Of a stretch of DNA of 64,000 nucleotides, positions 1-64,000 are shown one piece after another (positions within the stretch are counted from its first letter, which is position 1; each line of letters begins with the position of its first letter). A program made the position numbers and the translations under genes. Origin of the DNA: an uncultured Pelagibacteraceae bacterium (GTDB taxonomy: Bacteria; Pseudomonadota; Alphaproteobacteria; Pelagibacterales; Pelagibacteraceae); assembly GCA_902576375.1 (NCBI GenBank), contig CACGUZ010000001.1, positions 473,791 through 537,790 on the forward strand, written 5' to 3'. The notes beneath the pieces were generated by a model, which was not told where the DNA came from, did not search any database, and saw nothing but the letters and a program-made list of their open reading frames with translations.

Positions 1-1
1 A

Positions 2-202
2 GTTGTAAAAGTTTTATTAGGTAATGCCGCTAAAGCTAAAAATATGATTAAAAATTTAATTGAAAATTTTGAAGATTACATTGATCCTGGTGATCCAACA
101 AATAATTGTTTAGATGTTGCAATTATTACAGCACCTGAAAAAAGAACAAAAAAGACAATAGAAAAACTAAGCACTGTTGCTGGTAGAGTTTTAAATCAAT
201 GA
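2..202 (+). CDS. mtnP: S-methyl-5'-thioadenosine phosphorylase, C-terminal fragment (truncated by window start)
   Basis: Frame-2 translation VVKVLLGNAAKAKNMI...DPTNNCLDVAIITAPEKRTKKTIEKLSTVAGRVLNQ* resembles MTAP C-termini; adjacent to mtnA. Confidence 0.75.
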   Translation, partial: VVKVLLGNAAKAKNMIKNLIENFEDYIDPGDPTNNCLDVAIITAPEKRTKKTIEKLSTVAGRVLNQ

Positions 203-1269
203 GAATAGAAGGAAAAGAATATCGCACTATTTGGTTTGAAAATAATGTTGTAAAAATTATTGATCAAACAAAACTTCCACACCAATTTATTATTAAAGAT
301 CTTAAAACAGTTAAGGACTCAATAAATGCTATTAAAGTAATGGAAGTTAGAGGCGCTCCTTTAATAGGAGCTACAGCAGCTTATGGAATGGTTTTAGCTA
401 TTATTGAAAATAATGACCAATCATTTTTAAAGAAATCTGCAAAAGATTTAATTAGCTCAAGACCAACAGCGATAAATTTAAAGTGGGCTGTTGATAGAAT
501 GATAAATAGATTATCAGGTGTTAATAGCGATAAAATCTTAGAAATAGCTTTGAATGAAGCAAAAGATATATGTGAAGAGGATGTGAAATTTTGTGAAAAT
601 ATAGGATTAAATGGACTAAAAATTATTAAAGAAATTTATGATAAAAAAAAAGATACAGTTAATATATTAACTCATTGTAATGCAGGTTGGCTAGCAACAA
701 TAAATTGGGGGACTGCAACTTCTCCAATTTATCATGCGCATAAAAAAGGAATTCCTGTTCATGTGTGGGCAGATGAAACTAGACCAAGAAATCAAGGGGC
801 AAATCTAACTTCTTATGAATTAAATGAGGAAGGAATTAAGAATACAATCATTGCAGATAATACAGGTGGAATTTTGATGCAAAGAGGAGAGGTTGATATG
901 TGTATTGTTGGAACAGATAGAACTCTAGCCAATGGAGATGTTTGTAATAAAGTTGGAACTTATCTAAAAGCGTTGGCCGCTTATGATAACAAGATTCCTT
1001 TTTATGTTGCACTTCCAAGTTCAACAATAGATTGGAATATAAAAGATCATAAAGATATTCCAATAGAAGAGAGAAATTCAGATGAATTATCTCACGTTGA
1101 AGGTTTAGATGAAAAAGGAGACATAAAGAAAATACAAATTTATCCAAAAAAAAGTAAAGCTATAAATTTAGCTTTTGATGTGACTCCAGCAAAATATGTT
1201 ACGGGATTAATTACCGAAAAAGGAGTATGTGAAGCATCAGAAAAAGGTCTTAAAAAATTATTTAAATGA
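199..1269 (+). CDS. mtnA: S-methyl-5-thioribose-1-phosphate isomerase
   Basis: ORF 356 aa; MEVRGAPLIGATAAYG, HCNAGWLAT, VWADETRPRNQGANLTSYEL motifs of the MtnA/eIF2B family. Confidence 0.93.
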   Translation: MRIEGKEYRTIWFENNVVKIIDQTKLPHQFIIKDLKTVKDSINAIKVMEVRGAPLIGATAAYGMVLAIIENNDQSFLKKSAKDLISSRPTAINLKWAVDRMINRLSGVNSDKILEIALNEAKDICEEDVKFCENIGLNGLKIIKEIYDKKKDTVNILTHCNAGWLATINWGTATSPIYHAHKKGIPVHVWADETRPRNQGANLTSYELNEEGIKNTIIADNTGGILMQRGEVDMCIVGTDRTLANGDVCNKVGTYLKALAAYDNKIPFYVALPSSTIDWNIKDHKDIPIEERNSDELSHVEGLDEKGDIKKIQIYPKKSKAINLAFDVTPAKYVTGLITEKGVCEASEKGLKKLFK

Positions 1270-1919
1270 AGAATTTAGATCAAAGAAATCAGATTATTGA
1301 ATATTCGTTAAAATTAAATTCCACTAATCTTTCACCTCTTAGGTCAGGCAATATATCATTAAGAGGGAGAGAAGATGACATAGAGGGATACTTAATTACT
1401 CCATCAGGTAAAAAATATGAAACACTAAAACCTAAGGATATTGTTTTTATGGGTTTAAATGAAGAAGAAAAAAACGACTCAACTTTCAAACCATCATCTG
1501 AATGGAGATTTCATCGAGATATTTATAAAAATAAAAAAGAGGCACATGCCATTGTTCATGCTCATTCTCCACACGCAACAGCTGTATCTTCACATGGAAA
1601 ACCTATTCCACCGTTTCATTATATGATCGCTCTTGCAGGAGGAAATGACATTAAATGTGCTGAATACGCAACTTTTGGAACAGAAGAATTATCCAAAAAT
1701 GTTATTAAAGCTTTAGAAAGTAGATCTGCATGTCTAATGTCTAATCACGGTCAGGTTGCTTTTGGAAAAAATTTAGAGGATGCATTTGAGCTTGCACAAG
1801 AGATAGAAAATATTTGTCATCAATACACTATTGCTTTAAAATTAGGCCAACCTAAGATACTTTCATTTGAAGAAATGAAAAAAGTTTTAGATAAGGCTAA
1901 AAACTATAAAAAAGGGTAA
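1266..1919 (+). CDS. class II aldolase/adducin family protein, candidate 5-methylthioribulose-1-phosphate aldolase
   Basis: ORF 217 aa; SGNISLR, HAHSPHATAVS metal-binding motif; overlaps mtnA stop. Confidence 0.8.
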   Translation: MKNLDQRNQIIEYSLKLNSTNLSPLRSGNISLRGREDDIEGYLITPSGKKYETLKPKDIVFMGLNEEEKNDSTFKPSSEWRFHRDIYKNKKEAHAIVHAHSPHATAVSSHGKPIPPFHYMIALAGGNDIKCAEYATFGTEELSKNVIKALESRSACLMSNHGQVAFGKNLEDAFELAQEIENICHQYTIALKLGQPKILSFEEMKKVLDKAKNYKKG

Positions 1920-1920
1920 A

Positions 1921-2961
1921 ATGATTAAAGTAGGGGAGCATATTACTTTAGATATTATAGGTACTACAAGAGAGTACGATCCTGCAGTTTATGAAAAGGT
2001 TATACATAAAATAGCTAAGGCAGCTAATGTAACTATTTTAAATATTTCAAAATATAAATTTGAACCTCAGGGTTTTACTATTTTAGCTTTATTAGCTGAA
2101 AGTCATATCAGTTTTCATACATTTCCAGAAAAAGGAATAATTAGTTTTGATTTTTTTACCTGTGGAAAAATAAGTCCATCAGCGGCAATTGATATTGTTA
2201 AAAAAGAATTTGAACATAGGCGAATAGTTAAAAAAGAATTTAATAGAGATACTAGATCTCTTTACCACGATATCTATAGTTCACCGGGATTACAAAAATC
2301 TTATGTTGTAAATGAAGTTTTAGAAGACTTTAAATCAAAAGTTGGTCAACATATAGAAATTTTAGAATTAGAGCAGTTTGGAAAATCATTATTTATTGAT
2401 GGCGAAATTCAAGTAGCTGCTTCAGATGAACATTTGTATAGCTCAACTTTTGTTGGTGCTGGTTTAAAATTAAACAAAAAAAATGAGAGAGCTGCAATAA
2501 TTGGTGGTGGTGATGGTGGTGTTGCGAGAGAATGCATTTCAAAAAAGTTTAATTTTATTGATTGGTACGAATTAGATCCAGAAGTTGTTGAAGTTTGCAA
2601 CAAACATCTTGGTGATATAGGAAAAAAAGCTACAGAAAAGAATTCTGTAAAATGTGTATGGGGTGATGCGTTCGAAAGTATAAAGACAGTCAACGAAGAT
2701 ACTTACGACCATATTTTTGTTGATTTAAATGATGATCAGTTTTGTATAGATCTTGCTGCTAAAAATATGGACTCTTTAGTGAGAATACTTAAACCTAAAG
2801 GAGTTATTACCGCTCAAGTTGGCAGCCAAGATAAAAAACCTCTTCAAGTTGAAAATTGGTTGAATGTATTTAATCATCATTTTGGAAACACTAATTTATC
2901 AAGAGTTTACATACCTAGTTTCGATTGTTCTTGGAATTTTTCCTCATCGATAAATCATTAA
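1921..2961 (+). CDS. SpeD-SpeE fusion: S-adenosylmethionine decarboxylase domain plus spermidine synthase domain
   Basis: N-terminal AESHISFHTFPE (SpeD processing site), C-terminal IIGGGDGGVARE and VDLNDD spermidine synthase motifs in one 346-aa ORF. Confidence 0.88.
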   Translation: MIKVGEHITLDIIGTTREYDPAVYEKVIHKIAKAANVTILNISKYKFEPQGFTILALLAESHISFHTFPEKGIISFDFFTCGKISPSAAIDIVKKEFEHRRIVKKEFNRDTRSLYHDIYSSPGLQKSYVVNEVLEDFKSKVGQHIEILELEQFGKSLFIDGEIQVAASDEHLYSSTFVGAGLKLNKKNERAAIIGGGDGGVARECISKKFNFIDWYELDPEVVEVCNKHLGDIGKKATEKNSVKCVWGDAFESIKTVNEDTYDHIFVDLNDDQFCIDLAAKNMDSLVRILKPKGVITAQVGSQDKKPLQVENWLNVFNHHFGNTNLSRVYIPSFDCSWNFSSSINH

Positions 2962-3021
2962 TTTTTTCTTTTTAATATTCACAATCTGTGAAATACTATT
3001 TTTTTATTAAAGGAGATAACA

Positions 3022-3849
3022 ATGAATATATTCAAAAAAACAATTTTTTCAGTTTTACTTTCTCTATTGGTAATAGGAAATGTTAATGCTGATAAAATAA
3101 GAATTGGAACAGAAGGTGCCTATCCTCCTTGGAACTCAAAAAATGAGGCAGGTAAGTTAATAGGGTTCGAAGTTGAATTAGCTTATACGCTATGTAGATA
3201 CATTGGACAACAATGTGTAATAGTTGAACAAGATTGGGATGGTATGATACCAGCGTTAATCATGAGAAAGTTTGATGCAATAATGGCAGGTATGTCAATT
3301 ACTGCAGAAAGACAAAAAGCTATTAGCTTTTCTCAAGGATATGCAGATGAAGTTGCATCCTTAGCAGTCATGAAAGGATCTAGCCTGGAAGGTTTAGATA
3401 CATCTGCTGGGATAAATCTTACGAAACCAAATGCTGCAGCTAAAAAAGATCTTAAAACACTTACTGCTGCATTAGCAGGTAAAACTGTTTGTGTACAAAC
3501 TGCTACTATTCACCAAAACTTTTTAGACTCTGGTGATGTAGGAAAAGTAAATGTAAGAACTTACAAAACACAAGACGAAGTTAACTTAGATTTAGCATCT
3601 GGAAGATGTGATGCTGCATTAGCTGCTGCTGTCGCATTCAGTGATTATGCAGAAAAATCTGGTAAGCCAGTTGTTCTAACTGGACCAACTTTTTCAGGTG
3701 GTGCATTTGGAAACGGTGTTGGAGTAGGTATCAGAAAAGATGATACTGAACTTTTGAAAAAGTTTAACGCCGCTATCAATAAAGCGAGAAAAAACGGAGA
3801 CATTAGTAGAATTGCTACTAAGTGGTTTGGTTTCGACGCTTCTATGTAA
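3022..3849 (+). CDS. amino-acid (basic/opine-type) ABC transporter substrate-binding protein
   Basis: signal peptide then IRIGTEGAYPPWNSKNEAGKLIGFEVELA; family 3 SBP pattern. Confidence 0.9.
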   Translation: MNIFKKTIFSVLLSLLVIGNVNADKIRIGTEGAYPPWNSKNEAGKLIGFEVELAYTLCRYIGQQCVIVEQDWDGMIPALIMRKFDAIMAGMSITAERQKAISFSQGYADEVASLAVMKGSSLEGLDTSAGINLTKPNAAAKKDLKTLTAALAGKTVCVQTATIHQNFLDSGDVGKVNVRTYKTQDEVNLDLASGRCDAALAAAVAFSDYAEKSGKPVVLTGPTFSGGAFGNGVGVGIRKDDTELLKKFNAAINKARKNGDISRIATKWFGFDASM

Positions 3850-3861
3850 TTAAATTTTAGA

Positions 3862-3890
3862 TTTGGCGACTATCATGTATAGTCGCCAAT
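3862..3890 (+). promoter_or_regulatory. intercistronic stem-loop TTGGCGACTAT-CATGT-ATAGTCGCCAA
   Basis: long inverted repeat between SBP and permease genes; no T-tract. Confidence 0.75.
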
Positions 3891-3894
3891 CTGT

Positions 3895-4587
3895 ATGGAA
3901 CTTCTAGCATTTGGAGATACTGGTTGGGGAGATGAATTATTTTATGCAACCCTAATGACTATAGCTGTTTCGATAACAGCAATGTTTATAGGTTTTCTTT
4001 TTGCTTTAATCTTTACTCCATTAAAATTATCAAAAAATAAGTTTTTAAATTTTATCGCAAATTCTTACACAACTATAATAAGAGGTGTTCCAGAGTTATT
4101 AGTAATTTATCTTTTCTTTTTTGGTGGAACCGGTGCAGTAATGTATGTTGCATCAATATTTGGATATAATGAATATATTGAGATAAATGCATTTATCACA
4201 GGTGCATTTGCAATTGGGATAATCTCTGGTGCTTACTCTACAGAAGTTTTTAGAGGAGCAATACAATCAATTGATAAAGGCCAGTTTGAAGCTGCTAACG
4301 TATTAGGTCTCAATAACTTTGGAAAATTTTTTAAGATTATCCTACCTCAAACATTAAGATTAGCTATTCCAAATCTAAGTAATGTTTGGCAAATAACGCT
4401 CAAAGATACTTCATTAATTTCAGTTACAGGTTTAGTTGAAATCATGAGACAATCTTATATTGCTGCCGGATCAACGAGAGATCCATTACTCTTTTATTCA
4501 TTTGCTGCAGTTTTATATTTATTACTCACTTTTGTAAGCATGAAATTGATCAATAGATTAGAAGTTAAATATAGTAGGGGGTATTGA
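3895..4587 (+). CDS. amino-acid ABC transporter permease
   Basis: 230 aa multi-TM, RGVPELLVIYLFFFGG and FEAANVLGLNNFGKFFKIILPQ (EAA loop). Confidence 0.9.
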   Translation: MELLAFGDTGWGDELFYATLMTIAVSITAMFIGFLFALIFTPLKLSKNKFLNFIANSYTTIIRGVPELLVIYLFFFGGTGAVMYVASIFGYNEYIEINAFITGAFAIGIISGAYSTEVFRGAIQSIDKGQFEAANVLGLNNFGKFFKIILPQTLRLAIPNLSNVWQITLKDTSLISVTGLVEIMRQSYIAAGSTRDPLLFYSFAAVLYLLLTFVSMKLINRLEVKYSRGY

Positions 4588-5261
4588 TGGATCTTGAATT
4601 GATGATTAATAGTTTTCCAAAGTTACTTAATGCTGCTGTAATAACTTTAAAACTTCTTTCAGTTTCTTTAATAATTGGATTATTCATTGGCTTATTTTTT
4701 GCAATTCTAAGATTAAATAAGAATATATTTATAAATAGATTTGCTTATGGATATTCGTATGTGTTTAGAGGTACTCCACTTTTGGTTCAAATTTTTATAA
4801 TTTATTTTGGATTGGGTCAGATTGAATATTTAAGATCGACAGTTTTATGGATAATTTTAAAAGAACCATATTGGTGTGCAATTATTGCTTTTGCTCTAAA
4901 CACAGGTGCTTATACCTCGGAAATACTAAGATCAGCATTTCAAACAATTAAACCTGGAATAATAGAGGCAGGTAAAAGTTTAGGCATCTCAAATAAAGTA
5001 ATCTTTTATAAAATTCAAATTCCTATCGCCATTAGACAATCTTTACCAGCTTATGGAAATGAAATTATTCTGATGATGAAAGGAACTTCTTTAGCGAGCA
5101 CAGTCACCATAATGGACCTTACAGGTGTTGCAAAATATATAATTTCAACGACCTTTAAACCAATTGAAGTATTTATAGTTGCTGGTGGGATTTATCTTTT
5201 TATGACTTTTATCATTCACAACGTGATAAAATTTTTGGAAAAAAAATATAGTTTTAATTAA
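4584..5261 (+). CDS. amino-acid ABC transporter permease
   Basis: 225 aa multi-TM, FRGTPLLVQIFIIYFGL and EAGKSLGISNKVIFYKIQIPIA. Confidence 0.9.
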   Translation: MMDLELMINSFPKLLNAAVITLKLLSVSLIIGLFIGLFFAILRLNKNIFINRFAYGYSYVFRGTPLLVQIFIIYFGLGQIEYLRSTVLWIILKEPYWCAIIAFALNTGAYTSEILRSAFQTIKPGIIEAGKSLGISNKVIFYKIQIPIAIRQSLPAYGNEIILMMKGTSLASTVTIMDLTGVAKYIISTTFKPIEVFIVAGGIYLFMTFIIHNVIKFLEKKYSFN

Positions 5262-6409
5262 AGTACTACCAAATCTAACTTTTGTTTACCAAGTCTCTCA
5301 TTACCATTTTCTGTAACTAAATAAGTTTCACCTAAATTCATTGCTAACTGGTGTTCAGAGTCCATTAATATCATGTGCATAAAAAATATATTTCCAGGCT
5401 GAATTACATGAGGATTATTAGTGTAAAGCATTGGCCAATCCATCCAGTTTGGAGAAAAAGTATTTCCTAATGAGTAACCACAAGCGTTCATTCGAGCTTT
5501 TTTAAAACCAAGGTCATCAAACGTTTTTGCATGAATATCAAAAACTTCTCCAACTTTATTCCCAGGTTTTAATTTACTTTCACAATTTTTAAGAGCTTCA
5601 ACACATGCTTCATGCATTTTATAATGTTTAGGATCTGCTTTACCAATAGGAATAGTTCTAAACATAGCAGAATGATAATGTCTATAAGTACCAGCCCATT
5701 CAATAGTTAATTGATCGTGTTTATTTAAAATTTGCTTTTCTGCTTGATAACGACAAAGCAGTGCATTTTTACCAGAACCAATTATAAATTCATTTGCAGG
5801 ATAATCTCCACCACCTTCAAATATAACCCTGTTCATTTCTGCTAATATCTTAGATTCACTAACACCAGCTTTTGCATTTTTCCACACTTCGCCTAAGGCT
5901 TTATCTGCAAGCTCTGCAGCTTTTTTGACATAAACAATTTCCTCTTTAGATTTTACAACTCGTAATTTTGTTATTAAGTCTGATTTATCTTCAAGAGAAC
6001 AATAATTTTCTAAAGATTTATTTAATCGAAGAGCATTACGACCAGTTAAACCATAGGCTTCATATTCAATTCCTAATTTTTTTCCTTTAAGATTTAACTC
6101 ATCCAAAATAACTTTAAGATCATTAGTCGGGTTTGATCCATCTTTATCAACCCATATCCTAATATCTTCTATGTTGGATGTATTTTGAGCTTGTCTTAAA
6201 TCAGGAGCTCTTGTGAGCAGTATTATATTTCCGCTTTTATCTAAAACTAATGTCTGAAAAAAAACATAACCAAAGGTATCATATCCAGTTAACCAATACA
6301 TTGACTCTTGTCTAAACATCAAAAGAGCATCAAGATTTTGCTCTTGCATTAAATTTAAAACTTTATTTTTTCTGCTTAAAAACTCCTCTTTTGAAAAATG
6401 AAGCGCCAT
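5258..6409 (-). CDS. M24 family metallopeptidase (Xaa-Pro peptidase/ectoine hydrolase-like)
   Basis: 383 aa with creatinase-like N-terminal half and pita-bread C-terminal half. Confidence 0.82.
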   Translation of the reverse strand: MALHFSKEEFLSRKNKVLNLMQEQNLDALLMFRQESMYWLTGYDTFGYVFFQTLVLDKSGNIILLTRAPDLRQAQNTSNIEDIRIWVDKDGSNPTNDLKVILDELNLKGKKLGIEYEAYGLTGRNALRLNKSLENYCSLEDKSDLITKLRVVKSKEEIVYVKKAAELADKALGEVWKNAKAGVSESKILAEMNRVIFEGGGDYPANEFIIGSGKNALLCRYQAEKQILNKHDQLTIEWAGTYRHYHSAMFRTIPIGKADPKHYKMHEACVEALKNCESKLKPGNKVGEVFDIHAKTFDDLGFKKARMNACGYSLGNTFSPNWMDWPMLYTNNPHVIQPGNIFFMHMILMDSEHQLAMNLGETYLVTENGNERLGKQKLDLVVL

Positions 6410-6418
6410 TAGAATTAT

Positions 6419-6808
6419 TTAGTAATTAGTATATTCCTTTATTTCTTTTATGACTGAACCAGTGTGATTATTAATTTCTAATTTAATTTTTGCTCGATCA
6501 TCATTAAGAAAATGGACATCTCTTGAGAGTTTTATAAATTTTTCACCAAAATCTTTATCTTTTTCACATTGTCTTTTATCATCCTCAATAACCCATAGTT
6601 TAGAATTTATTTCTTTTAATGATTGATAAAGATCATTAAGTTTATTGTCAGATTTTACATTCTTATCCAACTGATTTTTTAAAATAGAGTGTTCGTTGTT
6701 AATAAATTTTAGTTTTTCTGGATCTTTAATTTTTCCTTGTTTGATTTCTAAAATTGAAATTTTATCTAAAAGTTCACCTATCGAGACTTCTACTATAATT
6801 TTATTCAT
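6419..6808 (-). CDS. DUF6165-like hypothetical protein
   Basis: IIVEVSIGELLDKISILEIKQGKI; lies next to glycosyltransferases. Confidence 0.6.
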   Translation of the reverse strand: MNKIIVEVSIGELLDKISILEIKQGKIKDPEKLKFINNEHSILKNQLDKNVKSDNKLNDLYQSLKEINSKLWVIEDDKRQCEKDKDFGEKFIKLSRDVHFLNDDRAKIKLEINNHTGSVIKEIKEYTNY

Positions 6809-6840
6809 AAAATTTAATACTGTGCTATCTTGTTATAAAT

Positions 6841-7782
6841 ATGTCTAATATTTTAATAATTAAACACGGATCATTAGGAGATATAGCTCAAGCAAGTGGT
6901 GCAATTCAAGACATATCTGAAAATCATAAAAATGATCGAATTTATTTACTAACTACAAAAGCTTATTTTGAAGTTTTTAAAAAAAATCCATTTATTCATG
7001 AAGTAATTCTAGATAAAAGGTTACCAAGATATAATCTGATATACTTATACTTCTTAATGAAAGAACTTAAGAAACATAGTTTTTCAAAAGTTTTCGATCT
7101 TCAAAATTCTTCAAGAACAAATTTTTATAAAAATATTCTTTTTCCTAAAGCAAAAAAAGAAACTTGGTCTAGCTCAATTACAACTTTGCCAGAAGTAATA
7201 GATAAAAAGGAATTTGATAAACATTCTGTTTTAGACAGATTTAATCATCAACTCCAAACTTCTGGATTAAAAACATCTAATACAATAAACCCAGATTTTA
7301 GTTGGGCGGGTTCAGAAATTGGTGAAATTAAAAATTATTTTAAATTAGACAAATTTATTTTGTTATTTCCTTTTTGCTCGCCACATTTAAATATTAAAAA
7401 ATGGCCTTATTATAATGATCTTATTAAACTTATTTTAAATAAATTTGGTAATGAATATAAAATTTTGACTGCTCCTGGTCCTACTGAAATAAATGATGCC
7501 AAGGAAATTAACGCTTTAGCTATATTAAACAATGGAAAGGCACTCGATATCTCTCAACTAACTCGTTTAATTAAAGAGAGTTCTTTTGTAGTCGCGAATG
7601 ACACGGGGCCAGCTCACATAGCTGCTCATGTGGGAGCTAAAGGTTTAACTTTATTTGGAAAACATACAACCGCTTACAAAGTAAGTATTGAAAGAGAAAA
7701 TTTTAAAGCAATTGAAGTAACAGACTTAAATAATTTAAGTGCAGAGAAAGTTTTTGAAAGATTAAGTAATTCTCTAAATTAA
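6841..7782 (+). CDS. glycosyltransferase family 9 (heptosyltransferase-like)
   Basis: ILIIKHGSLGDIAQASGAI and VVANDTGPAHIAAHVGAKGLTLFG. Confidence 0.88.
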   Translation: MSNILIIKHGSLGDIAQASGAIQDISENHKNDRIYLLTTKAYFEVFKKNPFIHEVILDKRLPRYNLIYLYFLMKELKKHSFSKVFDLQNSSRTNFYKNILFPKAKKETWSSSITTLPEVIDKKEFDKHSVLDRFNHQLQTSGLKTSNTINPDFSWAGSEIGEIKNYFKLDKFILLFPFCSPHLNIKKWPYYNDLIKLILNKFGNEYKILTAPGPTEINDAKEINALAILNNGKALDISQLTRLIKESSFVVANDTGPAHIAAHVGAKGLTLFGKHTTAYKVSIERENFKAIEVTDLNNLSAEKVFERLSNSLN

Positions 7783-8861
7783 TTAAGAATTTTTTTGTAT
7801 TGCTCTAAAGTTTTGTCCCATTGAAATTTTGAAACGTGCTCTTTAGCATTTTTTCCAAGATCAATATATTTTTTATGTTCAATCATTGAATTTAATGAGG
7901 AATAAATATCATCTAGATTGTTACCATCACAAATTAATCCTGTTTTATCATGATCTATAGCATCTGATGCACCACCATCTTTTCCTCCAAGTGAGGGAAT
8001 TCCATATTGTGCTGCTTCCACATATGCTATTCCAAAACCTTCTACGGAGGTTTTATGAATTATAGATGGCATTACAAAAATATTTGATTTTGCCACTAAA
8101 GCATTTTTTAAATCAATGCTTATGTCTTTAAAGAACATTACTTGTGAAGTTAGATCTAATTCCTCAACTAATTTTTTTATATTTTCCTCCTCATCACCAT
8201 AGCCAATACAAATATAAACAATATCAGGATATAATTGTTTTAAATTTCTCAGTGCCATAATTATTTTTTCATGATTTTTTCTTTTATCAAATCTAGAAAC
8301 AGTAATAAGCCTTGGTGTTTTTATTTTTAATAGACTTTCAACTTTCTCAAGAGATTTTTTATTTAATTCTTGAACTGGATCAGCTCCAGGATTTATAACT
8401 ACAACTTTATCTTGGTCTACACCATTATTTATGGCTAAATTTTTTGTATACTCAGAATTTGCAATTACTTTTTCAACATTATTAAGAATTTTTAAAACTC
8501 TTTTATTCAATGAGCTGCCTACGGGATGATTGATCTCTTTACCATGAATTAAACAATACTTTTTTTTATCAGTTTTTATTAATTCTAAACTTTTCCAGTG
8601 ATCAGCAATGATACCCTCAACTTTATTTTCTTTTAAAAATTCATTAATCAATTGAGCTTTTCTAATTTTTCTTAGAAATTTTATTCCACCAACTCTTTCG
8701 ATTGAAAAACTTGCTTGCTCATCAAAATCTTTGTGATTTTCATGATAATCTGCAAAGACTTTAATCATGAAATTTTTTGACATTTCACGAGACAAACCCC
8801 ACATCAAACTTTGCATTCCACCTAATTCTGGTGGGAATGATCTTGTTACAATAAGATACAT
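7779..8861 (-). CDS. glycosyltransferase family 4
   Basis: SRFDKRKNHEKI, EGFGIAYVEAAQYGIPSLGGKDGG. Confidence 0.88.
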   Translation of the reverse strand: MYLIVTRSFPPELGGMQSLMWGLSREMSKNFMIKVFADYHENHKDFDEQASFSIERVGGIKFLRKIRKAQLINEFLKENKVEGIIADHWKSLELIKTDKKKYCLIHGKEINHPVGSSLNKRVLKILNNVEKVIANSEYTKNLAINNGVDQDKVVVINPGADPVQELNKKSLEKVESLLKIKTPRLITVSRFDKRKNHEKIIMALRNLKQLYPDIVYICIGYGDEEENIKKLVEELDLTSQVMFFKDISIDLKNALVAKSNIFVMPSIIHKTSVEGFGIAYVEAAQYGIPSLGGKDGGASDAIDHDKTGLICDGNNLDDIYSSLNSMIEHKKYIDLGKNAKEHVSKFQWDKTLEQYKKILN

Positions 8862-9415
8862 TAATTAGTTTTCCACTTAATACCACATCCAGCACTAGGA
8901 ATTTGTTTCTCAGGTCCTTTATTTGTTTCAGCAATTTGTGTCATAGCTTTTAAAAGATCACTGTCTCCATCTCTAACTGGAATTAATTTTTTGAGTTCTC
9001 TTACTCTTCCTCTGTATTGAAGTTCTAAATCTTTATTATAACCAAAAAAATCTGGAGTACATACTGCATCATAAGTTTTTGCAATTTCTTGAGTTTCATC
9101 AACTAAATAGGGAAAACCAAATTGGTTTTCTTTTGAAAATTTAATCATGTTTTCATATGAGTCTTCAGGATAATTTTCTGCATCATTAGCGCAAATAGCT
9201 ACAGAGTTAATACCGATATCTTTTAATTTTTTACAATCTTCAACAATGTCTTTTGTTACTGCTTTAACATATGGACAATGATTGCAGATAAACATAACTA
9301 ATGTTCCTTTTTCACCTTTCACATCTGCTAAGGAAACAATTTTACCCTCTGTTGATTTAAGCTTAAAGTCATGAGCTTTTTGACCAAAATCACATATTGG
9401 AGTTTGTATAGGCAT
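8861..9415 (-). CDS. thioredoxin-like/redoxin family protein
   Basis: LVMFICNHCPYVKAV (CxxC), VCTPDFFG. Confidence 0.85.
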   Translation of the reverse strand: MPIQTPICDFGQKAHDFKLKSTEGKIVSLADVKGEKGTLVMFICNHCPYVKAVTKDIVEDCKKLKDIGINSVAICANDAENYPEDSYENMIKFSKENQFGFPYLVDETQEIAKTYDAVCTPDFFGYNKDLELQYRGRVRELKKLIPVRDGDSDLLKAMTQIAETNKGPEKQIPSAGCGIKWKTN

Positions 9416-9435
9416 AATGTAATAATATATAAATT

Positions 9436-9948
9436 ATGTTTTACGATTTAAAAGATAAAAAACCAAAAAACTCTGGCGAAAATTGGGTAGCACCAAATGC
9501 AACTATAATAGGCGATGTTACCTTAGAAAAAAATTCTAGTATTTGGTTTAATGCAACTTTAAGAGGCGACTTAGAAAATATTCATATTGGTGAGGGTTCC
9601 AACATTCAAGATGGGAGTGTTTTGCACACAGACCCTGGTTATCCATTAAAAGTTGGAAAGAATGTTACTGTTGGACATATGGTTATGCTTCATGGCTGTA
9701 CGATAGGAGACAATAGTTTAATTGGAATTGGAGCAGTAATTTTAAATAATGCTAAGATTGGTAAAAACTGTTTAGTTGGAGCAAAAGCATTAATTACAGA
9801 AAATAAAGAAATTCCAGATAACTCTTTAGTGATTGGTTCACCTGGAAAAGTTGTAAGAGAAATTACTGAGGAAGAAAAAAAAGCAATCATTGAGAATACA
9901 AAACACTATCAAGACAATTGGAAAAGATATTCTAAATCTGTCTTTTAA
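9436..9948 (+). CDS. gamma-carbonic anhydrase family protein
   Basis: left-handed beta-helix hexapeptides; [36 protein letters not shown]. Confidence 0.9.
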
Positions 9949-10544
9949 GGAACTAACCAACTATTCTTATTTGTATCTAAATCAAACTTAGCTCTTCGAT
10001 GTCCTTTTGCTGCAAGGTAAAGCCATTCAATAGATTTAATTTTACATTTAATCACAGTAAAGTTTTTATAACCTTCCTCACTTTGTTCCATTGTATAATC
10101 AAAATCTTCTAATTTAGATATCATTCCTGATGTTGGATTATTCGATGTAGTTCCTGGAGGACTATCAGTTAAATAACAGCGCCTGCTTATATGTTGAGTT
10201 TTTTTCCAAGATTCCTCTGTCGTAGTATTTTGATTATTAATTTCACATTCTACTTTAACTCTCAACTGTATCTTTTCCTCTTTATCGTAGAAAACTAAAG
10301 AAGCATTCTTATTTTTTTTAAGAATATCCACCTTTGGAGATCTTAAATCAGTGTGAAATTGTAATACATTATTTTCTCTATCCGATTTACGTAAAACAAC
10401 AATTCTGCCATCAACTTCATTTTGATGAGCACAAATAAAAACAGGAATTCTAAATGGTGAGCCTCTATTGGTTACGGCATCATTTAACATAGACCAATAC
10501 TTATTTTGAATTTCTGCAAAATCTTCGTAGTATGCTGGCTGCAT
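9945..10544 (-). CDS. pyridoxamine 5'-phosphate oxidase family flavin-binding protein
   Basis: [24 protein letters not shown]...; C-terminal [18 protein letters not shown]. Confidence 0.75.
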
Positions 10545-10547
10545 ACT

Positions 10548-11417
10548 TTACTTTCTAAATCTTTTTATTAAGCTTGAAGTATCCCAGCGATTGCCACCCA
10601 TTCCTTGTACTTCACCATAATATTTATCAACAAGTTCAGTGACAGGTAATAATGAGCCATTATTTTTGGCTTCTTCCATTGCAATTTTTAAATCTTTTCT
10701 CATCCAATCTACTGCAAAACCAAAATCAAACTTATCATCTATCATTGTTTTATATCTATTCTCCATTTGCCAAGATTGAGCTGCACCTTTTGAAATAACT
10801 TCAATTACATCTTCCATGTTCAATCCAGCTTTCATTCCAAAATTTATGGCTTCGGATAAACCTTGAACTAAACCTGCAATACAAATTTGATTAACCATTT
10901 TTGCAAGCTGACCATTTCCAGGACCACCAAGTAATTTCATTTTTTTGCTGTAACAATCAATTTTATCTTTTGCTTTTTCAAAGTCAGCTTCATCTCCACC
11001 GATCATTACTGTCAGTGCTCCGTTTTCTGCACCAGCTTGTCCACCGGATACAGGAGCATCTAATGCACCAAATCCATTTTTTTTTGCATAAGCATGAATC
11101 TCTCTTGCAATAGTTGCAGAAGCAGTTGTATTATCAATATAAACTGCACCTTTTTTAATTGTTTTAAACGCACCGTTATCTCCAAAGGTTACTTCTCTTA
11201 AATCATTATCATTTCCAACACATGTAAATATGTATTCAGCATCTTTTGCTGCCTCAGCTGGAGTATCTGCCATTTTACCTTTGTATTCTTTAATCCATTT
11301 CTCAGCTTTGGATTTTGTTCTGTTAAAAACAGTTACATTGTGTCCACCTTTTGATATATAACCAGCCATTGGATAACCCATTACACCAAGACCTATGAAA
11401 GCAACATTACAACTCAT
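10548..11417 (-). CDS. NAD(P)-dependent beta-hydroxyacid dehydrogenase (3-hydroxyisobutyrate dehydrogenase-like)
   Basis: VAFIGLGVMGYPMAGYISKGGHNVTVFNRT; DAPVSGGQAGAENGALTVMIGG. Confidence 0.92.
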   Translation of the reverse strand: MSCNVAFIGLGVMGYPMAGYISKGGHNVTVFNRTKSKAEKWIKEYKGKMADTPAEAAKDAEYIFTCVGNDNDLREVTFGDNGAFKTIKKGAVYIDNTTASATIAREIHAYAKKNGFGALDAPVSGGQAGAENGALTVMIGGDEADFEKAKDKIDCYSKKMKLLGGPGNGQLAKMVNQICIAGLVQGLSEAINFGMKAGLNMEDVIEVISKGAAQSWQMENRYKTMIDDKFDFGFAVDWMRKDLKIAMEEAKNNGSLLPVTELVDKYYGEVQGMGGNRWDTSSLIKRFRK

Positions 11418-11428
11418 AATTTTTTTAT

Positions 11429-12634
11429 ATGTTTAAAAGTTTAAGTTTAAAAGTAATTATATTTGGTTTCATATTTACATTTTTTTCTAGTTTTGGACAG
11501 AGTTTTTTTCTTGGTCTTTTTAATTCTAGCATAAGAGATACATTATCTATCAGCCAGGGACAATTTGGAACAATTTATGCATCTGCAACGTTGTTGAGTA
11601 GCTTTTTATTAATTTGGGTTGGAAAAAAAATAGACGATATAAATATTTTTAAATTTGCATTTTTTGTAACATTACTTTTATCTTTTTCATGTTTTTTCTT
11701 TTCAAAAATTTCTTCAGTAATTTTTTTATTTATTGCAATTTTTCTTATGAGATTTTCAGGTCAAGGTATGATGTCTCACACTGCAACGACAACTATTTCT
11801 AGATATTTCACTAAATCTAGAGGAAAAGCATTAAGTACTAGCTGGTTCGGTCTTTCTACTGCTGAATTTATGTTGCCTGTTTTAATTGTATATTTACTTA
11901 CCATTACTTCTTGGCAAAATTTATGGATATATATATCAATATTAGTATTAATATTTCTTCCAATTATATCTTTTATTTTAGTAAAAAATTTAAACTTTGA
12001 GTCTAGAGAAGAAACAGACCAACAAGAATTCAATCAGAAAATAAAACAATGGAAAAGAATTGAAGTTCTTAAAGACTATAGATTTTATATCGTTTGTTTG
12101 AATATGTTAGCTATGCCTTGGATTGCAACAGGTGTATTTGTTTATCAATCTTTTATTACAGAGTCTAAAGGGTGGGGCGCTTATGTAATTGCCCAATCAT
12201 TTATGGTTTATTCAGTTTTATCAGTAATAACTTTGTTAGTTGCAGGTTTTTTGATCGATAAATTTACTAGCAGAAAATTACTTATTTTTATGAATATCCC
12301 CTTGTTAGTCTCAACAATAGTTTTAATGTATTTCGATATTCAATTTTCAGCTTTCTTATTTCTGGGTTTAATTGGAATATCAAATGGACTTGCAAACGTA
12401 TTAGGTTCCTCAACATGGGCTGAAATTTATGGTGTTAGATACATTGGTTCAATAAAAGCTCTAACTACAGCATTAATGGTTTTCTCAACGGCATTTGGTA
12501 CGGCATTATTTGGTCTTTTGATTGATACAGGATTTTCAATAGAACAGGTTGCTTTAGTATCATTTATTTATATTGCTTTAGCTGCTGTCTTGTTATTTTT
12601 TGTAAGAAATAAGCTAAATCCTCAGTATTTATAA
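11429..12634 (+). CDS. MFS transporter
   Basis: 401 aa, 12-TM-like hydrophobic pattern. Confidence 0.8.
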   Translation: MFKSLSLKVIIFGFIFTFFSSFGQSFFLGLFNSSIRDTLSISQGQFGTIYASATLLSSFLLIWVGKKIDDINIFKFAFFVTLLLSFSCFFFSKISSVIFLFIAIFLMRFSGQGMMSHTATTTISRYFTKSRGKALSTSWFGLSTAEFMLPVLIVYLLTITSWQNLWIYISILVLIFLPIISFILVKNLNFESREETDQQEFNQKIKQWKRIEVLKDYRFYIVCLNMLAMPWIATGVFVYQSFITESKGWGAYVIAQSFMVYSVLSVITLLVAGFLIDKFTSRKLLIFMNIPLLVSTIVLMYFDIQFSAFLFLGLIGISNGLANVLGSSTWAEIYGVRYIGSIKALTTALMVFSTAFGTALFGLLIDTGFSIEQVALVSFIYIALAAVLLFFVRNKLNPQYL

Positions 12635-12677
12635 AATTCTCCTTGATTTTTTAAAGTTCACTGTATAGATACTTCGC

Positions 12678-13211
12678 ATGGCTCGAGTAACAGTAGAAGA
12701 TTGCATCGATAAAGTAGAAAGTCCTTATGAATTAGTGTTAGTTGCTAAAGAAAGAGCGACTCAACTTAATACAGGAATAGAACCAACTTTAGATAGAGAT
12801 AACGACAAAAATACAGTTATTGCTCTAAGAGAAATTGCAGAAGAAAATATTAAAGTAAATGAGCTAACTGATAGTGCAGTTTACAAATTAAGAAAGCATG
12901 TAGAACAAGTTGATGACGGTGCAGAAGATGATGAAGATGTAGGTGACGATTTTGAGAGTTTATATAAGGGTGAAATTTCAAAGAGTGGTACACCTATTCT
13001 TCCGTCTAAAAGAGCAAGAAAAACTCCAGAGAAAATTCAAGTTTCAAATGAGGACTTAGCAGAGCTGTCTCAAACAGCTAAACCAGACATTGATTCTGCA
13101 GCTACCGATGAAAAAGGCGATGAACAAGGAGATGTCTCATTGGATGAAGTAACTGAAACAGAAAATCAAGCTACTGAGCAAGACACTTCAAACGAAACTG
13201 AGAACAATTAA
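12678..13211 (+). CDS. rpoZ: DNA-directed RNA polymerase subunit omega with acidic C-terminal extension
   Basis: [34 protein letters not shown]-terminus; tail rich in D/E/T. Confidence 0.92.
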
Positions 13212-14404
13212 TTAAATTCTTTTAAAATTTTTTCCCTGTGTTCGTCTAAATCAGGGATATCACCCCTAGTTTTTTCATCTTTATAAGTAGACATTTTAAT
13301 TGGATTACCAGCTAATTTGAAATCTCCAATTTCTTTATGAAATGCTTTTACAATCATGTTTCTTGCATCTACTTGAGGATTTTCCACTGCTTCTTTAATA
13401 TTAAATATTGGACCACATGGAATTTTTTCTTTTTCCATATCTTTAACCCATTCACTGGTCGATCTAGATTCTAATTTTTTTTCAAGAATTATTTTAAGTT
13501 CATCCATATTTTTAGATCTAGATGAATTGTCAGAAAATTTTGGATCTTTGCTCATCTCAGGCATTGCTAAAAGTTCACAAAGTTTTTCGAATAATCTATC
13601 GTTTCCAGCAGCAATAATAATGTAACTATCTTTTGTTTTAAAAGCTTCGAAAGGTGCAATTGATGGATGACGTGAACCCATTGGTTTTGGAATTTCATTT
13701 TTTGCTAAGTAACGAGCTATAGCATTTTCTAAAATTGCTATTTGACAATCTAGCATCGAAACATCTATGTACATTCCCTTACCTGTTTTTTGTCTATCAT
13801 AAAGAGCTGCATTAATTCCAATTGCTGTAAACAAACCAGCTGTGATGTCACCAATTGATGTCCCAACTCTAGTTGGTTCAGAATTAGGTTGTCCAGTTAC
13901 ACTCATTAATCCGCCCATACCTTGTACAACCATATCGTAAGCAGGCAATTCTTTGAGAGGACCGGTTTGACCAAATCCAGAAGCAGATGCATAAATTAAT
14001 TTAGGATATTTTTTATTTATATCTTTCCAACCATAACCCCACTTTTCCAAAGTACCTGGTTTAAAATTTTCAACTAAGACATCTGCTTTAGATAAAATTT
14101 TGTCAAAAATTTTTTTATCATCACTGTTCTTTAAATTCAGTGCAATACTCTCTTTACCTCTATTCAAAGACATAAAATAAGCTGAGTAATCTTTTATGAA
14201 TGGTCCAAATTTTCTTGAGTCATCTCCTATTTCTGGTGCCTCAACTTTAATTACTCTAGCACCAAGATCTGATAGTATCATTGTGCAGTAAGGACCTACT
14301 AATACCCTTGTTAAATCAACTACTAGTAGGTCTTTTAACGGTCCATCCATATAATTATATATATCATGAGTTTTTGTCGACTTGACTCTTATTAATAAGT
14401 TCAC
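13208..14404 (-). CDS. CaiB/BaiF family CoA-transferase
   Basis: [30 protein letters not shown]; start probably at internal Met (MDGPLKDL). Confidence 0.9.
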
Positions 14405-14445
14405 TTTAATTCAATTATTAAAAATAACAATAGAGGGAAAAAATA

Positions 14446-15456
14446 ATGTTAAAAAAGATATCTTTATATTTAACTTCATTAGTTTTTGTTTTTACTACTA
14501 TTGGTTCTGCTTATGCAGTTACGCTGAAAGCAAGTCACCAATGGCCTGGTACACCAAGAGCTGATGGATCTTATGACCCACGTCATGAAATGGTTCAAAT
14601 CATTGCTGACGAGGTTAAAAAAGCAAATGTTGGAGTAGATATTAGAATTTACCCAGCTAAATCATTATACAAACCTAAAGAACAGTGGAAACCAATGACA
14701 ACTGGTCAATTAGATATTTCTGCTTTTCCATTAGCATATGCATCTAAATTCCATCCAGAATTTGACGCAACTTTAATGCCTGGAACAGTAAAAAATCATG
14801 ACCACGCATTAAGATTTAATAAAGGTCCAATGATGACTGAAATCAAAAAAATTATTAATGATGCTGGTGTTGTAGTTTTATCTGATGCTTGGTTAGGTGG
14901 TGGTTTTGCTTCTAAAACAAAATGTATTAAAAATCCTAGCGACGCAAAAGGTCAAGTTATGAGAGCTGCTGGAAAAGCATTTAACCAAATGTTAGAAGCA
15001 GCAGGAGCTGGTATACAAAGTATGCCTTCATCTGAAATTTACACAGGTTTACAAACTGGTGTATTAACAGGTGCTAACACAAGTTCAGGAAGTTTTGTAA
15101 GTTACAAAATTTATGAACAAGTTTCATGTGCTACTCCTCCAGGAAAATTTGGTCTATGGTTTATGTATGAGCCAATTTTGATGTCGAAAAAGTCTTTTGA
15201 TGCTTTAAATTCTAAGCAACAAAAAGCTTTAATGAAGGCAGGAAAAGTTGCTGAGAAATACATGACAGCTCAAGTAGAAAACTTAGATAAAAAGTTTGAA
15301 GATGCTTATAAAGCTGCAGGTGTAAAATTAGTATACATGGATGCAAAAGACCATGCTGCATGGGTAGAGATTGCAAAAAAATCCTCTCATAAAGCATTTG
15401 CTGATAAAGTTCCAGGTGGCGATAAGCTGATGGAAATGGCTTTAGCAGTTAAATAA
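14446..15456 (+). CDS. dctP: TRAP transporter substrate-binding protein
   Basis: signal peptide, DctP-type sequence; followed by dctQ and dctM. Confidence 0.88.
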   Translation: MLKKISLYLTSLVFVFTTIGSAYAVTLKASHQWPGTPRADGSYDPRHEMVQIIADEVKKANVGVDIRIYPAKSLYKPKEQWKPMTTGQLDISAFPLAYASKFHPEFDATLMPGTVKNHDHALRFNKGPMMTEIKKIINDAGVVVLSDAWLGGGFASKTKCIKNPSDAKGQVMRAAGKAFNQMLEAAGAGIQSMPSSEIYTGLQTGVLTGANTSSGSFVSYKIYEQVSCATPPGKFGLWFMYEPILMSKKSFDALNSKQQKALMKAGKVAEKYMTAQVENLDKKFEDAYKAAGVKLVYMDAKDHAAWVEIAKKSSHKAFADKVPGGDKLMEMALAVK

Positions 15457-15470
15457 AATAATATATAAAG

Positions 15471-15507
15471 AACCCCTATTTATTCTTATTAAATAGGGGT
15501 TTTTTTT
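15471..15507 (+). terminator. rho-independent-type hairpin AACCCCTATTTA-ttctta-TTAAATAGGGGTT followed by T8, flush against dctQ ATG
   Basis: inverted repeat plus T-tract read directly. Confidence 0.85.
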
Positions 15508-16002
15508 ATGAAAAAAAAGTATCTTCAATTTTGCGATATAATCGCTAAAGCATGTGGTGCTTTCGCTGTATTAGCATTACTCTTATCCATCTTAGTAATC
15601 GTTGAACTTGTTTTTGAAAGATATTTTTTTCAAAGAGCAATTACATGGCAAACAGAACTTGTAACTATGCTTTTAGTTGCTTCAACTTTTATAGGAAGTG
15701 TATACGTTCTAAGTGAAAAAGCTCATGTGAGCATGGAATGGATTTACGATTTTTTATCTAAAAAAAATATAATTAGACTAAAAATTTTTACATCTTCTAT
15801 TAGTTTATTATTTTTCCTAATTTTATTTTATTTTGGGTTCTTAATGTTTGAGGAGGCATTTACCAAAAATTATTCAACAGGAACTGTGTGGGATCCACCA
15901 CTATGGATACCATATTCATCAATGATGTTAGGGGCTCTATTAATGATATTACAGTATATCGCAGAAATTATAAAATTAACTGATGAAAAGGATTTTAAAT
16001 AA
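15508..16002 (+). CDS. dctQ: TRAP transporter small permease
   Basis: 164 aa, 4 TM; position between dctP and dctM. Confidence 0.85.
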   Translation: MKKKYLQFCDIIAKACGAFAVLALLLSILVIVELVFERYFFQRAITWQTELVTMLLVASTFIGSVYVLSEKAHVSMEWIYDFLSKKNIIRLKIFTSSISLLFFLILFYFGFLMFEEAFTKNYSTGTVWDPPLWIPYSSMMLGALLMILQYIAEIIKLTDEKDFK

Positions 16003-17334
16003 ATGGATCCACTGATTATAGCATTAATTGTTGCAGTTTTTACTTTATTGGTACTTTTTTCTGGAATTCCAATTGCATTCGGTTTGAGTTTTGTTTCGAT
16101 AGCTCTTTTAGTTACATTTGAAGGTTTTCAAATGCTTGATGTATTTGCTGAAACATTTTTTGCAGGATTAAATTCATTTGTTTTACTTTCTATACCAATG
16201 TTTATTTTAATGGGAATGGCTGTTGCCAACTCTCCTGCTGGAAAAGATTTATATACAGGATTAGATAGATGGCTTTGGAGAGTACCAGGTGGATTGGTAA
16301 TTTCAAATATTGGCGCTTGTTCAATTTTTGCAGCTTTAAGTGGATCTAGTCCTGCAACTTGTGCTGCGATTGGGACAATGGGAATACCTGAAATGAGAAA
16401 AAGAGGTTATTCTGATCAAATCGCAACAGGAACCATTGCAGCAGGTGGAACCTTAGGAGTTTTAATTCCTCCTAGTATTGTTTTAATAGTTTATGGAATT
16501 GCAACGGGTACATCTATTGGAAGATTATTTTTATGTGGTCTTGTACCAGGTTTTATGTTGGCAGGTATGTTTGCGATATGGGCTCTAATACACAGTTATT
16601 TTATTGATAAAGATGCAGCAAAAGCCTTAAGAAATAGAGTAAGACCAACTCTAAAAGAAAAACTTGAAGTTTTACCGAGAATTCTTCCTTTTTTAGCTAT
16701 TATAGCTGGAGTTCTCTATGTACTTTATGGAGGAGTTGCAACACCATCCGAGGCGTCTGGAGTGGGGGCATTCTTAGTTTTTGTATTAATAGCTGTTGTT
16801 TACAAAATTTATCAGCCAAAAAAGATTTGGAACATTGTTAAAGTTTCTATGAAAGAAAGTGTGATGATAATGTTCATTATCGCTGCCTCATATCTTTTTG
16901 CGTTCACTCTTTCACAATTGTATGTAACTCAGTCATTAGCGCAAAGCATGGTCGAATTAAGCTCTAACAAATGGGTTGTGTTCATTTTAATAAACATATT
17001 TCTTTTAATAGCTGGTTTCTTTTTACCACCAGTTGCAGTTATTGTAATGACTTCAGCTATATTACTGCCAGTTATTACTACTTTAGGTTTTGACCCATAT
17101 TGGTTTGCAATAGTATTTACAATCAATATGGAGATTGGCTTAATTACACCACCAGTTGGATTAAATCTTTATATTATAAAAGGAATTACCCCAGATGTTA
17201 GTTTGTCAGAAATATTAAAAGGATCTATACCGTTTATGATAATTATGGCTTTAGCTATAGTAATTTTATGTATTTTTCCTGAGATTGTTACATGGTTACC
17301 TGATAAAATAATGGGTAAAGACCTTGGATTCTAA
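16003..17334 (+). CDS. dctM: TRAP transporter large permease
   Basis: ALSGSSPATCAAIGTMGIPEMRKRGY, GTLGVLIPPSI. Confidence 0.93.
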   Translation: MDPLIIALIVAVFTLLVLFSGIPIAFGLSFVSIALLVTFEGFQMLDVFAETFFAGLNSFVLLSIPMFILMGMAVANSPAGKDLYTGLDRWLWRVPGGLVISNIGACSIFAALSGSSPATCAAIGTMGIPEMRKRGYSDQIATGTIAAGGTLGVLIPPSIVLIVYGIATGTSIGRLFLCGLVPGFMLAGMFAIWALIHSYFIDKDAAKALRNRVRPTLKEKLEVLPRILPFLAIIAGVLYVLYGGVATPSEASGVGAFLVFVLIAVVYKIYQPKKIWNIVKVSMKESVMIMFIIAASYLFAFTLSQLYVTQSLAQSMVELSSNKWVVFILINIFLLIAGFFLPPVAVIVMTSAILLPVITTLGFDPYWFAIVFTINMEIGLITPPVGLNLYIIKGITPDVSLSEILKGSIPFMIIMALAIVILCIFPEIVTWLPDKIMGKDLGF

Positions 17335-18328
17335 AAAAAAAATAAACAGAAAAATATCAGTTGCCCCAATGATGGATTGTACTGATAGGCATGATCGTTT
17401 CTTTTTAAGATTGATGAGCAAAAATGTAATGCTCTATACTGAGATGGTTGCAACAAAATCTGCAATTCATGGCGATAGAAAAAAAATTTTATCTTTTAGC
17501 CCTGAAGAAAAACCATTAGCTCTACAAGTAGGTGGATCTAATAAAGAAGAGTTAGCAGAAGTAGCTAAAATTGCAGAAGATATGGGTTATGATGAAGTTA
17601 ATATTAATCTTGGTTGTCCTAGCAAAAAAGTTCAAAAAAATAAATTTGGTGCATGTTTAATTAAAGAACCTGATTTGGTTGCTGAATGTATTAATTCAAT
17701 GGTTAATGCATGTAAAATTCCTGTTACAGCTAAGACAAGAATTGGTTTCGATGATACAGAAGAATTTGATTATTTAAATAATTTTATTCACAAAATGAGA
17801 GATGCTGGTTCAAAAACATTTATATTGCATGCAAGGAAAGCAATCTTGACAGGTTTATCTCCCAAACAAAATTTAAACATTCCAAAATTAAACTATAAAA
17901 TGGTTTATGATATTAAAAAAGAAAATCCTAATTTAGAAATAATTATAAATGGTGGAATCACAAAAGTTGAGGAAATAAATAATCATTTAAAGCTTTGTAA
18001 TGGAGTAATGATAGGAAGATCAATATATCAAAATCCCTATTCTTTAATTGAAATTGAAAAAGAAATATTTAAGACAAAGATAAGTCCTACAAGGGAACAA
18101 GTTGTAGAAAGACTTTTAGAGTATGCTGATAGAGAAGTAAAATTAGGAACAAAAATTAATCATATCATGAGACATACAGTAGGTTTATATCACGGACAAG
18201 TTGGTTCAAAAGAATGGAAAAGATATTTAAGTGACAACATGATGGCAAGAGACTCCGATTTTCAAAAAGCAAAACATATTATGACTATTGTTCAGAATAA
18301 TGAAAAGGCAATTCAGGCCAACTCATAA
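17324..18328 (+). CDS. dusA: tRNA-dihydrouridine synthase A
   Basis: SVAPMMDCTDRHDRFF, NINLGCPSKKVQ. Confidence 0.92.
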   Translation: MDSKKKINRKISVAPMMDCTDRHDRFFLRLMSKNVMLYTEMVATKSAIHGDRKKILSFSPEEKPLALQVGGSNKEELAEVAKIAEDMGYDEVNINLGCPSKKVQKNKFGACLIKEPDLVAECINSMVNACKIPVTAKTRIGFDDTEEFDYLNNFIHKMRDAGSKTFILHARKAILTGLSPKQNLNIPKLNYKMVYDIKKENPNLEIIINGGITKVEEINNHLKLCNGVMIGRSIYQNPYSLIEIEKEIFKTKISPTREQVVERLLEYADREVKLGTKINHIMRHTVGLYHGQVGSKEWKRYLSDNMMARDSDFQKAKHIMTIVQNNEKAIQANS

Positions 18329-19164
18329 TGGAAACTTTAGACATAAATGAAATTATAAATCTTTTATTTGTTTTATCTTTAGCAGCTTCAATTGCTGGTT
18401 TTATGGCAGGTTTATTAGGAGTTGGTGGTGGTATTATAATAGTACCTGCTCTTTATTATGCTTTTACTGTTTTAGATTTTGATATTGCAACAAGAATGCA
18501 TCTTTCGGTTGGAACATCACTAGCAATTATAATTCCAACTTCAATCATATCAACAAAAACTCATATGGAGTATGATGCAGTTGATTTTAAGTTGATAAAA
18601 TCTTTTGGTATATTCATTCTATTTGGTGTTATTGGAGGAACATTTTTAGCAGTAAAATTAAAAACACCAGCTTTCGTTTTATTCTTTTCCATTATGGCTT
18701 TTATAGTTGGTTTATTCTTTATCTTTTTTAGAGAACAACTTTTAAAAAATCCTAAAATGATTTCTGATTCAGCTAAAAATATTTCAGGAGTTGTTATAGG
18801 TTTCATATCTGTATTACTGGGGATTGGTGGTGGTTCATTAATGGTTCCTTTTATGAGAACTTTTGGATACGATATTAGGAGATCAATAGGAACCGCAGCA
18901 GGAGTTGGTTTTCTAATTGCTGTATTTGGTACAATTACAATGATTACTGGAGGTAAAATTGTAGATAATATTAATACACCCTATAGTTTTGGATATGTGA
19001 ATTTACTTGGATTTCTAGTTTTCGTGCCAGTAACAATGATAATGGCTAGAGTAGGGGCAAAAGCAGTTTATAAAATAGATAAAAATATATTGAGCAAGAT
19101 CTTTGGGATATTCTTAATTATTGTATCGATTAGATCTTTTTTTGAATACTTATCAATCAATTAA
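18328..19164 (+). CDS. sulfite exporter TauE/SafE family protein
   Basis: GFMAGLLGVGGGIIIVPAL and IGFISVLLGIGGGSLMVPF duplicated motifs. Confidence 0.9.
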   Translation: METLDINEIINLLFVLSLAASIAGFMAGLLGVGGGIIIVPALYYAFTVLDFDIATRMHLSVGTSLAIIIPTSIISTKTHMEYDAVDFKLIKSFGIFILFGVIGGTFLAVKLKTPAFVLFFSIMAFIVGLFFIFFREQLLKNPKMISDSAKNISGVVIGFISVLLGIGGGSLMVPFMRTFGYDIRRSIGTAAGVGFLIAVFGTITMITGGKIVDNINTPYSFGYVNLLGFLVFVPVTMIMARVGAKAVYKIDKNILSKIFGIFLIIVSIRSFFEYLSIN

Positions 19165-19367
19165 TATTTACCAGTTCCCCATTTAACTTTGTTCCAAATT
19201 CTCTCATGAAAATAGTAAAAAAAAAGTGGAATTATTGATCCAACACCGAGTATACCCGCACCTGTGAATGTTCCAGTGTATATGTATCCAAAAATTACCC
19301 AATAAACAAAAATGATAAATCTCCAAGAAAAAGTTTTAGCTATTGATCTAATTTTTTTATCTGCCAT
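19161..19367 (-). CDS. DUF2061 family membrane protein
   Basis: RSIAKTFSWRFIIFVYWVIFGYIYTG; 68 aa. Confidence 0.75.
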   Translation of the reverse strand: MADKKIRSIAKTFSWRFIIFVYWVIFGYIYTGTFTGAGILGVGSIIPLFFYYFHERIWNKVKWGTGKY

Positions 19368-19406
19368 AAAAAAAAAGAGGTGACTTCAGTCTCCCTCCAT
19401 CACCTC
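19368..19406 (-). terminator. hairpin GAGGTGA...TCACCTC plus T9 on minus strand, flush against DUF2061 ATG
   Basis: inverted repeat 19377-19383/19400-19406 and A-run 19368-19376. Confidence 0.75.
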
Positions 19407-19470
19407 ACAGACTTAGAATAAGTGATTCTTTACAGTTTTATGAACACTTTTTAGTTGAATCTTTCGCTTA

Positions 19471-20925
19471 TTAAATTTTTTGATCGTACTCACCAATCTT
19501 GCCAGTTTTCATTAATGTTTTATCAATGAATTTAAAAATATTTAATTTTCTTTCATCAGAAGTAGGGCTTTCAGTTACTACAACTAATGAGGGTTTATTA
19601 GAGGATGCTCTAATTAAACCCCAAGAACCATCTTCAAAAGAAAATCTAACTCCATTTACAGTTATAATCTCTTTTATTTCTTGATTGTCTATTTTAATTT
19701 TTTGGTCTTTTATTTTTTTAAATTCCCTTACCATTTCGTCAACTACATTGTATTTTTCCTCATCTTTACAAAAAGGCGCCATTGTTGGTGATTGGTAAGT
19801 GGTTGGAAGTTCTTTAATTATTTCACTCATTTTTTTATCTTGATTATTTAATAAGTGACAAACTTGAATTGCTGAATTAATTCCGTCGTCGTAACCGTAA
19901 CCTAATGGTTGATTGAAAAAAAAGTGTCCACTTTTTTCAAATCCAGCTAAAGCTTTTTCACTATGCACTTTTCTTTTGATGTGAGAATGACCTGTCTTCC
20001 AATATAAAGTTTCACATTGATTTTTATTTAAAATTTCGTCAGTTGAATAAAGACCGGTAGATTTTACATCAACAATAAACTTTGAACTTTTATGTAAATT
20101 CGATAAATTTCTAGCGATTAATAAGCCTATTTTATCAGAAAAAATTTCGTTTCCTTCATTATCAATTACACCAACACGATCACCATCTCCATCAAAACCA
20201 AAACCTATATCAGCATTGTTTTCTTTTACTGATCTAACAATTGCATGAAGCATTTCTAAATCTTCAGGGTTTGGATTATATTTTGGGAAATTCCAATCTA
20301 AATTACAGTCTAATTCTACTACCTCACACCCAATTCCTCTTAGTATATCAGGGGCAAAAATCCCTGCTGTACCATTACCACAAGCAACAACTGCTTTTAT
20401 TTTCTTTTTTAATTTATTTTTACTTATTAAATCCTCTTTATAAACTTTATCAAAATCTTTAATTTGTTTTTCATTACCGTTACCTTTAGTAAAATTTTGA
20501 TTTAAGGTAATTTCTTTTAATTCTTTCATTTCCTCAGGTGCATGCGTTAATCCTTTTTTGATTCCCATTTTTACTCCCGTCCAACCGTTTTCATTATGAC
20601 TAGCTGTTACCATAGCAACTGCATCGGCATCTAAATTAAATTGTGCGAAGTAAACCATTGGTGATAGAGATAAACCAACATCTTCAATAAAACATCCAGT
20701 TGATAGCAAACCCTTTTTTAAAGCTGACTTTATTTTTTCGCTATATGATCTGTAATCATGTCCAACTATTACTCTTGGGTTTTCTTTTTTAGTATGCTCT
20801 TTAATTTGGGTACCTAGACCTTTTCCAAGATTCGTGATTCCCTGCTCATTAATGTCTTTTTCGTAAATCCATCTAGCGTCATATTCTCTAAAGCCAAAGG
20901 GGTCTATTTTTATTGATTGAGACAT
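19471..20925 (-). CDS. phosphomannomutase/phosphoglucomutase
   Basis: FGFREYDARWIYEKDI, VTASHNENGWTGVKMG, GFDGDGDRVGVID. Confidence 0.92.
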   Translation of the reverse strand: MSQSIKIDPFGFREYDARWIYEKDINEQGITNLGKGLGTQIKEHTKKENPRVIVGHDYRSYSEKIKSALKKGLLSTGCFIEDVGLSLSPMVYFAQFNLDADAVAMVTASHNENGWTGVKMGIKKGLTHAPEEMKELKEITLNQNFTKGNGNEKQIKDFDKVYKEDLISKNKLKKKIKAVVACGNGTAGIFAPDILRGIGCEVVELDCNLDWNFPKYNPNPEDLEMLHAIVRSVKENNADIGFGFDGDGDRVGVIDNEGNEIFSDKIGLLIARNLSNLHKSSKFIVDVKSTGLYSTDEILNKNQCETLYWKTGHSHIKRKVHSEKALAGFEKSGHFFFNQPLGYGYDDGINSAIQVCHLLNNQDKKMSEIIKELPTTYQSPTMAPFCKDEEKYNVVDEMVREFKKIKDQKIKIDNQEIKEIITVNGVRFSFEDGSWGLIRASSNKPSLVVVTESPTSDERKLNIFKFIDKTLMKTGKIGEYDQKI

Positions 20926-21002
20926 GCTGTTAATTACTTACATTTTTTTCATTTTTATAGTTGAATTTTTTTTTCACTGTTCTATAAATGTTCTGTTGAT
21001 TT

Positions 21003-21049
21003 ACATAATATTTAGTATATTAACACCAAGCGCACACAACATATAGTTG
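21003..21049 (+). promoter_or_regulatory. candidate tandem NrdR boxes (ACATAATATTTAGTAT at 21003-21018; ACACAACATATAGTTG at 21034-21049)
   Basis: two matches to the acaCwAtATaTwGtgt-type consensus, starts 31 bp apart, upstream of the RNR operon. Confidence 0.7.
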
Positions 21050-21083
21050 TTTTCGCTATATTAACAAGATATATTAACAAAAA

Positions 21084-23024
21084 ATGAATAAAATACTATC
21101 GCAGGCATTAAAGAAAGCTGTCTCTGAATATAGCCCTAAGGTCAATGAAGTCCAAAAAAGCAATAGACCAGATTTATTCTCTTTAAATAACGAAACCGAG
21201 TTATTTCAAAATGATAAGGGCATAATAATTAAAATTGACCGATCAAAAGATGTAAACTTAACTGATTTTGGTAAGGCAACTTTAAAAGACAGATACCTTG
21301 GTCACAATGAATCTTTTCAAGATTTATTTGCGAGAGTAGCTAGTACATATGCAGATGACAATTTGCATGCGCAAAGAATTTATAATTATATAAGTAACCT
21401 CTGGTTCATGCCAGCTACACCTGTTTTGTCTAATGGTGGAACTAAAAGAGGATTACCAATTTCATGTTTTTTAAATGAAGCATCAGATAGCTTAGGTGGT
21501 ATTCTAGATCTTTGGAGTGAAAATGTTTGGTTAGCTGCAAAAGGTGGAGGTATTGGAAGTTATTGGGGAAATTTAAGATCAATAGGTGAGAAGATTGGTA
21601 AAGTAGGAAAAACTTCTGGGATTATTCCGTTTATAAAAGTGATGGACTCATTAACTATGGCAATCAGCCAGGGTTCATTAAGAAGAGGATCTGCAGCATG
21701 TTATCTTCCAATTGACCATCCTGAAATAGAAGAGTTTATGGAAATGAGAAGACCAACTGGTGGTGATCCGAACAGAAAAGCATTAAATTTACACCACGGT
21801 GTTTTAGTTTCAGATGCATTTATGCGAGCTGTAGAAAATGATGAGCAATGGGCATTAAAGAGTCCTGCTGACGGAACTATTCAACAAACTATATCTGCAA
21901 GAAATTTATGGATTAGATTATTAACAGCGAGAATTGAAACAGGTGAACCTTACATTATTTACATCGATACTGTTAATAGACAAATACCGCAACATCATAA
22001 GCTTGCAAACCTTACAGTGAAAACTTCAAACCTTTGCAGTGAAATAACTTTACCTACTGGTATCGATAAAGATGGAAGAGATAGAACAGCTGTTTGTTGT
22101 TTGTCTTCATTAAATTTAGAAAAGTATGATGAGTGGAAAGATGATCCAGATATGATTGGAGATGTAATGAGATTTTTAGATAATGTTTTATCTGATTTTA
22201 TTAACAAAGCTCCTGAGCAATTTAAAGATGCTAAATACTCTGCTGAGAGAGAAAGAAGTGTTGGGTTAGGAGTGATGGGTTTCCATTCTTTCTTGCAGAA
22301 AAAAAGAATTCCACTTGAGTCTGTTATGGCAAAGTCATGGAATAAAAAGATTTTTAAAAATATTCATGAAAAGGTAAACCAAGCCTCAAAAGATTTAGCT
22401 GAAGAAAGAGGTGCATGTCCAGATGCTGCAGAATATGGTTTTAAAGAAAGGTTTTCAAACAAAACTGCAATTGCACCAACTGCATCTATTTCAATAATCT
22501 GCGGAGGTGCATCACCAGGAGTAGAACCTATTGCAGCTAACAGTTATACTCACAAAACTTTGTCAGGATCTTTCAATGTAAGAAATAGATATCTTGAGGA
22601 GATTTTGGAAAGTCACGGTAAGAATGATGATGAAACATGGTCAACAATAACTACTAATCAAGGTTCAGTTTCGCATCTAGATTTTTTAACTGATTTAGAA
22701 AAAGATGTTTTTAAAACTGCTTTTGAATTAAATCAAAAATGGATTATTGAGTTGAGTGGTGATAGGACACCATTTATTTCTCAAGCACAATCAGTCAATT
22801 TGTTTTTACCAGCAGACGTTCACAAAAAAGAATTACATAGAATTCATTTTGATGCATGGAAAAAAGGTTTGAAAAGCCTTTATTACTGTAGGTCAAAATC
22901 AATTCAAAGAGCTGAAAATATCAATAATGCTCAATCAACTGATATTACAGCTAATGTATATAAATCTAAAAATCAACAAACTAACGAAGAACCAGAATAC
23001 GAGGAGTGTTTATCATGTCAGTAG
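21084..23024 (+). CDS. nrdA: ribonucleoside-diphosphate reductase subunit alpha (class I)
   Basis: LPISCFLNEASDS, NLCSEITLP, C-terminal ECLSCQ. Confidence 0.93.
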   Translation: MNKILSQALKKAVSEYSPKVNEVQKSNRPDLFSLNNETELFQNDKGIIIKIDRSKDVNLTDFGKATLKDRYLGHNESFQDLFARVASTYADDNLHAQRIYNYISNLWFMPATPVLSNGGTKRGLPISCFLNEASDSLGGILDLWSENVWLAAKGGGIGSYWGNLRSIGEKIGKVGKTSGIIPFIKVMDSLTMAISQGSLRRGSAACYLPIDHPEIEEFMEMRRPTGGDPNRKALNLHHGVLVSDAFMRAVENDEQWALKSPADGTIQQTISARNLWIRLLTARIETGEPYIIYIDTVNRQIPQHHKLANLTVKTSNLCSEITLPTGIDKDGRDRTAVCCLSSLNLEKYDEWKDDPDMIGDVMRFLDNVLSDFINKAPEQFKDAKYSAERERSVGLGVMGFHSFLQKKRIPLESVMAKSWNKKIFKNIHEKVNQASKDLAEERGACPDAAEYGFKERFSNKTAIAPTASISIICGGASPGVEPIAANSYTHKTLSGSFNVRNRYLEEILESHGKNDDETWSTITTNQGSVSHLDFLTDLEKDVFKTAFELNQKWIIELSGDRTPFISQAQSVNLFLPADVHKKELHRIHFDAWKKGLKSLYYCRSKSIQRAENINNAQSTDITANVYKSKNQQTNEEPEYEECLSCQ

Positions 23025-24031
23025 CAGAGAAAATCAAAGTAGAAAAAAAAGAAATTATCCAACCTAAAAAGATGGGTCTTTTAGTAGAAAATCCAGTTTA
23101 CAAACCATTTAGATACCCTTGGTGTTATGACGCTTGGTTAACGCAACAAAGGATCCATTGGTTACCTGAGGAGGTACCACTTGGTGATGATGTTAGAGAT
23201 TGGCAGAAAAATTTATCACAACCTGAAAAAAATCTTTTAACTCAAATTTTTAGATTTTTTACTCAAGCTGATGTTGAAGTTAATAACTGTTATTTAAGAC
23301 ATTACACAACTGTTTTTAAACCAACTGAAGTTTTAATGATGATGACAGCTTTTGCTGCAATGGAAACAGTTCATGTCGCTGCTTATTCTCATTTATTAGA
23401 TACTATTGGGATGCCAGAGTCAGAATATTCTGCATTTATGAAGTATAAGGAAATGAAAGACAAATATGATTACATGCAAGGATTTAATGTTAATTCAAAA
23501 GAAGACATTGCTAAAACTGTTGCAGTCTTTAGTGCTTTCACTGAAGGCCTACAGTTATTTGCAAGTTTTGCGATCCTTTTAAATTTCCCAAGACACAATA
23601 AGATGAAAGGAATGGGCCAAATAGTTACTTGGTCTGTAAGAGATGAAACTCTTCACTGCAATTCTATGATTAGAATTTTTAAAGAATTCATCAAAGAGAA
23701 TCCAGAAATCTGGACACCTAAATTAAAAAAAGAATTATATGAAGCTTGCAGAACTATTATTGAACATGAGGATGCCTTTATAGATTTAGCTTTTGAAATG
23801 GGTCCAATGGAAGGATTAACTGCAAAAGAGGTAAAAGACTATATTAGATTTATTGGTAATAGAAGACTAGTTCAACTAGGCTTGGAACCAATTTATGATG
23901 TACAAAAAAATCCACTTGGATGGTTAGATACAATGTTAAACGCAGTTGAGCACATGAACTTCTTTGAGGGTCGTGCAACTGAGTATTCTAAAGCATCTAC
24001 ACAAGGAACTTGGGTCGAAGCTTTTAGTTAA
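23015..24031 (+). CDS. nrdB: ribonucleoside-diphosphate reductase subunit beta
   Basis: METVHVAAYSHLL, VRDETLHCNSM ligand motifs; start placed at MSVAEK (track ORF begins 23006). Confidence 0.93.
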   Translation: MSVAEKIKVEKKEIIQPKKMGLLVENPVYKPFRYPWCYDAWLTQQRIHWLPEEVPLGDDVRDWQKNLSQPEKNLLTQIFRFFTQADVEVNNCYLRHYTTVFKPTEVLMMMTAFAAMETVHVAAYSHLLDTIGMPESEYSAFMKYKEMKDKYDYMQGFNVNSKEDIAKTVAVFSAFTEGLQLFASFAILLNFPRHNKMKGMGQIVTWSVRDETLHCNSMIRIFKEFIKENPEIWTPKLKKELYEACRTIIEHEDAFIDLAFEMGPMEGLTAKEVKDYIRFIGNRRLVQLGLEPIYDVQKNPLGWLDTMLNAVEHMNFFEGRATEYSKASTQGTWVEAFS

Positions 24032-25156
24032 TTATCTTTGATTTAATTGTAAAACTTTTCTGTGCTTGTTACCTTTGTAACTTGCAAGAGGTCTGATTAG
24101 TTTATTTGCAGCATGTTGCTCCATTATATGTGCTGACCAACCAGTTATTCTTGAAATGACAAATATTGGTGTAAAGAAATCTGTATCAAAACCCATTAAG
24201 TGATAAGTCGGTCCAGTAGGATAATCCACATTTGGATGGATGTTTTTTCTCTCAATCATTACTTTTTCAACAATGTCATAAATTTTTTCAAATTTTTTAT
24301 CTTTTTTAATTTTTGCTACCTTAGCAAAATATTTTCTCATAGTAGGAACTCTTGAGTCTCCACTTTTGTAAACTCTATGACCAAAACCCATAACAACCTC
24401 TTTGTTATCTAAGGCATCATTTATCCATTTAAGAGCGTTTTTAGGATCCTTAATTTTGTTCATCATATGCATTACTTCCTCATTAGCTCCGCCATGTAAT
24501 GGACCTTTTAAACTTGCTATTGCCCCAGTAATTGCACCGTGAATATCAGACAAGCTACTGGTAATAGTTCTTGCAGTAAAAGTTGAAACATTAAAGCTAT
24601 GCTCTGCATATAATATTAAAGACACATCAAAAGCTTTTACTATTTCTTTTTGAGGCACTTTTCCAAAACACATGTAAAAGAAGTTTTCTGCTATATTTAA
24701 ATTTTTTTTAGGTTTGATAATTTTTTTACCTTTTCTAATTCTGTAGAAAGCAGCTAATGCAGTAGGAGTTTTTGCAAGAATTCTAATTGCTTTTCTCATA
24801 TTTGCTTCAGGAGATGAGTCAGTTGTTTCTTTATCTTCTAAACCCATAATACTTACGGCTGTTCTAGCCACATCCATAGGATGAGATTTTTTAGGCATTT
24901 TTTTTATAACCGAGTATAAATCTTTAGATAATTCTCTATTATTTTTCTCCTCCTTTTCAAATTTTCTAAGCTGAATAGTATTCGGTAAATCTTTATTTAA
25001 AATAAGATAAGCCACTTCCTCAAATCTACAATATTCACAAAGATCTTGAGCAGCATAACCTCTATAAGTTAGAGAGTTAATTTCAGGCATTACTTTTGAG
25101 ACTTCTGTTTCGTCTACAACAATTCCTAATAAGCCTTTTTTAATATCATCACTCAT
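24032..25156 (-). CDS. prpC: 2-methylcitrate synthase/citrate synthase family
   Basis: GPLHGGANEEVMHMM, GFGHRVYKSGDSR; operon with prpB and prpD. Confidence 0.88.
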   Translation of the reverse strand: MSDDIKKGLLGIVVDETEVSKVMPEINSLTYRGYAAQDLCEYCRFEEVAYLILNKDLPNTIQLRKFEKEEKNNRELSKDLYSVIKKMPKKSHPMDVARTAVSIMGLEDKETTDSSPEANMRKAIRILAKTPTALAAFYRIRKGKKIIKPKKNLNIAENFFYMCFGKVPQKEIVKAFDVSLILYAEHSFNVSTFTARTITSSLSDIHGAITGAIASLKGPLHGGANEEVMHMMNKIKDPKNALKWINDALDNKEVVMGFGHRVYKSGDSRVPTMRKYFAKVAKIKKDKKFEKIYDIVEKVMIERKNIHPNVDYPTGPTYHLMGFDTDFFTPIFVISRITGWSAHIMEQHAANKLIRPLASYKGNKHRKVLQLNQR

Positions 25157-26052
25157 TAATCGTGACCATCGGTGTTAAAGTTATAAATTTTTTCATCCAA
25201 ACTATTATATTTCTCGTATTCCACAAGATCATATAAACGTTTTCTAGTTTGCATTTTATCAATAATGTTGTTTTGGTGTCCATTTGCATAAATGTCCCTC
25301 AGTCCATCCTCAACGTTTTTCATTGCTAACCTTTGAGTTGTAACAGGATAAATAACGATGTTGTAACCCAGTTCTTCTAATTGTTTATAATTTAATAATT
25401 TAGTTTTTCCAAATTCAGTCATATTGGCTAACAAATAACACGATAATTCTTTTCTAACTTTTTCAAAATCCTTTTCATCATGAAGCGCCTCAGGAAAAAT
25501 AATTTCTGCTCCGGCATCGATATAGGCCTTACATCTCTCGATCATTTTATCAATTCCCTCTACACTTTTTGCATCGGACCTTGCAATAATCTTAAAATTT
25601 TCATCTTTTTTTGCAGAAACACATTCTTTAATTTTTTTCACCATTGCATCTGTGGATATCAATTCTTTATTATCTAGATGTCCACATCTTTTTCTTTCGA
25701 TTTGATCTTCTAAATGAACTCCAGTAATTCCAAACTCTTCAAAAGTTTCTATAGTTTCTTTACATGATTTAAATCCTGTATCTATATCTACAATTGTAGG
25801 AAGATTTGTAACTCTAGAAATTAAGTACGACCGCGTACTAACATCTTGCAGTGTGGTTAATCCAATATCAGGAAATCCAAGATCATTTGCCATAACACCT
25901 CCTGAAACATAAACAGCATCGTAACCAATCTCCTCAATTAATTTTGCTGTTAAAGGATTATAAGCACCAGGAACTCTTAATATTTTTTTAGATTTTAATT
26001 TATCCGTAAAATCTTTCCTTTTTTGTATTGGTTCTTTTTCGACAAAATGCAT
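25156..26052 (-). CDS. prpB: methylisocitrate lyase
   Basis: VPGAYNPLTAKLIEEIGYDAVYVSGG, EDQIERKRCGHLDNK. Confidence 0.92.
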   Translation of the reverse strand: MHFVEKEPIQKRKDFTDKLKSKKILRVPGAYNPLTAKLIEEIGYDAVYVSGGVMANDLGFPDIGLTTLQDVSTRSYLISRVTNLPTIVDIDTGFKSCKETIETFEEFGITGVHLEDQIERKRCGHLDNKELISTDAMVKKIKECVSAKKDENFKIIARSDAKSVEGIDKMIERCKAYIDAGAEIIFPEALHDEKDFEKVRKELSCYLLANMTEFGKTKLLNYKQLEELGYNIVIYPVTTQRLAMKNVEDGLRDIYANGHQNNIIDKMQTRKRLYDLVEYEKYNSLDEKIYNFNTDGHD

Positions 26053-27554
26053 TAAAAAATTCCTTTTTTTAAATTTCGTTTAATTTTGCTCTTTTTAACA
26101 ACAATATTCAATCTATCTAATTGACCTGACTTTAGTTTTCTTAAGTTTTGCGCTGTTTTTAAAAATCTTTTTATTTCTTTTTTATCTAAAATATTCTCGG
26201 TAAGTGTTAAAAATTTGTTTATATAATTTTTTCTTTTGAATGGTCTTGAGCCATAAGGATGAGCATCTGCAACTCCTTGTTCTTCGGTAATTTTTTTTCC
26301 ATTTTTAAGGGTAATTGTGACTTTTGCACCAAAGGCTTTTTTTCTGGGGTTTGGGTCATGATATCTTTTGGTCCATTTTTTATCCTCATGTGTTTTGATT
26401 GATCTCCATATCTTAATTGTACTTTTTCTTTTTGCTCTGGTTTTCGAATAAGATTTTACATGATGCCAATTACCATCTTCTAAAGCTACAGCAAATATAT
26501 ACATTATTGAATGATCTAACGTTTCTCTACTTGCATTTGGATCCATTTTTTGAGGATCGTTTGCACCTGTACCAATCACATAATGAGTATGATGACTGGT
26601 ATAAATATCAATTTTTCTTATTTGGTTTAGATTAGATATTTTCTTTTTAAGTTTTTTTGCAAGATCAATTAATGCTTGAGATTGATATTCGGCAGAATAT
26701 TCTTTAGTGTAAGTTTCAAGAATAGCTTTCTTAGTCTCGTTTTTTTTTGGAAGTGGAACTCTATATAAAGCTTTTTTTCCATCCAAGATCCGTGCAATAA
26801 CACTATCTTCACCTTCATAAATTGGACTTGGAGCACCTTCACCACGCATAACTCTATCTACAGCCTCGATTGCAAGTTTACCGGCATGCGCTGGGGCATA
26901 AGCTTTCCAACTAGAGATTTCACCTTTTCTAGACTGTCTTGTTGAAATAGTTGTATGTAGAGCTTGTTGAACAGCTTGATAGATTGTTTCTGTATTTAGT
27001 CTTAACATCGATCCTATTCCAGCAGCAACACTTGGTCCTAAGTGAGCGATGTGGTCTACTTTATGTTTATGTAAACAAATTCCTTTAACTAAATTAACTT
27101 GCACTTCATAGGCAGTAATTATCCCTCTTAAAAGATCTAATCCACTTTTTTTATTTTGTTGCGCAACACTTATAAGGGGAGGAATATTATCACCAGGATG
27201 ACTGTAATCAGCTGCTAAAAATGTGTCATGAAAATCAAGTTCTCTTACAGCTGTTCCGTTGCTCCATGCTGCCCATTCACAATCAAATTTTAATTTATTA
27301 TCAACTCCAAATAATGTTGCACCATTTTTTCTTAAATGCCTCAGGGCCATCTCTCGGGATGAAATAACTGGACGTCTATTTAAAGAAGCTATCGCTACTG
27401 AAGCATTATCAATAATTCTATTAATCACCATCTCTATCGCTTCTTTATCTAACTTTGCATTATCACTTGCAATCTCTGCGATTTTCCAAGCCAGCTGTTT
27501 TTTTTTGGGTAAGTGAACTTTAGATGGGAAAACTTTTACGTTATGTATGATCAA
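26052..27554 (-). CDS. prpD: 2-methylcitrate dehydratase (MmgE/PrpD family)
   Basis: [68 protein letters not shown]. Confidence 0.9.
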
Positions 27555-27605
27555 AAAAACTCCTAATTGAAAACTGTTCTAATAGTTAAAAAAAAATAAT
27601 CAATA

Positions 27606-28289
27606 TTAAAGATATTTTGTTACAATTTTTTCAATACCAATGAAGTCTTTTATTAAGTGATTATGGTAAATTTCAGCTGTATTTTTTTCCGTATAACCAT
27701 CCTCAAGTAAAATAACTGGAATTCCAGCAGCTTTTGCGGCGTTAGCATCTGTTTCACTATCGCCAATCATTAAAGTTTTTTTAAGGTCCCCATCTAAAAT
27801 TTCAACTACAGACGTTAAGTGTCTTGGATCAGGTTTACAATAATCAAATGTATTGTGACCCGCTACATATTCAAAAAAATCATAAATTCCAATTTTTTTT
27901 AAAAGATCAATTGCTAGATGTTCTTGTTTATTTGTGCAAACACCCATTGAAATTTTTTTTTCTTTTGACCATATTAAAAAATCTTTAACTCCATCAATTA
28001 ATTTACTTTCATTTACAATATTATTTCCGTAATACTCTACAAATTCTTTGACCATTTCTTTTTTAATTTTTTCATCCTGGACTTTTCCAAATTCTTTTTT
28101 TGCCTGACCCCATATAGATCGACCAAGCATTGCACCAGCACCTTGACCCACCAAGTTTCTTATTTCCTCAGTAGACTTGGTTGGATATCCAAATTTACTC
28201 ATAACATGATTGTGGGCCCTCATTAAGTCGGGAGCTGTATCCACTAAAGTGCCATCTAAATCAAAAAGAATTGTAAAAATTTGTTTCAT
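27606..28289 (-). CDS. gph: HAD family hydrolase (phosphoglycolate phosphatase-like)
   Basis: LFDLDGTLVDTAPDL, VCTNKQEH, MIGDSETDANAAKAAGIP. Confidence 0.85.
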   Translation of the reverse strand: MKQIFTILFDLDGTLVDTAPDLMRAHNHVMSKFGYPTKSTEEIRNLVGQGAGAMLGRSIWGQAKKEFGKVQDEKIKKEMVKEFVEYYGNNIVNESKLIDGVKDFLIWSKEKKISMGVCTNKQEHLAIDLLKKIGIYDFFEYVAGHNTFDYCKPDPRHLTSVVEILDGDLKKTLMIGDSETDANAAKAAGIPVILLEDGYTEKNTAEIYHNHLIKDFIGIEKIVTKYL

Positions 28290-28360
28290 AATTAAAAGTA
28301 TTTTTAAGAAATATTTTGTGAATTAAGAAAGGTATATACTTATTGTAAGTAATTTTCTAG

Positions 28361-28984
28361 ATGAAACAGTTACAAATAAACAAGCTACAGAATTCATTAA
28401 GAAATAAATTTTTGAAATCAAAAGTAAATATGATTGCTCCAGAAACAATCTATTTTTCTAAAGATACAAAAATTGGAAAAAATGTGACTATAGAACCATA
28501 TGTAGTTATTGGATCAAAAGTGAAGATTGGTAACAATGTTATTATTAAATCTTTCAGTCATTTAGAGAATTGTAAAATCGAAAATAAAGTTGAAATAGGT
28601 CCTTATGCACGAATAAGACCTGGTACCACTTTAAAGGAAGGATCTAAAATTGGAAACTTTGTTGAAATTAAAAAAAGTACTCTTGGAAAAAAATCTAAGG
28701 TAAATCATTTAACTTATATTGGCGACACCTCAATTGGTAAATCAGTTAACGTTGGAGCGGGGACAATTACGTGCAACTACGATGGGATAAAAAAATATAA
28801 AACTACAATAAAAGATAATGTTTTTATTGGCTCTAACTCTTCTTTAGTTGCCCCAATTACACTTGCAGAAAATAGTATAGTTGGAGCAGGATCAGTAATT
28901 ACCAGGAATGTAAGTAAAAAATCTCTAGCGCTCACTAGAAGCCAACAACTAGAGGTAAAAAATTATAAAAGAAAATCTAAATAA
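28361..28984 (+). CDS. GlmU C-terminal-like acetyltransferase (left-handed beta-helix), no uridyltransferase domain
   Basis: [35 protein letters not shown]; 207 aa only. Confidence 0.85.
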
Positions 28985-28986
28985 TT

Positions 28987-30807
28987 ATGTGTGGCATTAT
29001 TGGAATAAATAGTAATAGACCTGTTTCATCAACAATTATCAGTTCTTTAAAAAAATTAGAATACAGAGGATATGATTCAGCAGGTATAGCAACGCTTTCA
29101 AACAATGAAATTAACGAAGTTAAATCTGAAGGCAGAGTTGATAATCTTGAAAATAATCTATTAGTTCAAAAAATGGAAGGAACCATTGGTATAGGACATG
29201 TTCGTTGGGCTACACATGGATTGCCAAATAGTATTAATGCTCATCCTCACTCTTCACAAAATGTTTCTGTAGTTCATAATGGAATAATTGAAAATTCTAC
29301 TTTATTAAAAAAATTTTTGGTAAGTAAGGGTCATAAATTTAAGTCACAAACTGATACTGAAGTGATTGTACATTTGATTACGGAAAATTTAAAAACTGAA
29401 AATATTGTTAATTCAATTAAAAAAACTATCAAATCTCTTCATGGTAGTTTTGCACTTGGTATAATATTTAAAGATCAACCTGATTTAATTGTTGGTGCAA
29501 GAAGAGGATCTCCATTAGCTGTGGGGTATGGTCCAAATGAAAATTATTTAGGTTCAGATTCATATGCGCTTAAAGCAATGACGAATAAGATTACTTATTT
29601 AAATGACGGAGAATTTTGTATTATAAAAAAAGATCACGTTGAATTTTTTAATGAGGAAGGGGATAAGATAAATAAAAAAGTTTTAGAATTATCTTTAGAA
29701 GATGAAAAATATGACAAAGGTGATTACAAACATTTCATGGCTAAAGAAATAGAGGAACAACCGACAACATTAAAAAATGGAATTAATGAATATGTAGATA
29801 CTTTAAATAATGATATTAATATTTATAATTTTCCTTGGAAAATGAATGAAATTTCCTCAGTAACTTTAATTGGTTGTGGAACAGCCTATCATTCTTGTCT
29901 ACTTGCAAAATACTGGTTCGAAGAATTAACTTCATTAGATGTTAATGTAGATATTGCTTCAGAGTTTAGATATAGAAAAAACAGATTTAAGAAAGAGACT
30001 TTATATATATTTGTATCTCAATCTGGTGAAACAGCAGATACTTATGCAGCATTAGATTTGTGTAATCAAAATGATATGAAAACATGTGCTGTTGTAAATG
30101 TCATTGAGAGTTCTATTGCTAGAGACTCTAAATTTGTTTTACCAATACATTGTGGGACCGAGATAGGGGTTGCCTCTACCAAAGCCTTTTTGGGTCAAAT
30201 CCTTATATTATACATTTTAGCTTTAAAACTAGGATTATTAAGAAAAGATTTAAAAAAAGAGTTATTCAATGAAAAACTTAAAGATCTTAAATCTCTTCCT
30301 AAATTAGCAGAAAAGACTTTATTAACTGATAATAAGATACAGACAATATCTAATACCTTTAATGAGGCTAAAGGTTCAATGTTTTTAGGAAGAGGCTTTT
30401 CTTTTCCAATAGCATTAGAAGGTGCATTAAAATTAAAAGAACTATCTTATATTCACGCTGAAGGCTATCCAGCTGGTGAAATGAAACATGGACCACTTGC
30501 TCTTATCGAAGAAGGAATGCCGGTTGTTGTATTAGCGCCGAGAGACAATTATTATAAAAAAACTATTTCTAATATGCAGGAAGTTATTGCAAGAGGAGCA
30601 AAAGTTTTGCTAGTAACAAATAAAAGTAGTGATGAGGTGGTTTCAGAAAATATTTGGGAAAAAATAGAAGTTGAAAGTGCTAATGATGACCTTTTACCCT
30701 TTCTTTTAACAATACCTTTACAAAAATTAGCTTATTATTCAGCTCTCAAAAAAGGATTTGATATAGATAAGCCTAGAAATTTAGCTAAATCAGTAACCGT
30801 TGAATAA
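28987..30807 (+). CDS. glmS: glutamine-fructose-6-phosphate aminotransferase
   Basis: MCGIIGI, LEYRGYDSAGIA, AEGYPAGEMKHGPLALI. Confidence 0.96.
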   Translation: MCGIIGINSNRPVSSTIISSLKKLEYRGYDSAGIATLSNNEINEVKSEGRVDNLENNLLVQKMEGTIGIGHVRWATHGLPNSINAHPHSSQNVSVVHNGIIENSTLLKKFLVSKGHKFKSQTDTEVIVHLITENLKTENIVNSIKKTIKSLHGSFALGIIFKDQPDLIVGARRGSPLAVGYGPNENYLGSDSYALKAMTNKITYLNDGEFCIIKKDHVEFFNEEGDKINKKVLELSLEDEKYDKGDYKHFMAKEIEEQPTTLKNGINEYVDTLNNDINIYNFPWKMNEISSVTLIGCGTAYHSCLLAKYWFEELTSLDVNVDIASEFRYRKNRFKKETLYIFVSQSGETADTYAALDLCNQNDMKTCAVVNVIESSIARDSKFVLPIHCGTEIGVASTKAFLGQILILYILALKLGLLRKDLKKELFNEKLKDLKSLPKLAEKTLLTDNKIQTISNTFNEAKGSMFLGRGFSFPIALEGALKLKELSYIHAEGYPAGEMKHGPLALIEEGMPVVVLAPRDNYYKKTISNMQEVIARGAKVLLVTNKSSDEVVSENIWEKIEVESANDDLLPFLLTIPLQKLAYYSALKKGFDIDKPRNLAKSVTVE

Positions 30808-30836
30808 TAGAAAAACTCTGATACAACAATCTTGAG

Positions 30837-32222
30837 TTGAATATGAAAAATTGGAAAGTAAATAGCTGGAGAAAGTATCCTGTCAAACACATACCAACGT
30901 ATGGTGATGAGAAGGAGCTTAATAGTGTTTTAAACAAATTAAAAACATTTCCACCACTTGTATTTGCAGGTGAGACAAGACATTTAAAGGATCAATTGTC
31001 AAAAGTAGTTGATGGCAAAGCTTTTTTATTGCAAGGCGGTGACTGTGCCGAAAGTTTTGCAGAATTTCATCCTGACAATATAAGAGATACTTTTAAAGTA
31101 ATTCTTCAAATGGCTTTGGTGATGACATACTCTGCGTCTTTACCTATTGTAAAACTTGGAAGGATTGCTGGACAGTTTTCTAAACCAAGAAGTGCTCCAA
31201 CAGAAAAACAAGGTGATGTAGAATTACCAAGTTATTTAGGTGATAACATTAATGCAATAGACTTTAATGAAAAAGCTAGAAGACCTGATCCAAAAAGAAT
31301 GTATAAAGCTTATTCTCAATCAGCTTCAACGCTTAATTTACTTAGAGCATTTTCAAAAGGTGGTTTTGCAGATTTGAACAAAGTTCATTTATGGAATTTA
31401 GATTACATTAAAAAAAGTCCTCAAGCGAAAAAATTTAAAGATCTAGAGGATAAAATTGCTGATGCACTGGCTTTTATGGAAGCATGTGGAATAACTTCAG
31501 ACTTTAATAATAGATTATACACTGTAAATTTCTGGACATCACATGAAGCGTTGCACTTACCCTTTGAGGAAAGTATGACTAGAGTAGACTCTACTACTGG
31601 TGAGTATCACGATACATCTGCTCATTTTGTCTGGATTGGTGATAGAACAAGACAGTTAGATGGTGGACATGTTGAATTTTGTAGAGGAATAGAAAATCCT
31701 ATTGGAATAAAGTGTGGTCCTACTTCTAAACCTGAGGAGATTGCAAAAATTTGTGAAGTATTAAATCCAAAAAATGAAAAAGGTAAAATAACTTTAATCT
31801 CAAGATTTGGTCATCAAAATGTAGAAAAGTTTTTACCAAAGTTAATAAGACGAATTAAAAAAGAAGGTCTTAATGTTATTTGGTCATGTGATCCAATGCA
31901 TGGGAATACAATTGTATCAACTACTGGTTTTAAAACGAGACCATTTAACAATGTAGTTAATGAGGTCAAAAATGTTTTTGGCGTCCATCAGTCTGAGGGA
32001 TCATACGCAGGTGGTTTACATGTTGAAATGACTGGCCAAGATGTGACAGAGTGTACAGGTGGAGCTAGAAAAATATCTGATGCTGATTTATCAAGTAGAT
32101 ATCACACTCATTGTGACCCAAGATTGAATTCAGACCAGGCTTTAGAATTAGCCTTTTTAATTTCAGATGAGATTAAAAAGAATAGCAGCTATTCTAAAAA
32201 TGCTATTCAAGCGGCATCTTAA
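30837..32222 (+). CDS. class II 3-deoxy-7-phosphoheptulonate synthase
   Basis: FLLQGGDCAESF, GRIAGQFSKPRS, CDPMHGNT; start probably 30843. Confidence 0.94.
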   Translation: MNMKNWKVNSWRKYPVKHIPTYGDEKELNSVLNKLKTFPPLVFAGETRHLKDQLSKVVDGKAFLLQGGDCAESFAEFHPDNIRDTFKVILQMALVMTYSASLPIVKLGRIAGQFSKPRSAPTEKQGDVELPSYLGDNINAIDFNEKARRPDPKRMYKAYSQSASTLNLLRAFSKGGFADLNKVHLWNLDYIKKSPQAKKFKDLEDKIADALAFMEACGITSDFNNRLYTVNFWTSHEALHLPFEESMTRVDSTTGEYHDTSAHFVWIGDRTRQLDGGHVEFCRGIENPIGIKCGPTSKPEEIAKICEVLNPKNEKGKITLISRFGHQNVEKFLPKLIRRIKKEGLNVIWSCDPMHGNTIVSTTGFKTRPFNNVVNEVKNVFGVHQSEGSYAGGLHVEMTGQDVTECTGGARKISDADLSSRYHTHCDPRLNSDQALELAFLISDEIKKNSSYSKNAIQAAS

Positions 32223-32260
32223 GCTATTGCATAAAATTTTAAGATAGTTAGATATTTGTT

Positions 32261-32998
32261 ATGCTACCATCAGAAAAAGTAAAATTTATCTCTAATTGGA
32301 TCAAAACATACGTTGATCAAATGCCAAACAAGGCCCAATCATTAGTCATTGGAATATCTGGTGGTATAGATTCATCTGTTTCAAGCACTCTGAGTGCGAT
32401 GACAGGTATTAAAACCATTGTTTTAACAATGCCGATTAAACAAAAAGAAAATCAACACGATCTTAGTTTGAAGCATCAACAATGGTTGGTAAAAAATTTT
32501 AAAAATGTTGAAGCGCATACCTTAAGTTTAGATAAACTTTTTGAAACATTTTCAACAACCCTAAATAAATTTGATAATGAACATGGTTTTGCTAACTCTA
32601 GAGCTAGACTTAGAATGACTACTCTTTACCAAGTTGCAGCGGCAAATAAAGGTATTGTAGTTGGAACAGGAAACAAAGTAGAGGATTTTGGAGTAGGTTT
32701 TTATACTAAATATGGAGATGGTGGAGTTGATATATCTCCTATAGCAGATTGTAATAAAACTGAAGTATGGGAACTTGGTAAAGAATTAGGTATATTAAAA
32801 GAAATTATTGATGCTCCGCCAACAGATGGATTATGGGATGATGGAAGAACAGATGAAGGTCAATTAGGATTCAACTATTCAGAACTTGAAGACGCAATGG
32901 GCAACCCAAATTCGCCTCACAGAGAACAATACGAAAAAATTCGAAATCAAAACTTGCATAAAATGGAGCCAATTCCAGTTTGCAAGATTCCTAGTTAA
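32261..32998 (+). CDS. nadE: NAD(+) synthase
   Basis: LVIGISGGIDSSVSSTL, GTGNKVEDFGVGFYTKYGDGGVDISPIAD. Confidence 0.93.
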   Translation: MLPSEKVKFISNWIKTYVDQMPNKAQSLVIGISGGIDSSVSSTLSAMTGIKTIVLTMPIKQKENQHDLSLKHQQWLVKNFKNVEAHTLSLDKLFETFSTTLNKFDNEHGFANSRARLRMTTLYQVAAANKGIVVGTGNKVEDFGVGFYTKYGDGGVDISPIADCNKTEVWELGKELGILKEIIDAPPTDGLWDDGRTDEGQLGFNYSELEDAMGNPNSPHREQYEKIRNQNLHKMEPIPVCKIPS

Positions 32999-33049
32999 TC
33001 AATTAGATTAACAAATCATTAAATAAGGTATATTTCTTAATTAGCTGAT

Positions 33050-34393
33050 ATGGATATTTTTTTAACAAATAATCTAAGTAATAAAAAAGAACAATTTGTT
33101 CCAAAAGAAAAAAAAAATGTTGGAATGTACGTTTGTGGACCTACAGTTTATGATGATCCTCACATAGGAAATGCAAGACCTTTAGTAATCTTTGATATTT
33201 TATTTAAATTATTAAAAAATGAATTTCTATCAGTTACATATGTGAGAAATATAACTGATATTGACGATAAAATAATTAAATCCTCACAAGAGCAAAAAAT
33301 TTCTACAAAAGAACTTACAGAAAAAGTAACCTCAAGTTTTTTTAAAGATTGTGAATTTCTGAATTGTGAAAGTCCTACTCATCAACCAAAAGCCACTGAA
33401 CACATTGATCTGATGATTAAAATGATAAATGATTTAATAAAAAAAGGATTTGCATATGAAAATAATAAGCACGTTTATTTTGAAGTTAAAAAATTCTCTG
33501 AGTACGGAAAATTATCAAATAAAAATTTAGACGATTTAATTGCTGGATCTAGAGTAGAAATAAGTGAAAATAAAAAAAATTCTGAAGACTTTGTTCTATG
33601 GAAACCATCAAATAATGATGAACCTGCTTGGGATTCACCCTGGGGCAAAGGTAGACCAGGATGGCATTTAGAGTGTTCAGCTATGTCAAAAAAATTCTTA
33701 GGTAACGAATTTGATATTCATGGTGGAGGGATAGATCTTATTTTTCCTCATCACGAAAATGAAATAGCTCAATCTAGATGTGCCAATGATACAAAAGTTT
33801 TTGCAAATTTTTGGGTGCACAATGCTTTTATTACTATGTCTAATGAAAAAATGTCTAAGTCACAAGGTAACATTCTAAAAATAAAAGATTTTAGAAATAA
33901 GATTAGTGGGCAAATAATCAGATTGGCTTTAATGAGTGCACATTATAAGCAACCATTAGATTGGAACGATAAATTATTAAGTGATTGTGAAAGTACTTTA
34001 GATAAGTGGTATAAAGTATACTCATCTGATCTTAAATCTGTCAAAGTTTCAGACGAAATTCTAAGACCACTTTATGAGGATTTGAACACACCTGGATATA
34101 TAGCCAACCTTCACAAGTTATTCGAAAAAGCTAACAAAGGTGAAAACATAGATCTATTTGTTTCAGCATGTAAATTTATTGGTTTGATGAATGAAACTAG
34201 CGAGCAATGGAATGAATTTAAAAAGAAAAGAGTATCTATAACCGAGTCTGAAATTAAAAATATGCTTAGTTTAAGAGATAAAGCTAGAGAAAATAAGAAC
34301 TATAAAGAAGCTGATAGAATTAGAGATAAGCTTTTAGACAAAGGTGTTTTAATAGAAGATAAAGATGGTAAAACACTCTGGAAATTTAAATGA
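33050..34393 (+). CDS. cysS: cysteinyl-tRNA synthetase
   Basis: MYVCGPTVYDDPHIGNARP, KMSKSQGN. Confidence 0.96.
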   Translation: MDIFLTNNLSNKKEQFVPKEKKNVGMYVCGPTVYDDPHIGNARPLVIFDILFKLLKNEFLSVTYVRNITDIDDKIIKSSQEQKISTKELTEKVTSSFFKDCEFLNCESPTHQPKATEHIDLMIKMINDLIKKGFAYENNKHVYFEVKKFSEYGKLSNKNLDDLIAGSRVEISENKKNSEDFVLWKPSNNDEPAWDSPWGKGRPGWHLECSAMSKKFLGNEFDIHGGGIDLIFPHHENEIAQSRCANDTKVFANFWVHNAFITMSNEKMSKSQGNILKIKDFRNKISGQIIRLALMSAHYKQPLDWNDKLLSDCESTLDKWYKVYSSDLKSVKVSDEILRPLYEDLNTPGYIANLHKLFEKANKGENIDLFVSACKFIGLMNETSEQWNEFKKKRVSITESEIKNMLSLRDKARENKNYKEADRIRDKLLDKGVLIEDKDGKTLWKFK

Positions 34394-35991
34394 GCAAAGA
34401 AAGATTATACATATTTGACACAACTCTAAGAGATGGAGCTCAAACGCAAGGAGTTGATTTTTCTTTGGAAGACAAAGAAAAAATTGCTTTAGCTTTGGAT
34501 AATTTGGGTGTGGATTACATTGAAGCTGGATGGCCTGGGGCTAACCCAACCGATACAGAATTTTTTCAAAAGAAACACAATTTTAAAAATTCAAAACTAA
34601 CTTCTTTTGGGATGACAAAAAGGTCTGGACGAAGTGCAGAAAATGATACTGGTTTATCTGCACTCATGAACTCTAATACCTCTGCAGTATGTTTAGTTGG
34701 TAAGTCTTGGGACTTTCATGTCGATGTTGCCTTAGGAATAACAAATGAAGAAAATTTAGATAATATTTCTGAGAGTGCAAAACATTTTGTTAAAGCAAAA
34801 AAAGAATTCATGTTCGATGCAGAACATTTTTTTGATGGTTATAAAGCAAATCCAAAATATGCACTCTCATGTATTAAAGCTGCTTATGACCAAGGTGCAA
34901 GGTGGGTGATATTATGTGATACCAATGGAGGTACACTTCCACATGAAATTACAAAGATAGTTAGTGAGGTTACAAAGGTAGTACCAGGAAAAAACTTGGG
35001 AATTCACGCACATAATGATACAGGTAATGCGGTTGCTAATTCATTAGCAGGAGTGTTGTCTGGTGTTCGACAAATTCAAGGCACAATAAATGGATTGGGT
35101 GAAAGATGTGGAAATGCAAATTTAATGTCATTAATACCAACTTTTTTTTTAAAGAAAGATTTTTCATCTCAATTTGAAATTGGAATAAAATCAAAAAATA
35201 TTAAAAATCTAACCGATTGTTCAAGACTTTTAGATGAAATTTTAAATAGAAAACCTAATCAACATTTACCATATGTGGGCGCTGCAGCTTTTTCACATAA
35301 AGGGGGATTGCATGTATCTGCTGTACAAAAAGATCCAAAAACTTATGAACACATCAATCCAGAGGAAGTTGGTAATACAAGAAATATTGTTGTCTCTGAT
35401 CAATCAGGAAAGTCAAATATTGTCTCAAGATTAAAAAGTATAAAAATTGATATTCAAGAAAATGATCCAAAAATTAAAAAATTATTAGACGAAGTAAAAG
35501 ACAGAGAATTCATTGGTTATAGTTATGATGGTGCTGATGCATCATTTGAATTATTAGCAAGAAGAATTATTGGAGAAATACCAAGATACATATCTATTAA
35601 TGAATATGACGTTTCAGTAAAAAAAAATAATTCTGGCGATATAGTTTCATCTGCAAAAGCTCAATTAGAAGTTGATGGAGAAAAGATTATGTGTGAAGGA
35701 GAAGGGAATGGTCCAGTAAACGCTTTAGATAATGCCATCAGACAAAATGTTGATAGGCTAGCAAAGTACTCAAAATATTTAAAAGATTTAAAACTGGTAG
35801 ATTATAAAGTAAGAATTTTAAATACAGGAACTGAGGCTGTTACAAGAGTTTCGATTGAAAGCACAGACTCTCAAGGAAAAAATTGGTTTACTATTGGTGT
35901 CTCAACAAACATTATCGAAGCTTCGTTCAAAGCATTAATTGATAGTTTGGATTATAAATTATTTAAAGATAATGCGCCTGCAAGTAAATAA
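34390..35991 (+). CDS. cimA: citramalate synthase
   Basis: FDTTLRDGAQTQGVDFSLEDK, HAHNDTGNAVANS. Confidence 0.93.
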   Translation: MSKERLYIFDTTLRDGAQTQGVDFSLEDKEKIALALDNLGVDYIEAGWPGANPTDTEFFQKKHNFKNSKLTSFGMTKRSGRSAENDTGLSALMNSNTSAVCLVGKSWDFHVDVALGITNEENLDNISESAKHFVKAKKEFMFDAEHFFDGYKANPKYALSCIKAAYDQGARWVILCDTNGGTLPHEITKIVSEVTKVVPGKNLGIHAHNDTGNAVANSLAGVLSGVRQIQGTINGLGERCGNANLMSLIPTFFLKKDFSSQFEIGIKSKNIKNLTDCSRLLDEILNRKPNQHLPYVGAAAFSHKGGLHVSAVQKDPKTYEHINPEEVGNTRNIVVSDQSGKSNIVSRLKSIKIDIQENDPKIKKLLDEVKDREFIGYSYDGADASFELLARRIIGEIPRYISINEYDVSVKKNNSGDIVSSAKAQLEVDGEKIMCEGEGNGPVNALDNAIRQNVDRLAKYSKYLKDLKLVDYKVRILNTGTEAVTRVSIESTDSQGKNWFTIGVSTNIIEASFKALIDSLDYKLFKDNAPASK

Positions 35992-36705
35992 ATGATTAAA
36001 AATAACATTTCATTTATTCTTCATAAACCTCAATTATCAGAAAATATTGGTGCCTGCGCCAGAGCAATAAAAAACTTTGATTTTAATAAATTGATTTTGG
36101 TAAACCCTAAACCTACTTTTCCAAATGATAAAATTCTAGCTACATCGGTTGGAGCCAAAGATATTATCAAACAAAGCAAAAATTATGATAATTTAGAAGA
36201 TGCAATAAGCAAAATTGATATTGTTATTGCTACTTCTGCAAGATTTAGAAATAAAAATATCAAACATATAAACTTAGATAATTTAAAAAAAATAAATTTT
36301 AAAAAGAAAATTGGTTTTTTGTTTGGTTCAGAAGCATCAGGTTTATCAAATGATGAAATTAGTTATGCTAATTATACTTTACAAATACCTACTAATCCTG
36401 ATTTTAAATCTTTGAATCTATCTCACAGCCTGATTATTATTGCTCAATACGTGTTTAATCTTATTAAACTAAAAAATACACCATTTCAAAGATCAAAAAA
36501 AATCAAGTCAGCTAATAAAAAAGAAATTCAATCTATGTTAACTCTTTGCATTAAAAATTTAGATGAAATAAATTTTTTTAGACCTAAGGAAAAGAAACCC
36601 AAAATGCTTGAGAACTTAAGAAATATTTTTTATAAAATGGACTTATCTGATAAAGAAACACGTATATTATCTGGCGTATTTGCTAGTTTAGGAAAAAAAC
36701 GTTGA
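35992..36705 (+). CDS. tRNA/rRNA methyltransferase, SpoU/TrmJ-like
   Basis: HKPQLSENIGACARAIKNF, FLFGSEASGLSNDEI, NLSHSL. Confidence 0.9.
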   Translation: MIKNNISFILHKPQLSENIGACARAIKNFDFNKLILVNPKPTFPNDKILATSVGAKDIIKQSKNYDNLEDAISKIDIVIATSARFRNKNIKHINLDNLKKINFKKKIGFLFGSEASGLSNDEISYANYTLQIPTNPDFKSLNLSHSLIIIAQYVFNLIKLKNTPFQRSKKIKSANKKEIQSMLTLCIKNLDEINFFRPKEKKPKMLENLRNIFYKMDLSDKETRILSGVFASLGKKR

Positions 36706-36745
36706 TTGACAAAATTAAGAGTAAGTTTATAAGACCCAATATTAA

Positions 36746-37363
36746 ATGACTAAAAGATTAAACTCTAAGCATAAAGTAGACAGAAGATTAAAAGTAAACC
36801 TTTGGGGAAGACCCAAAAGTCCGTTTAATAAAAGAGCTTATGCACCAGGACAACATGGACAAACAAAACAAGGCAAACCTTCTGATTATGGTATTCAGCT
36901 CCAAGCTAAGCAAAAACTTAAGGCTTATTATGGAAATATTAATGAAAGACAATTTAGGAATATCTATAAAAAAGCTTCAATGCTAAAAGGTGATACCAGT
37001 GAAAATTTAATTGGTCTTTTAGAGAGAAGACTTGATTCCGTAATTTATAGAGCTAAATTTGCTACAACAATTTTTTCTGCAAGACAGTTAATCAATCATG
37101 GTCATGTTAAAGTTAATGGAAAAAAAGTAAATATTTCAAGTTACTTAGTAAGAGAAGAGGATACGATAGAAATACGAGATAAATCAAAACAATTGGCTAT
37201 AGTAGATATTGCTTTAGCCAATAAGGAAAGAGAAACTCCAGAATATATTCAGCTTGATCAAAAGAATAAAAAATTTAAATTTGTAAGAATACCAAAATTT
37301 GAAGAAGTTCCTTATCCGGTGGTGATGGAACCCAATTTAGTAATTGAATATTATTCAAGATAA
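36746..37363 (+). CDS. rpsD: 30S ribosomal protein S4
   Basis: [24 protein letters not shown]4 RNA-binding domain [19 protein letters not shown]. Confidence 0.96.
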
Positions 37364-37976
37364 GAATTTGATAAAAAGAACATCAAAAAAACATATCCAA
37401 TCAATTCTTTCAAAAAATCCAAGTTGGAAAATTCTAGATATCGGTTGTGGCTATAGTGCGAACAAATTAGCTACTACTATTTGTGATGTTCAAGACTTGT
37501 CAAAATTTTATAAGGATAGAAATTTTATCAAGCTAGATAAAAAACAATTACCTTTTGATGACGATCAATTTGATTTTGTTATTGCAAGTCATGTATTGGA
37601 ACATGTGGAAGATTATAAATTTTTTATAAGTGAGTTAGAGAGAGTATCAAAAAAAGGTTATATTGAATTACCTACTAAGCTAGAGGATAATTTAGTTTTT
37701 GAGAATAAAAATGATCATCTATGGCACATGGATTTTGATGATGTAAATTTGAAGCTGTTAATATCAAAAAGATTACAACATTTCGAGCCCATTCTGACAG
37801 TTGCCATGATACATAAATTGAGAGATAACTTTAAAAGTAGTTTTATATTAGAGCTTTATTGGGAAAGTAAAATTGATTATGAATTTATTGAAAATACTCA
37901 GAATATACAAAAATATAGTTTAATTTCGATGTTTAGAAAATTCTTTTCAAAAAAAATTAGGACGATATTTAATTAA
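37344..37976 (+). CDS. SAM-dependent class I methyltransferase
   Basis: [28 protein letters not shown]; overlaps rpsD 3' end. Confidence 0.8.
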
Positions 37977-38308
37977 TTTTTCTTATAATTAATTCCTTTA
38001 TCTTGAAAAATTTTTTTTAGCTCGCCAGTTTCATACATTTCTTTTATAATATCGCAACCACCAACGAATTCTTTTTTTACATAAAGTTGAGGAATAGTAG
38101 GCCAATCACTAAAAATTTTGATTCCCTCTCTGATTGATTGGTCTTCAAGAACATTAACACTTTTAAAATTTACCTCTAAAATTTTTAGAATGTTTGAAAC
38201 TGCCATTGAGAATCCACATTGTGGAGCATCTGGAGTTCCCTTCATGAATAAACATACATCGTTAGTTTCAATATGATTTTGAATTATATTTTTTGTTTTA
38301 TCATCCAT
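37973..38308 (-). CDS. grxD: monothiol glutaredoxin
   Basis: VCLFMKGTPDAPQCGFSMAV (CGFS). Confidence 0.94.
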   Translation of the reverse strand: MDDKTKNIIQNHIETNDVCLFMKGTPDAPQCGFSMAVSNILKILEVNFKSVNVLEDQSIREGIKIFSDWPTIPQLYVKKEFVGGCDIIKEMYETGELKKIFQDKGINYKKN

Positions 38309-38544
38309 TATTGTTCCTTTGTCTTAATAGCTAAGGCATGTAATTCATTCCCCATTCTGCCTTTCAATGAATTATAAACCATTTTGTGTTGTTCAATTTT
38401 ACTTTTGCCAGTAAATTGAGATGATGTAACAGTTGCAGAATAATGATTACCATCTCCAGCTAAATCTTGTATTTCTACTGAAGCATCTGGCATTGCCTCT
38501 TTAATAAACTTCTCAATCTCTTTTAAATCCATTGCCATAATCAA
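38308..38544 (-). CDS. BolA family protein
   Basis: [26 protein letters not shown]. Confidence 0.9.
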
Positions 38545-40730
38545 TCCATGTAGCTCTTAAGCCAATTAGTATTATATGATTTTAATTCGTCAATTGTTAG
38601 TTTCGTCTTTTGATCAATTATCATCTCTTTATCAATGATTTTACCTATCTCATCATAATGTACGGAATTTTTATCTAAAATCTTAGAAACTTCTTTGAGA
38701 TCTTTTGCATTTATTTCAATTAAATATCTCCCTTGATCTTCAGCAAAAAAATATTCGATTTCATTAATCAAAAAATTTGGCTTTTTGATTTGTATACCTT
38801 TATTACCTTTTAAACACATTTTGCTTAATGCTGTTATTATACCACCGAGAGATACATCGTGAGCACTTTTAATGAAATTTTTCTCCATTAAATTTAGTAG
38901 TGTGAGACCATTATTTTTTTCATTAAATAGATTAACCTCAGGCGGTGGTCCATTATTTTCATTTAATATTATTCTTGATAATAAACTTTGATCTATATGA
39001 CCCTCTGTTTTACCAATCACTAATACAATATTGTCAATTTCCTTAAAATCCATTGTAATCATTTTTTTGTAATCTTTAATTAAACCTACACCACCTATCG
39101 TAGGAGTTGGTTTAATTCCGATATCTTTGGTTTCGTTGTAAAAAGATACATTCCCAGAAACCACTGGGTAATCTAAATACTTACATGCTTCACTGATACC
39201 TTGAACACATTCGACAAACTCGCCCATATTTTCTTCTTTCTCTGGACTTCCAAAATTTAAACAATTGGTAACTGCTATAGGCTTCGCACCTACTGAGATT
39301 AAATTTCTCCATGTTTCACAAACAACTTGTTTTCCACCTGTAAGTGGATGTGCCCAACAATAAGTTGCAGATGAGTCAACTGTAGCAGCTATAGCTTTAT
39401 CTGTTTTATGAACTCTTACCACGCCTGAGTCTCCACCTGGTTTTTGTATAGTATCACCCATGACAGTGTGATCGTACTGTTGCCAAATCCATTCTTTGCT
39501 ACAAACATTTGGGCTGGATAAGATTTTTTTTAATGTGTCTTTAATTTTAAGACTTTTAAGTGTTGTTTTATCTATTTTATTTTTTTTTGGTAATTTTGAT
39601 TTTTTCCATTTTCGATCATACATTGGAGAATTTTCTACCAATGTATTAACTGGAATATTAGCCACTTGTTTGTTATCAAAAAATAATTCAATATTCTTTG
39701 TGTTAGTTGTTTTTCCAATTACAGCGAAATCTAAATTCCATTTATCAAATATTTTTTTGGCTATTTCCTCTTTGCCACTTTCAAGAACTATAAGCATTCG
39801 TTCTTGGCTTTCAGATAACATAATTTCGTAAGGGGTCATTTTGGTTTCTCTACATGGAACTTTGTTTAAGTTAATTTCGATACCTAAATTTCCTTTTGAT
39901 GCCATTTCAATACTTGAAGAGGTTAGTCCTGCAGCTCCCATATCTTGAATTGCAATAATTGAGTCTCCTGACATTAACTCTAAGCACGCCTCTAATAAAA
40001 GTTTTTCAGTAAAAGGATCTCCAACTTGCACAGTTGGTTTTTTTTCTTCGATTTTTTCGTCAAAACTTGCGGAAGCCATACTTGCTCCATGAATTCCATC
40101 TCTACCGGTTTTTGATCCAACATATATAACTGGTTTATTCAAACCAGCTGCTTTTGAGTAAAATATCTTATCTTTTTTAACTAATCCTAAAGTCATCGCG
40201 TTTACTAAGATATTTCCATTATATGATCTATCAAAAGATGTTTGTCCTGCTATAGTAGGTACTCCCATACAGTTTCCATAACCACCAATTCCATGAACAA
40301 CACCTCTTAATAAATTTTTTGTTTTTTTATTTTGAGTTGAACCAAAATGTATTGAATTTAAGTTAGCAATGGGTCTTGCACCCATTGTAAAAACATCTCG
40401 CATAATTCCACCAACCCCTGTAGCGGCTCCCTGATAAGGTTCAATAAATGATGGGTGATTATGACTCTCGATTTTAAAAACTATTGCATCTCCATCCTCA
40501 ATATCAATTACTCCAGCATTTTCTCCTGGCCCTTGAATTACTTTTTTTCCTTTAGTATGTAATTTTTTTAAATGAATTCGTGAAGATTTATAGGAACAAT
40601 GTTCATTCCACATTGCAGAAAATATACCTAACTCAGTAATATTAGGTGTTCTTTTTAATAATTTACAAATCTTTTTATACTCATCTGATTTTAAACCATG
40701 TTCAATTGCAATTTTTTCGTTAACCAACAT
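38541..40730 (-). CDS. purL: phosphoribosylformylglycinamidine synthase subunit PurL
   Basis: [44 protein letters not shown]. Confidence 0.96.
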
Positions 40731-41413
40731 TATTTAATATTATTTAGAAGATTTTTAAAAAAGATGGATCCATCTTCCCCAGATAAACTTTCATCTATCA
40801 TTCTCTCAGGATGAGGCATCATTCCTAAAACGTTTTTTTCTTTGTTAAAAATACCTGCAATATTTTTTATTGAACCATTGGGATTTATTTGATCATTTGT
40901 ATTGCCATTTTGATCACAATAATAAATTGCTATTTGATTATTATCTTCAATTTCTTTGAGTTGATCATTAGTACAAAAATAGTTACCCTCATTATGAGCT
41001 ATGTGAAACTCCAAAACTTTTTTATCTAGATTTTTAAAAAAAGTGTTCTCTTTGTTGTCAACTTTTACATGGACATTTTTACAAATAAACTGAAGATATT
41101 TATTTCTTAATAATACCCCTGGTACCAAACCAGACTCAACCAAAATTTGAAAACCATTACAAATTCCCATTACCAATCCACCTGATTTTGCAAAATTAAT
41201 TACTGAATGCATAATTTTTGACTTTGAGGCCATACTGCCACAACGTAAATAATCCCCGTAAGAAAAACCACCAGGTAAAACAATTAAATCACTTTTGGGT
41301 AATTCTTGATCATTATGCCAAACCATTTTATTTTTAAATCCAAATTTTGTAAGTGCCACATCCATGTCTCTATCACAATTTGAACCAGGGAAGGTTATAA
41401 CCGATGATTTCAT
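40730..41413 (-). CDS. purQ: phosphoribosylformylglycinamidine synthase subunit PurQ
   Basis: [36 protein letters not shown]. Confidence 0.95.
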
Positions 41414-41416
41414 TAA

Positions 41417-41659
41417 TTATTGTGTTTCAATAATTTTGTAGTTTTCAATAACAAGATTAGCTAAAAGTTTTTTACACATATCTTCCACAAGATCTTTAGC
41501 TTTTTTGGGATCATTTTCTTTAACCTCAATTTCAAAATATTTTCCTTGTCTAACTTCATTGACAGAATTAAAACCCATACCATCTAATGTTTCATGGATT
41601 ACTTTGCCTTGTGGATCTAAAACATCCTTTTTTAGAGTTATTACTGCAGAAACTTTCAT
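41417..41659 (-). CDS. purS: phosphoribosylformylglycinamidine synthase subunit PurS
   Basis: 80 aa, VLDPQGKVIHETLDGMGFNSVNEVRQGKYFEIEV. Confidence 0.93.
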   Translation of the reverse strand: MKVSAVITLKKDVLDPQGKVIHETLDGMGFNSVNEVRQGKYFEIEVKENDPKKAKDLVEDMCKKLLANLVIENYKIIETQ

Positions 41660-42441
41660 TTTCGTTTCTTTTTAATTGAAGATAGTTTAGTTACATTTAC
41701 TGCAGAAACGTTAGATTGTTCATGTAGAATTCCAAGTCTTTTGGCAACCTCGGTATACGCAGGTAATAAATCTCCTAAATCTTTTCTAAATCTATCTTTG
41801 TCAAGTTTTTTGTCAGTTGCAGAGTCCCACAATCTACAAGTATCAGGGCTTATTTCATCAGCCAAAATTATTTCTTTTCTTCCATCAATTTTAGTTCGTC
41901 CAAATTCTAATTTAAAATCAATTAATTTTATTCCCACTCCTCTAAACATTCCAATCATAAAATCATTAATTCTAAAAATAGTTTTTTTAACCTTTTCAAT
42001 TTCTTTCTTATTTGCCCAATCAAATGCATAAATATGATCTTCCGAAATTAAAGGATCGCCAAGTTTGTCATCTTTTAAACAATATTCAATTAAAGGTTCT
42101 TTTAGTACAGTTCCGTCTTCTATTCCAAGTCTTTTAGTCAAAGATCCTGTCGCCACATTCCGAATTACAAATTCAATCGGAATTATTTCAACAAATTTAA
42201 TTAATTGTTCTCTCATGTTTAGTCGTTTGACTAAATGATTTTCAATACCTATTTGAGATAAATTTGTAAGAATATGTTCAGAAATTCTATTATTTAAAAC
42301 CCCTTTACCCTCAATAGTAGTTCTTTTTTCATTATTAAATGCTGTAGCATCATCTTTAAAATATTGGATTACTAAATTTTTATCTGAGGTCGAATAAATT
42401 ATCTTGGCTTTTCCCTCGTAAAGTTTTTTACCTTTTTTCAT
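41656..42441 (-). CDS. purC: SAICAR synthase
   Basis: LYEGKAKIIYST, VIRNVATGSL, DEISPDTCRLWD. Confidence 0.95.
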   Translation of the reverse strand: MKKGKKLYEGKAKIIYSTSDKNLVIQYFKDDATAFNNEKRTTIEGKGVLNNRISEHILTNLSQIGIENHLVKRLNMREQLIKFVEIIPIEFVIRNVATGSLTKRLGIEDGTVLKEPLIEYCLKDDKLGDPLISEDHIYAFDWANKKEIEKVKKTIFRINDFMIGMFRGVGIKLIDFKLEFGRTKIDGRKEIILADEISPDTCRLWDSATDKKLDKDRFRKDLGDLLPAYTEVAKRLGILHEQSNVSAVNVTKLSSIKKKRK

Positions 42442-43733
42442 TATTTGAAAACCCGCCTAAATATTAGATTTACATTTTTAAAGTGTTTAGAATAATTAAA
42501 GATAGACTTTAATTTTTTGATTGAAATTTTACTCATTATTAACTTGTCAGACTGAATAACATTAAACAAATCTAAATTTTCAGCAAAACATTTTTTTGCA
42601 TATCCTTGAACTAACTTATAGGATTTTTCTCTTGTGATACCAGTTTTTGTCAGTTCTAGCATCACTTCTTGTGAAAAAATAAGCCCTTTAGTAAGATTAA
42701 GATTTTCTAGCATTTTTTTTGGATAAACGATCATATTATCTAAAACACCAGCTAATCTTACAAGTGCAAAGTCTAGAGTAATATTTGCATCAGGACCAAT
42801 ATTTCTCTCTACACTTGAATGTGAAATATCTCTTTCATGCCAAAGTGCAATATTTTCAAGCGCTGGAACAACAGAACTTCTTACCATTCTTGCAAGTCCT
42901 GTTAAATTTTCACTCAAAATTGGGTTTTTTTTATGAGGCATTGCAGATGAACCCTTTTGACTTTTAGAAAAGTATTCTTGCAATTCATAAACTTCTGATC
43001 TTTGTAAATGTCTTATTTCTATAGCAACTCTTTCTATACTTCCTGCGATAATTCCCAATACTGAAAAATAAAAGGCATGTCGATCTCTTGGGATTATTTG
43101 AGTAGAGATTGGTTCAACTTTTAATCCAAGTTTTTTTGCAACATGTTTTTCAACATTAGGGTTTACATTTGCAAATGTTCCAACAGCTCCAGAAATTGCA
43201 CAAGTTGATATTTGATCTATAGCGTAAACTAATCTTTCTCTATTTCTTTTGAACTCTTCATAAAAGGAAGCTAATTTTAATCCAAATGTTATTGGCTCAG
43301 CATGAATTCCATGACTACGACCTATGCAAGGAGTAAATTTATACTTTCTAGCTTGTTTTTTTAATACTTTTAAAATTTGATCTATGTCTTTTAAGATAAT
43401 TTTACCTGACTGAACTAACTGAATATTAAAACTTGTGTCTACCACATCAGATGAAGTCATACCAAGATGGAGGTATCTAGCCTTAATTCCTGCCTTTTCG
43501 GTTACGGAGGTTAAAAAAGCAATTACATCATGTTTTACTTTACTTTCAATTTGATGAATTCTTTTTACATTTATCCTAGCTTTTTTTCTAACTATTGACG
43601 AGACACCTTTTGGAATTTGACCAAGTTTTTCCATTGCTTGAGCTGCAGCAATTTCAACATCCAACCATATTTTGTATTTATTTTCCTCAGACCAAATATC
43701 TGTTAATTCTTTTCGAGAGTATCTTTTAATCAT
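42441..43733 (-). CDS. purB: adenylosuccinate lyase
   Basis: HLGMTSSDVVDTSFN, GRSHGIHAEPITFG, GSSAMPHKKNPILSENL. Confidence 0.95.
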   Translation of the reverse strand: MIKRYSRKELTDIWSEENKYKIWLDVEIAAAQAMEKLGQIPKGVSSIVRKKARINVKRIHQIESKVKHDVIAFLTSVTEKAGIKARYLHLGMTSSDVVDTSFNIQLVQSGKIILKDIDQILKVLKKQARKYKFTPCIGRSHGIHAEPITFGLKLASFYEEFKRNRERLVYAIDQISTCAISGAVGTFANVNPNVEKHVAKKLGLKVEPISTQIIPRDRHAFYFSVLGIIAGSIERVAIEIRHLQRSEVYELQEYFSKSQKGSSAMPHKKNPILSENLTGLARMVRSSVVPALENIALWHERDISHSSVERNIGPDANITLDFALVRLAGVLDNMIVYPKKMLENLNLTKGLIFSQEVMLELTKTGITREKSYKLVQGYAKKCFAENLDLFNVIQSDKLIMSKISIKKLKSIFNYSKHFKNVNLIFRRVFK

Positions 43734-43736
43734 TAA

Positions 43737-44513
43737 TTATAAGTATGGGGGCTTTGAATAACCTTTAGCAGATTCTGTAAATATTTCATAACCATTTTCA
43801 GTAATTCCAACAGTATGCTCAAATTGTGCAGATAAAGATTTGTCTTTTGTAACTGCAGTCCACCCATCATTGAGCATTTTTACATTAAATTTGCCTGCAT
43901 TTATCATTGGTTCTATTGTAAAAGTCATTCCAGGTTTTAATTCCATACCTGTATTTTTTGTTCCATAGTGTAAAATGTTTGGTGGTTCATGAAATGATGT
44001 ACCTATCCCATGACCACAAAAATCTTTAACAACAGAAAATCCTTTTTCTTCTATATAAGATTGTATTTCGTGTCCTATATCACCAAGTTTAATTCCAGGT
44101 TTTAAAATTTTTATAGCTTTCATCATAGATTGATAAGTAGCATCGATTAAATTATTTAATTTTACAGAGGTTTTTCCAATACAAAACATTCTACTTGTAT
44201 CTCCATGATGTTCATTAATGATGGCAGTTACATCTACATTAAGCGCATCTCCTTCAACTAAAACCCTGTCCTCTGAGGGCACACCATGACACACAACATG
44301 ATTAAGAGATGTACATAAAGATTTAGTAAAACCACGATAGTAAAGCGGGGCAGAGTAACCGCCATTATCCCTTATAAACTCATAGCCAAGCTTATCTATG
44401 TGAGCTGTTGAAACACCCTCTTTGATATTATCCGTTAACATGTCTAAAGTTTGTGCGGCTAACTTTCCAGCTATTCTCATTTTTTCAAATTTTTCAGTGT
44501 AATTACTCATCAA
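43737..44513 (-). CDS. map: type I methionyl aminopeptidase
   Basis: HVVCHGVPSEDRVL, DFCGHGIGTSFHEPPNI, FTIEPMIN. Confidence 0.94.
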   Translation of the reverse strand: MMSNYTEKFEKMRIAGKLAAQTLDMLTDNIKEGVSTAHIDKLGYEFIRDNGGYSAPLYYRGFTKSLCTSLNHVVCHGVPSEDRVLVEGDALNVDVTAIINEHHGDTSRMFCIGKTSVKLNNLIDATYQSMMKAIKILKPGIKLGDIGHEIQSYIEEKGFSVVKDFCGHGIGTSFHEPPNILHYGTKNTGMELKPGMTFTIEPMINAGKFNVKMLNDGWTAVTKDKSLSAQFEHTVGITENGYEIFTESAKGYSKPPYL

Positions 44514-45201
44514 TAATCTTTATTTTTTTATCAATATAAATTCTTTTAGAACTAATATTACATTTATAAGCCAAAAAACTTACCCCAGCTTTTTTAGCTT
44601 TTAAATAATTTTCATAGTACTTACTATCAATATCCTTTGCTATTTTAAAGTACTCCATATTTTGTATTTGTACTAAAAATATTAAATAAGATTTATAGCC
44701 TTTTTTTATGGCATCAATAAGAGTAAGTAAATGTTTTGATCCCCTAGTTGTAATAGCATCAGGAAACTCGGCTGTTTTCTTATCTCTAAAAAGAGTAACA
44801 TTTTTTACTTCTAGAAAACTTTTTTGACCCTTTTTTTCAATTAAAAAGTCAAATCGGGTCTCTTTATTAAAAAAAACTTCTGAATTAATTTTATCATTAT
44901 TTTTAAATTCCTTTATGAGGTTATTATTTAGTGCGTGATGCACAATTTTATTTGCTCTATGAGTATTTATGCCGACATAGTTTTTTTTGACCTTAATAAT
45001 TTCTAGACCATATTTTAATTTTCTTTTTGGATCATCATGCTTGAATAAAAACACTTCATTATCCTCATCCAGCAAACCTTTCATTGATCCAGTATTTGGA
45101 CAATGTGCAGTAACAATTTCTTTATTTAGATTTACATCAACAAAAAAACGCTTATATCTTTTGATTAATTTGCCTTTTAATAAAGACTTGGTAAATTCCA
45201 T
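44503..45201 (-). CDS. sfsA: DNA/RNA nuclease SfsA
   Basis: AHCPNTGSMKGLLD, RFDFLIEKKGQKSFLEVKNVTL; start placed at MEFTKSLL (track ORF runs to 45237). Confidence 0.88.
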   Translation of the reverse strand: MEFTKSLLKGKLIKRYKRFFVDVNLNKEIVTAHCPNTGSMKGLLDEDNEVFLFKHDDPKRKLKYGLEIIKVKKNYVGINTHRANKIVHHALNNNLIKEFKNNDKINSEVFFNKETRFDFLIEKKGQKSFLEVKNVTLFRDKKTAEFPDAITTRGSKHLLTLIDAIKKGYKSYLIFLVQIQNMEYFKIAKDIDSKYYENYLKAKKAGVSFLAYKCNISSKRIYIDKKIKIIDE

Positions 45202-45221
45202 ATTCGAATTATACATATAAA

Positions 45222-45971
45222 ATGAGCAAAAACACAAAAGTAAATGCCTCGATATTAATTATCGGAAACGAAATTCTATCTGGTCGAACTCAAGACACAA
45301 ACACTAGCACTTTAGCAACATGGTTAAATTCTATTGGTGTAAAAGTAAATGAAGTAAGAATAATTCCAGATCAAGAAGAAATAATTGTAGAGACACTTAA
45401 TGTTTTGAGGAAATCTAATAATTATGTTTTCACAACTGGTGGTATCGGCCCAACACATGACGACATAACTGCTCAATCAGTAGCAAAAGCTTTTGGTCTT
45501 AATTACGAACTTCATAAGGAAGGATATAAAATATTAGAAGCTTACTACAAGCCAGGTGAATTTAATGAAGGAAGACAAAAAATGATTTGGATGCCAGAAA
45601 ATGCAGATTTAATTCTTAATCCAACAAGTGGAGCTCCTGGTTTTAGTGTGGAAAATGTTTTTTGTTTACCAGGGGTGCCATCAATTATGAAATCAATGTT
45701 GGGTGGATTAAAAAATAAGATTGTGGGGGGTGACCCTATTTTAAGTCACACTATTAGTTTAAAAACTATAGAAAGTGAAATTGCAAATTCTTTAACAAAA
45801 GTACAAGAGCAAAATCAAGATGTTGAGATAGGAAGCTACCCATTCTTTCATGCAGGCAAACTTGGAGTTTCAATAGTACTTCGTTCAGAGAATCAATCTA
45901 AAATTGATGAATGTAATTCTCAAATATTAAAATTTGTTAATGATAAAAAAATAGAAGTTGTCGATAGATAA
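45222..45971 (+). CDS. CinA-like competence/damage-inducible protein, MoCF-binding domain only
   Basis: ILIIGNEILSGRTQDTNTSTLATWLNSIGV, TTGGIGPTHDDIT. Confidence 0.88.
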   Translation: MSKNTKVNASILIIGNEILSGRTQDTNTSTLATWLNSIGVKVNEVRIIPDQEEIIVETLNVLRKSNNYVFTTGGIGPTHDDITAQSVAKAFGLNYELHKEGYKILEAYYKPGEFNEGRQKMIWMPENADLILNPTSGAPGFSVENVFCLPGVPSIMKSMLGGLKNKIVGGDPILSHTISLKTIESEIANSLTKVQEQNQDVEIGSYPFFHAGKLGVSIVLRSENQSKIDECNSQILKFVNDKKIEVVDR

Positions 45972-46376
45972 ATGCTTTATTTTGCTTACGGAAGTAATCT
46001 TCATCATTTTCAAATGAAAAGAAGGTGTAAAGATAGTAAATTCTTAAAAAAAATAAATTTAAAAAACCATCGTTTAACTTTTAGAAGCAAATATCGTGCT
46101 GCAGATATTGAGTTAAAAAAAAATTCAATTGTGCCAGGAGGATTATTTGAAATATCAAAAAGTGATGAAAAAAAACTTGATATTTATGAGGATTTTCCAA
46201 ATTTATACAAAAAATATTATTTTTATTACTACGGCAAAAAAGTAATGACATATACAATGACTAAAAAAACTTCATTTAGATTTCCAACAGAGCGATATCT
46301 TAATATAGTCAAAATAGGTTACAAAGATTGTAATTTAGAAAGAAAATATTTAATCAAAGCATTAAAAGGTGAATAA
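45972..46376 (+). CDS. gamma-glutamylcyclotransferase family protein
   Basis: LYFAYGSNLHHFQMKRRC. Confidence 0.85.
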   Translation: MLYFAYGSNLHHFQMKRRCKDSKFLKKINLKNHRLTFRSKYRAADIELKKNSIVPGGLFEISKSDEKKLDIYEDFPNLYKKYYFYYYGKKVMTYTMTKKTSFRFPTERYLNIVKIGYKDCNLERKYLIKALKGE

Positions 46377-47823
46377 AGACAACTATAATAGACTAATTAA
46401 TTATGCATTAATAGTAAACATTGCAATATATCTTTATTTTTTTTTAGAGGGATATGATAGACCATTTTGGTTTGATGAAATTCATGTAATTGGTATTAGT
46501 AAAGATATCTATAATAAATCTTTTTCAGAACTTTTTTCAGGACAGCTACTTCCGCCATTATATTTTTACTTAGTGGGATCAATTAATTTTACTGAAGAAC
46601 TTAAATCAATTGTTTATGAAGACCATTATTATTATTTAAGGATTGTTAATTTACTCGGCTTTATTCCATTGATATATGGACTCAAGATTTTGAAGGAAAA
46701 GTTTGAAGATTTAAATATTAGTTTTTTAATTTTATTAATAATATCTAGCAATTTTTTTTATTACTATAGCATTGAGTTAAAAATGTATTTTATTATTTTT
46801 GGCTTGTCTTTTCTTATTCATACAATTTTCTTAGTAGATGAGGATCAAATTAGATATAAGTTTATTTTTTTTATAAGCAGTATTCTTTTAACATTGTTGC
46901 ATGTATTTGGTCTAGTTATTGCTATGAGTATGATTTTTTTTAATATTCTTAGAAGTTTACAGCTTAAAAATTTTAGAAAATTAATTTTTAACCTTTTTAC
47001 TTGCTCTATTTTAATAATTCTTTTCAGTATTATGTATTATTATTCAAAAACTCATCTTCAGACTTTATCATGGCTTGAATTTCAAAAATGGTATTTTAGA
47101 GTTTTTATAGAATGGACTTTTCCTACAGTGATAATAATTTTGATCATGTCTATTAAAATATTGAGTAGAGAAAATTTAAAGTATTTATTTTCCTTCAAAA
47201 ATAGTTCAGAAATAAACCTAAATACTTTGAGAATCATTTTACCATCATTAATATTATTATTAGTTACATCATTAATATCTTTGAAAATACCAGTTATTAC
47301 ACATCGAAATTTAATTGTTATTTTTCCATCTGGAATCTTATTAGCCGGTCTTTTGAGTATGAAATATTTTAATTATAAAAAACAAAGCATTATTTTAGCA
47401 ATTTTTTTAGTGCTCATTTCAATTATTAACTTCAAATACTACTCAAAAAATTTAACTACACCAGGTGAAAATATTAAATGGGTTATCAAAAAGTCTTTTA
47501 CTGAAAATTGTAAAAATGTTCCAATATACTTGGGTGATGAGAGTAAAACAGACTGGAAATTAATGGTCGGTTCAGCAATAGATTTGTATGCAGATTATTA
47601 TAGACCAATTAAAAGACTTTCTAAGATTAATAAAAATGAACTAAAAAATGTTATATTAAACAATAAAAAATGCGATATTTATCTCGCTAATTTTCATTAT
47701 CGAAATTTTGATAAAAAAATTTATGAACTTAACAGTGATGATTTAAAGTTTGAGATTTTATTTGCTCCTAACACTTTAAAAAGCAATTCTAAAGCTGGCT
47801 CTATTGCGATTTTGATAAAATGA
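46369..47823 (+). CDS. multi-TM membrane protein, candidate GT39/ArnT-like glycosyltransferase
   Basis: 484 aa, many TM segments, early RPFWFDEIHVIGIS motif. Confidence 0.6.
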   Translation: MNKDNYNRLINYALIVNIAIYLYFFLEGYDRPFWFDEIHVIGISKDIYNKSFSELFSGQLLPPLYFYLVGSINFTEELKSIVYEDHYYYLRIVNLLGFIPLIYGLKILKEKFEDLNISFLILLIISSNFFYYYSIELKMYFIIFGLSFLIHTIFLVDEDQIRYKFIFFISSILLTLLHVFGLVIAMSMIFFNILRSLQLKNFRKLIFNLFTCSILIILFSIMYYYSKTHLQTLSWLEFQKWYFRVFIEWTFPTVIIILIMSIKILSRENLKYLFSFKNSSEINLNTLRIILPSLILLLVTSLISLKIPVITHRNLIVIFPSGILLAGLLSMKYFNYKKQSIILAIFLVLISIINFKYYSKNLTTPGENIKWVIKKSFTENCKNVPIYLGDESKTDWKLMVGSAIDLYADYYRPIKRLSKINKNELKNVILNNKKCDIYLANFHYRNFDKKIYELNSDDLKFEILFAPNTLKSNSKAGSIAILIK

Positions 47824-47900
47824 AATAATATCTAATTATGATTTTTATAGAGACATAATTAAATATTTTCATAATAGATGATAAATAATTTTTTAAAATA

Positions 47901-49025
47901 ATGAGATGGATTAAATTAATTTCAATTAACATACTTATTTTTTTCTCTTTTCTTGGAATTTTGTTTTTAACTCCTCCATTGGTTAATTATGGTTGGAAAT
48001 TTATAAAAGGTTCTTCAAACAAAGTTGAAAGTGATAAAAGATATCAATTAAAGTTGTATTCAAATTACGCTTGGGCAGAGACACACTTTAAAGAATTTAA
48101 TAAATTGGAAACAACTTATTATGATTTTATAACTTGGAGAAGAAATGATTTTAAAGGGTTGACCATTAATATAAAAGACGGGTTAAGAGTATCGTCAAAC
48201 AATTCATTAGAAAATGAATCTTTATCAGAATTCTGGTTTTTTGGTGGCTCGACTACTTGGGGAACAGGAGTAAACGATGATTATACCTATCCATCATTAT
48301 TTGCTCAAAGTACTTCGTATAAAGCAATTAACTTTGGTGAGTCAGGGTATATTTCAAGACAATCATTAGCTTATTTAAATAATTATATTATTAGTAATGA
48401 TATTGTCGATATGTCAGATATTAATGTGGTATTTTATGATGGAGTAAATGAAGTATTACATCGGTGTAGAACTGAAATTAATCAACTTGGCACTGGAAGA
48501 GAAAGTCAAATTCAAAACGCTTTAAAGTCTCTAAAAAAAAATAATGAATTAAAATTTTCTAAAACATTTAGTCAACTTGAGAAGTTTATCAATATTATTA
48601 AAAACAAAATATTTTCAACTAAAAAGAATAATGAAGCAGTTGAAAAAATGTATGATTGTAAATCTAACCCTAAAAGAGCATTTGAAGTGGCACAATCTTT
48701 AGTTAATGTGTGGGAAATAACCTCTGATTTAGTTACCAGCCGTGGTGGAAAATTTACAGCTATACTTCAACCAGTTTCTTTTTTGGGTAAAGCTGACATT
48801 GAATATCTAGGATTAACAGATCTTGAAAATACTCCTCTAGCTATACAATATCGAACTGTTTATCCATTAATAGCCAAAATTGCAAAAAAAAGAAATATTA
48901 ATTTTTATGATTTTACTCAGGTTTATGATGGCTGTTCAGATTGCTACATAGATTTTTGTCATGTTGGTCCTCAAGGACAAAAAATATTAACTCAAAAATT
49001 AGAAAAAATTTTAATAAACAAATAG
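47901..49025 (+). CDS. membrane-anchored SGNH/GDSL-like hydrolase
   Basis: N-terminal TM; FGGSTTWGTGVNDDYTYPSLFA; late DFCHVGPQGQKIL. Confidence 0.65.
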   Translation: MRWIKLISINILIFFSFLGILFLTPPLVNYGWKFIKGSSNKVESDKRYQLKLYSNYAWAETHFKEFNKLETTYYDFITWRRNDFKGLTINIKDGLRVSSNNSLENESLSEFWFFGGSTTWGTGVNDDYTYPSLFAQSTSYKAINFGESGYISRQSLAYLNNYIISNDIVDMSDINVVFYDGVNEVLHRCRTEINQLGTGRESQIQNALKSLKKNNELKFSKTFSQLEKFINIIKNKIFSTKKNNEAVEKMYDCKSNPKRAFEVAQSLVNVWEITSDLVTSRGGKFTAILQPVSFLGKADIEYLGLTDLENTPLAIQYRTVYPLIAKIAKKRNINFYDFTQVYDGCSDCYIDFCHVGPQGQKILTQKLEKILINK

Positions 49026-49060
49026 CAAAATAAACAAAACAAAATTTAAATTCTTGTATT

Positions 49061-49147
49061 GGTCATTTTCAATCATAAATATTTTGGGTAAACACTCATT
49101 ATATTAATTAAAGCACGCTTAGTGAAATTGACAGACAAAAGACCTTA
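49061..49147 (+). repeat. decayed copy A of tRNA-Leu promoter plus 5' half
   Basis: AATCATAAATATTTTGGGTAAACACTCAT...GCACGCTTAGTGAAATTGACAGACAAAAGACCTTA aligns to copies at 53039/57735/60477 with mismatches and indels. Confidence 0.75.
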
Positions 49148-49183
49148 TGTGTTTAGAACAAGTATTAAGAAGTAAATAGATTT

Positions 49184-50905
49184 TTATATATTTGATAACC
49201 ACATGGTCTCAAACGGTTTTAATTTAAGAGATTTATTTAAAGAGTTAATTTTGGGGTTAATTATATTTTTCCATTTACAATACTTTTTATTTATTTTTGG
49301 AAATTGATCTACTGAGGTACAATTTGTAATTGATATAATAGTTTGTTTTTTATCTAGACTGATCCTTTTAAAACAAAATAATTTAGATCCTAGATTGATA
49401 TTTAATCTTTTAGCATTAGGGTGAAATGCTTTTTGTTTTCTTTTAATTTCCAGTAATTTTACAAGATTTTGATAAAAAATACTTTGTTTAGAGTTTTTAT
49501 CTTTTAATTTTTTTGTAATATTTTCATAACTCCATTTATATCTATTAATATCTCTATTATTCCCTGTAATTACATATTTTGCTTCATCATTAGATTTGCC
49601 AAATAAAGAGTTGAAATAAATAGCTGGAATACCCTCAAAAGAAATCATTATTGCGTGTGCCGCTAAATATCTTTCTAAAAAAAATTTTCCATTAGGATCA
49701 GAGTCTGAATTTTTTAATGCATCATAAACAGTGATATTTGCTTCATAAACTTTTCTAGATTTATTTTGAACTTTTCTATACGAAAATTTTGATCCATTTT
49801 TTTTTAATCTTTTAAGAAAATCATTTAATGATTTTTTATTTAATATTCCTTCAGTAGGTCTCATGCCAATACCATCATGTGATGCGATGAAATTTAAATA
49901 ACTATTCTTGAATTTAGTATTGGGAAGTTTTTTACTCCACTGGTTAAGATATTGACTATTTTCAAACAAAAAAGCATGGATTAATAAGGGCGGAAGAGAA
50001 AAATTATAAATCCAGTTAGCTTCATCATTTTTACCAAAATAACTTAAATTTTCTTTCTCTGGCAAATTTGTTTCTGTGATTATTATAGTTTCAACGTTTA
50101 AAAGATTACTAATAAGTCTAAGTAGTTTAACTATTTCATGAGTTTGTTTTAAATTAATACAATTGGTACCATTTTTTTTCCAAAGATAGGCAATAGCATC
50201 TAATCTAAAAATTGTGACACCATTACTAACGAGGTGAACCATGATTTTAATAAATCTAAGAAGCACTGATGGGTTTTTAAAATCTAAGTCTATTTGATCA
50301 GCACTAAAAGTTCGCCATAAATAATCAGATTTTTTAAAGATATCTATTTTTTTTAATAATTTGTGATCTCTTGGTCTTACCACTTTAGATGTATTAAATT
50401 TAGAATTAACAGTTAAAAAATAATCCTTGCCAGGTCTTTTTTTTTTTAAAAAATTTTTGAACCATAAACCTCTGGCTGATGAGTGATTGATTACGATATC
50501 GGCCATCACGTGATTAGCTTTTGAAACCTTTTTTATATCAGACCAACTACCTATTCTTTTTTCAATCTTATAATGATCTTTTACAGCAAAACCACTATCA
50601 CTACTGGAAGGATAGAAAGGTAAAAAATGAATAGCATTAAAATATTTTTTTAAATTTTTCTTAAAAAAATTTTGAAAAACTTGAATAGAACTTTTTTGAT
50701 TTGAATTTATGTTATCTCCATAACATATTACCAATGAAGTTTTTTCTGATATAGTAAGTTTTTTTTTTGAATTCTTTTGATTAAATTTTTTGATTATTTG
50801 TATTATTTGATCTTTTAAATGATCAATATCTCTCTCATTTAAAGATGGTTTATAAATAGTCCTTAGTATAGAACTAATTTTTCTTTGGTTTTTTTGAAAT
50901 AGCAT
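49184..50905 (-). CDS. GH13 sucrose phosphorylase-like protein (candidate glucosylglycerate phosphorylase)
   Basis: AIHFLPFYPSSSDSGFAVKDHY, ADIVINHSSARGLWF, IFRLDAIAYLWKKNGTNCINLKQTHEIV. Confidence 0.8.
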   Translation of the reverse strand: MLFQKNQRKISSILRTIYKPSLNERDIDHLKDQIIQIIKKFNQKNSKKKLTISEKTSLVICYGDNINSNQKSSIQVFQNFFKKNLKKYFNAIHFLPFYPSSSDSGFAVKDHYKIEKRIGSWSDIKKVSKANHVMADIVINHSSARGLWFKNFLKKKRPGKDYFLTVNSKFNTSKVVRPRDHKLLKKIDIFKKSDYLWRTFSADQIDLDFKNPSVLLRFIKIMVHLVSNGVTIFRLDAIAYLWKKNGTNCINLKQTHEIVKLLRLISNLLNVETIIITETNLPEKENLSYFGKNDEANWIYNFSLPPLLIHAFLFENSQYLNQWSKKLPNTKFKNSYLNFIASHDGIGMRPTEGILNKKSLNDFLKRLKKNGSKFSYRKVQNKSRKVYEANITVYDALKNSDSDPNGKFFLERYLAAHAIMISFEGIPAIYFNSLFGKSNDEAKYVITGNNRDINRYKWSYENITKKLKDKNSKQSIFYQNLVKLLEIKRKQKAFHPNAKRLNINLGSKLFCFKRISLDKKQTIISITNCTSVDQFPKINKKYCKWKNIINPKINSLNKSLKLKPFETMWLSNI

Positions 50906-52125
50906 TAAGAATGTTTTTTATTATCATCATTAACTACTTTTTCAAGTCTTCCAAGAAAATCTGGTATAGCACTTTTTACTCTGCTCCATGTAGGGATAAA
51001 AGGAGTATCCATTGGATTTTGAATAAATGCTTCTCCAGCTTTCATTATATTTATTGCAAATAACTCAACAGCTTTTTCTTCCGTGTGCGAGTCTAACTCT
51101 AGACCATTCATCGCTGCATCACTTCTATAAATATCAATAAGATCAAGAGCAGATCTATAATATGTTGCTTTTAATGATCTAAATTTTTCTCTACTAAACG
51201 TATTACCTTGAGTAGCCAATTTTTTGATAAATGTTTTTATGATATCTATAGACATTCTAGACAATCCTTTCGTTTCATCATCTAAAGATAGAACCTGATG
51301 TTTGTGATCGTATGTATCAGCTAAATCAACTTGGCAAATATTCTGTGGGGAGAAGCTTCTTTGCATTTCAGATAAAATTCCCACTTCAATTCCCCAATCA
51401 GATGAAATTCTTAACTCCGGTAAAACATTTCTTCTAAATGAAAACTCTCCAGCCAAGGGGTATTTAAAAGATTTCATAAAGTTTAAGTAATCACTTTTAC
51501 CAATCGTTTTCTCTAAAGCTGTTAATAACGGAAAAACAAGCAATCTTGCTACTCTTCCATTCATTTTATTATTTGCTACCCTTGGATAATATCCCTTACA
51601 AAACTCAAAATTAAAAAGAGGATTTACAACTGGATAAAAAAGTTTTGCAAGCATTCTTCTATCATAAGTTTTGATATCACAATCATGCAAAGCAACTGAA
51701 CGAGCACTATCTCTTGCAATACACATACCAATGCAATACCAAACATTTCTTCCTTTCCCTAGCTCACTAGGAGCCAGATTATTTTTTTTTAATTCTTGAT
51801 CAAGATTTTTTAATGCTGGACCATCATTCCAAAGGATAGAAAAGGGGGTTTTTAATTTTTTAAAAAATTTCCAAGCTTTTTTTGCTTGAGCTTCATTTGC
51901 TTTATCTAACCCAATAATTATATGATCTAAATATTTAGTTTTACTAATTTCATCAACAATTTTTGGTAAAGCTTCTCCCTCCAATTCAGAATAAAGACAT
52001 GGTAAAATTAATTCCATTTTTCTTTGTTTAGAAAATTTAGATAATTCATTTTCTATGACTGAAGTGGACTTAGTCCCAAAGTCATGTAAAGTTGAGATTA
52101 TTCCATTTTGTGAAAAGTCACCCAT
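50905..52125 (-). CDS. glucosyl-3-phosphoglycerate synthase-like glycosyltransferase
   Basis: ILPCLYSELEGEALPKIVDEI, GKGRNVWYCIGMCIARDSARSVALHDCDIKTYDRRMLAKLFYPV. Confidence 0.78.
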   Translation of the reverse strand: MGDFSQNGIISTLHDFGTKSTSVIENELSKFSKQRKMELILPCLYSELEGEALPKIVDEISKTKYLDHIIIGLDKANEAQAKKAWKFFKKLKTPFSILWNDGPALKNLDQELKKNNLAPSELGKGRNVWYCIGMCIARDSARSVALHDCDIKTYDRRMLAKLFYPVVNPLFNFEFCKGYYPRVANNKMNGRVARLLVFPLLTALEKTIGKSDYLNFMKSFKYPLAGEFSFRRNVLPELRISSDWGIEVGILSEMQRSFSPQNICQVDLADTYDHKHQVLSLDDETKGLSRMSIDIIKTFIKKLATQGNTFSREKFRSLKATYYRSALDLIDIYRSDAAMNGLELDSHTEEKAVELFAINIMKAGEAFIQNPMDTPFIPTWSRVKSAIPDFLGRLEKVVNDDNKKHS

Positions 52126-52139
52126 GGCGGCTTTTTATC

Positions 52140-52940
52140 TTAATAGCCCAATTTAAGTAGTGCCGTTTTGATCACATCAGCCCAGCCTTCAGGTGATGGC
52201 TTGTTTGAAAATATAAGATTATCAATGTTTATTTGATCTTGAATAAATTGATCATTGAACACTAGGCAAGGGATGTCACAACTTTTTAACATATCTAGAT
52301 CATTATAATTGTCGCCAACTGCAATGGTCTTAATTTTATCCTCAGTTTTTTTTAAAATTTTTATAACTCTATTCATGGATTTAACTTTATTAATATTATC
52401 ACAAAGGTTTAAAACACGCCCACCTTCTTGAAGCGTTAATGAATTAGAATTTAAAATTTTTAATAATTTATTTTTCTCATTTTTGTCTCCTTTAAATAAA
52501 AAAGGTAAAGTATACTTTCTATTTAAAGCATCTTTGAGTTTCACATCCTTTTGTCCTAAAATATTTTCTTGCTCTTTTTTACTCATTTTTGAAATTTGAA
52601 AACATTTTTCTTTCAATTTTTCAGGAACTTTATTTTTAAAAATCTTAATTAGTTCTTCTTTCTCTCGGCTAAGGACAAGTTTATCTGGAAAATTAGAGGT
52701 TATTAAATTTAATCCATGAATAGATGATCCATTTTCTGATATAAAAGGAAGATTTATTCCAAGCTCTTCATTAAATTTTTCAATTTCTTTTTCTGTTTTG
52801 CTAGAGTTTGGAACGATGATTATCCCCTTGCTTACAAGACTTTTTATATAATCCTTAATAGTATCGAATTTAAAGGTATCCCTGTGCAAAAGAGATCCAT
52901 CTAAATCGGTAAAAATTACAACTGTAAATTTTTTTTTCAT
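52140..52940 (-). CDS. HAD-IIB mannosyl/glucosyl-3-phosphoglycerate phosphatase-like
   Basis: VIFTDLDGSLLHRDTFKF, SENGSSIHG, AVGDNYNDLDMLKSCDIP. Confidence 0.82.
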   Translation of the reverse strand: MKKKFTVVIFTDLDGSLLHRDTFKFDTIKDYIKSLVSKGIIIVPNSSKTEKEIEKFNEELGINLPFISENGSSIHGLNLITSNFPDKLVLSREKEELIKIFKNKVPEKLKEKCFQISKMSKKEQENILGQKDVKLKDALNRKYTLPFLFKGDKNEKNKLLKILNSNSLTLQEGGRVLNLCDNINKVKSMNRVIKILKKTEDKIKTIAVGDNYNDLDMLKSCDIPCLVFNDQFIQDQINIDNLIFSNKPSPEGWADVIKTALLKLGY

Positions 52941-52974
52941 TTCTTCTATTACTACATATATAGTAGAAAATTTA

Positions 52975-53077
52975 AAATTTACTTATTAGACTTGTTCAAT
53001 TATAAATATTAGCATAAACACTCATGAAATTCATTAATGCCCTCGTGGTGAAATTGGTAGACACAAAGGACTTAAAA
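52975..53077 (+). repeat. copy B: tRNA-Leu promoter region plus 39-bp 5' half (tRNA part 53039-53077); no 3' half follows
   Basis: 39 bp identical to intact tRNA 60477-60515; upstream about 60 bp also conserved. Confidence 0.95.
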
Positions 53078-53100
53078 AACATAGGGTAGAGATATTTTAT

Positions 53101-53130
53101 AGTCTCACACAGTCTCAGACAGTCTTAAAT
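53101..53130 (+). repeat. left-end iterons, cassette 1: AGTCTCACAC AGTCTCAGAC AGTCTTAAAT
   Basis: three AGTC units at 10-bp period starting 24 bp after core end. Confidence 0.85.
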
Positions 53131-53203
53131 CTCATTAAATCCTACATTTTAATAAGATGTTAAATTATTTATATTGAAAAATTTGAATAATAAATTCGTT
53201 CAA

Positions 53204-53222
53204 ACTAGAAGCCAACTAGAAG
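53204..53222 (+). repeat. left arm iterons, cassette 1: ACTAGAAGCCAACTAGAAG (two units, 11-bp period)
   Basis: same word recurs at the right end of the same cassette. Confidence 0.85.
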
Positions 53223-53237
53223 TTAAAGAGATAAATA

Positions 53238-53702
53238 TTAATTTGCTGATGTGTTTTTGATTATATAATCATAAGATTGTTGGTTTATCTTACAAACACC
53301 TCCTTGAAAATATAATCCATATATGTTTCTTTTCTTTTCATCAATAAAACTCAAATTATTTATATGTTCTCTGATATTGATCGGTTTTTGAAAGTATTTG
53401 AAATCTTTGAATTTTACATTAAATAAAACTTGTTTAAACTCTTGGTTAGGATCAACAGTTGTTTCTTTTAAATCTACCACTTCATCAATAAGGGCGTTAG
53501 CAATAAAGTTTTGAGCAAAGTTATTTGTTCCAGCAATGTAAAAAAGAACTTTTTTATCTTTTTTAATATTAATTAGTTGTGGAGTTTTATTATAAATCGG
53601 CCACATATTATTTTTGATTCTTTCTTTAAAAATTTCGTATCCTTCCCTTTTTCCATCGGAGGATATAAAAATAAGATGATTTGACTCAATATTATCTCTC
53701 AT
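53238..53702 (-). CDS. EVE/PUA-like domain protein (tentative)
   Basis: SSDGKREGYEIFKERIKNNMWPIY, KVLFYIAGTNNFAQNFIANALI, LSFIDEKKRNIYGLYFQGGVCKINQQSYDYII. Confidence 0.5.
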   Translation of the reverse strand: MRDNIESNHLIFISSDGKREGYEIFKERIKNNMWPIYNKTPQLINIKKDKKVLFYIAGTNNFAQNFIANALIDEVVDLKETTVDPNQEFKQVLFNVKFKDFKYFQKPINIREHINNLSFIDEKKRNIYGLYFQGGVCKINQQSYDYIIKNTSAN

Positions 53703-53741
53703 AAATATGATATATATTATATAGACTCAAAATCTCAAAAT

Positions 53742-54665
53742 ATGAAATTAAATGTATTAAGTTTATTTGACGGTATAGGTTGCTCAAGATTAGCACTAAA
53801 CAAATGCTCCAATATAAAAGTTAATAAGTATTTTTTTTCAGAGATAGATAAAAATTGCATAAAGCTTACGAAATCTAAATTTCCAGATGATATATATCTA
53901 GGTCCGGTTGAAAATATAGATATTAAAAAATTGCCTAAAATTGATTTACTGATTGGTGGAAGTCCATGTCAAGATTTAAGCAATGCACATATGGGTGATG
54001 GAATAAATGGAGTAAGATCATCTTTATTTTATCAATTTGTAAAATTAAAAAATAGATTAAAACCAAAATATTTCCTTCTAGAGAATGTTAAAAATAAATG
54101 GTCAAAGTTAATGAATAAGGAAATAGGAATAGAAGGAATTGAGCTAAATTCAATGTATTTATCTGGTCAATATAGACCACGCGTATATTGGACAAATATA
54201 GATTTTGACGAAATTAATTTTGATAAAAAGAATAAAACTATCAAGGATTATTTGGAAAAAAAAGCTGATAAGAAATATTACTTCGATATAGATATTAATA
54301 AAATCCAAAAAATAAATAAATCAAATAAATTGAAACATGGTATTAATAAAATTTGTTTAATTCCAAGAAATCTTCTCAAAGACAATGAAAGACAGAGAAG
54401 GGTGTATGATATTAGAGGTAAGTCCCCAACATTATTAGCAAGGTCTGATACTCCAAAAATACTAATTAATAATAAAATTAGAAAACTCACACCTTTAGAG
54501 TGTGAGAGATTGCAAGGATTACCAGATAATTATACAGCGAAATTTAGTAACACAACCAGGTATAAAATGATTGGCAATGGTTTTACTGTTCAAGTAATAA
54601 AATATATATTGAGTTTTGTTAGTAAAAAAACAACAAAAAAAAAACAATTAGAATTATTTCATTGA
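53742..54665 (+). CDS. C5-cytosine DNA methyltransferase (first of tandem pair)
   Basis: LSLFDGIGCSRLAL, GGSPCQDLS, FLLENVKN, QYRPRVYW, GNGFTVQV; C-terminal KKKQLELFH. Confidence 0.92.
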   Translation: MKLNVLSLFDGIGCSRLALNKCSNIKVNKYFFSEIDKNCIKLTKSKFPDDIYLGPVENIDIKKLPKIDLLIGGSPCQDLSNAHMGDGINGVRSSLFYQFVKLKNRLKPKYFLLENVKNKWSKLMNKEIGIEGIELNSMYLSGQYRPRVYWTNIDFDEINFDKKNKTIKDYLEKKADKKYYFDIDINKIQKINKSNKLKHGINKICLIPRNLLKDNERQRRVYDIRGKSPTLLARSDTPKILINNKIRKLTPLECERLQGLPDNYTAKFSNTTRYKMIGNGFTVQVIKYILSFVSKKTTKKKQLELFH

Positions 54666-55636
54666 AGTTCATAGATTTATTTTCGGGTATTGGAGGATTT
54701 AGATTAGCATTAGAAAAATCAAAATTTGAATGTGTATTTAGTGCAGACAACAATAAATATGCTTGTGAAACTTACAATAAAAATTTTAAAGAATATCCAT
54801 TAATAGATATAAAGAAATTATCAGCAAAGAAAATCCCAAATCATGATATTCTTTGTGCCGGATTTCCATGCCAACCGTTTAGTATTGCAGGTAAAAGAAA
54901 AGGTTTTGATGACACAAGAGGAACTTTATTTTTTGATATTGTTAGAATTTTAAAAGAAAAAAAACCAAAAGTTTTTATTTTAGAAAACGTAAAAGGTTTA
55001 ATTAGTCATAACAAAGGTAAGACTTTTAAAAAGATTTTAAATATTTTATCCAAAAAATTTAATGGAAATATTAATAAATCAAATAGGGAAAATTTAGGAT
55101 ACAATGTTTTCTGGAAAGTCTTAAATTCAACTAATTTTAATATTCCTCAAAATAGAGAAAGAGTATTCATAATTGGTTTTACAGATCAAAAAATTAATTT
55201 TGAATTCCCTAAAAGTCTTAAACTAAAATATACTTTAAATGATATAATTAAAATTAAACCAAAAAAAATTAGAAGAATTTCAAAATTATCCAAAGGTTAT
55301 ATAGATAAACACTTAAGAAAACACAAAAGTTACAATAAGATAAAGAATCTTAATTATTTAGTAGCTAATGAAGTTAGAAAATCTAGATGTAATTTTAGAT
55401 TTGATAATATAAGTCCTTGTTTGACTACCAAAATGGGAACTGGTGGAAATAATGTTCCTTATCTAGTGAATCAAAATAGATTTTATACTTTAGAAGAATG
55501 TCTTTTAATCCAAGGATTTCCTAAAAGTTTTAAGCTTACAAATAATTATACTGAAGCTTTAAAACAAATTGGGAATTCTGTTAGTGTGCCTGTAATTAAC
55601 TCCTTAGTTCAACAAATAAAAAAAAAAATTAAATAG
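54662..55636 (+). CDS. C5-cytosine DNA methyltransferase (second of tandem pair; TTG start overlapping previous stop)
   Basis: FIDLFSGIGGFRLAL, AGFPCQPFSIAGKRKGFDD, ILENVKGL, QNRERVFIIGF, IGNSVSVPV. Confidence 0.95.
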   Translation: MKFIDLFSGIGGFRLALEKSKFECVFSADNNKYACETYNKNFKEYPLIDIKKLSAKKIPNHDILCAGFPCQPFSIAGKRKGFDDTRGTLFFDIVRILKEKKPKVFILENVKGLISHNKGKTFKKILNILSKKFNGNINKSNRENLGYNVFWKVLNSTNFNIPQNRERVFIIGFTDQKINFEFPKSLKLKYTLNDIIKIKPKKIRRISKLSKGYIDKHLRKHKSYNKIKNLNYLVANEVRKSRCNFRFDNISPCLTTKMGTGGNNVPYLVNQNRFYTLEECLLIQGFPKSFKLTNNYTEALKQIGNSVSVPVINSLVQQIKKKIK

Positions 55637-56411
55637 GTTTGAATTCAACTTGAGGTCTCGTCCCACCCTTGCTACTTCCTTTTGTAACAATAAGATCTGT
55701 AGGGATGTTTTTAGTTAATTCATTATTAATTAAAAGCCATGTTGCACAATAAGGATCCTCAAATTCATCAGTTCCTTTATATAAAGAATCTAATATTTTT
55801 GGATCATTTATTGCCATAGATTTAATTTGTTCGTTTGAGTTTTTTTGTATTTTCTCAAAAACTTTTTTATGTTCTTCATTAAATTTTGTTTTTATATTTA
55901 TATTTTCTAAAGTTTTATTATTAAAATTTTCACCAAATTCCTTCCATGAAGTATTAGTTGCTTTTAAAACATTATGATTTTTTATTAAATCTCTTATATC
56001 TTTGCTATAGATGGTTGCACCAATGAATAAAAACTTATCTTTGAATCTTTTTACAAATTTTTCCAAAGAACACTTATCTATTTGATAATTAGTTTTATTC
56101 ATTTTTATAGAAATACCAGATTGAGGTATCTTTTTAATAAACTTTAACTTCTGATTTTCATTGATAAGATAATCATTACTTTCTAATTCTTTTTCACTTA
56201 AATTGATTTCACTTACAAAAACATCAGTTTTACAAGGTATTTTTTTATTAGTGAGTTTAGAGATCTTACTTCCAGCTACTCGTACAAAATATAAGTTTTT
56301 ATTATTTGCTAAATTAATCGTTTTCCAGATCTGATGGCCTTTGTTTGAGTTAAGTTTTTTTACAAACTCTTCCTCATTCTTAAAACCATCTAAAGCTTTA
56401 TTTGATGTCAT
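55629..56411 (-). CDS. predicted restriction endonuclease subunit 2 (PD-(D/E)XK-like, tentative)
   Basis: CKTDVFVSEINL...SGISIKM resembles D-(x)n-SxK core; start placed at MTSNKALDGF (track ORF runs to 56483); convergent with MTase gene. Confidence 0.5.
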   Translation of the reverse strand: MTSNKALDGFKNEEEFVKKLNSNKGHQIWKTINLANNKNLYFVRVAGSKISKLTNKKIPCKTDVFVSEINLSEKELESNDYLINENQKLKFIKKIPQSGISIKMNKTNYQIDKCSLEKFVKRFKDKFLFIGATIYSKDIRDLIKNHNVLKATNTSWKEFGENFNNKTLENINIKTKFNEEHKKVFEKIQKNSNEQIKSMAINDPKILDSLYKGTDEFEDPYCATWLLINNELTKNIPTDLIVTKGSSKGGTRPQVEFKPI

Positions 56412-57135
56412 TATAAGGATCCGACCATTTAAATTGAATATTTGTTGATCTTTTTTTATTTTGTGCTTGAAAAGAAAGTGCACCTACATTGCAACTAGAA
56501 TTAGATAGGTTATTGACTAAATAATTAACAATGCTTGTATGATTCGCAAAAACACATCTTTCAATTTTATTTATTCTATCGCTTTTTGAGTCAGATGATT
56601 CAAGTTTTGGACAAAAGCAATAATAATTAACTTTTGGCTCACCGTAAATTCCTGATAGAACCCTATCAATTATTTTTTGTTTATTCTTTTTTAGCAGTTG
56701 ATGAAATTCAGTGTCTTTTAAGGCTTTATTTTTTTGATTTTTATCTCTTAAAAATCTTTTTAAAAAACCAATAATTTCATTATTAGCATTTAAATCATCT
56801 TTTAAAAATTTTACAAACGTCTCTTCTTGTTCCTCATGAAAAGCATTCCCCTTACCAGACTTAACACTTATTCTAAATTCTTTATTCATTATCTTAAAAA
56901 TTTTATCAGTTTTAGGGCTACCCTTTATCTTAATTTTTAAGTTTTCTTTATTAAATTTTTTTATTTTAATTATAGTTTCTTTTTTTAACTCAATATCATT
57001 CTCATTACATATGAAATAGATAAATTTTTTTAGATTAGATGTTTTAAGATCAACAATCTTTTTATTATTAAGATATTCCTCAATTAAAGCTTCTGTTTTA
57101 AACCCTTCATTTATACCTTTTATTTTTAGTGTCAT
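56398..57135 (-). CDS. predicted restriction endonuclease subunit 1 (tentative)
   Basis: PKTDKIFKIMNKEFRISVKSGKGNAFHEEQEETF resembles D-(x)n-SxK nuclease core; overlaps the next nuclease-like ORF. Confidence 0.55.
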   Translation of the reverse strand: MTLKIKGINEGFKTEALIEEYLNNKKIVDLKTSNLKKFIYFICNENDIELKKETIIKIKKFNKENLKIKIKGSPKTDKIFKIMNKEFRISVKSGKGNAFHEEQEETFVKFLKDDLNANNEIIGFLKRFLRDKNQKNKALKDTEFHQLLKKNKQKIIDRVLSGIYGEPKVNYYCFCPKLESSDSKSDRINKIERCVFANHTSIVNYLVNNLSNSSCNVGALSFQAQNKKRSTNIQFKWSDPYNDIK

Positions 57136-57241
57136 TTATTTCTAAGAATATATAGGATAGCCAAAAACCGTAGAGATAAAATTCAAATTTTTTTGTAAAT
57201 ACTCAAATTTTTGCCACTTTTATTCACTATATTACTAATTG

Positions 57242-57265
57242 TTAAAGTTTTATTTCTAACTTTAA
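57242..57265. promoter_or_regulatory. inverted repeat TTAAAGTT-n8-AACTTTAA just upstream of ORF 57279
   Basis: perfect 8-bp arms (57242-57249, 57258-57265) in divergent promoter region. Confidence 0.5.
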
Positions 57266-57278
57266 TAACTTCAAATAT

Positions 57279-57611
57279 ATGCAACAACTTGAACTGTTTG
57301 ATTACAGAAAAGATTATCTTTTTGAAAGAGATAATAAAGTAGCTCATTATTACGATATATTAAAAGAGAATAAAGACACTATCAGCTATTCAGAACACAT
57401 TGACCCTAAAAAAAAATTTTCTATATGTGGTTTAGATTATGAAGAATATGTAGACATAAAAAAATCAGATTTGAAGGGATTAAATTATGATAAAATATAC
57501 AATTTCCTAACTAAGTTTGATAAGGAGCATAGGTTGGAGAGATACAAACAACTACTTATATTTAATGAAATAAAATTTGAAGCTGATGTGTTTACCTGGT
57601 GTAGTGATTGA
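57279..57611 (+). CDS. hypothetical protein, 110 aa, N-terminal QLELF motif
   Basis: ORF MQQLELFDYRKDYLFERDNK...; no family recognised. Confidence 0.6.
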   Translation: MQQLELFDYRKDYLFERDNKVAHYYDILKENKDTISYSEHIDPKKKFSICGLDYEEYVDIKKSDLKGLNYDKIYNFLTKFDKEHRLERYKQLLIFNEIKFEADVFTWCSD

Positions 57612-57614
57612 TTA

Positions 57615-57650
57615 TTGGATTTTATAGGATAACTAGAAGCTAACTAGAAG
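57615..57650 (+). repeat. right arm iterons, cassette 1: TTGGAT, TAGGAT, TAGAAG, TAGAAG (starts 57615, 57625, 57634, 57645)
   Basis: 10/9/11-bp spacing identical to cassette 2 right arm. Confidence 0.85.
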
Positions 57651-57670
57651 CCAGAGAGATAAAATAAAAA

Positions 57671-57773
57671 AAATTTACTTATTCATCTTGTTCAATTATA
57701 AATAGTAGCATAAACACTCATGAAAATAACTCATGCCCTCGTGGTGAAATTGGTAGACACAAAGGACTTAAAA
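57671..57773 (+). repeat. copy C: tRNA-Leu promoter region plus 39-bp 5' half (tRNA part 57735-57773); no 3' half follows
   Basis: 39 bp identical to intact tRNA; upstream sequence highly similar to copies B and D. Confidence 0.95.
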
Positions 57774-57796
57774 TAGTTTGAGTTGAGAAATTTCAG

Positions 57797-57826
57797 AGTC
57801 TCTAATAGTCCCTAATAGTCTAAATC
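57797..57826 (+). repeat. left-end iterons, cassette 2: AGTCTCTAAT AGTCCCTAAT AGTCTAAATC
   Basis: three AGTC units at 10-bp period starting 24 bp after core end, as in cassette 1. Confidence 0.85.
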
Positions 57827-57898
57827 CCTTATAATCACATAACTTTTAAAATCATTAGATTATTTTTATTGGAAAATATGAACAATAAATTTTGCCAA

Positions 57899-57920
57899 AC
57901 TAGGATCTGACTAGGATCTG
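57899..57920 (+). repeat. left arm iterons, cassette 2: ACTAGGATCTGACTAGGATCTG (two units, 11-bp period)
   Basis: same word recurs at the right end of the same cassette. Confidence 0.85.
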
Positions 57921-57940
57921 TATGTATGATATCTTGTGTA

Positions 57941-58873
57941 ATGAAAAAATTTACAGTTTTTTTAATTTCAACTATTTTAATATTTAACTCATTCACCACA
58001 ACTGTTTTAGCATCTACTGTTATTAAAAAGATTAAAATTCATCAAATCACTAGTTGTGAAAAATATTTAAATACAAATTTTGAAAAATATATTGAATGTT
58101 TAAATGAGGAAGTTTTTACCTCAACATATTTTGCAAAATTATCTAAAAATAAAAAGAATGATATTCAAAGTCTTTTAGCTATTTCTAATATATTACAAGA
58201 AAATGTGGAAGATGGTTTTATTTCCGATAAAAAAGTTCTCTTAATATGGAATCAAATATTAAATAGTCCCTATAAAGCAAAGATCAAAAAGAAGGAGTTA
58301 CAAAAAGTTTTAGAACAAACTACTTGTATGGATGAAGAGGACTATGAGCCATTCATAAAATGCTTTGCTAACCAATTTAGAAACTTTGAAATTTATCAAA
58401 AATCAGATTTATTAAATAAAAGGAGAATAGAAACGATTGTGAGTAACGCTCTATATTTAACTGTGCCCAATTCAAAGGTTTATGCTTTTGCTAGAAATGA
58501 AAGTATGAGTGGTACCACCTATTCTTCAAATGAAGGATTCAATTACTTTTTGACTTATATGAATTATTTAGGCACAGACTACTTTAAAAAAGTTAAAAAT
58601 GATGTTGATTGGAATAAAATTATTAAGTTTATCATCATTGCCATAATAGTTGCTTATTTATCAAAAAGTTTGATGAAGTCTATTGGTGGAAAATCTTCAA
58701 GTGGAGCTAGCTCATCCTCATCTGCTGCTAGCACAGGATCTGGTGGATGTAGTTCAGCTCTTGTGGGAAGATGTACTTCTATCTTTCAACAAAATATGTT
58801 TAGAAATGCACCTGCAACAAGTGTTTTGAGAAAACCTTGGTTTAGATATGGTTTTACAAGAGGATTTTTTTAG
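57941..58873 (+). CDS. secreted/membrane hypothetical protein with TM helix and Ser/Gly-rich C-terminal region
   Basis: signal peptide MKKFTVFLISTILIFNSFTTTVLAS; IIKFIIIAIIVAYLSKSLM; SSSGASSSSSAASTGSGG; start moved from track 57926. Confidence 0.65.
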   Translation: MKKFTVFLISTILIFNSFTTTVLASTVIKKIKIHQITSCEKYLNTNFEKYIECLNEEVFTSTYFAKLSKNKKNDIQSLLAISNILQENVEDGFISDKKVLLIWNQILNSPYKAKIKKKELQKVLEQTTCMDEEDYEPFIKCFANQFRNFEIYQKSDLLNKRRIETIVSNALYLTVPNSKVYAFARNESMSGTTYSSNEGFNYFLTYMNYLGTDYFKKVKNDVDWNKIIKFIIIAIIVAYLSKSLMKSIGGKSSSGASSSSSAASTGSGGCSSALVGRCTSIFQQNMFRNAPATSVLRKPWFRYGFTRGFF

Positions 58874-59646
58874 TGAGAATTTTACTTACTCTATTGTTTA
58901 TTTTTACTCAGGGAGAATTGTTTGCCAAAGAATTTAAATGGAAGTTTAAGGAAAGAATAAAACATGATGATTATTATGAAGCAATAGGCACAGGAACAAA
59001 AAAAGTAAAAATTGACGGAAAGAATAAAAAAGTAAAATTTAAAATTACGGAATATTATCCTTTAAGCACAGAATTAAATGAAAAAGAGGGTAGGTGTAAA
59101 GAATTTAGAATTCAAAAAATTTCAACAGGAGGAACCATTCTGGAAAAAAATTACTCTTTAAATGATTGTTTACCTTGCATTGACAAAGGATCAGGTCATA
59201 TGTGTTCTTATCCGTACTATCAAGTATTTTATCGTTATGGTGATTACGGAATTTTTGATAAAAATTACGAGGCAATTAGTAATAACAAAGATGTTACAAA
59301 AGATGGAGCAAAATTAGTCTATATATCAATAAATATTGGCTCTAGGGAACAAGTAAGATTTTCAGAAACTTACCCAGGTCTTGAAAGTTTAGGTTTAGGT
59401 GAGATACGTTTTTTTAATAGTCAAATTTTTAAATACAACACACGACTTAGAAAAATTCAGTCAGAAAAATCAAAATTAAAAAGAACTCAAAGCCAAGTAT
59501 TTGAAATGGTTTTTAATAGAATTAAAAACAATACATTAAAAAATATTAATACTAAAACGAAAATAAATATTAGAGAAAAAGATTTAAAAATTTTGTTTAC
59601 TGCAGAACCTTCTTTATCAATTACAAAATTTCAAACAAGAGACTGA
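58873..59646 (+). CDS. secreted hypothetical protein, Cys-containing
   Basis: signal peptide MRILLTLLFIFTQGELFAKE; overlaps the preceding stop region. Confidence 0.65.
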   Translation: MRILLTLLFIFTQGELFAKEFKWKFKERIKHDDYYEAIGTGTKKVKIDGKNKKVKFKITEYYPLSTELNEKEGRCKEFRIQKISTGGTILEKNYSLNDCLPCIDKGSGHMCSYPYYQVFYRYGDYGIFDKNYEAISNNKDVTKDGAKLVYISINIGSREQVRFSETYPGLESLGLGEIRFFNSQIFKYNTRLRKIQSEKSKLKRTQSQVFEMVFNRIKNNTLKNINTKTKINIREKDLKILFTAEPSLSITKFQTRD

Positions 59647-60312
59647 TTATAATTGTTTGCACTTTTCGACAATTGTTGCATAATTTCCACCTTTAGTTTT
59701 ATGAATACCATCTTTATTTACTGTATCTAAATCAACAAGTGCAAAGGGTTTTCCAAAATCTAGTTCCTTAGAAACAATATTATAGGCTTTATCACTCCAT
59801 GTGGCTAAAGCATTATCAAAATTTTCCTCCGGTTCTGATTGTTGTATTTTGTTCCATTTTTTTAACATTTCATATGGTTCATTAGCAGAATTATTTTTCA
59901 CCCAATAAACCCATTCTTGAATGCCAAATTTTTTTAATTTTGATTTTATTAAAATTTTAAGTATTACTCCGTTTTCTAAATTAGACTCTTCCATTATTGG
60001 TGTAAAATCCATATACAGCATAAATTTACTATTATTAAAATCTAACTCAAATTTTTTTACCACAGAATCTGGATTTCCAGTAGATCCCATTGTTCCATCA
60101 ATTCCCTCCATATCTGACCAATAATTATATTTGAATAATTTACCATTTATTTCCTTATAAGAAATGTAACTTTTTTTATTAGCATTACCTAAGCATTCAT
60201 AATTTTCATCCATATCTGATTGTTTTTTGCCCATATAATCTAGAGATGACTCCGCTAAAGAAAAATTATTAAAAAGGAAACTTAACATTATGAGTAAAAA
60301 TGTTTTTTTCAT
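59647..60312 (-). CDS. secreted hypothetical protein
   Basis: signal peptide MKKTFLLIMLSFLFNNFSLAES; start moved from track 60327 to the MKK Met. Confidence 0.65.
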   Translation of the reverse strand: MKKTFLLIMLSFLFNNFSLAESSLDYMGKKQSDMDENYECLGNANKKSYISYKEINGKLFKYNYWSDMEGIDGTMGSTGNPDSVVKKFELDFNNSKFMLYMDFTPIMEESNLENGVILKILIKSKLKKFGIQEWVYWVKNNSANEPYEMLKKWNKIQQSEPEENFDNALATWSDKAYNIVSKELDFGKPFALVDLDTVNKDGIHKTKGGNYATIVEKCKQL

Positions 60313-60356
60313 AAAATAATTATACAATTTCTAATATTTTTCAGAAAGATAATTTA

Positions 60357-60394
60357 TAGGATTTTATAGGATTACTAGGATCTCTCTAGGATCT
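60357..60394 (+). repeat. right arm iterons, cassette 2: TAGGAT x4 (starts 60357, 60367, 60376, 60387)
   Basis: 10/9/11-bp spacing and distance to core (158 bp) identical to cassette 1. Confidence 0.85.
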
Positions 60395-60476
60395 AGGGAG
60401 ATAAAATAAAAAAATTTTACTTATTCATCTTGTTCAATTATAAATATTAGCATAAACACTCATGAAATTCACAAAT

Positions 60477-60562
60477 GCCCTCGTGGTGAAATTGGTAGAC
60501 ACAAAGGACTTAAAATCCTTGCCGCTTGCGGAGTGCCAGTTCGAGTCTGGCCGAGGGCACCA
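60477..60562 (+). tRNA. tRNA-Leu(TAA), CCA encoded
   Basis: GCCCTCG/CGAGGGC acceptor pairing, anticodon arm AAGGACTTAAAATCCTT with TAA, T-arm GCCAGTTCGAGTCTGGC, discriminator A plus CCA. Confidence 0.97.
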
Positions 60563-60567
60563 TTAAA

Positions 60568-61338
60568 ATGAGTAAGATCCAAATTATTTCTGATAAAAAT
60601 AGTAGGTCATCAAACATTAAAAAATCATTAATTAAAACATTAAAAAAAAATGAGATAAAAAAATCAAATCTAGCAATTGTTATTGGTGGTGATGGTTTTA
60701 TGCTTCAAACTTTAAAAAAGAATAAAAATTCAAAAAAATCTTTTTATGGAATAAATTCTGGAAATTATGGTTTTTTAATGAATAAATATTCATCAAAGAA
60801 TTTAATTAAAAATTTATCAAAAGCGAAGATGATTTCTATTTCACCATTAGAAATGACAGTTAGTAACAAGAATAATCAAATCAAAAAACACATAGCAATT
60901 AATGAGGTATCAATTTTACGACAAAGCCGTCAAGCAGCATCGTTATCAATAGATTCTGGACATAAAAAACTAATTAAAAATTTAGTTTCCGATGGTGTTC
61001 TGGTTTCTACACCTGCTGGAAGCACAGCTTATAATTTATCTGTGCATGGACCAATATTAGGTCTCAATTCAAAAAAGTTGTCAATCTCACCCATAAGTGC
61101 CTTTAGACCACGTAGATGGAAAGGAAAGATAGTAAATGATAGCTCAAAAATAACGATTAAAAATTTAAATCCTAAAAAAAGACCCATTAGTGCAGTAGCT
61201 GATAATATTGAAGTAAGAAATGCCAAAAAGATAACAATTAAAACAAGTAAGAATATTAAATTTAATCTTCTATATGATAAAAATCGAAGTTTACAGAAGA
61301 AAATTAAGATAGAACAAATTAGAAGAGAAACATTTTGA
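60568..61338 (+). CDS. nadK: NAD kinase
   Basis: VIGGDGFMLQTL, GINSGNYGFL, NEVSI, VSTPAGSTAYNLS; starts 5 nt after tRNA CCA. Confidence 0.92.
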   Translation: MSKIQIISDKNSRSSNIKKSLIKTLKKNEIKKSNLAIVIGGDGFMLQTLKKNKNSKKSFYGINSGNYGFLMNKYSSKNLIKNLSKAKMISISPLEMTVSNKNNQIKKHIAINEVSILRQSRQAASLSIDSGHKKLIKNLVSDGVLVSTPAGSTAYNLSVHGPILGLNSKKLSISPISAFRPRRWKGKIVNDSSKITIKNLNPKKRPISAVADNIEVRNAKKITIKTSKNIKFNLLYDKNRSLQKKIKIEQIRRETF

Positions 61339-61369
61339 TATAAAAAAAACTTTTATAATCAAATTTAAA

Positions 61370-63499
61370 ATGAAAAAATTTTTTCTATTTATCATATTTT
61401 TTGTGACATTAATTAACTCTAACTCTTTTGCTAATTTAGAATTTAAACAATTAAAAGATATTTCTGATGACACTGATGATTTAAGAGGAATTTTTATAAA
61501 GCCTGACGGGACACGGCTTTATGTTACAGAGGATAAAGATACCAACCAACAAAATGTAATTGAGTATACCTTAACAACACCTTTCGACGTAACTACTGCA
61601 AGTAATCCAAAAAAAACACTTTTAGCAATAACCGAGGGTGGTCTTTTATCAGTTCTAGATAATCCCCATGCAATTGAGTTTAAGCCCGATGGAACGGAGA
61701 TGTATATTATTCGAAGTGAAGGCGGCGCTAGAGTTTCAATTGAACAGTTTACACTCTCTAAACCCTGGGACACAACAACTATATCTTGGACTACTTTTAA
61801 AAATATAAAAACAGGGTGTTTTAGTAGTATTCAACAAAGAGGTTTAGACTTTAAACCTGACGGAACCCGAGTGTTTGTTGCTAGTCAAGGAAATAAAAAA
61901 GTTGGGCAATACGATTTAACAACCCCTTGGGATATTTCAACAGCGACTAATCAAGTATGTTCGAGTTTTGATGAGGAACAGGTTAGAAATATACAATTAA
62001 GTGCAGATGGAAATACTTTGTATCTAGCAGGAAATGATGATGATGATATTAAAAAGTACTCGTTATCTGCGCCTTACGACATTTCATCAATGACTCTACA
62101 AACAACAACTTTTTCAATAAGTTCTCAAACTGGTAATATAAGAGGATTTCACTTTTCATCTAATTTCACAAAACTATATGTTACAGGAGATAATGGTGGG
62201 ACCGACGATGTGATTTACGAATATGACGTGGACTGCGCTGGAACTATAGTCTGTGTCAATGCATCAACTAATGCTGATATGAAAGCTATCATTGAGGCAA
62301 ATGTTGAGTCTGCTAAACGTATAATTAGAAACAATACTCTTCCAATATTTCATAGGACTGAATGGTTAAGAAGACATAAAAACAAAGATAATTTCAATAA
62401 CCTTAATGCAGAGATAGATTTTACAAATGAAAAAATTGCAAGATTAGTTAGTGCTTTAGAACCCTTTAAAAAAGAAAAAGATAGAACTTATAGTAGTGAT
62501 GATTGGTTTCAGTGGAGCGAGGGAAGAGTAAGCCTAGGTAGAAAAAGTGCAATAAGTGGATCCTCTAGAAATATTCATGGTTATGGCGTTTCTATCGGTG
62601 CAGACAAAATTAGAAAGGATAATCGAGATGCAATGTATGGTTATGTTTTTCAATACGGAAATGATGATGTTGACATTGGGAGTAATGGCACGAACTTAAG
62701 TACGGATACATATAGTATAGCTATGTATAATACAAAATTTACAAATAATGAGACTTTTACCGATAGTATTATTGGATTTAGTTTATTAGACATTAATCAT
62801 AGAAGAGTAATTAATGGAAATACTTTAGAAGGCGATAGAGGAGGGCAACAGATATTTGGCTCAATTAATTTTGGAAAAAGAATGAATGATGAAAAACTAA
62901 ATTTAAGTCCAGGTATCAAAATAGATTTAGGTTATACAAAATTAAGAGAATTTAGAGAAAAAACTACACTTGGCAATAGTTTTGCAGATGCTTTAATTTA
63001 CAAAGATCAAAATATTAAAACAGCTTTAACTACAATTGGTTTACTTTTTGACACAGAAAATGAGCAGGAAGATAAAACAACCAATCATCATGGAAGAATC
63101 GAATATGTTGGAGATCTAAGTCCGTCATCTAACGCAGAGTTTACTTACAGGAATGATCAAGGAACTGGCTATAATTATACTACAAATAATAAGTCTAAAC
63201 ATAATTACAGAATAGGTTATGGTTTCGATATAACTACAATATCAGGCTGGTCCGTTGTAACAAGTTTTGAAAGATTTGGAGCTAGTGGAAAGGGTTTTTA
63301 TAATGAGCTTTATTTATTAATAGGATATGTCCCTATTGATGATATAAAACTTTCATTTGAGATTGATAATTCAAATACAGCAAGCTTAGAATTTGATAAC
63401 AAAATGGACAACTATAATTTTAAAATAAATTCTAATTTTGATTTTTTAAGTGACGAAAAAAATTATAATACGATGATATCAGTCAGTAATAACTTTTAA
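61370..63499 (+). CDS. outer-membrane autotransporter-type protein: beta-propeller-like passenger plus C-terminal barrel
   Basis: signal peptide; repeated [FI]KPDGTR[LV][YF]V units; C-terminal amphipathic strands ending in F. Confidence 0.7.
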   Translation: MKKFFLFIIFFVTLINSNSFANLEFKQLKDISDDTDDLRGIFIKPDGTRLYVTEDKDTNQQNVIEYTLTTPFDVTTASNPKKTLLAITEGGLLSVLDNPHAIEFKPDGTEMYIIRSEGGARVSIEQFTLSKPWDTTTISWTTFKNIKTGCFSSIQQRGLDFKPDGTRVFVASQGNKKVGQYDLTTPWDISTATNQVCSSFDEEQVRNIQLSADGNTLYLAGNDDDDIKKYSLSAPYDISSMTLQTTTFSISSQTGNIRGFHFSSNFTKLYVTGDNGGTDDVIYEYDVDCAGTIVCVNASTNADMKAIIEANVESAKRIIRNNTLPIFHRTEWLRRHKNKDNFNNLNAEIDFTNEKIARLVSALEPFKKEKDRTYSSDDWFQWSEGRVSLGRKSAISGSSRNIHGYGVSIGADKIRKDNRDAMYGYVFQYGNDDVDIGSNGTNLSTDTYSIAMYNTKFTNNETFTDSIIGFSLLDINHRRVINGNTLEGDRGGQQIFGSINFGKRMNDEKLNLSPGIKIDLGYTKLREFREKTTLGNSFADALIYKDQNIKTALTTIGLLFDTENEQEDKTTNHHGRIEYVGDLSPSSNAEFTYRNDQGTGYNYTTNNKSKHNYRIGYGFDITTISGWSVVTSFERFGASGKGFYNELYLLIGYVPIDDIKLSFEIDNSNTASLEFDNKMDNYNFKINSNFDFLSDEKNYNTMISVSNNF

Positions 63500-63577
63500 T
63501 CAATAAATATCATAGAATTGAAACATGAAAAAATATAGATTGAATAAATAATACAAGAAATATCTTTATCTTCATTC

Positions 63578-64000
63578 TTAATTCCAAATTTTCCAAGCCT
63601 TTACTTTACTTTTCCAAATCTTATTTAATTCAATCTTTTCCCTTGTAGTATCCATACAAGCCCAAAATCCTTTATGTCTATAACCAATAAGCTGTTTATC
63701 TTTTAATAAATTTGAAAGAGAATCTTTTTCAAATATAGTTTTATCATTCCTTAAGTAATTAAATATCTTATTGCTCAAAATATAAAAACCTCCATTAATA
63801 TATTCAATAGGTTTTTCTTTCATCTTTTTTATTTTATTGTGATTGTCAAAAGTTACGACTCCTTTTGGGTTCCTGTATCTTACTGCTGTGAGAGTAGCAA
63901 TTTTATTTTTTTTGATATGAAATTTTATCAGTTTATTAATGTTTACATCACAAAGTCCATCTCCATACGTCATACAAAAATAATTTTCTTTATTAACAAA
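63578..64000 (-). CDS. sugar nucleotidyltransferase, glucose-1-phosphate cytidylyltransferase-like, 5' part beyond window end
   Basis: ...FVNKENYFCMTYGDGLCDVNI, EKPIEYINGGFYILSNKIF, GFWACMDTTREK; frame stays open to window edge. Confidence 0.85.
   Translation of the reverse strand, partial: FVNKENYFCMTYGDGLCDVNINKLIKFHIKKNKIATLTAVRYRNPKGVVTFDNHNKIKKMKEKPIEYINGGFYILSNKIFNYLRNDKTIFEKDSLSNLLKDKQLIGYRHKGFWACMDTTREKIELNKIWKSKVKAWKIWN

Follow-up and report, generated by a model that had tools for sequence, protein, structure and literature searches.

Two tandem cassettes at a tRNA-Leu gene

The window, which is the whole 64-kb stretch of DNA that was analyzed, belongs to a SAR11 genome of 1.17 Mb and contains an intact tRNA-Leu(TAA) gene (Table 1). 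SAR11 are the commonest bacteria of the ocean and possess small, streamlined genomes in which, to our knowledge, few mobile elements are recognized. Two extra copies of the 5′ half of the tRNA-Leu(TAA) gene, at 53039 and 57735, delimit two tandem elements, designated cassettes 1 and 2. The paired iterons of cassette 2 are scarce elsewhere in the window: the 9-mer CTAGGATCT occurs five times in the 64 kb, compared to 0.33 occurrences expected in all, and four of the copies are located at the two ends of cassette 2. The genome has a single match to the recombinase family PF00589, on another contig. Consensus promoters were fewer in cassette 2 than in shuffled sequences, and therefore no promoter is claimed for the element. 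In cassette 1, two overlapping ORFs on the minus strand (55629-57135) matched the N- and C-terminal parts of one restriction enzyme model (PDLC03402, type II); the restriction enzyme gene may be frameshifted or split.

Table 1. Features of cassette 2 and its surroundings, in window coordinates.
Feature	Position	Strand	Remarks
Cassette 1 (neighbor)	53039..57773	+	Iterons ACTAGAAG at both ends; type II RM genes
5′ half of tRNA-Leu(TAA)	57735..57773	+	Shared boundary: right end of cassette 1, left attachment core of cassette 2
Core repeat GGTAGACACAAAGGACTTAAAA	57752-57773		Inside the 5′ half of tRNA-Leu(TAA)
AGTC-N6-AGTC-N6-AGTC triple	57795..57825 (approximate span)	+	Adjoins core
Left paired iterons ACTAGGATCT	57899-57908 and 57910-57919	+	Proposed integrase arm sites
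ORF1	57926-58873	+	Signal peptide, two Cys pairs, one TM helix, Ser/Gly linker, basic/aromatic C-tail
ORF2	58873-59646	+	GTG start, 1-nt overlap with ORF1 stop; predicted secreted protein
ORF3	59647-60312	-	Predicted secreted protein; a single Cys close to each terminus
Right paired iterons ACTAGGATCT / TCTAGGATCT	60374-60383 and (T)CTAGGATCT 60386-60394	+	
Host-type tRNA-Leu upstream (promoter) region	60400..60476 (approximate span)	+	On right end of cassette 2
Intact tRNA-Leu(TAA)	60477..60562	+	Restored by right end of cassette 2

The cargo of cassette 2 was predicted originally to consist entirely of secreted or envelope proteins of no recognized family, and the sequence features on which this prediction was based were borne out. 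Signal peptides were called at the start of all three ORFs by a simple in-house hydrophobicity rule, rather than a trained predictor; the localization of all cassette ORFs is based on this rule. The likelier start of ORF1 is an ATG at 57941 that is 21 nt past the last iteron base, in agreement with the spacing of ~20 bp proposed previously. The C-terminal transmembrane helix, Ser/Gly linker and basic/aromatic tail ascribed to ORF1 also are present, as a second hydrophobic stretch at residues ~231-250, a Ser/Gly-rich stretch at ~257-275 and the tail RKPWFRYGFTRGFF. Four cysteines are conserved in two pairs, and the one transmembrane helix is followed by the basic tail. ORF1 most likely is an inner-membrane protein of type I, in which the two Cys pairs belong to a periplasmic domain and the tail, short and basic, is cytoplasmic. 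ORF1 and ORF2 probably form a translationally coupled envelope pair in which ORF2 would be the periplasmic or secreted partner of ORF1.

Searches of Pfam, NCBIfam and PHROGs with ORF1, ORF2 and ORF3 produced no meaningful E-value and PADLOC gave no match above noise, and no known phage-exclusion or defense family was recovered from these four collections. The sensitive fold search suggested originally also provided no family: profile searches of the PDB gave nothing convincing, AlphaFold models built from four-row alignments were unusable (pLDDT 48.2 for ORF1 and 36.7 for ORF2), and Foldseek of ORF1 against the PDB yielded no match below an E-value of 2.6. Judged by its sequence, ORF1 is a member of a previously undescribed protein family.

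The ORF1-ORF2 pair recurs at three tRNA genes

Relatives of ORF1 were found in only three other genomes among the 399 sampled from this SAR11 genus, and a GTDB scan returned the same three. The relatives are located at tRNA-Leu (L013), tRNA-Ser (L014) and tRNA-Thr (L015), in each case inside a cassette with tRNA repeats and paired iterons. When 397 genomes of the family were searched with an ORF1 profile, the gene of the window and two marginal partial matches (E ~8e-4), which were not accepted, were recovered. INPHARED phages, IMG/VR and plasmids contained no ORF1 relatives. An ORF2-like gene follows ORF1 in all four loci, although the encoded proteins are only 22-24% alike to ORF2 of the window. 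No relative of ORF3 was detected in any other genome searched. As ORF3 also is on the opposite strand, the recurring unit is ORF1-ORF2 and not all three genes whose co-occurrence was proposed for scrutiny. The four ORF1 homologs are members of tRNA-integrated cassettes rather than housekeeping genes in unrelated loci, which together with the enrichment of signal peptides in cargo across the class (see below) upholds the prediction of mobile secreted or envelope cargo. Because these four loci represent three tRNA genes and four iteron types, ORF1-ORF2 is viewed as a putative mobile envelope module.

ORF3 and four cargo proteins of other cassettes (the product of the third gene in L013 and those in L053, L079 and L094) are predicted secreted proteins of 169-226 amino acids that have just two cysteines beyond residue 25, each close to a different terminus. 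Comparison of the sequences did not demonstrate that all five are related and revealed no kinship between ORF3 and the third gene of L013; hhalign of ORF3 against a three-row set of two-Cys proteins gave a probability of 19% with the match mostly in the signal peptide.

A class of cassettes in SAR11

The left-end signature was defined as the tRNA core followed by three AGTC motifs at 10-bp spacing. This pattern was present after the 5′ half of tRNA-Leu(TAA) in 75 of the 399 sampled genomes of the genus, at ~90 junctions, whereas the reversed pattern that served as control had no match in the 399 genomes. The AGTC triple beside the core is common to the ~90 cassette junctions and to integrase-bearing satellites. 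Elements between consecutive cores in the fetched loci provided 79 cassettes with a median size of ~2.5 kb. A GC-containing 8-mer with at least three copies was common to the two ends of 65 out of 78 cassettes, compared to 330 of 6006 mismatched end pairs (5.5%) and none of the shuffled sequences. The left and right iterons thus match within a cassette, but differ between cassettes. No ORF in the 79 cassettes matched a profile built from nine integrases; as the table of cargo Pfam matches comprises the commonest 25 of 83 families, the absence of integrases rests on this profile. Matches between the cassettes and the packaging or noncoding regions of satellites were confined to 23-39 bp. A search of the available literature found no description of these SAR11 cassettes.

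In the 61 cassettes that have an assigned iteron and a first ORF on the plus strand, the start codon of the first cargo gene has a median distance of 175 bp to the core and of 32 bp to the last left iteron. Cargo ORFs are oriented predominantly in this direction (185 on the plus and 21 on the minus strand), and a GAGATAA-like element with at most one mismatch is located between the left iterons and the first cargo ORF in 58 of 79 cassettes. The suggestion that the arm sites double as an operator of the cargo promoter is consistent with this element and with the position of the first ORF ~30 bp past the iterons (n = 61), and arm sites that overlap a promoter have a precedent in intS of KplE1 (PMC2951348). 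In L014 and L015 the module genes are read opposite to the tRNA, and the placement of ORF1 relative to a given end therefore is not constant. The right ends of cassettes resemble native tRNA upstream regions, with which they are 80% identical over 70 nt, whereas those of satellites do not (35-41%). The second element in locus L101 is MITE-like, being 275 bp in length with ACTAGAAAC ends and no ORF.

Cores and paired iterons of integrase-bearing satellites

A scan of IMG/VR with the junction pattern identified three contigs (L109, L110 and L111). L109 is 7.8 kb and has the junction at both ends, and so is probably circular. It encodes a 545-aa integrase (PHROG integrase, 4e-20; PF00589, 4.9e-5, which is below the curated cut-off), a DUF5906 primase (PF19263, 6.9e-11), a RusA-like protein, and a 97-aa product that is AlpA-like in size and place and has no Pfam or PHROG match. 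The integrase had no match among INPHARED phages. In L109, paired iterons are located to the left of the core and also within the opening codons of the integrase gene; the iterons of L109 and L111, ACTAGGGTCT, matched no sampled cassette.

A profile of the satellite integrase matched six of the 399 SAR11 genomes. Iteron sequences of cassettes were found in four satellites. L110 has ACTAGGATCT, the iteron of cassette 2, at the place that corresponds to the left iterons of the latter, with repeats that are only partly perfect. L142 and L143, both at tRNA-Leu, possess the iterons ACCAGCACA and ACTAGAAAC, respectively, that also occur in cassettes. At tRNA-Ser, L144 has a 23-bp double iteron, AACTTGAGACAAACTTGAGACAA, identical copies of which are present at the two ends of L014, an ORF1 cassette. 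Satellites with readable ends have the core and paired iterons as in cassettes. Thus, the cassettes display a recurrent anatomy, iterons that match end to end, no detectable integrase, and a core and iterons in common with integrase-bearing satellites.

A satellite in genome G202 (L145), which forms one array with two cassettes, has a diverged integrase and different repeats. A restriction helicase in satellite contig L111 is 60% identical to one in cassette L082. Three pelagiviruses (L016-L018) also have the tRNA-Leu core beside their integrase, with 100%, 96% and 87% identity over the match. Pelagiphages HTVC105P and HTVC109P were considered as the source of the iterons and rejected: the core is in common (100% and ~87% over the match), but the neighboring repeats differ.

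Possible routes of cassette movement

The preferred reading, to which we assign a probability of about 0.7, is that short recombinase-less SAR11 cassettes are composed of two attachment ends and a cargo on which satellite integrases act in trans, with ORF1-ORF2 as an envelope pair. The left end consists of the 5′ half of tRNA-Leu, the AGTC triple and paired iterons, and the right end of paired iterons, a tRNA upstream region of host type and the 5′ half of the tRNA, by which the gene is restored. Because the iterons recur at both ends of integrase-bearing satellites, the repeats are best read as integrase arm sites: the satellite integrase would bind them and recombine the tRNA core, and a cassette with the same ends as the satellite would be a further substrate that is inserted and excised in trans. 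The cargo would be read from the left end, while the right end would supply a host-type upstream region to the tRNA. Movement in trans by satellite integrases would be the simplest model. Against it, satellites are rarer than cassettes (6 compared to 75 of 399 genomes), the iterons of L109 and L111 have no counterpart in the sampled cassettes, those of L110 are only partly perfect, and flanking repeats >100 bp could spread cassettes also by homologous recombination.

Cassettes instead might be decayed satellites or islands (CIMEs) that lost their integrases separately and move passively, only with a functional element inserted alongside. CIMEs are known to arise by decay and accretion (PMC5704250), tandem arrays with satellites exist as in G202, and the ORF-less 275-bp cassette in L101 can be read as a product of decay. 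This origin nevertheless is unlikely as the structure is uniform in the 79 cassettes with a fixed start of the first cargo gene, few remnants of satellite genes are visible, and right ends are host-type, unlike those of satellites, which suggests a maintained element. A very unlikely possibility is that homologous recombination between repeats next to tRNA genes is the main route by which cassettes spread, with the iterons as relics. The conserved flanking repeats fit such a process, and homologous exchange at RNA genes was proposed for the surface cassettes of other hypervariable regions in SAR11 (PMC2217521), but iterons that match within and differ between cassettes do not, and exchange at one locus leaves the presence of ORF1-ORF2 at three tRNA genes unexplained. 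It is more improbable still that the cassettes depend for their movement on the one tyrosine recombinase that all tested SAR11 genomes possess: PF00589 was matched in 15 of 15 cassette-bearing genomes tested and in that of the window, yet one common enzyme does not account for the many iteron types matched within each cassette, and the same iterons accompany the satellites' own integrases.

Among known elements, CIMEs are the closest kind to the cassettes. Both have attL and attR, here tRNA 5′-half repeats at the two ends, without an integrase, and line up at a tRNA gene in tandem with elements that bear an integrase (PMC5704250); cassette 2 likewise lacks integration genes and holds only three ORFs, all predicted to be secreted. 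The cassettes differ in their uniform recurring structure, end-to-end matched iterons and host-type tRNA upstream region, and in having partners that are phage-satellite-like and not conjugative. These integrase-bearing partners have no recognized capsid gene, and L109 resembles minimal marine satellites of the PICMI/VEIME type in its small size and its integrase and DUF5906 primase (PMC10803314), whereas cassettes lack both genes and none of the three ORFs in cassette 2 is a recombinase or primase. Tycheposons of Prochlorococcus, as cited in PMC10872708 and PMC10803314, are similarly tRNA-targeted cargo elements of streamlined marine bacteria, but are reported to have a tyrosine recombinase, which the SAR11 cassettes do not. 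Integron cassettes, CALIN and MITEs also place cargo, or no gene as in L101, between recombination sites with the recombinase elsewhere (PMC11389934); the site in SAR11 differs from that of integron cassettes and CALIN in being a tRNA half with arm repeats of the tyrosine-integrase type.

Cargo and possible roles

The rule used for ORF1-ORF3 called signal peptides in 102 of 206 cassette ORFs and in 102 of 622 nearby chromosomal ORFs (about half compared to 16%); counted per cluster, the values were 52 of 121 and 46 of 230, respectively (P ~1e-5). Autotransporter, trypsin-like, caspase-domain, M16 peptidase and pilin-like proteins exemplify the surface or secreted cargo, and methyltransferases, restriction enzymes and GmrSD, among the matches listed, exemplify the defense cargo. 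A cassette usually carries either a secreted or surface protein or a defense system.

Phage superinfection-exclusion membrane proteins generally are inner-membrane or periplasmic and are encoded on mobile elements. ORF1-ORF2 is alike to them only in general plan with no sequence relation found. Surface remodeling such as phage-receptor masking or superinfection exclusion was suggested originally, and the best guess as to function is that the pair blocks either the adsorption of phages or the entry of their DNA, which is reasonable in view of the cassette neighborhood but doubtful. The chance that ORF1-ORF2 instead serves to bind nutrients, to cope with envelope stress or to compete with neighbors, however the cassette moves, is not far short of even: some cassettes have metabolic or hydrolytic cargo and nothing directly links the pair with phage resistance. 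Conversely, defense genes are present in many neighboring cassettes, including cassette 1, and copies of ORF1-ORF2 are few and far apart in sequence (26-38% identity to that of the window), as in arms races.

More broadly, satellites and recombinase-less cassettes could constitute one modular system with its own iteron code for each integrase, and ORF1-ORF2 an undescribed two-protein envelope defense, which is plausible but somewhat less than probable. If so, cassettes would be passengers of the integrase with the same code, and the population would shuffle surface and defense genes between codes and tRNA genes. Cassettes at tRNA genes that lack a recombinase but have the sites of satellite integrases would repeatedly import secreted, surface or anti-virus genes into SAR11. 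Being present in approximately one-fifth of the genomes sampled, and having end codes matched to particular satellite integrases, such cassettes offer a directly testable route for surface and defense change in SAR11, and reading their cargo provides a way to collect secreted and defense genes of unknown family.

Two further observations concern surface genes. Cassettes L054 and L070 have up to ~10 tandem pilin-like genes (PF07963 in the member tested). In the window, an autotransporter gene beside the NAD kinase gene (61370-63499, plus strand) specifies a protein that, along most of its length, shares 31% identity with the cargo of cassette L060, and so cassette-type surface cargo is located also outside a cassette.
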